Below the pieces are notes generated by a model, which saw only the letters and a program-made list of their open reading frames with translations, was not told the DNA's origin and did no database searches. From contig JAIRSU010000004.1 in the NCBI GenBank assembly GCA_031255285.1, forward strand, positions 1 to 34,007: a stretch of 34,007 bases of DNA, read 5' to 3'. Shown here in pieces: positions 1 through 34,007 of this stretch (positions are counted from its first letter, which is position 1; each line of letters begins with the position of its first letter). The stretch is from Treponema sp. (GTDB taxonomy: Bacteria > Spirochaetota > Spirochaetia > Treponematales > Breznakiellaceae). The position numbers were made by a program, and so were the translations under genes.

Positions 1-822
1 GCGAAGAATTGGGACGTGGTGAATGCAGACGTTAAGAAGATAAACGATGCTCTGAACGACATAGATAAAGCCAAGTCCGCGGCGCTGGCGGCCGCCGAAG
101 CCAAACGCAAGGCTGACGAGGCCGCGGAGAAGAAGAAGGCTGACGATGCGGCTAAAGCGCTGGCCGCTGCCAAGAATAGACTTGATTGGGCAGTTTCCAT
201 CGGAGCAGAACAGCAGTATACCGACCAATACGAAAGGGCGGATTCCGCGTATGTGGACGCGCTTACGGCGCAGAAGTCCAGAGATTGGGATAAGACAATA
301 GACGGAGCCAATAGTACTATCGCCATTGTGGATGCTATAGAGACGCTTAAAATCGGTGAGGCTCGTGACGCAATGTCCATAGCCAAAGAACGGCTCGATT
401 GGGCCGTTGGCGTCAAAGCGGCGGATAATTATCCAGACGCCCTTGCTTCAGCTAATGCTTCTTACGCCCTCGGTGAAAGAGCACTGACAGCCAAGGATTG
501 GAACAGCGCTATCGTTGCCGCGGACGCGGTATTGAACGCCCTTGCTTCCGTTTCGGACAGGGTTATGCTCCCCGCCCAATACATAGTGAGAACATGGCAA
601 GGCGTACGCGACTGTTTGTGGAACATAGCTGGCTATCCATGGGTTTACGACGACCCGTTCCAGTGGAGAACGCTCCTCAATGCGAACCGCGATAAGCTGC
701 CGGACGCCAACGATGTGAGCAGCCTGGAACCCAACACGGTACTAGATATTCCCAGTATCCGCGGCGAGATACGCTCCGGTGTATGGGAAGAAGGCAAAAC
801 TTATCCGGATATACCGCGTTGA
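1..822 (+). CDS. Repeat-containing protein with C-terminal LysM-like domain (5' truncated)
   Basis: The frame is open to the left edge (it reads AKNWDVVNADVKK from base 1), so the start lies outside the window and the GTG at base 16 is not the real start. What remains is an Ala/Lys-rich, probably coiled-coil stretch (roughly residues 20-55), then two copies of a repeat of about 55 residues. Each copy begins AK(N/E)RLDWAV and ends near a (S/K)(R/D)W(D/N) motif. The fragment AKNWDVVNAD at the edge is the end of a further copy. The last ~85 residues (YIVRTWQGVRDCLWNIAGYP followed by DPFQW, ANRDKLPD and LDIP) resemble a LysM peptidoglycan-binding domain of the kind common in spirochaetes. I infer an envelope or periplasmic protein that binds cell wall. 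The function of the repeats is unknown. The call is firm for the gene, moderate for LysM. Confidence 0.8.
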   Translation, partial: AKNWDVVNADVKKINDALNDIDKAKSAALAAAEAKRKADEAAEKKKADDAAKALAAAKNRLDWAVSIGAEQQYTDQYERADSAYVDALTAQKSRDWDKTIDGANSTIAIVDAIETLKIGEARDAMSIAKERLDWAVGVKAADNYPDALASANASYALGERALTAKDWNSAIVAADAVLNALASVSDRVMLPAQYIVRTWQGVRDCLWNIAGYPWVYDDPFQWRTLLNANRDKLPDANDVSSLEPNTVLDIPSIRGEIRSGVWEEGKTYPDIPR

Positions 823-962
823 AAGGGGACTATGGCAGAGTAACCGGACGGCGGACAAGGGAGAGAGCAGGCGGTATGCAAACGTTTTTCTGTAACCATA
901 CCGTCCTCGCCTCCTTTATACTTTTTGTATAGCCGTCTATTTTATTTTAAAGGAAGATGAAT

Positions 963-1481
963 ATGAAGAAAAAAGCTTTTATTTTATTTGCAATTTTATT
1001 GCCGACTTTGAAGATTCAGGCGCAGCAACTCACGCGCTTTGCCGTTGTGGATGTTGACAAGGTCAATGTCGCGTTTTTCAAAGATTCCAAGGCGTATCGA
1101 GACTGGCAAGACCAGAGCGCGGGGGTTCAGAGAGAAATCGACCGCATAACCAAAGAAATTCAAGATATGAGAAACGCTCAATTTGAGGCGGACGGCAAAG
1201 GCGATAAGGAACAAGCCTTGAAACTGGAGAATGACGCGCGTAGAAGGTCAGAGTATTTACGGGAGTACTACCGGACGAAAACTGTGGAACTCGAAGCGAT
1301 GAAAAATAATCTCGGCCAATCAGAGTCTTTCTACAGACAGGTAAGCGAGGGAATCCGCTTTATTGCCGAAAGCGAAGGCTATACCATGGTCCTCAATTCC
1401 AAAGACCCCAACATCCTTTGGTTCAGTTCTTCCGTAGACATAACCGATAAACTCATACAAAATTTGCGCTCGAGGCGGTAA
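963..1481 (+). CDS. skp: Skp/OmpH-like periplasmic chaperone
   Basis: A 172-residue protein with an N-terminal signal peptide (MKKKAFILFAILLPTLKIQAQ), then the typical OmpH start (FAVVDVDKVNVAFFKDSKAY), a long charged helical region with two antiparallel coiled-coil arms (about residues 45-125) and a short C-terminal beta segment. Skp trimers hold unfolded outer-membrane proteins in the periplasm. Two in-frame ATGs exist at 957 and 963. The purine-rich AAAGGAAG at 949-956 touches the first but is well spaced from the second, so 963 is preferred. The cysteine desulfurase gene follows 37 bp downstream on the same strand and may be co-transcribed. Size and layout fit the family. Sequence-level identity is low, as is usual for Skp. 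Confidence 0.8.
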   Translation: MKKKAFILFAILLPTLKIQAQQLTRFAVVDVDKVNVAFFKDSKAYRDWQDQSAGVQREIDRITKEIQDMRNAQFEADGKGDKEQALKLENDARRRSEYLREYYRTKTVELEAMKNNLGQSESFYRQVSEGIRFIAESEGYTMVLNSKDPNILWFSSSVDITDKLIQNLRSRR

Positions 1482-1518
1482 GCAGTAGGTTTTCGCGAGG
1501 CGGATTGGAAGGAATCAT

Positions 1519-2649
1519 ATGAAACGCCATTACTTTGATTGGGCCTCAACCGCCCTAACGGATGACAGTTCAACCGCTCAATCCGCTCCGTTCGGCAATC
1601 CATCTTCGTTGCACATGGAAGGGCGCGTTGCAAAGGCGGCTCTGGAACACGCGCGCGCCCGGTGCGCGGCAGTCCTCGGCGTACACGCGGACACGCTCTA
1701 TTTTACTTCCGGCGGCACAGAGGCAAACGCCATAGCTTTGTACGCTGCACTCTTGCGTTACCGTCCGGGTACGATTCTCTTCTCCGCGGTCGAACATCCT
1801 TCGGTACAGGAAAACTGCGTTATTCTCGAAAGACTCGGTAAAAGAACCGCGCCTATCCGTGTGGACCAGAATGGTGTCGTTACCGAAGAATGTCTGAAAG
1901 CCGCACTAGAAAAGCATCCGGACGCTCATATTGCTGCAATCATGGCGGTTCAAAACGAAATCGGCTCAATCAACGATATTGCGAAGCTCTCACACTGTGT
2001 CAAAAACAGGCGGGCGGTTCATTTACATTGCGACATGGTACAGGCGCTTGGTAAAATTCCGTTTAGCATAGCAGAATCCGATGCAGACTCTGCATCCATG
2101 AGCGCCCATAAAATTGGGGGACCGCGGGGCATAGGCTTGCTGTACCTGCGTAAACCGTTCAGTCCTCTTTACCGCGGCGGTGGTCAGGAACGCGGGGTGC
2201 GCCCCGGCACCGAAAACACCGCAGGCGCTCTCGCCTTTGCGGAGCGTCTGGAACGCCGCTACAATAAAGAAACCATTACTACAGAGTATGAATGTGCTGA
2301 AAAACGCATTGCCCATCTCATTGATTTTCTCAAAAGCACGGAACGATGTCGGCTCATACCAGAAAACCGCGTCCCATTTGACCATCGTTTCTCGCCATTC
2401 ATCGTACAGGTTCGTTTCACAGGCATTCCAGGCGAGGTATCTGTACGGATGCTGGACGATGCGGGTTTTGCTGTTTCCACCGGCTCCGCCTGCTCCTCTG
2501 CAAAGAACGAGCGCCCAGTACTTCTGGCAATGGGCGAAGACGCCGCATCCCGAACCGAAGGCGTCCGCATATCTCAAGGATGGTCAACAACAGACCATGA
2601 CATAGAGGCGCTCATCTCCGCAATAAAACAAATATTGAAACGGTATTAA
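1519..2649 (+). CDS. Cysteine desulfurase, NifS/IscS family (class V aminotransferase fold)
   Basis: PLP enzyme that takes sulfur from cysteine for Fe-S clusters or thio-modifications. Visible family marks: N-terminal FDWASTAL (the family's YLDNAATT-like start), FTSGGTEANA near residue 60, VQNEIGSIND, the PLP lysine in SAHKIGGPRG (about residue 198), RGGGQERGVRPGTENTAG, and the catalytic cysteine in STGSACSSAK (about residue 325). At 376 residues it is of normal length. GGAAGGAA sits at a good distance before the ATG. No iscU or nifU partner is visible nearby, so iscS, nifS and a tRNA-thiolation role cannot be separated. It lies after the skp-like gene and is followed by a terminator at 2727. 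Confidence 0.92.
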   Translation: MKRHYFDWASTALTDDSSTAQSAPFGNPSSLHMEGRVAKAALEHARARCAAVLGVHADTLYFTSGGTEANAIALYAALLRYRPGTILFSAVEHPSVQENCVILERLGKRTAPIRVDQNGVVTEECLKAALEKHPDAHIAAIMAVQNEIGSINDIAKLSHCVKNRRAVHLHCDMVQALGKIPFSIAESDADSASMSAHKIGGPRGIGLLYLRKPFSPLYRGGGQERGVRPGTENTAGALAFAERLERRYNKETITTEYECAEKRIAHLIDFLKSTERCRLIPENRVPFDHRFSPFIVQVRFTGIPGEVSVRMLDDAGFAVSTGSACSSAKNERPVLLAMGEDAASRTEGVRISQGWSTTDHDIEALISAIKQILKRY

Positions 2650-2726
2650 CAAAGCCGCCGAGTCCACAAGTTATAATGAATACGCCGCGTTCCCGGTTGA
2701 TCCCTGAATGTCATATTTTTTAGTTC

Positions 2727-2766
2727 AAAGCCTTTCCCGGCGTCTCTTGTATCAAAAGGCTTTTTT
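2727..2766 (+). terminator. Rho-independent terminator after the cysteine desulfurase gene
   Basis: A 9-bp perfect stem, AAAGCCTTT (2727-2735) with AAAGGCTTT (2755-2763), encloses a 19-nt loop and runs into six Ts. Its 3' arm and T tract lie inside the -35/-10 spacer of the next promoter, so terminator and promoter share DNA. Confidence 0.7.
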
Positions 2767-2775
2767 CAGTATACT
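2747..2775 (+). promoter_or_regulatory. Promoter of moxR, leaderless geometry
   Basis: TTGTAT (2747-2752), a 17-bp spacer and TATACT (2770-2775). Only six bases separate the -10 box from the moxR ATG at 2782, and no Shine-Dalgarno sequence is present. The start site should fall at or within 1-2 bases of the ATG. Confidence 0.6.
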
Positions 2776-2781
2776 TTCCCT

Positions 2782-3726
2782 ATGAATGAATCGGTAAAGA
2801 AATTGCTTGACGGGATTCAAAAAGTCATAAGAGGCAAACAAGAATTCCTTGAACTGCTCACCGCCTGCGTTTTGGCAAAAGGACACGTTTTGATTGAAGA
2901 CAATCCAGGGCTGGGCAAGACCACTGTAGCAAAGACTTTGGCGCGGCTCATTGCCGACGAAGACGGCAGTCCGCTTGTGTGCAAACGCATACAGTTCACA
3001 CCCGACCTTTTGCCTTACGACATTACCGGCGTGGACGTGTTTGACCCTGAAACAAGGATGTTCCGCTTTGTTCCCGGACCGGTTCTGGCAAATATCGTGC
3101 TGGCGGACGAAATCAACAGAACCACGCCGAAGACGCAGTCCGCACTGCTTGAAGTCATGGCGGAACGGCAAGTTACAATCGGGAACGCATCTTATAAGCC
3201 GAAAGAGCCCTTTTTTGTCATTGCCACAGAGAATCCCGTTGAGAGTGAAGGCACCTTCCCCTTACCGGCCGCACAGCTCGACAGATTTATGGTACGGCTT
3301 TCTATGGGCTATCCGGACCGAGACGCAGAACTAGCAATCCTAGAAGACAACCCGGCGGAGAACGTCCTGTCTGAACTTGAGCCTGTTATGACGCGGACTG
3401 AATTCTTACAAACGCAAGCCGATGCGGGCGGTGTTTTCTGCCACCAAACCCTAAAAGAAGCAATAATCGACATTATCCGCGCCACCCGCGTCCATGAAAA
3501 CATCACCCTGGGCGCTTCGCCCCGCGCCGGGCTACATTTCCTCGCGGCTGTCAAGGCGTTAGCTCTTGTTCGCGGGCGAGACTTTGTGATTGACGAAGAC
3601 GTTGCGATTCTCTGCGCTCCCGCTCTCTGCCATCGCCTCAAGACAAGCCGTTCTATTAAATCCGCAGATATTTTCCCCATAATACGGAGAATCTGCATGG
3701 AAAGCCTCGAGGAAAGAATCGCATAA
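2782..3726 (+). CDS. MoxR-type AAA+ ATPase
   Basis: A 314-residue MoxR-family AAA+ ATPase. Walker A is DNPGLGKTTVAKTLA (GLGKTT near residues 44-49), Walker B is IVLADEINR (about 106-113) and is followed by the family signature TTPKTQSALLEVMAERQV. Sensor-1 region is VIATENPVESEGTFPLPAAQLDRFM, and the C-terminal lid contains GASPRAGLHFLAAVKALAL. MoxR ATPases act as chaperone-like partners for vWA and DUF58 proteins, which agrees with the DUF58 gene starting 6 bp downstream. The start ATG has no Shine-Dalgarno sequence but lies just after a good promoter. Confidence 0.93.
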   Translation: MNESVKKLLDGIQKVIRGKQEFLELLTACVLAKGHVLIEDNPGLGKTTVAKTLARLIADEDGSPLVCKRIQFTPDLLPYDITGVDVFDPETRMFRFVPGPVLANIVLADEINRTTPKTQSALLEVMAERQVTIGNASYKPKEPFFVIATENPVESEGTFPLPAAQLDRFMVRLSMGYPDRDAELAILEDNPAENVLSELEPVMTRTEFLQTQADAGGVFCHQTLKEAIIDIIRATRVHENITLGASPRAGLHFLAAVKALALVRGRDFVIDEDVAILCAPALCHRLKTSRSIKSADIFPIIRRICMESLEERIA

Positions 3727-3732
3727 CAAGAA

Positions 3733-4746
3733 ATGTTCCCGAAACCAACGCCTTCAGGCGTTTTTGCCGTTCTTCTTGCCGTCCTCTGCTTTATAATCGG
3801 ATATTTCCGCCATGAAATAGCTCTCGTTCTTATCGCCTGCATATTTTCGGCGATTCTCGGTTACTGCTTCATCGCCCTTTTAACCACCGAACTCATTTTC
3901 AGAGAGCGAATGAAAAAACACGCCTCTTTCCACGCCGTTTTATCAGAAAAGATAAACAAAGGCGGACAAGTTGCGGTATCTATCGCCCATCGCCCGCGTT
4001 TCCTGCGATTCCTGAAGACGCCCGGTATCCTTGTCCGTTATGAAGTGGAACTTTTAACGGCTGACAAGAAGCTGATCCGCCATATTTTTGACCCTTTGCG
4101 TCCGGACGGCTTTACTGTCAAAGAACGGGGCGCATATTACAGAAACCGTGACGCGGTCGTCTTTTCTGACGCGATGGGCTTCTTCCAGCTCAAGAACGTT
4201 TTGCCCTCTTCCCCTACCCTCCCCCTTCTGGTCCTGCCGAATCCCGCAGAAGCGGCCGTCAGCCCGCCGGTGAGAGGCGGAGATACGCGGAGCATCGGCG
4301 CCCATATTCTGAAAGGAGAGAGCCTCGTGGACCATAGACCCTATGTTCCCGGAGACGACCCGCGGCGAATCAACTGGAAACTCTTCGGCCACGCCGGGGA
4401 CCTCTTTGTCCGTGAAGAAGAGAGGACGCCGCCCTTTCATTCAAGCGTCCTTCTCTTTCTTGACACGCGGGCGGATGAACCTTATACCGATTCCGCGCGG
4501 CAGGCTGTTGACAAGATGTGTGAAAAAGCCCTTTTTCTCGCCCGCGCATGGACCGTGCAAGGCATAGACGTTCACCTGGGATTTACCGGAGAGGAGGCGG
4601 TCCGCCCTGAAGAAAGCGCAGACTTTGCGGAAATATTAGCGTTTCCCGCGGCCTGTGTATCGTCAGAGACCCTTCCTGTTTCTAATGACGAGCGCAGCGT
4701 CTTTATTCTGGATATTGCGGACAGGGAACGGAGAGACTCGAAATAG
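3733..4746 (+). CDS. DUF58 membrane protein
   Basis: A 337-residue protein with two N-terminal hydrophobic segments (about residues 8-26 and 30-52) and the DUF58 signature YVPGDDPRRINWKLFGH near residue 205, followed by GDLFVREEE. The C-terminal third resembles a vWA-like fold (SVLLFLDTRADE, then a helix). It is coupled to moxR with a 6-bp gap, a very common pairing. In many bacteria the operon goes on with BatA/BatB-type vWA or transglutaminase-like genes. Here it stops and unrelated accessory DNA follows. Function in the family is poorly known. Confidence 0.9.
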   Translation: MFPKPTPSGVFAVLLAVLCFIIGYFRHEIALVLIACIFSAILGYCFIALLTTELIFRERMKKHASFHAVLSEKINKGGQVAVSIAHRPRFLRFLKTPGILVRYEVELLTADKKLIRHIFDPLRPDGFTVKERGAYYRNRDAVVFSDAMGFFQLKNVLPSSPTLPLLVLPNPAEAAVSPPVRGGDTRSIGAHILKGESLVDHRPYVPGDDPRRINWKLFGHAGDLFVREEERTPPFHSSVLLFLDTRADEPYTDSARQAVDKMCEKALFLARAWTVQGIDVHLGFTGEEAVRPEESADFAEILAFPAACVSSETLPVSNDERSVFILDIADRERRDSK

Positions 4747-5119
4747 AGCGCCTTTTGAAATCAGCCCGCCTTTTTGAGACGCGCCTGCGCATTAAAACCG
4801 ATTCATATTCTTCAGAAACATGGCGTATTATACATTTTAGCCTTTGCGTACATGGGTTTTCATTTCATTATACGGCGTTTTATAAAAGCCCGTCAGGATT
4901 TTGATTATGTTCATAAAGCCGCCAGACTGCATACGTACTTTAATAAACTGATTCTGCCCTTTTGCCCGACCCGCGCCGTTTTGTTTTGTTATATGATTTT
5001 GTTAATAGTTCTTCGAAAGAATTGCGGACGCCTACGCCTCCACCGTTTCGGCTGTATGGGAAAGCCGCGTTCAAGAAACCCGCATGGTTCCGCGCGGTCC
5101 AAAGACAGGACCAGAGGCG
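4747..5119. other. Gene-free stretch after DUF58, with a possible gene remnant
   Basis: No convincing gene. Immediately after the DUF58 stop, overlapping it, a plus-strand frame (4743-4904) reads ERLLKSARLFETRLRIKTD and ends at a TGA at 4902 with no standard start other than a TTG at 4755. Its position suggests the broken beginning of a third gene of the moxR operon, but this is weak. The rest is AT-rich to about 5000, then GC-rich with small inverted repeats, including GGTCC/GGACC and TTCTTCGAAAGAA, which lie downstream of paralog A on the minus strand. Confidence 0.3.
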
Positions 5120-5161
5120 CATGAGAGGGACTGGGAACCAAGTCCGAGCCGCCCTCTCATG
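5120..5161 (-). other. 10-bp inverted repeat downstream of paralog A
   Basis: CATGAGAGGG (5120-5129) and CCCTCTCATG (5152-5161) form a perfect 10-bp stem with a 22-nt loop, directly after the stop-codon hairpin of paralog A. No T tract follows, so it is not a classical terminator. It may be part of a structured 3' region. Confidence 0.55.
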
Positions 5162-5181
5162 ATTCCGCAATATCACGGAAT
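5162..5181 (-). other. Hairpin covering the stop codon of paralog A
   Basis: On the minus strand ATTCCG, an 8-nt loop containing the TGA stop, then CGGAAT. The 5' arm is the last two sense codons (Ile-Pro). Paralog B has the same hairpin at the same place with ATCCCG and CGGGAT, a compensatory change. Confidence 0.65.
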
Positions 5182-5826
5182 GACTACTTCCCGTACATCG
5201 GACCAGTGGCTCTCGCCTCCCTTGGTGAGATAGCGAAGCGAGTAGTACAGTTTCTTCGCGCGCTCGGCCGCGGAAAACGTACGCTCCCAAGGATTGCGGG
5301 AGAACGTCCCGTTGTGCGTCAGCAACTCAGGGCTGTCAATCGGCGTGTGTGAAACGGTCCATGCAATCTCAATGCGGTCAACCCCGTAAGGCTTTGCGCC
5401 GAGGTACCGTATCTTGATCACGCCTGGTTCGCGGGCGCTGATGAGCGCCTCGCTGTCCGGTCCCGCATCTGGTATCGGCACCGGAGACGGCTCCCGGTCG
5501 GATGCGGTAACGCCCATCTCTTGTTTCTGCCCGTCGTTCATTTTGCCGTTGTTGCGTATCCGCTCCCGGGCGAATTTCCGCATAGCGTCAATCGCGTCCT
5601 TTCTCAGCTCGTCCTTTTCGATGCGGTTCGCCTTGGTCGGCGTAGTCCGATATACGGTCCGCGCGTCTAGGAACGTCGTGAATGCGTCTTCGGTCTGGGT
5701 GCATTCGTCAGCGGGCCAGCCGTAAGCGGTTCGAAGCGCATGGTTGGACAGTTTTACCCGCCAATCCGCTATAAGCTCAACGAGCTTTTCTTCTTGTGTT
5801 GGAACCCAGTCTACTCGTCCAGACAT
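5173..5826 (-). CDS. Conserved hypothetical protein, paralog A of a two-member family in this window
   Basis: A 217-residue protein with no signal peptide or membrane segment. Three parts: an N-terminal helical region (residues 1-95, WVPTQEEKLVELIADWRVKL onward), a linker (about 96-130, MNDGQKQEMGVTASDREPSP then PVPIPD) and a C-terminal predicted beta domain ending YYSLRYLTKGGESHWSDVREVVIP. From memory, this layout, with an MG(L/V)xxxDxxPxPxPxP linker and a WSxxxxxxIP end, belongs to a widespread conserved hypothetical family in Spirochaetes and Bacteroidetes. Its function is unknown to me. The frame stays open 29 codons further upstream into the repeat array, but GGAG (5832-5835, minus strand) is 5 nt from the ATG at 5826, which fixes the start. 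It lies downstream of the DUF262-HNH gene on the same strand, with the repeat array between. Confidence 0.8.
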   Translation of the reverse strand: MSGRVDWVPTQEEKLVELIADWRVKLSNHALRTAYGWPADECTQTEDAFTTFLDARTVYRTTPTKANRIEKDELRKDAIDAMRKFARERIRNNGKMNDGQKQEMGVTASDREPSPVPIPDAGPDSEALISAREPGVIKIRYLGAKPYGVDRIEIAWTVSHTPIDSPELLTHNGTFSRNPWERTFSAAERAKKLYYSLRYLTKGGESHWSDVREVVIP

Positions 5827-5831
5827 ATCTG

Positions 5832-5856
5832 CTCCTTTTTGCACAATATTTGTGCA
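5832..5856 (-). promoter_or_regulatory. Hairpin abutting the Shine-Dalgarno sequence of paralog A
   Basis: Minus strand: TGCACAA, 3-nt loop, TTGTGCA (5840-5856), then AAAA, then GGAG and the ATG. A perfect 7-bp stem ends exactly four bases before the ribosome-binding site. Paralog B has an unrelated-sequence hairpin with the same spacing. Confidence 0.55.
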
Positions 5857-5859
5857 TTT

Positions 5860-6342
5860 TATATTGATAAAGAATTCTCTATCAAAACTATAGAGCTCTT
5901 TTTCAATAATCAAGGGCTTTCTATTAGAAATAGAGAGCCCTTTGTCGATAATTAAGAACTCTCTATTGAAAATAGAGAGCCATCCGCCAGTAATCGAGAG
6001 CTTTCTATTGAAAGTATAGAGCCCTTAATCGATAATCAAGAACCCATCGCTAAAAATAGAGAGTCCTTAATCGGTAATCAAGAACCCACTGCTAAAAATA
6101 GAGAGCTTCCAATCGATAATCAAGAACCCACCGTTAAAAATAGAGAGCTCTTTGTCAGTAATCAAGAGCTCCCTGGAGATGGAGGGACGTCCCTATCATT
6201 AATAAAGAATTCCCGATTAACGATATATGCGTCTCTATCAGCAATATAGAGCTCTCCATTAGCAGTATAGAGCCAGCCGCCAGCAATATAGAGTCCTCCA
6301 TTAGCAGTATAGAGGCGCAAACTGGTAATCTTGCGCACCTAT
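5860..6342 (-). repeat. Array A: 23 tandem units of exactly 21 bp
   Basis: Units step every 21 bases without any indel for 483 bp, for example 6028, 6049, 6070, 6091, 6112 and 6133. In the middle two unit types alternate (ATCGATAATCAAGAACCCA and GCTAAAAATAGAGAGTCC on the plus strand), giving a 42-bp higher-order period. Many units hold short palindromes (AGAGCTCT, GAATTC, ATCGAT) and one holds GGGACGTCCC (6184-6193). Twenty-one bases equal seven codons: on the minus strand the frame leading into paralog A reads as heptads such as REFLIID and KGLSISN, and 6155-6409 is open as an 84-codon hydrophobic heptad frame. However, both strands have stops inside the array (TAA on the minus strand near 6028 and 6070), so full translation is not possible. 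It lies between the DUF262-HNH gene and paralog A. Confidence 0.9.
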
Positions 6343-6434
6343 TTTTAGGCAATAGAGGTAAAACTATCGCTATAGAAATAGTGTAATAGATAAAAGAAGT
6401 ATTGGTCAAGAGGATAAATTATTTTATGATATGA

Positions 6435-7553
6435 TTACTTTCCAGATTTTCTTCGGTTGCATTCTTTGCACAACATCTGGCAGTTTTCCGCGTTTGTTTT
6501 GCCCCCTGAACGCCACGGGTTTATGTGATCCCCTTCCATGTCCTGCATTTCAAAATGTTTCCCGCACTTTCCGCAGATTCCGTTCTGCTGTTCATAAGCC
6601 TCGCGCTTCATGGTTTCGCTAAACGCGCGGATGTTTAAATGGCGTTCGTCTTGGTCCAAAACATAGGCGTAAACGCCTTTTTTGTTGGTTACATCATCGT
6701 CCCGCATTAAGCGAGAAATTTCTTTTTCCAATGCGGCTGGGTCGAGCGTTTTATCTTTATGGTTATTGTATAATATACCCCAATCAATGCCTTTCATTTC
6801 TCTTCGATAATTGAACTTGCCTTGAACCCATGTTATGACGGACTGAAAATATGACCATAAGGGAAGCGCATCGGGGTCGCGCTGGTGTTTTGACATATAG
6901 TCTTCTATTGAATCTAAGGGCTTGCTTCCGCCTGTTGTTTCGATGGTTTCCGTGCGCCAAATCCAACCAACGGCGGTTTCCAAATAATCCTGCCTGATTG
7001 CCGTGCCGTTTAAGTATTTGTTGCCAATTTGATATGCGGGGCAGTTGGTTTTGCTGAAATACCTTTTCGCATCGGTAAGCCAGGGACCGGTATACACGGC
7101 GTTCCGCAATTCTTGTTTTGTCAAAACCGCGCCTGCTATATTGACAATTTCAAACCATGATAATTTCTCTGAATCCGTACCTTCACAAAAATAAACCATC
7201 AATTCGTAATTGAGTATTTGTTCCTGTTCATCATTAGCAAGCGTATGAAAATATTTATGTTCTATTGGGAAATTATTTTTGACATATTCGCAGATGCTGA
7301 TTGTCCGCTGTTGCCCGTCCAACACTTCAAAAGAATCATCGGAATTTTTTACCCAATGCATAACGTTGAGCGGGAAATCGTTGCGGACCGTATTGATGAC
7401 CGCGTTCCGCTGTTCGTCTTTATAGACAAATTCCCTCTGGTACTTGGGGCGTATATCGAGCTTCCCGCCGTAGCCCTTCACGCCTTCCTCGTCAGAGTTT
7501 ACATAGTCTCTTACCAATTCTCGAATCGGGATGTTGTGTAATTTGATATTCAT
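6435..7553 (-). CDS. DUF262 domain protein with C-terminal HNH endonuclease motif
   Basis: A 372-residue protein. The N-terminal half is a DUF262 (GmrS/ParB-like nuclease) domain: IRPKYQREFVYKDEQRNAVI, then VLDGQQRTISICEYV with DGQQR at residues 79-83. The last ~48 residues form an HNH motif with zinc-binding pairs: CGKCGKHF, GDHINPWRSGGKT, NCQMLCKECNRRK. DUF262-HNH proteins are found in restriction of foreign DNA, for instance in GmrSD-type and BrxU-like enzymes. It follows the EcoRI-family methyltransferase by 18 bp on the same strand, so the pair looks like a two-gene restriction-modification operon. No clear Shine-Dalgarno sequence precedes the ATG. Base composition is more AT-rich than the flanking core genes, consistent with transfer. 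Confidence 0.88.
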   Translation of the reverse strand: MNIKLHNIPIRELVRDYVNSDEEGVKGYGGKLDIRPKYQREFVYKDEQRNAVINTVRNDFPLNVMHWVKNSDDSFEVLDGQQRTISICEYVKNNFPIEHKYFHTLANDEQEQILNYELMVYFCEGTDSEKLSWFEIVNIAGAVLTKQELRNAVYTGPWLTDAKRYFSKTNCPAYQIGNKYLNGTAIRQDYLETAVGWIWRTETIETTGGSKPLDSIEDYMSKHQRDPDALPLWSYFQSVITWVQGKFNYRREMKGIDWGILYNNHKDKTLDPAALEKEISRLMRDDDVTNKKGVYAYVLDQDERHLNIRAFSETMKREAYEQQNGICGKCGKHFEMQDMEGDHINPWRSGGKTNAENCQMLCKECNRRKSGK

Positions 7554-7559
7554 GTACTT

Positions 7560-7583
7560 TTATTGTTTTCTTTATTGTTTTCT
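7560..7583. repeat. 12-bp tandem duplication between methyltransferase and DUF262-HNH genes
   Basis: TTATTGTTTTCT occurs twice in direct succession (7560-7571 and 7572-7583). The second copy holds the last codons and stop of the methyltransferase. A slippage event here would change the intergenic spacing but not the protein. Confidence 0.75.
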
Positions 7584-8654
7584 TTTGATAAAGATACGAG
7601 CGTAAGTATTTCTGCCATTCATGAGAGGTCTTGCGTCTTTAAATTTACTATTTTTTTCAAGCCCAACGATTTCCGCATTATATCCCGCAGATGCCGACAT
7701 ACCAATAATTTCAAATTGTTCGGGGTTATATTTATCAAGAAATGTTACAGGCACGCCCATTGCGCCGCTATAGTCCGCGGGGATTTCTATCGTCTTGCTT
7801 ACTTCTATCGCATCGTAATTATCATAACGAGGGTACTCCTGCGGCGTGTACTTCTTCCAAAGAATCATTTCTTCGTGGCGTTTCTTATGGTCGATATTGG
7901 TAAACCAGCAAGCCTGGGACCTGCCTTTGACCGCCCCGTTTACTATTCTGTAAGCGCTTCCTTCTCTTTTATTTTCAAGAAAGTTTTTTTCGTATTTTTC
8001 AGGCACATTAAACAACATATCGGTCCCCATAGGCATACGCCCTATCCACATTTTATTCTCTTTTATCAATCTAAAAATTTCTTTATATGTTATGGCGTTT
8101 TTATTCCCGATTATCAAAAACTTCTTTTCATATTCAATCAGTTGCGCTACATATTCGCGGAAAAGGCTGAACGGCGGATTCGTAACCACAACATCCGTTT
8201 CTTTGAGCATTTCTACACATTCAGGCGAGCGAAAATCCCCGTCTCCCTGCAAACGGGTCAGAGCGTTCTTCTTGTTCCGTAAAAGATATTCAACAAGGGG
8301 AAGCCCTCTTTCATTGCTTGATTCTCCTTCAACCATTTCCATTATTTCGATTCTATGCGGGTGTTTGGTGGTCTTGTTTTCCACGCTCTCATGGTCGAAA
8401 AGCGACAGCTGTGTGTTGGCAATGGGCGATCCAATATAACAGCTGGCAATTAGTTTTTTCAGTTCTAAATGATTGAAATTTAACGCAAAATATTTGAAGA
8501 ATTCGCTTTCATATGGGTCGTCGCAGTTGCAAAAAATGGTTTTACCCTTAAAATGCCCCTTATAATGGGAACATTCGTTTGATATATCCGAAATTTGCGT
8601 GTAGAATTCATCGTTTTTCGCCTTACTGGCTTTAATTAATGTGGTATTCGCCAT
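7572..8654 (-). CDS. EcoRI-family adenine-specific DNA methyltransferase
   Basis: A 360-residue protein. It starts with KASKAKNDEFYTQISDISNE and FKGKTIFCNCDDPYESEFFKYF, which is typical of the M.EcoRI-type Pfam family, and has the catalytic N6-adenine motif NPPF at residues 159-162 (VVVTNPPFSLFREYV). Other family marks are CYIGSPIANTQLSLFDHES-like linker, the LIIGNKNAITYKEIF segment and the C-terminal GYNAEIVGLEKNSKFKDARP. It would methylate adenine in a specific DNA site. The recognition sequence cannot be read from the protein. It is the first gene of an operon with the DUF262-HNH nuclease. It has no Shine-Dalgarno sequence, but a strong promoter ends 9 bases before the ATG. Confidence 0.9.
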   Translation of the reverse strand: MANTTLIKASKAKNDEFYTQISDISNECSHYKGHFKGKTIFCNCDDPYESEFFKYFALNFNHLELKKLIASCYIGSPIANTQLSLFDHESVENKTTKHPHRIEIMEMVEGESSNERGLPLVEYLLRNKKNALTRLQGDGDFRSPECVEMLKETDVVVTNPPFSLFREYVAQLIEYEKKFLIIGNKNAITYKEIFRLIKENKMWIGRMPMGTDMLFNVPEKYEKNFLENKREGSAYRIVNGAVKGRSQACWFTNIDHKKRHEEMILWKKYTPQEYPRYDNYDAIEVSKTIEIPADYSGAMGVPVTFLDKYNPEQFEIIGMSASAGYNAEIVGLEKNSKFKDARPLMNGRNTYARIFIKRKQ

Positions 8655-8663
8655 ATAGCAACC

Positions 8664-8692
8664 ATAATAAACCAGAGGGGATTCTTTATCAA
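8664..8692 (-). promoter_or_regulatory. Promoter of the methyltransferase operon, near-leaderless
   Basis: On the minus strand: TTGATA (8692-8687), 17-bp spacer, TATTAT (8669-8664), then nine bases to the ATG at 8654. No Shine-Dalgarno sequence. Confidence 0.6.
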
Positions 8693-8723
8693 GGGGGAAG
8701 GCGGTATATTTTTTTGTACGTTT

Positions 8724-9575
8724 TTATTGGTGGAGCCGCGGCGCAGAGGCCGTTTCCTGCTCTTGGTGCTGGTACACCCTCACATAATCCACCTGCATCA
8801 CCGCGTCCTGCATCTTGGGGTCCACGCCTTTTTCGCCGCCCCACGTCCCGCCTATCGCAACGTTGAGAATGAGATAGAATGGTATGTCAAAGGGCCAGTC
8901 CCCTGTCCCTTGCCCCGAGTTCTCAAAGCGGAAAAACGGTTCGGCGTCAACATACCACTGTATCCATTGGGGCGTCCACTCTACCGCGTAGGTGTGAAAC
9001 GCTCTGGATACTCCTTTTACCATGGAGGAGGCGGACTTCTGGGTATTCAATCGGTGGTTAAAAGCCCTTGTGTGTACGGTAGTGTGGATTCTATCCTGCT
9101 CAAAGCCTACGTGTTCTACGATATCTATCTCGCCTGAACGGGGCCACCCGCCGTATTTGTCGGCAACCGGGAGCATCCATATTGCGGGCCATGTTCCTCG
9201 TCCTTTGGGCAGTTTAGCGCGGACTTCAATATAGCCATATTTCCACCCTGCCTTGTACTGGGTTCTTAAACGCGCACTGGTCCATCGCCCATGGTCGTTT
9301 CGGGCTGTGATGTACAGGATTCCATTCCGTACCGCCGAATTTTCCCGTTTGTCTGTGTAATTCTGTAATTCAGCGTTTCCCCAGCCGTTCCCGCCGATGG
9401 AGTAATTCCATTTGTCTGAATCAGGCGCACCGTCCCGATCAAATTCATCGGACCAAACGAGCGTTTTTCCTTCCAAAATTGCGGAACTACTCTTTTTCTT
9501 TTCCCCTCTGCACGCCCAAAAAGACGCGGTCATTATAGCGGCAAGCGTCATTATGAATAAGATTTGATACCTCAT
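8724..9575 (-). CDS. GH16 family endo-beta-glucanase (laminarinase-like) lipoprotein
   Basis: A 283-residue protein with an N-terminal hydrophobic signal ending MTASFWAC (Cys22, a loose lipobox), then a single GH16 domain. Marks: LVWSDEFDRDGAPDSDKWNY, YGYIEVRAKLPKGRGTWPAIWMLP, the active-site motif GEIDIVEHVG with nucleophile Glu149, Asp151 and acid/base Glu154, then FHTYAVEWTPQWIQWYVD and FYLILNVAIGGTWGG. GH16 enzymes of this type cut beta-1,3 or mixed beta-1,3/1,4 glucans. The protein is probably anchored to a membrane and faces the outside. It begins 12 bp after the 598-aa gene on the same strand, so they are likely co-transcribed. Confidence 0.93.
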   Translation of the reverse strand: MRYQILFIMTLAAIMTASFWACRGEKKKSSSAILEGKTLVWSDEFDRDGAPDSDKWNYSIGGNGWGNAELQNYTDKRENSAVRNGILYITARNDHGRWTSARLRTQYKAGWKYGYIEVRAKLPKGRGTWPAIWMLPVADKYGGWPRSGEIDIVEHVGFEQDRIHTTVHTRAFNHRLNTQKSASSMVKGVSRAFHTYAVEWTPQWIQWYVDAEPFFRFENSGQGTGDWPFDIPFYLILNVAIGGTWGGEKGVDPKMQDAVMQVDYVRVYQHQEQETASAPRLHQ

Positions 9576-9587
9576 AGGGCTTTACCG

Positions 9588-11384
9588 TTACGGCGAACTT
9601 TTTGAGTCGGCAGCCACGCCTGCATCCAGCCCCAGAGCGTCGATATTATCCATGATTTTGACTGTCTCTTGCAGGCTTTTGATGACCTCGTTTATACTGT
9701 TGAAAAAAGCAAGCCCTTTCGGGGTGAAAGCGAGGGGAACAACCGGGGTGCTGCTTATCGTGGAACTTACGACAGTGGGCGGTTTGCCGATGAATTTTGC
9801 TATGTTGACAAGCATTTCGTTTTTGCCGTCAGGGTCTTTCTTTGCAACGCCTTGTAATACGGTCAGCATATTTTTTACGGCGGTCCGCGCTCTGGAGATG
9901 ATGAAATTTGCCGAATCGTTTGCCGCTTCAATGACAGACTGGGACCTCCGCCGCCGACTGGTAAGGGACATATCAGCCTGAGCAATGGCGTATTGCTTGC
10001 CGATTTCTCCGGTCGGCGCAATCTCGCTATCGAACCTTTTGATGTCGTCGTCGAGTTTCATCAAGTCGTTGAAACTCTCTGTGAACATCGTCCTGTACTC
10101 TCGTTTGGAGAATTCACCTTCTATTAAGATGGGACGGAGCACCTTGTTTATGTCCGCGACAAAGACGGCCGCGTGAAAGGTAAGCAGGAAAGAAAGGTCA
10201 TACTCTTTCCGAATCGGCAAACCCTTTGGGTTTGCTTCGGATTGGGAGTGCTCCAGAGTCCGCAAAGAGGCGCCCTTGAGGAAGCGGCGGAATGATTCGA
10301 GCAATTCCTGTTGACGGCGGGTCTTTTCAAATTCTCCGCAGACGTTCTCAATATGCTGTTTCCAGTAGTCACGGTATATGGTGAACCAATCCCCGCCGCC
10401 TACCAATTCAACAGGCGTCAAAGCCGCTTCTCGGTTTGCGAAACGAAGAATGAGCGTCAGCGGTATAGATTTGTTGAATTCACGGACCGTTATCAAAGAA
10501 TTGTCAGCTTTGGCGAGAAGTTCCTTACTTTCTTCGTCAATGTCAAAACCAGCTTCGCCAGCCCTCTCTTGTAGCACGAACACGAACAAAGAACTAAGCA
10601 GCTCAATGCCCGGCGGATTCCGCAAAGAAAAGAGGATGTTATTAAGCGAAGCAAGCTGTTCGCGCACAACACTCGCGGAGCAGGACATACCCGACACAGC
10701 TGAGTCTGTGGAAAAGGCGTAAAGCACCCGATCAAACAGGAAGAAAGACAGCTCCTTGAGACAGAGCAAAGAATGGGCGTTTTGGTACATGGCGTTGCGG
10801 TGGTCTTCATTGATACCGGCAAACGCATCTTCCATAACCCCAAGAGCCATCTGCTTGAGCGCAGCGTGATTCGCTCCCGGATGTTTCGCGGAAAGATTCA
10901 GAGGCAAAGTCTCTTCCGTGAGACGCTTGTGAATATCGGGCATCTCTAAAGAGCCGAGAAAGGCATAGAACTCCCCCATACCGCGTTGTATGCTCAACTC
11001 AAGCGTATCTTTGAAGAAGCGGACGCTCTCTCTGAGTTCCATAAGATCTTTATGGAAAAGCGGAAGCAGGAGATTCTGTTTGTAAGAAAAATAGCCCGGA
11101 TACTTAGCTTCGATTTCCTGACCTATTTTATTAACAATGTTATCTTCAAACACTTTCACCGGCGACTTGCTTTTAAAGAAACTCAAGAGTAAAAGCCATA
11201 CGTGATAATACCACGGCAGTCTTTGGTACTGTACTTCAATGGTATTCGGCGGCTCCGCTGTTCCCTCTTCATAAAGAGACTCTTTTGAGATATTCGACTG
11301 GACTGCAAGCTTTTTTAGAAGTCCTTCCCGTTCTTGAACAGTCAGACTGGATGCTAACTCATTAAACTTATCACTTTCTGCCAT
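9588..11384 (-). CDS. Large conserved treponemal protein of unknown function
   Basis: A 598-residue mostly alpha-helical protein starting MAESDKFNELASSLTVQERE. It has no signal peptide. One moderately hydrophobic stretch, YHVWLLLLSFFKSKSPVKVF, lies near residues 58-78. The C-terminal half contains KRFDSEIAPTGEIGKQYAIA and a basic SRRRRSQSVIEA region. I believe it matches a spirochaete-restricted family annotated as DUF5312, but this is from memory and uncertain. The start is a leaderless-type ATG: TTGACC, 17 bp, TATAAT, 8 bases, ATG, with no Shine-Dalgarno sequence. Upstream dacA ends inside this promoter. GH16 follows directly. No function is assigned. Confidence 0.8.
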   Translation of the reverse strand: MAESDKFNELASSLTVQEREGLLKKLAVQSNISKESLYEEGTAEPPNTIEVQYQRLPWYYHVWLLLLSFFKSKSPVKVFEDNIVNKIGQEIEAKYPGYFSYKQNLLLPLFHKDLMELRESVRFFKDTLELSIQRGMGEFYAFLGSLEMPDIHKRLTEETLPLNLSAKHPGANHAALKQMALGVMEDAFAGINEDHRNAMYQNAHSLLCLKELSFFLFDRVLYAFSTDSAVSGMSCSASVVREQLASLNNILFSLRNPPGIELLSSLFVFVLQERAGEAGFDIDEESKELLAKADNSLITVREFNKSIPLTLILRFANREAALTPVELVGGGDWFTIYRDYWKQHIENVCGEFEKTRRQQELLESFRRFLKGASLRTLEHSQSEANPKGLPIRKEYDLSFLLTFHAAVFVADINKVLRPILIEGEFSKREYRTMFTESFNDLMKLDDDIKRFDSEIAPTGEIGKQYAIAQADMSLTSRRRRSQSVIEAANDSANFIISRARTAVKNMLTVLQGVAKKDPDGKNEMLVNIAKFIGKPPTVVSSTISSTPVVPLAFTPKGLAFFNSINEVIKSLQETVKIMDNIDALGLDAGVAADSKSSP

Positions 11385-11392
11385 ATTCTTAA

Positions 11393-11421
11393 ATTATATG
11401 CTCTTAACAGTAATAGGTCAA
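11393..11421 (-). promoter_or_regulatory. Promoter of the 598-aa protein gene, overlapping the dacA stop
   Basis: Minus strand TTGACC (11421-11416), 17-bp spacer, perfect TATAAT (11398-11393), then eight bases to the ATG at 11384. The TGA stop of dacA (11420-11418) is part of the -35 box. Confidence 0.7.
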
Positions 11422-12620
11422 GAGACTTTCTTTAACAAGGTACTAAAAAATAAACATATTGAGTCCCAAAATCGTTTGAGAAAACCGGCGCGCTCAATAT
11501 CTTCCGTGAAAACCAGCTTAATTGTCCGCAGTTCTCCTCTGTTGTCAAAAAAGACAAGATCTCCGGCGGCGCCGCCTGCATAGCACGGCGCGACAATCGG
11601 TTCGTTGAGCCGTATCTCAAAGTAGAGGTCCTGTCCACGGTCCGCAGGCGCGGTCCATTCTGCGGCTTCGTCAAGCGCTATCTCTGCGAACTTCTGCTTC
11701 CCCTTCCACACCCGGACGTTCTCTAATGCGCCAATATCCGGCCTAATCGTCTGGAAATGAGAGAAAGCCCACTCAAGGAGGAGGCGGCCGTCTTCATCTC
11801 TGATATCTGCGCCATTTTTGACCGCAGGGGCGCCTAGGATAACAGTGATAAAGCGAGTATCATCCCGCCGCGCTGTCAGCGCGATGTTATAACCCGCCTC
11901 ATCGATGTACCCTGTTTTGATGCCGTCAACACCGTCAACGCGCCCAAGCAGGTAGTTGTGGTTATACTGAGTGACGGTTTCTGGATTGGCGCGTGAGTTT
12001 TCGGGCATATTCTCCTGCTTGGGATAGTCAAGCCTACCGACCGAATGGTACTGTACCAGACTCATTGGATGGGCTTCGAGGTAATATTTACAGAAAACGG
12101 CGAACTCCGCGGCGGTGGTCATATTGTATTCAGAAACGCCTGAGGGCTCGGTGAATATGGTGTTCTCAAACCCCAGTCGCTTTGCTTCTTCGTTCATAAG
12201 TCCCACGAAAGCATCTATCGAAGAGGCGAATCTTAACGCCACAGCGACTGCCGCATCATTACCTGAGGGAACGGCAAGCCCCAGTAGCAGCTCTCGGAGA
12301 GTCACTCGCTGCCCGTCCGCCAAAAACATGATGCTTGAGCGTGGAGGTTGGCTTCCCCACCATGCCTCCCGCGGCAGGGGAACAATTTCGTCAAGACTAG
12401 CGTTTCCCGCGTCAACTTGAGAGAGGGCTATGTGCATGGTCATCAGTTTGGTGAGGGACGCAGGCGGAATCTTTTCGTTCTCATTCTTCGTGAAAAGCAC
12501 CGTTCCTGTCTCCGCATCAAAGAGAATCGCGGAACGCGACCGTATGGACGGGGCTTCCTGAGAAAAAACAGGTGCAAGTGAAAATATCAATATAATAATA
12601 AAACAAGCGTATTGCTTCAT
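11418..12620 (-). CDS. dacA: D-alanyl-D-alanine carboxypeptidase (PBP5 type)
   Basis: Low-molecular-mass penicillin-binding protein that trims the last D-Ala from peptidoglycan stem peptides. It has a signal peptide (MKQYACFIIILIFSLAPVFS), then the three S11 peptidase motifs: SxxK as SLTK (Ser55, Lys58), SGN (119-121) and KTG (235-237) in DGIKTGYIDEAGYN. The C-terminal domain (about residues 290-370) fits PBP5 domain 2, and the end has a hydrophobic helix (FLKRFWDSICLFFSTLLKKV) that probably anchors it to the inner membrane. At 400 residues it is of normal length. It has its own promoter, with the ATG nine bases after the -10 box and no Shine-Dalgarno sequence. Confidence 0.94.
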   Translation of the reverse strand: MKQYACFIIILIFSLAPVFSQEAPSIRSRSAILFDAETGTVLFTKNENEKIPPASLTKLMTMHIALSQVDAGNASLDEIVPLPREAWWGSQPPRSSIMFLADGQRVTLRELLLGLAVPSGNDAAVAVALRFASSIDAFVGLMNEEAKRLGFENTIFTEPSGVSEYNMTTAAEFAVFCKYYLEAHPMSLVQYHSVGRLDYPKQENMPENSRANPETVTQYNHNYLLGRVDGVDGIKTGYIDEAGYNIALTARRDDTRFITVILGAPAVKNGADIRDEDGRLLLEWAFSHFQTIRPDIGALENVRVWKGKQKFAEIALDEAAEWTAPADRGQDLYFEIRLNEPIVAPCYAGGAAGDLVFFDNRGELRTIKLVFTEDIERAGFLKRFWDSICLFFSTLLKKVS

Positions 12621-12629
12621 AGTTGTAAA

Positions 12630-12658
12630 TGTATAACAAACTATATATAGTCTGTCAA
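12630..12658 (-). promoter_or_regulatory. Promoter of dacA, near-leaderless
   Basis: Minus strand: consensus TTGACA (12658-12653), 17-bp spacer, TATACA (12635-12630), nine bases to the ATG at 12620. Confidence 0.7.
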
Positions 12659-12680
12659 GGTGGAGGGAGGCGGTCTAAAA

Positions 12681-13997
12681 TCACCGGATAAACTCCGCGG
12701 TCAAATCAAAGCCTGCGCGCGCGATAATTTTGCAACGGGCAACACTTCCGAGCTTGAGCGTCGCATTCGCGTGGACCACGACAGATCCATCTACTTCCGG
12801 CGCTTGAGCGAACATTCTGCCCAAATACAGCTCTTCATCTACCTCTTCATCGACTAGAACGTCAAATTCCCGCCCCACAAAACGTTCCAATTGTTTTTCT
12901 GTTATCGCGGTCTGTTTCTCCTCAACAAGTTTTTTTCGGCGTTCCGCTGTATGCTTCGGTACGCGGGGTTTCATAGCATAAGCAGGAGTGTTCTCCTCTC
13001 GTGAATAAGTGAAACAACCCGCCCAGTCAAGGTGCGCTCTTTCTTGAAAATCGAGCAGAGTTTCCACATCCGTGTCTGTCTCTCCCGGGAAACCGAGCAG
13101 AAACGTAGAACGAATAACTGCATCCGGTAAAACGTCTCGTATGCGATCAAGCAGAGTCAGATAATCCTCCGCGCATCCCTTTCGGCTCATTTTTTGCAAG
13201 AGGGACTCTGAAGCGTGTTGAAAAGGAATGTCAAAATAAGGCAAAACCCACGCCGCACCGCCGTTTTCTTTGAGAAAATCGAGAATAGGTGGGAAATGGT
13301 CAGGGTGCAGGTAGAGTAAACGCACCCAAAATTTTCCGTTCAGCCGTAAAAGCGCCTCCAGAAGCGCGGGCAGGAGTTGTTTACCAGAAAAATCCATACC
13401 GAATGCGGCGATGTCCTGTCCCACCAAGCAGAGTTCCCGGACGCCTCTGTCCAAGAGTGTCTGGCACTCGTCAACAACATCTTCGATTTGACGGCTTTTA
13501 AGTCCGCCGCGGATGAAGGGAATAGAACAAAAAGAGCAGCGGTTATTACAGCCTTCGGTAATTTTCACATACGCGGAACCGGGTAAGGAAAGGAGAGGGC
13601 GGTTTTTACGGGTATTACCGTTCGATGGCAGAGGAACAATTTGCGTCCGCACGCCGTGCAGAGCGGCGTCCGCAGCCGGGGCGATTTTGGATAAGTCTTT
13701 GTTACCGAAAACAACATCTGCTTCTATAAGGGATTCAAACAGGTCTTTTGCGTAACGCTCCGCAAGACAGCCAGCAAGCACGACACGCTTGCCGTTTTTT
13801 TTATGCTCAAGCACCGCATTGATGGATTCCCGCTTTGCTGTTTCAATGAACCCGCACGAGTTGACAACCACGATGTCCGCTTCTTCAGGCGAAAATACAG
13901 AAACCCATCCTGCATCGTTCAGATATGCCATAAGAGTTTCCGCATCAACTTGGTTCTTCGCGCACCCGAAAGGATCCAGGAAGTAGGTTTTTCCCAT
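12681..13997 (-). CDS. rimO: Ribosomal protein S12 methylthiotransferase RimO
   Basis: Radical SAM enzyme that adds a methylthio group to an aspartate of ribosomal protein S12. At 438 residues it has normal RimO layout: N-terminal UPF0004 domain with three cluster cysteines (FGCAKNQVDAE, VVNSCGFIE, LAGCLAERY), the radical SAM triad CNNRCSFC near residue 150 in EGCNNRCSFCSIPFIRGG, and a C-terminal TRAM domain (about 370-438). The start DPFGCAKNQVDAE and KSRQIEDVVDE favour RimO over MiaB. An AGGGG seven bases before the ATG at 13997 serves as ribosome-binding site. It follows rodZ by about 100 bp. Confidence 0.93.
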   Translation of the reverse strand: MGKTYFLDPFGCAKNQVDAETLMAYLNDAGWVSVFSPEEADIVVVNSCGFIETAKRESINAVLEHKKNGKRVVLAGCLAERYAKDLFESLIEADVVFGNKDLSKIAPAADAALHGVRTQIVPLPSNGNTRKNRPLLSLPGSAYVKITEGCNNRCSFCSIPFIRGGLKSRQIEDVVDECQTLLDRGVRELCLVGQDIAAFGMDFSGKQLLPALLEALLRLNGKFWVRLLYLHPDHFPPILDFLKENGGAAWVLPYFDIPFQHASESLLQKMSRKGCAEDYLTLLDRIRDVLPDAVIRSTFLLGFPGETDTDVETLLDFQERAHLDWAGCFTYSREENTPAYAMKPRVPKHTAERRKKLVEEKQTAITEKQLERFVGREFDVLVDEEVDEELYLGRMFAQAPEVDGSVVVHANATLKLGSVARCKIIARAGFDLTAEFIR

Positions 13998-14099
13998 TAA
14001 ACACCCCTGATTAGGAAGAGAGTATCGGATTCATTCTTACCAAGCGAAGTCTGATACATATAAGAGAGACTCGGTAACAAAAACTACTCTCAACTCCGA

Positions 14100-15197
14100 T
14101 TATTCTAACAGAGTCAGCACGAGACTGTAGCGGTTTTCTTCTTCTTTTATCCAGTGGATGTTTGCGACAACAACCTCGCCGGGGGCGCCTAGTTCGAGGG
14201 GAACCTGTACTCCTCCGCCCACTGCCTGAATCTTTGCGGCCGCGGCGTTTGATGTACCGATTCGGATGCCGTTCTGGGCTTGGATGCTTAATTCTCTATT
14301 CCTCTCGAAGTACTGTTCGTTGCGTCCTCGCCTGTTGCTCTCCGCCAGAATCTCCCAGCGAAACAGGCAGTAATCCTGAAAGACTATCTGAAGCGTAAAG
14401 GGATACGGGGTCGGTGAAGAGAATATAACAGTTTGCATTCTATTCGTACTGTCAGACGAGGTTTCGGGGAGAGCTTGCGCCGAAGTCTGCGAGATATTCT
14501 GTGGAGAATTGTCGAATTCAAGCAGAAGGCGCGCCCCGGTGGATGGCTTGTTTTTCACGAAATCCAACGCCGTAATTTTCATATCGCTGAGACCATCCGC
14601 GTCAACATCAAACGGCGTTTCAATCCCCAAATTGAGCGCTATGACATCCGCGTTATTTAGACTCACCGTGAGCGTATCTTCTACCGACGCCAAAGTTAGT
14701 CTATACTCCGCGTCTTTATACGGAATAATAAAGGAGTCGCTGACGAACAAACGCCTTTCTATAGGAAGAGAGTCAACTCTCCAGTTTTTTGCCTTGGATG
14801 CTGACTTCGGCGCCGAAGCTTCAAATTTCGGCATATTCTTCGCGGCAAGGTAAACCCCTCCCCCAATGAGGGCTAATAAAGCAAGAACGCCAAGAACCGC
14901 GAGTAGAAGCTTAACTGGAAACTGCGATTGTGGTTTCAGGAGCTCGGTCGGCATGGGCTGTTCCTGTAATTTCATAGCCGAGTAAAGCCCAAACAGCTTT
15001 TCGGTATCAAGTCCTAGATATTCACCATAATTCTTCATGAACCCAAGCACATAAACCTCACCGGGAAAGACCGAGAAATCCTCGGCTTCAAGAGCTTTGA
15101 GATAACGGCTTGCCACATTGATTTTAAAACTTACCTCATCGTAGGTTTCATTCCTGCTCTCGCGAGCTGTCTTCAGTTTGTTTCCAAGAGATTCCAA
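14100..15197 (-). CDS. rodZ: RodZ-like helix-turn-helix membrane protein
   Basis: A 365-residue protein. Residues 1-75 form a Cro/CI-type HTH domain of the RodZ kind (LGNKLKTARESRNETYDEVS, SRYLKALEAEDFSVFPGEVY, GFMKNYGEYLGLD). A single transmembrane helix lies near 94-117 (FPVKLLLAVLGVLALLALIG), and a large extracytoplasmic part follows. RodZ links MreB filaments to the elongation machinery and helps set rod or spiral shape. The start codon is TTG at 15197, preceded by AGGAG with a 6-nt gap, showing that TTG starts are used in this genome. The extracytoplasmic part is longer than in E. coli. It sits between lolA-like and rimO genes. Confidence 0.85.
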   Translation of the reverse strand: MESLGNKLKTARESRNETYDEVSFKINVASRYLKALEAEDFSVFPGEVYVLGFMKNYGEYLGLDTEKLFGLYSAMKLQEQPMPTELLKPQSQFPVKLLLAVLGVLALLALIGGGVYLAAKNMPKFEASAPKSASKAKNWRVDSLPIERRLFVSDSFIIPYKDAEYRLTLASVEDTLTVSLNNADVIALNLGIETPFDVDADGLSDMKITALDFVKNKPSTGARLLLEFDNSPQNISQTSAQALPETSSDSTNRMQTVIFSSPTPYPFTLQIVFQDYCLFRWEILAESNRRGRNEQYFERNRELSIQAQNGIRIGTSNAAAAKIQAVGGGVQVPLELGAPGEVVVANIHWIKEEENRYSLVLTLLE

Positions 15198-15286
15198 TTT
15201 ACTCTCCTCTTCTTGGGATTAGGGAATAAGGAGAAGGTGCGCTTTAGCCTAAACCTTCTTGCAACGCTTCCCACAATCCCGGTTCT

Positions 15287-15943
15287 CTAATCCGTATCCC
15301 GAAAGAGAAAATTGTTGTACATATTCGCCGAACCAGGCGAGTCATAGACGAAACGCAGTTCGGGAATACCGATATTACTTCTTATGTTAGTGAAATCAAA
15401 GCGTATTACGGAGCCGTTTAACGTCGTACCTTCCATGCGTCTGATGAGTTTCGTGTCTGGATTTATGCTCAAGATGATTTCACGGAAGCTCTCCGCTCCA
15501 GACTGCCGCGACAGCCTCAATTTCACCACAGATTCTCCGGACCCCTCAAGTGGGACTGGATTTGGACCTGTTACATAAGACGGCACATAGTTGCGCCGCA
15601 TGAGGGTGAGTCCTCCGCCGGTCGCCAAGCCTGCACCCCCGGAGGATACTTCTTGATTCAGCACCGCACGGTATTCGGGTAGATATAAAGTGAGGTTGTT
15701 TCCGTTAAATACAATAACCTGTTCCGCTGGCGTCGTAAAATCTATACGCAAAAAGGACGGCACCAGATAGCTCACCGTTCCGGCCATCGTCGATGAACCC
15801 GATTGTATGCTTATCTTTGCCTCGTAGTCGCGCATACCGCTATATCGTTCAGATACCATTTCCATATACCGATTCGCGGTAACAATTTCTTGAGTAAACG
15901 CCAAGACAGGATAGACTAATAAAAACAAACAGATTTTCTTCAT
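15287..15943 (-). CDS. lolA: LolA-like periplasmic lipoprotein carrier
   Basis: A 218-residue protein with a signal peptide (MKKICLFLLVYPVLAFTQ) and a LolA-fold mature part: YSGMRDYEAKISIQSGSSTM, FLRIDFTTPAEQVIVFNGNN, LTLYLPEYRAVLNQE, then IILSINPDTKLIRRMEGTTL. LolA ferries lipoproteins from the inner to the outer membrane. An in-frame TTG at 15961 would add six residues, but the ATG at 15943 gives a proper signal peptide and lies seven bases after a promoter -10 box. It is the first gene of the lolA-rodZ-rimO group and is divergent from gltB. Confidence 0.82.
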   Translation of the reverse strand: MKKICLFLLVYPVLAFTQEIVTANRYMEMVSERYSGMRDYEAKISIQSGSSTMAGTVSYLVPSFLRIDFTTPAEQVIVFNGNNLTLYLPEYRAVLNQEVSSGGAGLATGGGLTLMRRNYVPSYVTGPNPVPLEGSGESVVKLRLSRQSGAESFREIILSINPDTKLIRRMEGTTLNGSVIRFDFTNIRSNIGIPELRFVYDSPGSANMYNNFLFRDTD

Positions 15944-15950
15944 AAATGTA

Positions 15951-15979
15951 ATGATAATCAAGAATAGTCAAATATTCAA
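15951..15979 (-). promoter_or_regulatory. Promoter of lolA, leaderless geometry
   Basis: Minus strand: TTGAAT (15979-15974), 17-bp spacer, TATCAT (15956-15951), seven bases to the ATG. No Shine-Dalgarno sequence. Confidence 0.5.
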
Positions 15980-16132
15980 GTAGGTAAAAACACAATAAGG
16001 ACACAACTGGTTCAAGGCGGGTGGTTACGGTACTTTTTGACGCCTCCTTCGGTAGTTGCCATGAATTACTTGATGTGGTAGAGTTAGATGAATTTTGAAA
16101 AGGAAAACATTCTAGCTGAATAAGGAGCCATT

Positions 16133-19100
16133 ATGGAACGGAATACGATCTCTTCTATGGGACGTCTTTACCGAAAAGAGGATGAGCACGATTCGTGTGG
16201 TATTGGATTTGTTGCGGACATCAAGGGTAAGCAATCGCATGATATCTTACGACGAGGGCTGGAAGTTCTTGAGCGTATGGAACATCGCGGCGCAGAGAGC
16301 GCGGACAACAAAACAGGCGACGGTTCGGGCGTTCTGTTGCAAATCCCTCACGAATTTTGCCAGAAACAAATAGAGAATTTGCCGAATTCTGGTGATTATG
16401 GGACTGGCTTGGCTTTTATATATGGTGACGCCGCAAGAATCATCGGCGTCATTGAGAAAACCGCGGCTGAAACGGGTCTTTCTCTGTTCGCGTGCAGAGA
16501 TGTGCCTGTAAACCGCAACGCGCTGGGTCCTATCGCGGCAAACGCCGAACCACTCATTAAGCAGGTTTTCCTTACGTTAAAAAAAGAAACAAGGGTCCGC
16601 GGCGGTATAAATGAAGAGAGCGGCGTCTCTGATTTGGACATTGCGTTGTTTATCTTGCGCAAAAAATTGGAAAAGAAGCTGTCAGATAACGAGCTGTATT
16701 TCCCTTCATTGTCCTCAAGAGTGATTATTTACAAAGGTATGCTGATGTCAGGACAGGTCCGCGAGTTTTACCCTGACTTGAGCGAGGAGGATGTTAAGAC
16801 TGCAGTCGCTCTGGTTCATTCCCGCTTTTCAACTAATACGTTCCCCGCGTGGTCCCTTGCTCAGCCTTTCCGTATCGTGGCGCATAACGGCGAAATCAAT
16901 ACTATCAAAGGTAATCGTTTCTGGATGTCCGCACGAGAGGCAATTCTCTCACATCCGCGCTTTGGAGCGGCTTTACAGGAAATTTTGCCGGTAATAGAGC
17001 CGGGTAAAAGCGACTCGGCGAGCTTTGACAATGTGCTTGAGTTCCTAGTCTTGGCGGGACGAAGCCTGCCCCATGCTGTTATGATGCTCATTCCTGAAGC
17101 GTGGAACGAAAAAAATCCAATTTCACAGGAACTGAAAGGTTTTTACGAATATCATGCCTGTATTATGGAACCGTGGGACGGTCCTGCGTCTATTGTGTTC
17201 TGTGATGGGCGTTATGTGGGCGGCACACTCGACCGTAATGGACTGCGCCCGTCCCGCTATACGATTACCCGCGACGGGTTGATTGTCATGGGTTCAGAGA
17301 CCGGCGTACAAGATTTTGCGCCTGAAGAAGTCGTCTACAAAGGGCGATTGCTGCCGGGTAAACTGCTTCTGGTCGACTTGAAAGAAGGGCGTATTATTCC
17401 TGATGAAGAGGTTAAGCGACAAGCGGCTGATAAACAGCCGTATGCTGAATGGGTAAAACAAAATGTTACCTTGCTTAAACAGGATGGAGCGAATGATTCG
17501 GATGTCGCGCCGGAATGGACGCTTTTTCTTGAGAAAGCCTTTGGATATACGCGGGAGGATGTAGAGCGTCTCTTGCTTTCTATGGCGGAAACGGGACAGG
17601 AACCGACCAGCTCCATGGGCACCGATACGCCGATCGCGGTCTTTTCCGATAAAAACCAGCGGGTCTATAACTACTTCAAACAGGTTTTCGCGCAGGTTAC
17701 TAACCCACCGATTGACTCTATCCGCGAGGACTTGGTGATGACTCTGACGAGTTTCATTGGGTCCCAGGGTAACTTGCTTGACGAGACGCCGGAACACTGC
17801 CGGTGCGTCAAGGTGAAAAATCCGATTCTCACGCCGCCTGAATTGCAGGACTTATTGGCGACTCCGGGTTTTTCGGCTAAAACGCTATCCGCGATGTTCT
17901 GCTTGAATAATAGCGGGTCGGCGTCTGGTCTGGAAAACGCGCTTGTTATGCTTGTTTCGCAAGCTGTGTCTGCGGTACAAAGCGGCGTTTCCTTCCTAGT
18001 CTTGTCTGACCGAGAAGTTCTTAATGCGGATAATAAGAAAATCCCTGTCCCTGCGCTTCTATCTGTAGGCGCGGTTCACCACGGGCTTATCCGCGCCGGG
18101 TTGCGCGTCAAAACTTCTATCATAATAGAGTCGGCTGAACCGCGGGAGATAATGCATTTTGCCCTGCTCTTCGGCTATGGCGCGGACTTGGTTGTGCCTT
18201 ATGGAGCGCTTGCGGTGCTCGAAAGACTCGCCTGTGAAAAGACTCGCGTCAAAGACGCTCACAACGCAAAGAAACGCTACCTCAAGGGCTTGCAAAAAGC
18301 GCTTCTCAAGGTCATGTCTAAGATGGGCACCAGCGTCCTGCGCTCCTACCGGGGCGCACAGATATTCGAGTCACTTGGGCTGGGAGACGCGGTTATTGAA
18401 AAGTGCTTCACGGGTACAACAAATCGAATCCAGGGCGCAGACTTTGCGGTCTTGGAAAGAGAGGCGTCCGAAGTCTTTCAGAATGCGCTTGATGACATGG
18501 AAAATATACATATTATCGAAAAGACACTGCTTGATGAGCTGGGGCAGTATCGTTGGCGTAAAACCGGCGAGAAGCATGCATGGAACCCGGAGACTATACA
18601 TATCCTGCAATGGGCGTGCCGCTCTACAGATTATGCCAAGTTCAAGCAATTTTCCCAATCCGTAAACGCGCTCAACCAGAGTCCTCATGTGATCCGAGGC
18701 TTGCTCGACTTTGTGGAAACAGCGGCAATTCCTCTTGAAGAAGTCGAGTCGATTGAGGAGGTTATGAAGCGGTTCACTACAGGTGCTATGTCCTTTGGTT
18801 CCATCTCTAAAGAAGCGCACGAAACTATTGCATCCGCTCTTAATTCGATTCACGGGCGGTCTAATTCAGGGGAGGGCGGCGAGGACTCGGTACGCTTCAA
18901 GCCTTATGCGGATGGGACATGGACGCGAAGTGCTATCAAGCAAGTGGCCTCCGGGCGTTTCGGCGTTACGAGCGAATATCTGGCTAATGCCGAGGAATTG
19001 CAAATCAAAATAGCACAGGGTGCAAAACCTGGAGAGGGCGGACAGTTGCCCGCCCATAAGGTTGATGTGAAGATCGCCAAGACTCGCTACTCGACGCCGG

Positions 19101-20707
19101 GCGTTACGCTTATAAGTCCTCCTCCTCATCACGACATTTACTCTATTGAGGATTTGGCCGAGTTGATTTTTGACCTGAAGAACGCGAATCCATATGCACG
19201 GATCAGCGTGAAGCTTGTTTCCGAAAGCGGGGTGGGCACGATTGCGGCTGGCGTCGCGAAGGCTCATGCAGATAATATCTTGATTTCCGGATACGACGGC
19301 GGCACAGGCGCGAGTCCCCAGTCAAGTATTCGTCACGCGGGTCTTCCCTGGGAAATCGGGCTTGCGGAGACGCACCAGGTCTTGGTGAGAAACGGTCTGC
19401 GCGGACGGGTACGTCTGCAAACGGATGGACAAATCAAGACCGGGCGCGACATCGTAATTGCAGGTATACTGGGAGCGGAGGAATTCGGCTTTGGCACATC
19501 CGCACTTATCGTTCTGGGATGCGTGATGATGCGCAAATGCCACGAAAATACCTGTCCTATGGGTGTAGCGACTCAAGACCCGGAATTGCGTCGGCGTTTC
19601 TCCGGTAAACCTGAGCATCTCATCACCTTTTTCAGGTTTCTGGCGCAGGAAGTCCGTGAGATTATGGCGGAACTGGGTGTGCGTCGATTCAATGACCTCA
19701 TTGGCAAGACGGAATTGCTGGTTCAGCGGCAGAGCGGTAAGTGGAAATCCGCGTCTGTCGACCTTTCGCGCCTCCTTTTCAAGGAGGAATGCCCCGTAGA
19801 TATTCCTGGGAACGGAGCGATGTATTGTGTTCAAAATCAAGTTCATAAAATTGACAAGACGCTTGACCGTATGCTTGTTACTCAATGCGCGGCCGCGCTT
19901 GACGGACGGAATCCGGTGGCTCTGAAACATGATGTGAAAAACACTGACCGTGCAGTAGGCGCTTTGCTTTCTTATGAGGTGAGTCGGCGGTTTGGCGGCG
20001 CGGGTTTGCCGGATAATTTTATTACCGTTGACTTCACCGGCTCGGCCGGACAGAGTTTCGGCGCGTTTTTAGCCAAAGGGATTACATTCCGTCTGGCGGG
20101 CGACTCTAACGACTACATTGGGAAAGGGCTTTCGGGCGGACGTATTGTTATTATGCCGCCGCCGGGTTCGCTTTTCAGAAGCGAGGAAAACATTATTATC
20201 GGTAATACGGCGCTTTACGGGGCGACTTTAGGCGAGGTTTTCGTTTCGGGTATTGCAGGTGAGCGGTTCTGCGTCCGTAATTCAGGCGTGACTGCAGTTG
20301 TCGAAGGCGTGGGCGACCATGCGGCTGAATATATGACTGGGGGTAATCTTATCGTCCTGGGTAAGGTGGGGCGTAACTTTGCGGCTGGTATGTCAGGAGG
20401 TATCGCATATATTTGGGACGCTTCGGGCGACTTTGACTTCTTCCTGAACAAGGGTATGGTCGAGAAGACGGGATTTGAGTCCGAAGATGACGAGGGTTTT
20501 GTCAAATCATTCATTGAAAAGCACGTTTTCTGGACCAATTCGGACCATGCTCGTTCCATTCTCGATAACTGGGGAGAAAACCGTCGACAGTTTGTAAAAA
20601 TTACACCGCTTGAGTATAAGCGCGCTCTACAACAGATGAAGCTGTCGGAACTTGACCGCAGGCTCTTTGACATCCGTGAAAAACAGGAACTGGAAGGAAG
20701 CGAGTAG
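16133..20707 (+). CDS. gltB: Glutamate synthase large subunit
   Basis: A 1524-residue GOGAT alpha subunit that makes two glutamates from glutamine and 2-oxoglutarate. Domains in order: class II glutamine amidotransferase after a 21-residue propeptide (catalytic Cys22 in EDEHDSCGIGFVADIKG; later HNGEINTIKGN and DRNGLRPSRY), the central domain (about 480-800), the FMN-binding synthase domain (GAMSFGSISKEAHETIA, GRSNSGEGGED, SGYDGGTGASPQSS), the 3Fe-4S cysteines C-x5-C-x4-C near residue 1130 (CVMMRKCHENTCPMG) and the C-terminal GXGXG beta-helix (about 1270-1480). AAGGAG lies seven bases before the ATG. The small subunit gltD, which feeds electrons, is not adjacent: the next gene is convergent. 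Confidence 0.97.
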   Translation: MERNTISSMGRLYRKEDEHDSCGIGFVADIKGKQSHDILRRGLEVLERMEHRGAESADNKTGDGSGVLLQIPHEFCQKQIENLPNSGDYGTGLAFIYGDAARIIGVIEKTAAETGLSLFACRDVPVNRNALGPIAANAEPLIKQVFLTLKKETRVRGGINEESGVSDLDIALFILRKKLEKKLSDNELYFPSLSSRVIIYKGMLMSGQVREFYPDLSEEDVKTAVALVHSRFSTNTFPAWSLAQPFRIVAHNGEINTIKGNRFWMSAREAILSHPRFGAALQEILPVIEPGKSDSASFDNVLEFLVLAGRSLPHAVMMLIPEAWNEKNPISQELKGFYEYHACIMEPWDGPASIVFCDGRYVGGTLDRNGLRPSRYTITRDGLIVMGSETGVQDFAPEEVVYKGRLLPGKLLLVDLKEGRIIPDEEVKRQAADKQPYAEWVKQNVTLLKQDGANDSDVAPEWTLFLEKAFGYTREDVERLLLSMAETGQEPTSSMGTDTPIAVFSDKNQRVYNYFKQVFAQVTNPPIDSIREDLVMTLTSFIGSQGNLLDETPEHCRCVKVKNPILTPPELQDLLATPGFSAKTLSAMFCLNNSGSASGLENALVMLVSQAVSAVQSGVSFLVLSDREVLNADNKKIPVPALLSVGAVHHGLIRAGLRVKTSIIIESAEPREIMHFALLFGYGADLVVPYGALAVLERLACEKTRVKDAHNAKKRYLKGLQKALLKVMSKMGTSVLRSYRGAQIFESLGLGDAVIEKCFTGTTNRIQGADFAVLEREASEVFQNALDDMENIHIIEKTLLDELGQYRWRKTGEKHAWNPETIHILQWACRSTDYAKFKQFSQSVNALNQSPHVIRGLLDFVETAAIPLEEVESIEEVMKRFTTGAMSFGSISKEAHETIASALNSIHGRSNSGEGGEDSVRFKPYADGTWTRSAIKQVASGRFGVTSEYLANAEELQIKIAQGAKPGEGGQLPAHKVDVKIAKTRYSTPGVTLISPPPHHDIYSIEDLAELIFDLKNANPYARISVKLVSESGVGTIAAGVAKAHADNILISGYDGGTGASPQSSIRHAGLPWEIGLAETHQVLVRNGLRGRVRLQTDGQIKTGRDIVIAGILGAEEFGFGTSALIVLGCVMMRKCHENTCPMGVATQDPELRRRFSGKPEHLITFFRFLAQEVREIMAELGVRRFNDLIGKTELLVQRQSGKWKSASVDLSRLLFKEECPVDIPGNGAMYCVQNQVHKIDKTLDRMLVTQCAAALDGRNPVALKHDVKNTDRAVGALLSYEVSRRFGGAGLPDNFITVDFTGSAGQSFGAFLAKGITFRLAGDSNDYIGKGLSGGRIVIMPPPGSLFRSEENIIIGNTALYGATLGEVFVSGIAGERFCVRNSGVTAVVEGVGDHAAEYMTGGNLIVLGKVGRNFAAGMSGGIAYIWDASGDFDFFLNKGMVEKTGFESEDDEGFVKSFIEKHVFWTNSDHARSILDNWGENRRQFVKITPLEYKRALQQMKLSELDRRLFDIREKQELEGSE

Positions 20708-20724
20708 TTTAAATACGAAATCCG

Positions 20725-20767
20725 ACAAGGGGCAGTCCTATGCTCTGTCTGCACCCTGTCCCCTTGT
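20725..20767 (+). terminator. Inverted repeat after gltB, possible terminator
   Basis: ACAAGGGG (20725-20732) and CCCCTTGT (20760-20767) form an 8-bp perfect stem with a 27-nt loop, about 20 bp after the gltB stop. Only a short T run follows, so termination efficiency is uncertain. Confidence 0.35.
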
Positions 20768-20899
20768 TTCTGGTATAGGGCGTACGGCATCGTTGACCTC
20801 CGATAGAGTGCGTTTGTGGTTACTCTACCGTGTTTACGACGCCGTTTCTATACCCTGCTGTTTTGATTAACGGGGGATTTCATCGGCAAATACCGAGGG

Positions 20900-22750
20900 T
20901 TAGTTTGGAAGTTTCGCTAATGGCGTCAACTGTAAGTGAACCTCTGCTTGTCCTGAAAAACTGTTGTTGTGAAGGTAAATTCGTTGAGCCGCCGTGTCTA
21001 TTATCGACTCGAGCGGTGCGTCCGTTATCACCAGGGGCATATCATTCAGGTAAGCCGCAGGTACAAAGATTTCAGTGGGTTGCGCTATGGACGGGTCGGC
21101 ATTGAATGTATACGAGAAAAAGCCTGTTTTCCTGTTCCATGACAAACGCAGGGGCGTTCCTGCGGTCGCCATAGGATAAGGACGGAGCCAGCCGCGTATT
21201 GCACGGGGCTTGTTCTCCGAAAAGATCGATAAATCCTCGCCGTTCCATCGGTCTCCTTCCATATTCACATTATCCGCCGTGTAGTTCCATATCGTAGAAT
21301 GAAGCAAATTAGCGTCAACCGCATCGTAATACATAGAAAGCGCTGTTTCATGAACGCGGTAATCGCCTGTCTTGAAGGCTTTTCGCTTGTTCATATCAAA
21401 AGGTAGTCCGAATTCACCCAAAAAACAGGGAATGTCGCCCATTTCTTCACGGGTCCACTCAACAGATTCACGGAGACACGCGGTAAAATAAGCGGCGACA
21501 TTCCTCTTGCCGAATATAGGTTTGCGCGTTTTGAGGTTTATCGTGAACCAGGGGCGGAAAGATTTGCTGAAGAGAGCTATTCCGTCGTACCAATGGAATG
21601 CGTTGACTGCATTCACAGGCGCTTCTCCCTTTTCCCATGAAGGCTGCTCGCCCATGGGGACGCCTTCAATAAACAGGAACGCCTTTTCGTTTTGTTCTCT
21701 GATGCGTTCCGCAAATTTATTTATAAAGGGTTTTAAAAAGTCGTTTGCGAAAGAGACGGGTTTCCCGCTTATAGCGGCGAAGTTTTTACCAGATAGTTTC
21801 GGCGTTCCTTCCGCGTCAGACCAGAAGCCTGCTTGTTTCCATGGACAAGAAAAACCTTCTTTGAATAAAGAATCGCCTTCGTAAACCTGTACACCAACGA
21901 CCCGCTCGCCCAAAACGTCGGTCTTATAGACCGGAACCTCGGTGCGGTGGCCGGATGCGGCGGTCATAGCCATGAAAGGAGACGGCATGGGACCAAGTTT
22001 CACTAAATAGTTCTCAAGCCTGCTCAAGTCCCGGCAGCCGATAAAGCCTGAATGAGGCTCGTTCATAGAGCCGAAGCCTGCTATGGCCGTGCAATTCTTT
22101 AACCTACGGTAGCAGTGTTGGAATGCGGCGATGTAGTGTTCCTGGAGAAAGTCTTGAACAGGTTCGCCGTCTATGCGGAAATCTGGCGTAAAAGCGGAGC
22201 CTGCGAAGAACAGGGTGAACATGGATGCGGCTGCGTAACGATTATAATTCGTGGGCCAAAGCATAGGGGGCAGAGGATATTTCTTTTCGGCGAATTCTTG
22301 TTCAGTGAGCGCGGCTCCTGTTGAGCCGAGTTTTGTTATATCTATGCCGATTTTTTCCAGCGTCCATGCAGGCGCACCGTCTCCGCCGGTCCATCTGCTC
22401 CACACATCCTGGTGCGGGTCCATATAAACGCTTATGCCGTTCTTTTCCGCTATAAGGAGAATTTTTCGCAGATACGCCAGATATTCCTCGTCATAGACGC
22501 CGGGTCCTGCGTGTTCTATAGCTTCCCATGTGATGAAAAAGCGGATAAAGGTGAAACCCCACGAGCGGAGTCTGGCGAAATGCGCTTCGGCGTCTTCAAG
22601 TGGGAAAGGTCTGCCCATGAAGGACGCGGTTTCGGGAGCCGCAAGCGGGGCGGGGTAACACGCAGAGGGAGTCTTGCTTCCAACATTACACCCGCGCAAA
22701 ATCAGAGTCCTCCCTGACTCGTCAAATATGAAATTGTTTTGTATGTTCAT
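20900..22750 (-). CDS. GH5 family glycoside hydrolase (endoglycoceramidase-like)
   Basis: A 616-residue protein if started at the ATG at 22750. An in-frame extension of 22 residues is possible but has no start signal. Clan GH-A features: LRGCNVGSKTPS, the FIRFFITWEAIEHAGPGVYD strand, GISVYMDPHQDVWSRWTGGD, acid/base Glu near residue 231 (GFGSMNEPHSGF) and nucleophile Glu near 446 (PCFLGEFGLPFDM), then a C-terminal beta domain (about 530-616). The DPHQDVWSRWTGGDGAPAW motif is like the endoglycoceramidase/GH5 subgroup that acts on glycolipids or related beta-glycosides. The exact substrate is not predictable. No signal peptide is present, so it is probably cytoplasmic. It has a leaderless-type promoter. 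Confidence 0.85.
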   Translation of the reverse strand: MNIQNNFIFDESGRTLILRGCNVGSKTPSACYPAPLAAPETASFMGRPFPLEDAEAHFARLRSWGFTFIRFFITWEAIEHAGPGVYDEEYLAYLRKILLIAEKNGISVYMDPHQDVWSRWTGGDGAPAWTLEKIGIDITKLGSTGAALTEQEFAEKKYPLPPMLWPTNYNRYAAASMFTLFFAGSAFTPDFRIDGEPVQDFLQEHYIAAFQHCYRRLKNCTAIAGFGSMNEPHSGFIGCRDLSRLENYLVKLGPMPSPFMAMTAASGHRTEVPVYKTDVLGERVVGVQVYEGDSLFKEGFSCPWKQAGFWSDAEGTPKLSGKNFAAISGKPVSFANDFLKPFINKFAERIREQNEKAFLFIEGVPMGEQPSWEKGEAPVNAVNAFHWYDGIALFSKSFRPWFTINLKTRKPIFGKRNVAAYFTACLRESVEWTREEMGDIPCFLGEFGLPFDMNKRKAFKTGDYRVHETALSMYYDAVDANLLHSTIWNYTADNVNMEGDRWNGEDLSIFSENKPRAIRGWLRPYPMATAGTPLRLSWNRKTGFFSYTFNADPSIAQPTEIFVPAAYLNDMPLVITDAPLESIIDTAAQRIYLHNNSFSGQAEVHLQLTPLAKLPN

Positions 22751-22756
22751 AGTTTC

Positions 22757-22785
22757 AATATACCAGGAAATGAGAAATAGAGCAA
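22757..22785 (-). promoter_or_regulatory. Promoter of the GH5 gene, leaderless geometry
   Basis: Minus strand: TTGCTC (22785-22780), 17-bp spacer, TATATT (22762-22757), six bases to the ATG at 22750. No Shine-Dalgarno sequence. Confidence 0.5.
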
Positions 22786-22802
22786 ATATTGTTTTGTTAT
22801 TT

Positions 22803-22811
22803 TGGTATAAT
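22803..22811 (+). promoter_or_regulatory. Extended -10 promoter for the HlyD-type gene
   Basis: TGG followed by TATAAT (22806-22811) is a perfect extended -10 element with no good -35 box. The predicted 5' leader is about 75 nt, in contrast with the leaderless promoters nearby, and the gene has a Shine-Dalgarno sequence. Confidence 0.45.
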
Positions 22812-22892
22812 ACCACGTTGATTTAAAATAAAAACTGCAATCTGCGTAACAGGTATTTATAATATTTTGTTTTATTTCCGTAAAGGAAGATT

Positions 22893-23858
22893 ATGAGAAA
22901 AAAGAACAGATTGGTTACCATAATTTTAGTGGTTTTGACCATGGTTTTCGCCGTAATGATTGTATTTTTACTGATTCAAAAGAGACAGCCCGAGGCGGGC
23001 GGGAGTCAGCGGTCCGCAGGGACTTCAGGACAGAGCCGCGGTGGAAATTTGGGCATGGCTTCCACTACCCGGAACGCGACTCCCGTGCGAGTTATGCCTG
23101 CCGTAGTCGGAACCATTGAAAACAGCATCGTCATAAACGGAGACGTTCTGGCTGGTAAAGAGGTCTCTATTTACCCGTCCGTTGCTGGGAAACTCATGTC
23201 CACGCGGTTCAAGCCGGGAGAAACGGTCTCGCAAGGACAGGTTTTGGCCATGGTTGACCCATCTCGTCCAGGCGAGATCTATGCCCAAAGCCCGGTCATG
23301 TCAACCATTAGCGGAACAGTTCTGTCTGTACCAGCGAATACAGGCGATACGGTTACGACGAACACTGTCGTTTATGTGGTGGGCGACATATCCAACATCG
23401 TGGTTGAATCTTTTGTACCGGAACGTTTTTCAGCGTCGATTCATGAAGGTCTTGCCGCATCCATTTCCTTTGAGGCCATACGCGGCGAGTTTTTTTCTGC
23501 GGCCGTGAGCGAAGTGAGTCCTGTGCTTGACCCGTCGAGTCGCACCGTGCGGATTCGTCTGCGTTTTGCCCGGAAGGATGCGCGGATAAAGCCGGGTATG
23601 TTCGCCCAGGCGAGTCTCGTAACGGAAGCGCGGTACGGCGTACTCACCATTCCTCGAAACAGCGTCATAAACACTTATGGCTCGTTCATCGTCTTTACTG
23701 TGGATGAAAAGAACATAGCGCATCAAGTAGAAATCGGTATAGGCTTGGAGAGCGAAGAACAAATCGAAGTGGTAAGCGGTCTTGCAGAAGGGGATCGTGT
23801 CGTATTCGAGGGGCAAAATTTCTTAATGGAAGGAGACGCGGTACGGGTTGTGGAATGA
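22893..23858 (+). CDS. RND/HlyD-type periplasmic adaptor (membrane fusion protein)
   Basis: A 321-residue adaptor: an N-terminal membrane anchor (LVTIILVVLTMVFAVMIVFL), a Gly/Ser/Arg-rich linker (about residues 33-60), then the barrel-sandwich halves GDVLAGKEVSIYPSVAGKLM and YAQSPVMSTISGTVLSVPAN with almost no helical hairpin between them. The beta-barrel (about 175-245, SRTVRIRLRFARKDARIKPG) and membrane-proximal domain (250-321) follow. Such adaptors bridge an inner-membrane pump to an outer-membrane channel. Here no pump or TolC gene is next to it: the next gene is convergent. The minimal hairpin suggests a short adaptor like those of some ABC or RND systems. AAAGGAAG precedes the ATG. Confidence 0.88.
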   Translation: MRKKNRLVTIILVVLTMVFAVMIVFLLIQKRQPEAGGSQRSAGTSGQSRGGNLGMASTTRNATPVRVMPAVVGTIENSIVINGDVLAGKEVSIYPSVAGKLMSTRFKPGETVSQGQVLAMVDPSRPGEIYAQSPVMSTISGTVLSVPANTGDTVTTNTVVYVVGDISNIVVESFVPERFSASIHEGLAASISFEAIRGEFFSAAVSEVSPVLDPSSRTVRIRLRFARKDARIKPGMFAQASLVTEARYGVLTIPRNSVINTYGSFIVFTVDEKNIAHQVEIGIGLESEEQIEVVSGLAEGDRVVFEGQNFLMEGDAVRVVE

Positions 23859-23921
23859 GGCGGCAGTGGAGCGGCGCAATGAAGGCTGACGCTTAATCAC
23901 GCCTTTCAGTTTCCCCCATCG

Positions 23922-25709
23922 TTACTTCATGGTAACGCGCCATATCCTGCCTGCCTCGAGTCCCCATCGATTGTTTACATAAGCGGAGAAGGCGTTGGCT
24001 TCGGTTTGAAAAGCGGACGCTATCTCCGGCCATGTCGCGGACGCTTCGTCTTTCTTGGGCAAGATAGCCCTGCGCCACGGTGACGCTTCGATTCGAGCCG
24101 CCAGATTACCGCCGAAATACCATCCAGCCTGGGACGCGGACTGTTGAAGCACATGGGCTTGGAACTCATTAATCACTAGGTAGTTGTCAGATATGTCGTA
24201 GTGTTGGTAGTCAAAGAAGGAAAGGATGAAGTTCCGCGCTGCAAGAGAAAGATGATCGAAACGATTCTTGCTGAAGTTACGGAATTCCTCGCTGATGAAG
24301 AATACGCCGTGGAAGCCCTCGTGCGCCATGAACTGCCTGCGTAGATAATCCGAAGATTCCTGTGAAAGCGAAATGACCGCGCCCGCGCCCGCCTCTATTT
24401 TCTGATTGGAATTTTGTTTGAGAATACCATTTTCTATCAGAATCATCTTTAACTCTTCTTCTTCAGTTGAGAGCGGGAAAGACGTCGTCTCTGCGAGTTC
24501 GAAGAACGCGGCTAAATCCTCTGCCCGGTAGTCGTGAGCGTTCCATGCATGCTGACCCGCAAGTTCCGCGTCTGTTGAAAGCTTGCCGCGGTAGCCTGCT
24601 TTCTCCACAAAGAAGGCGAGCCGCTTGAAAAGTTTATCCTGAACCGCATAATTAGCAGTATCAAAAATCAGAATAGAAGGAAATCCCTCCCATTGGAACA
24701 CCTCGTAGCGGGGATCCCGCCAATCGCCTTTCTTATAGGAAAGGATGACTCCCGGGTCTGCCGGGATAGGGGCTGCGGGGAAAGGGCGTATTGGGGACGC
24801 TGAGAGGCGGACTGCGCCCATTCGGGGAGAGGCGGCGGCGCGTAAAGGGTACGGGTTGTAAGGCAAAGCGCCGGGCGGCAGGAAGAGGGCGTTTTTCAAG
24901 TCATGGGGACTGGTCCACTCATAAGAAATTGTTCCGGGTTCAACGACGATTCGGTCGTTGCCGTTTGCCTCTTCCGGAAAAGCAGACGCTCGTAATTCTA
25001 CCATGCCGTTGATTCGGTAAGCTATCGGCGGATTTATAATCCATGATTCTTGTATCGAGCCTGCCGCGCCCGCCCTTTCCACAAAGGGAGTCATGGAAAA
25101 AACGCCGTCTTTCCATTCAAAGCCGAACCACCGCCTGCATATACGGATCGCTTTTAGGTCAAGCGCCGAACCGTCCTTTCCCCTGTTCATATCCGCTTTT
25201 GAGACACTAAGGCTTATCTGGGTGATCTCGGAAACCATGAGCGGTACGGCGTAACGGATGAGGTTCGGCGGAGCGTCTGTTATAAGGCTTGCATCCAATG
25301 GAAGCTGCCATTGACGACTGTAAACGCTTTCTTTTGTGGAAGGGTCTGCATCGCCTTCAATAGTTAAAACGACGTTTCCAGCGCCTTGAACGGTATACTC
25401 TATTTCAAGAGCCGAGTCCGCAAGAATGTGCGGAGGCGTTTCAAATGTATAGACAAAATCTCCCTTTTTTGCAAGGGAGATTTGCCCGGATGCGGCTTTT
25501 TTGGAATTCCCAAATAGTACTATCCTTTCCCCTTCGCGTTCAAAGGGAAAGGCCGTGGTTTTGTTGCCTGAACAGGAAACAAGCAGTAGTAACAGCAGAA
25601 CAACGACAGATATTTTTCCCGCATTCATTGACGCTGGCGTAAAAACAGTGGGATTCTTTTTCATTGCGGCGGGGGCGCCCGACGCAAGGGTATTTGACTT
25701 GTATTTCAT
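23922..25709 (-). CDS. Lipoprotein with HExxH metallopeptidase-like motif, unknown family
   Basis: A 595-residue protein from the ATG at 25709, where GAAGGG gives a moderate ribosome-binding site. Later in-frame ATGs at 25664 and 25622 are possible starts, the last giving a tight lipoprotein signal (MNAGKISVVVLLLLLLVSC). A frame extension to 25868 overlaps the yjbQ gene and is rejected. After the lipobox cysteine there are two or more beta-rich regions (about 70-330). The C-terminal part has MAHEGFHGVFFISEEF with HEGFH at about residues 463-467, a zinc-metallopeptidase type HExxH, followed some 55 residues later by INEFQAHVLQQ, which could give the third ligand. I do not recognise the family. 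I infer a surface or periplasmic peptidase-like lipoprotein. Neighbours give no operon context beyond yjbQ upstream. Confidence 0.75.
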   Translation of the reverse strand: MKYKSNTLASGAPAAMKKNPTVFTPASMNAGKISVVVLLLLLLVSCSGNKTTAFPFEREGERIVLFGNSKKAASGQISLAKKGDFVYTFETPPHILADSALEIEYTVQGAGNVVLTIEGDADPSTKESVYSRQWQLPLDASLITDAPPNLIRYAVPLMVSEITQISLSVSKADMNRGKDGSALDLKAIRICRRWFGFEWKDGVFSMTPFVERAGAAGSIQESWIINPPIAYRINGMVELRASAFPEEANGNDRIVVEPGTISYEWTSPHDLKNALFLPPGALPYNPYPLRAAASPRMGAVRLSASPIRPFPAAPIPADPGVILSYKKGDWRDPRYEVFQWEGFPSILIFDTANYAVQDKLFKRLAFFVEKAGYRGKLSTDAELAGQHAWNAHDYRAEDLAAFFELAETTSFPLSTEEEELKMILIENGILKQNSNQKIEAGAGAVISLSQESSDYLRRQFMAHEGFHGVFFISEEFRNFSKNRFDHLSLAARNFILSFFDYQHYDISDNYLVINEFQAHVLQQSASQAGWYFGGNLAARIEASPWRRAILPKKDEASATWPEIASAFQTEANAFSAYVNNRWGLEAGRIWRVTMK

Positions 25710-25737
25710 ATATTCAGCCCTTCTATAGCGGAAATGC

Positions 25738-26133
25738 TCAACCGCACGGCAGTATCTGCACAAAAAACGTACGCGAGCGGGGTCCATCGAATTCGCAGAA
25801 ATATATCCCCTGCCATACGCCGAGCAATAGCTTCCCGCGGGAAACAGGTATGGACGCGGAGCTTCCAACGCAGGACGCTTTCAAATGAGCACTTGAGTTA
25901 CCCTCCGCGTGCCGAAATTCGGCTCGGTCAGGGAAAGCTTTATCAAGCCCCAGGAGCAAATCCGCCTTTACATCAGGGTCCGCATTCTCATTGATGGTGA
26001 TTCCCGCCGTGGTATGCGGACAGAAAACCACGCATAAACCCTCTTGGGTCCCGCTTTCTATCAGCACGGTCTCTGCTTGCTTTGTTATTGGGTAAAGACC
26101 CTCGCGCCCTGTTTCAATGGTAAATCGTCTCAT
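25738..26133 (-). CDS. YjbQ/UPF0047 family protein
   Basis: A 131-residue protein of the YjbQ family. Marks: GLCVVFCPHTTAGITINENADPDVKADLL and the C-terminal half with HLKASCVGSSASIPVSRGKLLLGVWQGIYFCEFDGPR, including the conserved histidines and the LGxWQxIxxxExDGPR signature. Some members have weak thiamine-phosphate synthase activity, but the true role is unclear. Frames extend to a GTG at 26157. The ATG at 26133 (MRRFTIETG) fits the family start best. It lies 28 bp before the lipoprotein gene on the same strand. Confidence 0.9.
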   Translation of the reverse strand: MRRFTIETGREGLYPITKQAETVLIESGTQEGLCVVFCPHTTAGITINENADPDVKADLLLGLDKAFPDRAEFRHAEGNSSAHLKASCVGSSASIPVSRGKLLLGVWQGIYFCEFDGPRSRTFFVQILPCG

Positions 26134-26267
26134 CATATCCCACTGTAGCATATTCACACAGAGAAATCAATAAACAAACTGCACGGAATAATCCCTCCTG
26201 TCTCTCTTGGAAGCATAAGAGAGATTATCCTCATTCTATTACGATTACGCTCTATTACGCTTAACGG

Positions 26268-26897
26268 TTAGACGCCGAGCGCTTTTCTGAAGCCGACCAA
26301 GATTTCATCCACCAGAGGGCTGGCGTCAATATCAATCAACAATCCCTTCTTGCGGTAGAAGTCTATGAGCGGTTGAGTCTGCGCCCGATAAACATCGAGA
26401 CGTTTTGCTATAGCCGAAGGTTTGTCATCTTCTCTGATATAGACCTCGCCTCCACAGAAGTCGCACACGCCTTCTTTTTTGGGCTTATTAAAAACCGCAT
26501 GGAAGTTGAAGCCGCATTTTCGGCACACGCGCCGCCCTGACAGGCGTTCCATGACGCCAGAGTCTGGTATGTCGAAGTTTACGACCTTGTCAACGGCGGA
26601 AAACGTTTCGAGCGCTTCGGCTTGGGCGGTAGTGCGCGGAAACCCGTCCAAAATATACCCTTCCTGCGCGTCTGCCTGCTCCAGCCTTTCTTTTACCAAT
26701 GCGATGGTCGTCTCGTCGTCTACAAGCTTCCCCGCGTCTATCACGGCTTTCACCTTGAGGCCAAGAGGGCTCTTGGCTCCGATAGCGTCTCGAAAAATCG
26801 CGCCCGTGCTGATGTGCGGCGTCTTGAGTAATTCCTTGACTCGCACAGCCAGCGTCCCTTTCCCGGCGCCCGGGGGACCTAAAAAGATTAGTTTCAT
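26268..26897 (-). CDS. adk: Adenylate kinase
   Basis: A 209-residue adenylate kinase that interconverts ATP + AMP and 2 ADP. Walker A is GPPGAGKGT (residues 7-15), the AMP-binding STGAIFRDAI follows, then GYILDGFPRTTAQAEAL. The lid is of the zinc-binding long type with four cysteines (CRKCGFNFH and CDFCGGEVY), and RLDVYRAQTQPLIDFYRKKG ends the core. AAGGAG lies five bases before the ATG. It is divergent from the HAD gene. Confidence 0.96.
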   Translation of the reverse strand: MKLIFLGPPGAGKGTLAVRVKELLKTPHISTGAIFRDAIGAKSPLGLKVKAVIDAGKLVDDETTIALVKERLEQADAQEGYILDGFPRTTAQAEALETFSAVDKVVNFDIPDSGVMERLSGRRVCRKCGFNFHAVFNKPKKEGVCDFCGGEVYIREDDKPSAIAKRLDVYRAQTQPLIDFYRKKGLLIDIDASPLVDEILVGFRKALGV

Positions 26898-26990
26898 TAT
26901 TACTCCTTCGTATAGGGGGAACAGGCAGGTACGGTATTTCCCGCCCGTCTCCTGATGTTAAAGATACTATCATAAACCGCTGCTTTTTAC

Positions 26991-26996
26991 TATATT
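26991..26996 (+). promoter_or_regulatory. Possible -10 box of the HAD gene, leaderless geometry
   Basis: TATATT lies six bases before the ATG at 27003, which has no Shine-Dalgarno sequence. The hexamer 17 bp upstream (TATCAT) is a poor -35, so this case is weaker than the others. Confidence 0.35.
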
Positions 26997-27002
26997 AAAA
27001 AC

Positions 27003-27845
27003 ATGAAAGATTTGTCAAAGACGAGGGCGTTAGCTCTTGATTTAGATGGAACCATCGTCCTGCCCGACAACTCCTTGAGTGGTTATACGATTGATATATT
27101 ACAGAGGTGTATAGCGCGGGGCTTGAGAATAATCCTATGCACCGGGCGGTCTTCGGAATCGTCTGAGAAGTACCGGGCGGCTATCGGCGCGGAGGGACCC
27201 ATGGTCTATTTTAACGGCGCGGAAATCGTCGATGCGCCGATGAAGAAGCAGGGAAATCCGCCACAATACCCGGCGCTTCTGCCTCTTGAGGTTGTTGATT
27301 TCTGCGTAGACCTTTCGCGGAGCATGGGTGTTTATTTTCAGGTTTACTTTCCTCAAACCGTGAATATCCCCAGACTCGTTACAGAAAAGACAAGCACGGA
27401 ATGGGAGATGTATTTCAGGCACACCGGAACGCCGCCGAGCTTCCACGACATAAAAGAGGCGATTAGAACGCCTGGATGCACGGGTGCGGTCAAAGGGATG
27501 TTTCTGACTGATTTTGAGACGCAAGAAAAGATTCGCCCCCTGTTGATTGAACGGTTTGGGAGCCGCATCTATGTAACGCGGACGCTGGTTACGTTTCTGG
27601 AAGTACTGGCGGGCGGCGTATCAAAGGGGACTGGTTTGAAGAGGGTGTTGGACCGCATAGGAATCGGACCAGAAGAGACGGCGGCCTTTGGCGATGAAGA
27701 AAGCGACCTGCCCTTGTTCGCGCTGGCGGGTTTTAGCGCCGCGCCTGCAAACGCAAAAGAAAAAGTCCGCAATGCGGCGGATCTCGTGCTAGGAGCCAAT
27801 ACCGAAGACGGCGTAGCGGTATTTCTTGAGGAACAATTTCTTTAG
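27003..27845 (+). CDS. HAD-superfamily hydrolase, Cof type
   Basis: A 280-residue Cof-type (class IIB) HAD phosphatase. Motif I is LALDLDGTIV (nucleophile Asp near residue 13), motif II is LCTGRSS, the cap domain covers about 85-195, motif III is the lysine in GGVSKGTGLKRVLDRIG and motif IV is AFGDEESDLPLFALAG. Family members remove phosphate from sugar phosphates or cofactors. The substrate is unknown. It is a single gene followed by a perfect terminator at 27881. Confidence 0.92.
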   Translation: MKDLSKTRALALDLDGTIVLPDNSLSGYTIDILQRCIARGLRIILCTGRSSESSEKYRAAIGAEGPMVYFNGAEIVDAPMKKQGNPPQYPALLPLEVVDFCVDLSRSMGVYFQVYFPQTVNIPRLVTEKTSTEWEMYFRHTGTPPSFHDIKEAIRTPGCTGAVKGMFLTDFETQEKIRPLLIERFGSRIYVTRTLVTFLEVLAGGVSKGTGLKRVLDRIGIGPEETAAFGDEESDLPLFALAGFSAAPANAKEKVRNAADLVLGANTEDGVAVFLEEQFL

Positions 27846-27880
27846 ACAGATGAAGCCCTTCTATCGTACCCGCCTCGCCT

Positions 27881-27911
27881 AAAAAGCCGTCCTGTCAAGG
27901 ACGGCTTTTTT
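27881..27911 (+). terminator. Rho-independent terminator after the HAD gene
   Basis: A perfect 12-bp stem, AAAAAGCCGTCC with GGACGGCTTTTT, around the 6-nt loop TGTCAA, ending in a T tract. It could act in both directions. Confidence 0.9.
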
Positions 27912-28148
27912 AGTAGGAACCTGTCCCTTGAGCAGAGGCTTAAATTTTCTGGGAAATATCTTTAATTCATGCATGATTTATTTATATTATTTGCATAGAT
28001 TCTTCTCTTTTTCATTGACAATGATCGTTTTTCAGGGGATTATTCATTATTGACCTATTTTGTATATTTCTAATCGTTTTTTATTTTAGACGGCGTTTAA
28101 CTATGCCGGCCGCCTCTCGCGGCTGAATAGTTATGGAGGATTTTCTAA
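27912..28148 (+). promoter_or_regulatory. AT-rich upstream region of the AraC gene
   Basis: No gene seen. TTGACA at 28015-28020 is a consensus -35 box, with only poor -10 candidates 17-18 bp downstream (GATTAT or ATTATT near 28038-28044). A second TTGACC lies at 28050. GCCGC/GCGGC near 28108-28122 can form a small hairpin. GGAGG at 28135-28139 is the ribosome-binding site for the TTG at 28149. Confidence 0.4.
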
Positions 28149-28242
28149 TTGGCTTATAGGGAAGCGGGCGAGTTCCCGCAGACAGACGATTCTGATAAGA
28201 TAACATCTCTCAACACACCGTCGTATATAAGGTGGGGTGGCT
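28149..28242 (+). other. Probable true 5' part of the AraC gene, out of frame here
   Basis: A TTG at 28149, nine bases after GGAGG (28135-28139), opens a frame MAYREAGEFPQTDDSD... ending ...YIRWGGS at the C tract. At C12 it then runs into a stop at about 28281, out of frame with the AraC sequence. Loss of one C (C11) would fuse it to the AraC frame as ...WGGSPPPAKYLKQLSE. No better start exists for AraC. Confidence 0.6.
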
Positions 28243-29136
28243 CCCCCCCCCCCCGCCAAATACTTAAAACAACTAAGCGAACATAGCGGCGGTGACCCGG
28301 CATTAAAGTCGGAACCTCGGACGCGGTCCTTCCTGAAAATAGACGAGGACGTCGTCCCGTTCATCACTTACTGCATCTTCCGCAAGTCCACCCCGGTCTG
28401 GCGTATCAGGGAGAGCGTCTTTTCTTTCTGGAGCCTCACCTATATTACCGAGGGCGTGGTCCGTTACGTCATTGACGGCGAGCCCTACGACCTTGCGGCA
28501 GGCGACCTCCTCTGCCTGCCCCCTGGACATCTACGCTCGGCCAGCACCTGCCCTCCTAACCGCCTTATGAGATGCTTTGCCGCTGAATTCTCCCTGCATA
28601 GCGCCGTCAGCGGCAGAATTTCCCCGCGCCTTCCCTTTGCCCTCGTAAATCATATCGGGATACAGGACGACATTATCCATCTCTTCCGTGAACTTGTATA
28701 CGTATGGACCGACTGCCAACCCCTTTATTCCATAAAGTCCCGTGCGCTCCTACTCCTCATCATCCATCGACTTATGGAACTCATCGTCATTGATACGCCG
28801 ATTGTGTTTGACGACCTGCGCATTGAGAAGGTTGTCAACTACATAACCCGGCACTACGCGGAGAAGATTTCGGTAAAACGGATGGCAGAGATGACGGGGC
28901 TTAACGCGGTGTATTTCGGGGATCTGTTCCATCGGGAGACGGGTATGACGCTGAACCACTACCTGACGAAGACGCGGATAAAGAATGCGGAGAATATGCT
29001 AAGGAGCGGAAACCTTGGCATGGAGGAAATCGCCAGACATTGCGGGTATAACGACGCCGGGCATTTCTACAAGCACTTTAAAAAAGTGTGCGGCATAGCG
29101 CCGTCCGAGTATATGCCCAAGAAGAATAAGTATTAG
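28237..29136 (+). CDS. AraC-family transcriptional regulator (frame shifted at its 5' end by a C tract)
   Basis: The readable frame from a GTG at 28237 gives 299 residues. Residues about 35-200 form a cupin-like sensor domain (FSFWSLTYITEGVVRYVIDG, DLAAGDLLCLPPGHLRS). The last ~100 residues hold the double AraC HTH: KISVKRMAEMTGLNAVYFGD, FHRETGMTLNHYLTKTRIKN, then EEIARHCGYNDAGHFYKHFK and GIAPSEYMP. Such proteins usually control sugar-use genes. An in-frame TAA (28228-28230) lies just before the GTG, and the only purine-rich sequence is too close to it to serve as ribosome-binding site. The likely real start is the TTG at 28149, separated from this frame by the C12 tract at 28243-28254. I infer a switched-off state, or a sequencing error in the homopolymer. 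Array B and a GH30 gene follow. Confidence 0.85.
   Translation: MAPPPPAKYLKQLSEHSGGDPALKSEPRTRSFLKIDEDVVPFITYCIFRKSTPVWRIRESVFSFWSLTYITEGVVRYVIDGEPYDLAAGDLLCLPPGHLRSASTCPPNRLMRCFAAEFSLHSAVSGRISPRLPFALVNHIGIQDDIIHLFRELVYVWTDCQPLYSIKSRALLLLIIHRLMELIVIDTPIVFDDLRIEKVVNYITRHYAEKISVKRMAEMTGLNAVYFGDLFHRETGMTLNHYLTKTRIKNAENMLRSGNLGMEEIARHCGYNDAGHFYKHFKKVCGIAPSEYMPKKNKY
28243..28254 (+). repeat. Homopolymeric C12 tract in the AraC gene
   Basis: Twelve consecutive Cs near the 5' end of the AraC reading frame. Tracts of this kind change length by slipped-strand mispairing. Lengths of 8, 11 or 14 would put the TTG start in frame with AraC. Confidence 0.85.
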
Positions 29137-29151
29137 GGGTAGTAGGACGTC

Positions 29152-29201
29152 CGTAGAGCAGGGTTGAACTTCAACCTCCGTAAGTTCGACCCTGCTCTAC
29201 G
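29152..29201 (+). other. 20-bp inverted repeat between the AraC gene and array B
   Basis: CGTAGAGCAGGGTTGAACTT (29152-29171) pairs with AAGTTCGACCCTGCTCTACG (29182-29201), 19 Watson-Crick pairs plus one G-T, with a 10-nt loop. A second palindrome, GGGAGTT-G-AACTCCC, follows at 29201-29215, and GGACGTCC precedes it at 29145-29152. The arms fall in the first two 21-bp units of array B. No T tract follows, so it is not a standard terminator, although it could end AraC transcription. Confidence 0.8.
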
Positions 29202-29476
29202 GGAGTTGAACTCCCAGGAGACAGGGTTCAATTCCTGGGAAGCGTGGTTCAATTTCTGAGAAGTGGAGTTCAATTCCTAGGAGGTGGGGTTCGATTTCTG
29301 GGAAATGGGGTTCAATTCCTAGGAAGTGGGGTTCGATTCCTAGGAGGTAGGGTTCAATTTCTGGGAAGTAGAGTTCACTTCCTAGGAAGTGGAGTTCAAT
29401 TCCTAGGAAGTGGAGTTCAATTCCTAGGAAGTGGGGTTCGATTTCTGGGAAATGGGGTTCAATTTCTAGGAGGTAG
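29162..29476 (+). repeat. Array B: 15 tandem units of exactly 21 bp
   Basis: Units start at 29162, 29183, 29204, 29225 and so on to 29456, with no indel. Units 4-15 are very similar: (G/A)GTTC(A/G)ATT(C/T)CT(A/G)GGA then (A/G)(G/A)T(G/A)G. Most contain the 10-bp palindrome TTCCTAGGAA or a one-base variant. One plus-strand frame reads as heptads GVQFLGS/GVRFLGN (open from 29244 to 29783), but it has only a GTG start, no ribosome-binding site, and runs through paralog B in the wrong frame, so I doubt that it is translated. A degenerate sixteenth unit begins at 29477. The array sits between the AraC gene and paralog B. Confidence 0.92.
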
Positions 29477-29490
29477 GGTTAAATTGCGGG

Positions 29491-29575
29491 GTTTTGCACA
29501 GCAAAACTCTGAAGTGCGCGTCTTTAGCGCATCAATTTTTGTATTACAAACAGCGGCTTCTGCCGCACAAGGAGG
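29491..29575 (+). promoter_or_regulatory. Three-hairpin leader with Shine-Dalgarno sequence of paralog B
   Basis: Three perfect small stems in a row: GTTTTGC/GCAAAAC (29491-29507), TGCGC/GCGCA (29515-29531) and GCGGC/GCCGC (29553-29566). The last ends four bases (ACAA) before GGAGG (29571-29575), which is well spaced from the ATG at 29581. Paralog A has the same hairpin-4 nt-GGAG arrangement. Confidence 0.55.
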
Positions 29576-29580
29576 TTTTT

Positions 29581-30288
29581 ATGTCGGATTGGTATCCCCT
29601 TTCACGGGATGGACAAATTCACATGGTGGAAACATGGCTTGCGGTCTTCAAGACCAAAGCCGCGGACTGGGGAATCCCCGCGTCCAATGTAACGGACTTG
29701 GCGGCGGCTCTGACCGCTGCAAAAGAAAAGCTCGCTTTAGTCAAGAGCGGCGAGCGGACCGCGGTCAGCGTGGTGGAGTGTAACGAGGTTTTCAAAGAAA
29801 TGGAGACGGAAGCCCGGTTTATCAAGAGGCACTGGCTGCTTGTCCCGCCACTGGCGGCCGCGGACCTGGCGTCCCTGCTCCTCTCTCAGGAGGACGACTC
29901 TCGCACTCCGATAGGGAAGCCCACGGGACAGCCCTCTGTTATCGTTACCTACCCCGGCGGACCGCATCTCCTCAAGGTTCATCTTACGTTCCTTGCGGGG
30001 ACCCAGCCGCTTGATGTGCGGAGCGACTATGGTTACGCCCTGTACCGGGGGATTATGCCCCAGGGCGGAGCTACGCTGGAACAGGCGGCAAGCGCCAAAC
30101 ACTACCTGATGAAGCCGCCGCTTGACGGAGAAGAACTGATCCACTATCGATTCACCCGGCGCAAGACGGAAAATGTAAGCTTCAGCGCCGAAGAGTCAGG
30201 CATGATGGCGTACTTCTGCGCCCGCTACGAGAACGGCAAAGGCGAAGAAGGACAATGGGGACCGGTCGCATCGGCGGTCATCCCGTAA
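29581..30288 (+). CDS. Conserved hypothetical protein, paralog B
   Basis: A 235-residue protein without signal peptide. It shares the layout of paralog A: N-terminal helical part (SDWYPLSRDGQIHMVETWLA, about 1-95), a Pro/Gly/Thr linker (DSRTPIGKPTGQPSVIVTYP, about 100-125) and a C-terminal beta domain ending YFCARYENGKGEEGQWGPVA-SAVIP. The C-terminal pattern RY...G(E)xGxWxxVxxxVIP and both flanking hairpins match paralog A, while overall identity is low. The frame is open from an ATG at 29494, but only the ATG at 29581 has a ribosome-binding site. It lies between array B and a structured intergenic region before the GH30 gene. The function is unknown to me. Confidence 0.82.
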   Translation: MSDWYPLSRDGQIHMVETWLAVFKTKAADWGIPASNVTDLAAALTAAKEKLALVKSGERTAVSVVECNEVFKEMETEARFIKRHWLLVPPLAAADLASLLLSQEDDSRTPIGKPTGQPSVIVTYPGGPHLLKVHLTFLAGTQPLDVRSDYGYALYRGIMPQGGATLEQAASAKHYLMKPPLDGEELIHYRFTRRKTENVSFSAEESGMMAYFCARYENGKGEEGQWGPVASAVIP

Positions 30289-30300
30289 AACCTGCGGGAT
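30280..30300 (+). other. Hairpin covering the stop codon of paralog B
   Basis: ATCCCG (last two codons, Ile-Pro), a 9-nt loop starting with the TAA stop, then CGGGAT. Compared with paralog A, one pair has changed from T-A to C-G on both arms. The 3' arm is repeated 60 bp downstream (CTGCGGGATT near 30292 and 30351), giving an alternative partner. Confidence 0.65.
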
Positions 30301-30314
30301 TTAGAAAAGGAGGG

Positions 30315-30362
30315 ATGAAACAGTGTACTAACTTTGATAAAACGTCGTGGCTGCGGGATTAA
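30315..30362 (+). CDS. Possible 15-residue peptide frame after paralog B
   Basis: MKQCTNFDKTSWLRD, starting right after AAAAGGAGGG. The Shine-Dalgarno-like sequence is almost touching the ATG, which is too close for efficient initiation, so this may be chance. The stop overlaps the second copy of the CTGCGGGATT segment. Confidence 0.15.
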   Translation: MKQCTNFDKTSWLRD

Positions 30363-30411
30363 ACGCGCGGCCGGCCCGTTTCCATAGAGCGAAAGAAATA
30401 ACAACACGAAA

Positions 30412-30576
30412 GAGCCTTTCCCAAGACTTCAGTTTTGAGAAAAGCTTCTTGAAATGCGCGGCTTCGACAGACTGTCCGCAGGCTAAAAGCCTGAGAAGCC
30501 GCAAGAGCCAATGGGCTCAAGCCTGCCCAAAAATCGCACGCATTAGCGTATAGTCAATTAATTTTGGGATAGGCTC
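30412..30576 (+). ncRNA. Strongly structured RNA candidate upstream of the GH30 gene
   Basis: A closing stem pairs GAGCCTTTCCCAA (30412-30424) with TTGGGATAGGCTC (30564-30576), 12 of 13 pairs. Inside: GACT/AGTC continues the stem (30425-30428 with 30552-30555). An 8-bp helix GCGGCTTC/GAAGCCGC (30458-30465 with 30495-30502) encloses the hairpins GACA-gac-TGTC and CAGGCT-aaa-AGCCTG. Then come GAGCC/GGCTC (30505-30518) and ACGC/GCGT. The element ends 17 nt before the GH30 ribosome-binding site at 30593. No known RNA family is recognised. It could be a cis-regulatory leader, a small RNA, or the structured tail of the paralog B module. Confidence 0.5.
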
Positions 30577-30603
30577 AAAAGTATGAATATTTGGAGGATT
30601 TTT

Positions 30604-32349
30604 ATGCAGAATCGAAAAGATTTAAGAGCGGGTATTGCCATATCAACGGCAATACTGGTTTTGTTTTTTGGCGGTTGTCCGACAACGACCGGAGATAAAG
30701 AAAATGCGGAAGCAAAGGCCGCGGCGCCATTCATTGTATCCCAGCCGGGTGATTACCAACCCACGATCGGCGAGGAAATCTTCCTGGCTGTGGAAGGAAC
30801 TGTTTCAGACGGCGGTAGTTTGAGTTACCAATGGTATAAGGCCACCGGAGTGGGAGTTACCGGAAACGAAATACCGGAGGCTACCGACGCCTGGTATAAG
30901 CCGCCTACGAATACCGTTGGGACAAATTATTATTATGCGGAAGTTTCCAATTCCAACAATGAGACAAGAACCTCCACCAGGAGCCGTTACGCGACAGTAT
31001 TTGTGCTTGATCCGACCGAGGCGGGTGTTCCTTCCAGTGGTTTTAATATTTCGGTAGATACCAGTGAAGCCGCTAAACATCAGTTTGTCCGGGGCTTTGG
31101 CGGGATGATAAACGCCTGGGGTCAGCCGTGTCCTGACCTAACGATTAATGACGCGGACACTCTTTTTAATCCCGACAAACTAGGCTTGAATATACTGCGG
31201 ATGATTATCTATCCCGAGCCGCTGGAAGATATTATGAACGGCATGGTGTATACATCAATTGATAATTCGGACATTTTCGATATTGGCAGGCTGGTGAACA
31301 AGTACGGCGGTATGATTATCGGCTGTCCTTGGACGCCGCCTGACGGCTACAAACTTACTAACGGACATCTGGACCCCAATCATTATCTGGATATGGGCAA
31401 CCACTTGGTCTCCTGGGTCAAGAAGATGGAAGCCGGCATGGGCGGCGATAACAAGATATTCGCCATTTCTTCGCAGAACGAACCGGACGATAACGCTACC
31501 TGGTGTATTTATACTCCGGAGGAAAACCTGGCTTTTGTAAAACAGGTATTCCCCGCAATCCACCGGGAGATACCCCATGTCAAGCTGTTTCCCGGCGAAT
31601 ACACCAGTTTTGATTCATCACTTTATATGCCGATTGTCAACGATACAGAGGCTCTTGCCCAGGTTGACGGCTTTGCCGGACATTTTTACGGCGGTCAGAT
31701 AGGCGAAAGAAAAGAATGGGCAATCGACGCCGGAAAAGAAGTGTGGATGACCGAACATCTCCGTAATACTAACGCCAACAAGTCATATGATCCCACATGG
31801 GCGGCGGTTTGGGATTTTGCCGCCGATTTCCATACTGTCATGATAAACGATTACAACGCCTATGTTATGTGGTACGCGAAACGCTTTTACGGTCTGATAG
31901 GCGATTCCGAACAGGGTGTAACCAACCAACGGAACGGAGAGCCCCAACTGCGCGGCTATTTTATGTCCCACTATTCAAAATACGCCGCCGGCAAATATCG
32001 GTATGATGCTAACTGGGTGGGCGCAGACTGGACAAGCACCGCATCGGAGCCCGGCAATATCCGCGCCACCGCCTATGCGGACGACGAAACCATAGCTCTG
32101 GTACTGTTTAACAATTCCACTGCGGCGGCGTCCGAGGATACGTGGGTGAATATCAGACTGCCGCAGGCGGTCAAAACGTCTTTTGCCGTCGCCACGTATA
32201 ACAAAGACGGACCTGCGCCGACAAACAGCGCCATAGCCGAAAGTACGGCGCGAATGGAACCTGTACCGGTGATTATGAGTGCTGATATGAGAACTGCATC
32301 GGTAAAACTGAACCCCTCTACGATACTGTCGGTAAAGTTTTACAAGTAA
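30604..32349 (+). CDS. GH30 family glycoside hydrolase lipoprotein (xylanase-like)
   Basis: A 581-residue protein. GGAGG at 30593-30597, six bases before the ATG at 30604, sets the start over an upstream in-frame ATG at 30583. It has a lipoprotein signal (GIAISTAILVLFFGGC), a short linker, an N-terminal Ig-like domain (about residues 35-130, LSYQWYKATGVGVTGNEIPE) and a GH30 catalytic domain from about 145. Marks: FVRGFGGMINAWGQ, acid/base Glu near 293 (SQNEPDD) and nucleophile Glu near 384 (VWMTEHLRNTN). The C-terminal beta domain (about 485-581) completes the GH30 side-by-side fold. The GFGGM and MTEH features favour a xylan-active GH30_8-type enzyme, but this is not certain. It is followed by outer-membrane and lipoprotein genes. 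Confidence 0.9.
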   Translation: MQNRKDLRAGIAISTAILVLFFGGCPTTTGDKENAEAKAAAPFIVSQPGDYQPTIGEEIFLAVEGTVSDGGSLSYQWYKATGVGVTGNEIPEATDAWYKPPTNTVGTNYYYAEVSNSNNETRTSTRSRYATVFVLDPTEAGVPSSGFNISVDTSEAAKHQFVRGFGGMINAWGQPCPDLTINDADTLFNPDKLGLNILRMIIYPEPLEDIMNGMVYTSIDNSDIFDIGRLVNKYGGMIIGCPWTPPDGYKLTNGHLDPNHYLDMGNHLVSWVKKMEAGMGGDNKIFAISSQNEPDDNATWCIYTPEENLAFVKQVFPAIHREIPHVKLFPGEYTSFDSSLYMPIVNDTEALAQVDGFAGHFYGGQIGERKEWAIDAGKEVWMTEHLRNTNANKSYDPTWAAVWDFAADFHTVMINDYNAYVMWYAKRFYGLIGDSEQGVTNQRNGEPQLRGYFMSHYSKYAAGKYRYDANWVGADWTSTASEPGNIRATAYADDETIALVLFNNSTAAASEDTWVNIRLPQAVKTSFAVATYNKDGPAPTNSAIAESTARMEPVPVIMSADMRTASVKLNPSTILSVKFYK

Positions 32350-32381
32350 TCGGTAACGTTTTATGAGAAAGGGAAAACAAC

Positions 32382-33533
32382 ATGAATAAGAGATTACTGC
32401 TGTGTTTGCTTGTTATGACCGCGGCTCTGCGTGTCTCCTTTGCCCAGGAATTCAATTTCTCTGGGGAAATAAAAACCGGCGTTTATTGGGAGACCCGCCA
32501 GGTGGGAGATGATGATCCGAAACAACTAATGGAACTGGGAAATACCGATGACGCGGGTGGATTCAACCCCGCTATCGGTTTTACGGGTATTCCCGGACGC
32601 TTCCGGTTGAATCTTGAATTTAAGCCTATCCCATCTATTGGATTCAAAGTCCGTTTTGAAGATTCGTCGTTCACCGGGAGAACCGTTGCATGGGCGTACT
32701 CTTTTGCGTACGGTAATTACCTGGACAATCAGATCAAAATCAGCGCGGGGAAACTGGGCGACTCGCCATGGGCAACCGGCGGTCCAGAACTAAACACATC
32801 CGTTGATGAGAGTTTTGGAAACAGTTTCGCAGGTATCCGCACTGAATACAAACCGGTATTTGTCCCCGGCTTTAATATCGGATTTTCCCTTAATCCGGTA
32901 AGCCACATGGTTGACCATACCAAACATGAGGTTGATTTTACGACATTCATGAGCGAAACCGTTCTTGGCGTTGGGTATACCCACGAGCTTTTTGATGTAC
33001 GGTTCGCCTGGCGTCTGGACGGACCTGACAAGGACAACGTGCAGGGCGAGGACGGTCATACTATGGTTTACCGGGTGGAAGAAAAGGTGCTGAGAAACTA
33101 TGTACCGGGGCTTTCAGTCTGGGCTAACGGACGGAATACCGGATTGGTCAACGGAGACGGCGCGTATAAAAACTACACGAACTGGCTTTACATTGAGTTT
33201 AAGGAATACGGCTTCGACGCCCAGCTTCGTACCGGTCTTGAGGTGGCTAATTTGCAGAAGGATGAGTATTACAAGAAATTGCTGACCATCAAGCCGATTG
33301 TCCTTTATTCACTTACCCCCATGATAAGTGCGGGCTTTACCTTCTCTTTTGCCAAAGATTTTGGAACCTTAAGCCAGGTTGATTATGACAACATGACCAT
33401 AGAACCCCATGTTAAGGTTACGTTCAATCCCAATGCCTATGTCGCTTTTGTGTATGGGTTCCAGCAGCTTCCCCGGATCGGCGCTGTGGAAAAGGCGCAC
33501 TATATAAATCTGCGGCTGGTGTATAGCTTCTAG
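32382..33533 (+). CDS. Outer-membrane beta-barrel protein (porin-like)
   Basis: A 383-residue protein with a signal peptide (MNKRLLLCLLVMTAALRVSF-AQ), amphipathic beta-strands with alternating aromatic residues throughout (FNFSGEIKTGVYWETRQ, FRLNLEFKPIPSIGFKVRFE, YINLRLVYSF) and a C-terminal Phe, the usual outer-membrane insertion signal. It starts 33 bp after the GH30 gene and is followed by a lipoprotein gene on the same strand. I infer that it lets sugar products pass or displays the system at the outer membrane. No named family is recognised. Confidence 0.78.
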   Translation: MNKRLLLCLLVMTAALRVSFAQEFNFSGEIKTGVYWETRQVGDDDPKQLMELGNTDDAGGFNPAIGFTGIPGRFRLNLEFKPIPSIGFKVRFEDSSFTGRTVAWAYSFAYGNYLDNQIKISAGKLGDSPWATGGPELNTSVDESFGNSFAGIRTEYKPVFVPGFNIGFSLNPVSHMVDHTKHEVDFTTFMSETVLGVGYTHELFDVRFAWRLDGPDKDNVQGEDGHTMVYRVEEKVLRNYVPGLSVWANGRNTGLVNGDGAYKNYTNWLYIEFKEYGFDAQLRTGLEVANLQKDEYYKKLLTIKPIVLYSLTPMISAGFTFSFAKDFGTLSQVDYDNMTIEPHVKVTFNPNAYVAFVYGFQQLPRIGAVEKAHYINLRLVYSF

Positions 33534-33582
33534 TGTGCAGGATGAAATTGAAAAAACGGCAAATGCCGTAAGGAGTGTAATG

Positions 33583-34007
33583 ATGTATATGAAAAGAAAA
33601 AATTTGTTAAGTCTAATGGTGGCGGCCCTGTTGCCGCTTCTGTTTGTTACGGGATGTCCCCAGGAAGGGGATGATACCGGCAATCCTCCCGGTACGCCGG
33701 ATGTTTTGTTGACTGCCATAAGCATCGGCGGGGTAACAGTTGACCCGTTGCCCGCTCCGGCGGCTTCGATGCAGGCGGCGCAGGCAGGGTCAGTGGTGAT
33801 AAATACCGAACGCCCGCCCAGTGAAAGCGAAAGCCCGGACAATGTTTACTATAAACCGGTACAGCCGGTGGTAGTAAAACTTGCCGATGTACACGAGACC
33901 GTCTCTTTTGCGGTTTCGTCTCCGGACGAATTTCCCCCGGAAATAACCCTTCCCGGCGTCCAGGACGGGGCAACGGTAACGCGGAATATCGCCATTACCC
34001 TGCCGGA
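33583..34007 (+). CDS. Lipoprotein, 3' end outside the window
   Basis: The frame runs from an ATG at 33583 (another in-frame ATG at 33580 is possible) with AGGAG at 33571-33575, and remains open to the right edge. It encodes a signal with lipobox (MVAALLPLLFVTGC, after MYMKRKNLLSL), then a Pro/Gly-rich linker and what look like beta-sandwich repeats (DVLLTAISIGGVTVDPLP, then VVKLADVHETVSFAVSSPDE). Its family is not recognisable from the 141 residues present. It is the third gene of the GH30-outer-membrane-lipoprotein group, all with short gaps, so it may bind polysaccharide at the surface (inference). Confidence 0.75.
   Translation, partial: MYMKRKNLLSLMVAALLPLLFVTGCPQEGDDTGNPPGTPDVLLTAISIGGVTVDPLPAPAASMQAAQAGSVVINTERPPSESESPDNVYYKPVQPVVVKLADVHETVSFAVSSPDEFPPEITLPGVQDGATVTRNIAITLP

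Follow-up and report, generated by a model that had tools for sequence, protein, structure and literature searches.

Two copies of one layout in the window

The window, i.e. the whole stretch of 34,007 nucleotides of Treponema sp. DNA analysed here, contains two copies of the same arrangement, copy A on the minus strand and copy B on the plus strand: a tandem repeat array is followed by a hairpin in front of the ribosome-binding site, a gene, and a second hairpin over the stop codon (Table 1). The sequences of arrays and hairpins differ between the copies and the layout agrees. The first-pass annotation had suggested selection on the architecture and had offered a self-regulated RNA-binding protein, a DNA-binding array or a mobile non-autonomous unit as possible roles. 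The layout was found in both copies as described there, and the assignment of the two genes to one conserved-hypothetical family was borne out by 35 % identity over the C-terminal part and by strong matches to the family profile (5.6e-58 for A, 2.3e-82 for B). The repeat units had been called exact; this holds for the period of 21 bp, whereas the unit sequences are similar rather than identical, with match fractions at lag 21 of 0.53 in the array of copy A and 0.79 in that of copy B. Neighbouring lags in both arrays gave 0.19-0.39, and lag 42 in copy A reached 0.66. Taken singly, the array of copy A had no significant dyad symmetry (p 0.08) and that of copy B a modest one (p 0.03). The endonuclease and methylase genes adjoining copy A probably form a restriction-modification pair; this pair is also present in genomes G003 and G006, with no family gene seen beside it.

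Table 1 Location of arrays, genes and hairpins in the window and of related features at other loci
Feature	Location	Strand	Remarks
Copy A, gene	5173..5826	(-)	217 aa, helical and FnIII-like domain; open reading frame, GGAG 6 nt upstream of ATG, family-profile match
Copy A, array	5868..6316	(-)	period 21 bp, ~21 units, partly alternating (42-bp super-period); lag analysis and TRF
Copy A, hairpin before ribosome site	5840..5856	(-)	TGCACAA-ATA-TTGTGCA, 7-bp stem, between array and ribosome site, ends 4 nt before GGAG
Copy A, stop-codon hairpin	5162..5181	(-)	ATTCCG...CGGAAT, 6-bp stem; probably coincidental, not conserved in the family
Copy B, gene	29581..30288	(+)	235 aa, three-helix domain ~9-98 and FnIII ~115-235; AlphaFold pLDDT 91, FnIII Z 9.8
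Copy B, array	29203..29491	(+)	period 21 bp, ~13.8 units, consensus GGGTTCAATTCCTAGGAAGTG, core TTCCTAGGAA; dyad p 0.03
Copy B, hairpin before ribosome site	29553..29566	(+)	GCGGC-TTCT-GCCGC, 5-bp stem, ends 4 nt before GGAG
Copy B, stop-codon hairpin	30280..30300	(+)	ATCCCG...CGGGAT, 6-bp stem; probably coincidental, not conserved in the family
Genes adjoining copy A	6435-7553 and 7572-8654	(-)	GmrSD_N/HNH endonuclease and EcoRI-type adenine methylase
7-bp arrays	L022 1036-1125, L024 2677-2741, L038 2159-2262, L039 986-1034, L044 2225-2281, L050 2035-2100; also L110, L153, L160		upstream of family genes
7-bp and 21-bp arrays, L300	10841-11715		family gene absent nearby
22-bp arrays GACTTCAGCATCTCTCGGTTAC	L230 6111-6436; L064 2-379; L217 14356-14757; L240 6183-6422 and 10402-10485		
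Remnants of family genes	L290-L293 (G262), L294 917-1363, L297 8816-9484		frameshifts or stops
HU-DUF4469 loci with downstream arrays	L348, L349, L351-L354, L358, L374-L403		

A 21-bp array upstream of family genes

A 21-bp autocorrelation peak upstream of homologues had been proposed as a check, and this analysis was run. In a first set, 75 of 77 upstream regions had their peak at lag 21 when lags 10-34 were compared. The mean self-similarity of these regions was 0.52 at lag 21, 0.28 at lags 20 and 22 and about 0.25 at most other lags, and it was high again at 42 and 63, the multiples of 21. In the larger set the strongest upstream repeat lag was exactly 21 bp for 119 of 130 homologues. Their arrays have 11 units and end 52 nt before the ATG (medians); among the 11 exceptions, several have weak arrays or arrays hidden by a 7-bp repeat. 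Among 305 control genes of the genome that contains the window, inspected over 450 nt upstream, 12 had any array, two of these with a period of 21 bp. The 21-bp rule is common even to proteins with less than 25 % identity, related loci not being independent of each other. The fixed architecture with free sequence, in the form of an array and then a gene, holds in well over 100 loci of one protein family.

The unit sequence is private to each locus and differs from copy to copy. Array similarity climbs with protein identity from 0.52 to 0.81. The arrays of L001/L033 and of L077/L076/L078 are unrelated despite about 81-85 % protein identity. The unit is thus not strictly determined by the protein, and L001/L033 and L077/L076 contradict a strict co-evolution of the two. 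At 9 of 101 loci, 7-15 copies of a perfect 7-bp unit (CTCACGG, CCCGGCT and similar sequences) form a tandem array 200-700 bp upstream of the gene; no such array was present in 895 kb of the genome that contains the window. At L300, a 7-bp array is followed by three adjoining 21-bp arrays with unlike units.

The protein family

The genome of the window (2.15 Mb in 131 contigs, 79 % complete) has about 20 family members. Matches were obtained in 28 of 60 genomes of relatives, all within the same taxonomic family and with a maximum of 52 matches per genome; other families of the same order had none (0 of 23 genomes). Across the phylum, 13 of 393 genomes matched, 11 of them from this taxonomic family. 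Eighty loci from a genome collection were all from Treponema or Spirochaete records, except two labelled Planctomycetaceae, which are probably misbinned. The naming of the collection records suggests termite-gut metagenome assemblies. Outside a single family of termite-gut treponemes, the protein family is nearly absent. A genome in a single contig of 3,855,671 bp (G353) has two intact copies with arrays of 21 and 22 bp, and another single-contig genome of 4,059,867 bp (G262) has decayed copies only (L290-L293), one with three 21-bp units. As it is seen in these single-contig genomes, the multicopy module is not an assembly artefact. Remnants of family genes with frameshifts or stops also occur at L294 and L297.

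No Pfam or NCBIfam model covers the family; the comparison of 45 members with Pfam yielded nothing up to E 0.1 beyond chance, and a sequence search in the PDB had no match. The proteins of copies A and B are both short and lack a signal peptide. The family is characterised by a three-helix domain and a fibronectin-III (FnIII) domain. The confident AlphaFold model of copy B has three long helices, then the FnIII domain, which is a seven-stranded beta-sandwich (VIA-align, rmsd 2.8 over 94 residues; Foldseek 2.2e-4). For the helical domain alone Foldseek gave no significant match; a known fold is still possible. A DNA-binding fold was not recognised in the predicted structure, the protein is near neutral (median pI 6.7, net charge about -1), and the family has no catalytic-looking invariant residues. 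Close paralogue pairs have dN/dS values of 0.08-0.30, thus purifying selection acts on the protein and the protein matters.

Symmetry of the units and signals at the gene edges

At the family loci the units have a dyad symmetry of 0.605, compared to 0.504 in column-permuted arrays. Mismatches at paired positions were G-T in 153 and A-C in 145 cases, hence a G-U preference is absent. Since G-T is no commoner than A-C, the symmetry appears to belong to double-stranded DNA and not to an RNA hairpin, and an array of RNA hairpins was dropped as an explanation. Among the roles offered by the first-pass annotation, the DNA-binding array and the mobile non-autonomous unit fit the data best, whereas the RNA-binding role for the protein found no support in this mismatch pattern.

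A period of 21 nt equals seven codons, and the array may be read as a leader of heptapeptide repeats. An open sense frame is present in 61 of 70 arrays against 47 expected; however, the three codon positions are equally variable (0.29, 0.30, 0.27), a common peptide is lacking, and the frame relative to the gene is inconsistent except in related loci. A coding array is hardly credible, and we dropped it.

Both hairpins are real in copies A and B. A stop-codon hairpin with a stem of at least 6 bp occurs at 18 of 147 loci against 8.4 expected and is not a family feature; a place for it in the module is unsupported. It was also considered as the end of a mobile element and rejected: its 3' arm belongs to the downstream sequence, which differs between close paralogues. 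The hairpin before the ribosome site (stem of at least 6) is enriched, with 38 % of family loci compared to 15 % of other genes and 5 % of shuffled sequences, and it persists at loci whose array is distant, but it is present in about a third of the loci only. The first-pass annotation would have called the match of the two copies a coincidence if most homologues lacked array and hairpins; the array is present in most of them, and the two hairpins are mostly missing. No T-tract follows the hairpin in front of the gene (on average 1.9 T in 8 nt), so it is not a usual terminator. TATAAT-like -10 motifs between array and gene are not enriched (45 of 119 against 39.4 expected), and a promoter at this position is unsupported.

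The order of short tandem repeats upstream of a gene for about 200 amino acids is that of ToxIN (PMC4627078), and a relationship to type III toxin-antitoxin systems was considered, in which repeat RNAs made from the array would neutralise the product of the gene behind it. The hairpin in about a third of the loci would suit such a system. The palindromes without G-U bias speak against RNA hairpins, the hairpins before the gene are without T-tract, neither a Pfam toxin match nor invariant catalytic-looking residues were detected, and a genome may have up to 52 matches to the family. We regard this reading as very improbable.

Joint duplication of array and gene

Pairs of close paralogues, frequently from the same genome, clearly share the upstream array region (z 20 to 280), and in these pairs the 250 nt that follow the gene, like the sequence far upstream, are for the most part unrelated. 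As a rule the homology breaks off no more than a few bases from the stop codon, and the two paralogues often have different stop codons. At the dS of 0.24-0.6 in such pairs, unselected flanks should still align, and we therefore read the pattern as duplication of array and gene as a unit. Exceptions are of two kinds: the downstream flank is shared in four pairs (L157/L163, L156/L157, L171/L174, L138/L144), and genes are shared with unrelated arrays in L001/L033, L086/L111, L150/L153 and L111/L126. Target-site duplications, a terminal motif or a clean empty site were not found at the loci, around which relatives differ too much.

Arrays without family genes and a second protein family

In 895 kb of the genome of the window, about 40 arrays of 20-25 bp were detected, most of them not beside family genes; these other arrays have periods of 21, 22, 23 or 24 bp. 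The arrays of this genome form sequence types that recur at several loci, and at least 5 of about 20 array types are dispersed elsewhere in the genome. The types of L015, L020, L012, L016 and L021 recur without a family gene, several between convergent genes or 3' of genes, although some gene-less arrays lie at contig ends, where an adjacent gene is possible. No further copy of the array of copy A or B was found among 40 scored of 103 candidates. A 22-bp array family, GACTTCAGCATCTCTCGGTTAC, occupies at least 5 loci of the same genome, and next to one of its copies a Y1 transposase gene lies at a distance of about 14 bp. Y1_Tnp matches number 13 in this genome; two adjoin arrays (22 and 23 bp).

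The strongest rival to an array read by its protein is a process like that of REP/RAYT, in which an enzyme acting in trans, e.g. a Y1 transposase, copies the arrays; array and gene would be a non-autonomous cassette, and the array a substrate of mobility without a regulatory role. Arrays of the same unit at loci without the gene, several of which are located between convergent genes in the manner of REPs, the duplicated unit of array and gene, which ends sharply at the stop codon, and the Y1 genes next to the 22- and 23-bp arrays point in this direction. However, 11 of the 13 Y1 genes are without such an array, the search for terminal motif, target-site duplication and clean empty site remained negative, and the fixed periods of 21 in the family of A and B and of 23 in the family described below are left unexplained. 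We consider this explanation possible, with doubts.

The second family comprises genes with the Pfam domains HU-DNA_bdg and DUF4469. In 31 of 39 loci, which came from nine genomes, an array lies directly downstream of the stop codon; arrays are almost never upstream. The period is 23 bp, in two loci 24 bp. The units differ by locus and have a dyad symmetry of 0.696, compared to 0.553 in permuted arrays; with 30 G-T and 34 A-C mismatches, a wobble bias is absent here as well. A homology between the two protein families is unsupported, as the profile comparison gave a probability of 0.1 %, and the domains PF14848 and PF14734 are absent from the family of A and B according to Pfam. With 21 bp upstream in one family and 23 or 24 bp downstream in the other, side and period of the array follow the protein family, and the unit sequence follows the individual copy. 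HU is a known DNA-binding fold. By analogy with the HU-type family, DNA targets would be the favoured role of the arrays.

The many arrays, about 40 in 895 kb and most not beside the family, could also mean that these genomes readily form minisatellites of 21-24 bp, and that functionless arrays hitchhike with duplicating genes. Such a by-product appears improbable. Arrays accompany 119 of 130 loci and 4 % of the control genes, each protein family has its own fixed side and period, the units have dyad symmetry, and at dS 0.24-0.6 the array is still recognisable in most close pairs and the flanks are not.

Proposed role of the module

We tentatively propose, with a probability of about 40 %, that the module consists of a protein and its private DNA-binding array, which duplicate as a unit. 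Each copy would have two parts, a private array of about 11 (4-20) DNA sites and, directly downstream, the gene for a small cytosolic protein. The spacing of 21 bp corresponds to two helical turns and would place all sites on one face of the duplex. The protein, alone or with a partner, may bind to the duplex DNA of its own array and in this way may regulate its expression and label the locus. Array and gene would spread by duplication of the unit, by whatever way of moving, and the copies could diverge into new pairs of protein and array. That each protein or its complex reads its own array is the simplest account of the fixed geometry, the free sequence, the duplex symmetry, the side rule, the joint duplication and the gene-less copies. 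The main doubt comes from arrays that are unrelated at about 81-85 % protein identity and from the predicted structure, in which no DNA-binding fold was seen.

More speculatively, there may be a general class of self-labelling genes, although we would rather doubt it than assume it. The FnIII type (21 bp upstream) and the HU-DUF4469 type (23 bp downstream) would each keep for every copy a private DNA barcode array that is read only by the neighbouring protein. Duplication and divergence of these pairs would yield dozens of orthogonal combinations of protein and DNA, which could serve regulation, chromosome organisation or element competition. If true, dozens of copies with their own site arrays would represent a natural library of such pairs, and the module would be a genetic unit of a new type, present in many copies. 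With rules for side and period in two unrelated families, a general principle can be tested directly; the HU-type family, with its known DNA-binding fold, offers an entry point.

Relation to described systems

In the open-access literature we could not match the arrangement of gene and repeats to a described system, which is not a proof of absence, and these open-access papers contained nothing relevant on comparable arrays in treponemes. In iteron replicons such as pSC101 and R6K, direct repeats about 21-22 bp apart precede a gene, and an inverted repeat frequently adjoins its promoter. The repeat spacing resembles that of the 21-bp arrays. In contrast to iterons, the units described here are palindromic, present in tens of copies and chromosomal, with loci near gltX and in the single-contig genomes of 3.9 and 4.1 Mb. 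The N-terminal domain is predicted to be all-helical without a wing, unlike a winged-helix Rep, and a Pfam Rep family was not matched.

The TAACTGA heptamers of Beggiatoaceae are likewise repeated in tandem shortly before start codons, and a role in regulation has been proposed for them, but there one fixed sequence occurs at many unrelated genes (PMC4679880), whereas here each copy of one family has a sequence of its own. Type III toxin-antitoxin systems (ToxIN, CptIN, TenpIN) share the locus-specific tandem repeats directly upstream of a gene for about 200 amino acids (PMC4627078). They differ from the module in that its symmetry appears to be at the level of DNA and not of RNA, its unit has 21 bp, its protein has an FnIII domain, a terminator is lacking, and Pfam and NCBIfam gave no match to ToxN/AbiQ/CptN/TenpN or an RNase family.

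The likeness to REP sequences and their associated tyrosine transposases (REP/RAYT) lies in the pairing of a gene with adjacent palindromic repeats of a matching type, in further cognate repeats at other places of the genome, and in a sequence specific to each gene lineage (PMC2817692). There, the gene is flanked by two repeats in inverted orientation (PMC2817692); here, head-to-tail arrays with a fixed 21-bp period occur on the upstream side only, and the downstream flanks of close paralogues are unrelated. A RAYT gene encodes a Y1 (HUH) tyrosine transposase; the family of A and B is without a Y1/HUH domain and is modelled as a helix bundle with an FnIII domain. A further difference is that the gene described here exists in tens of copies, and that array and gene duplicate jointly.
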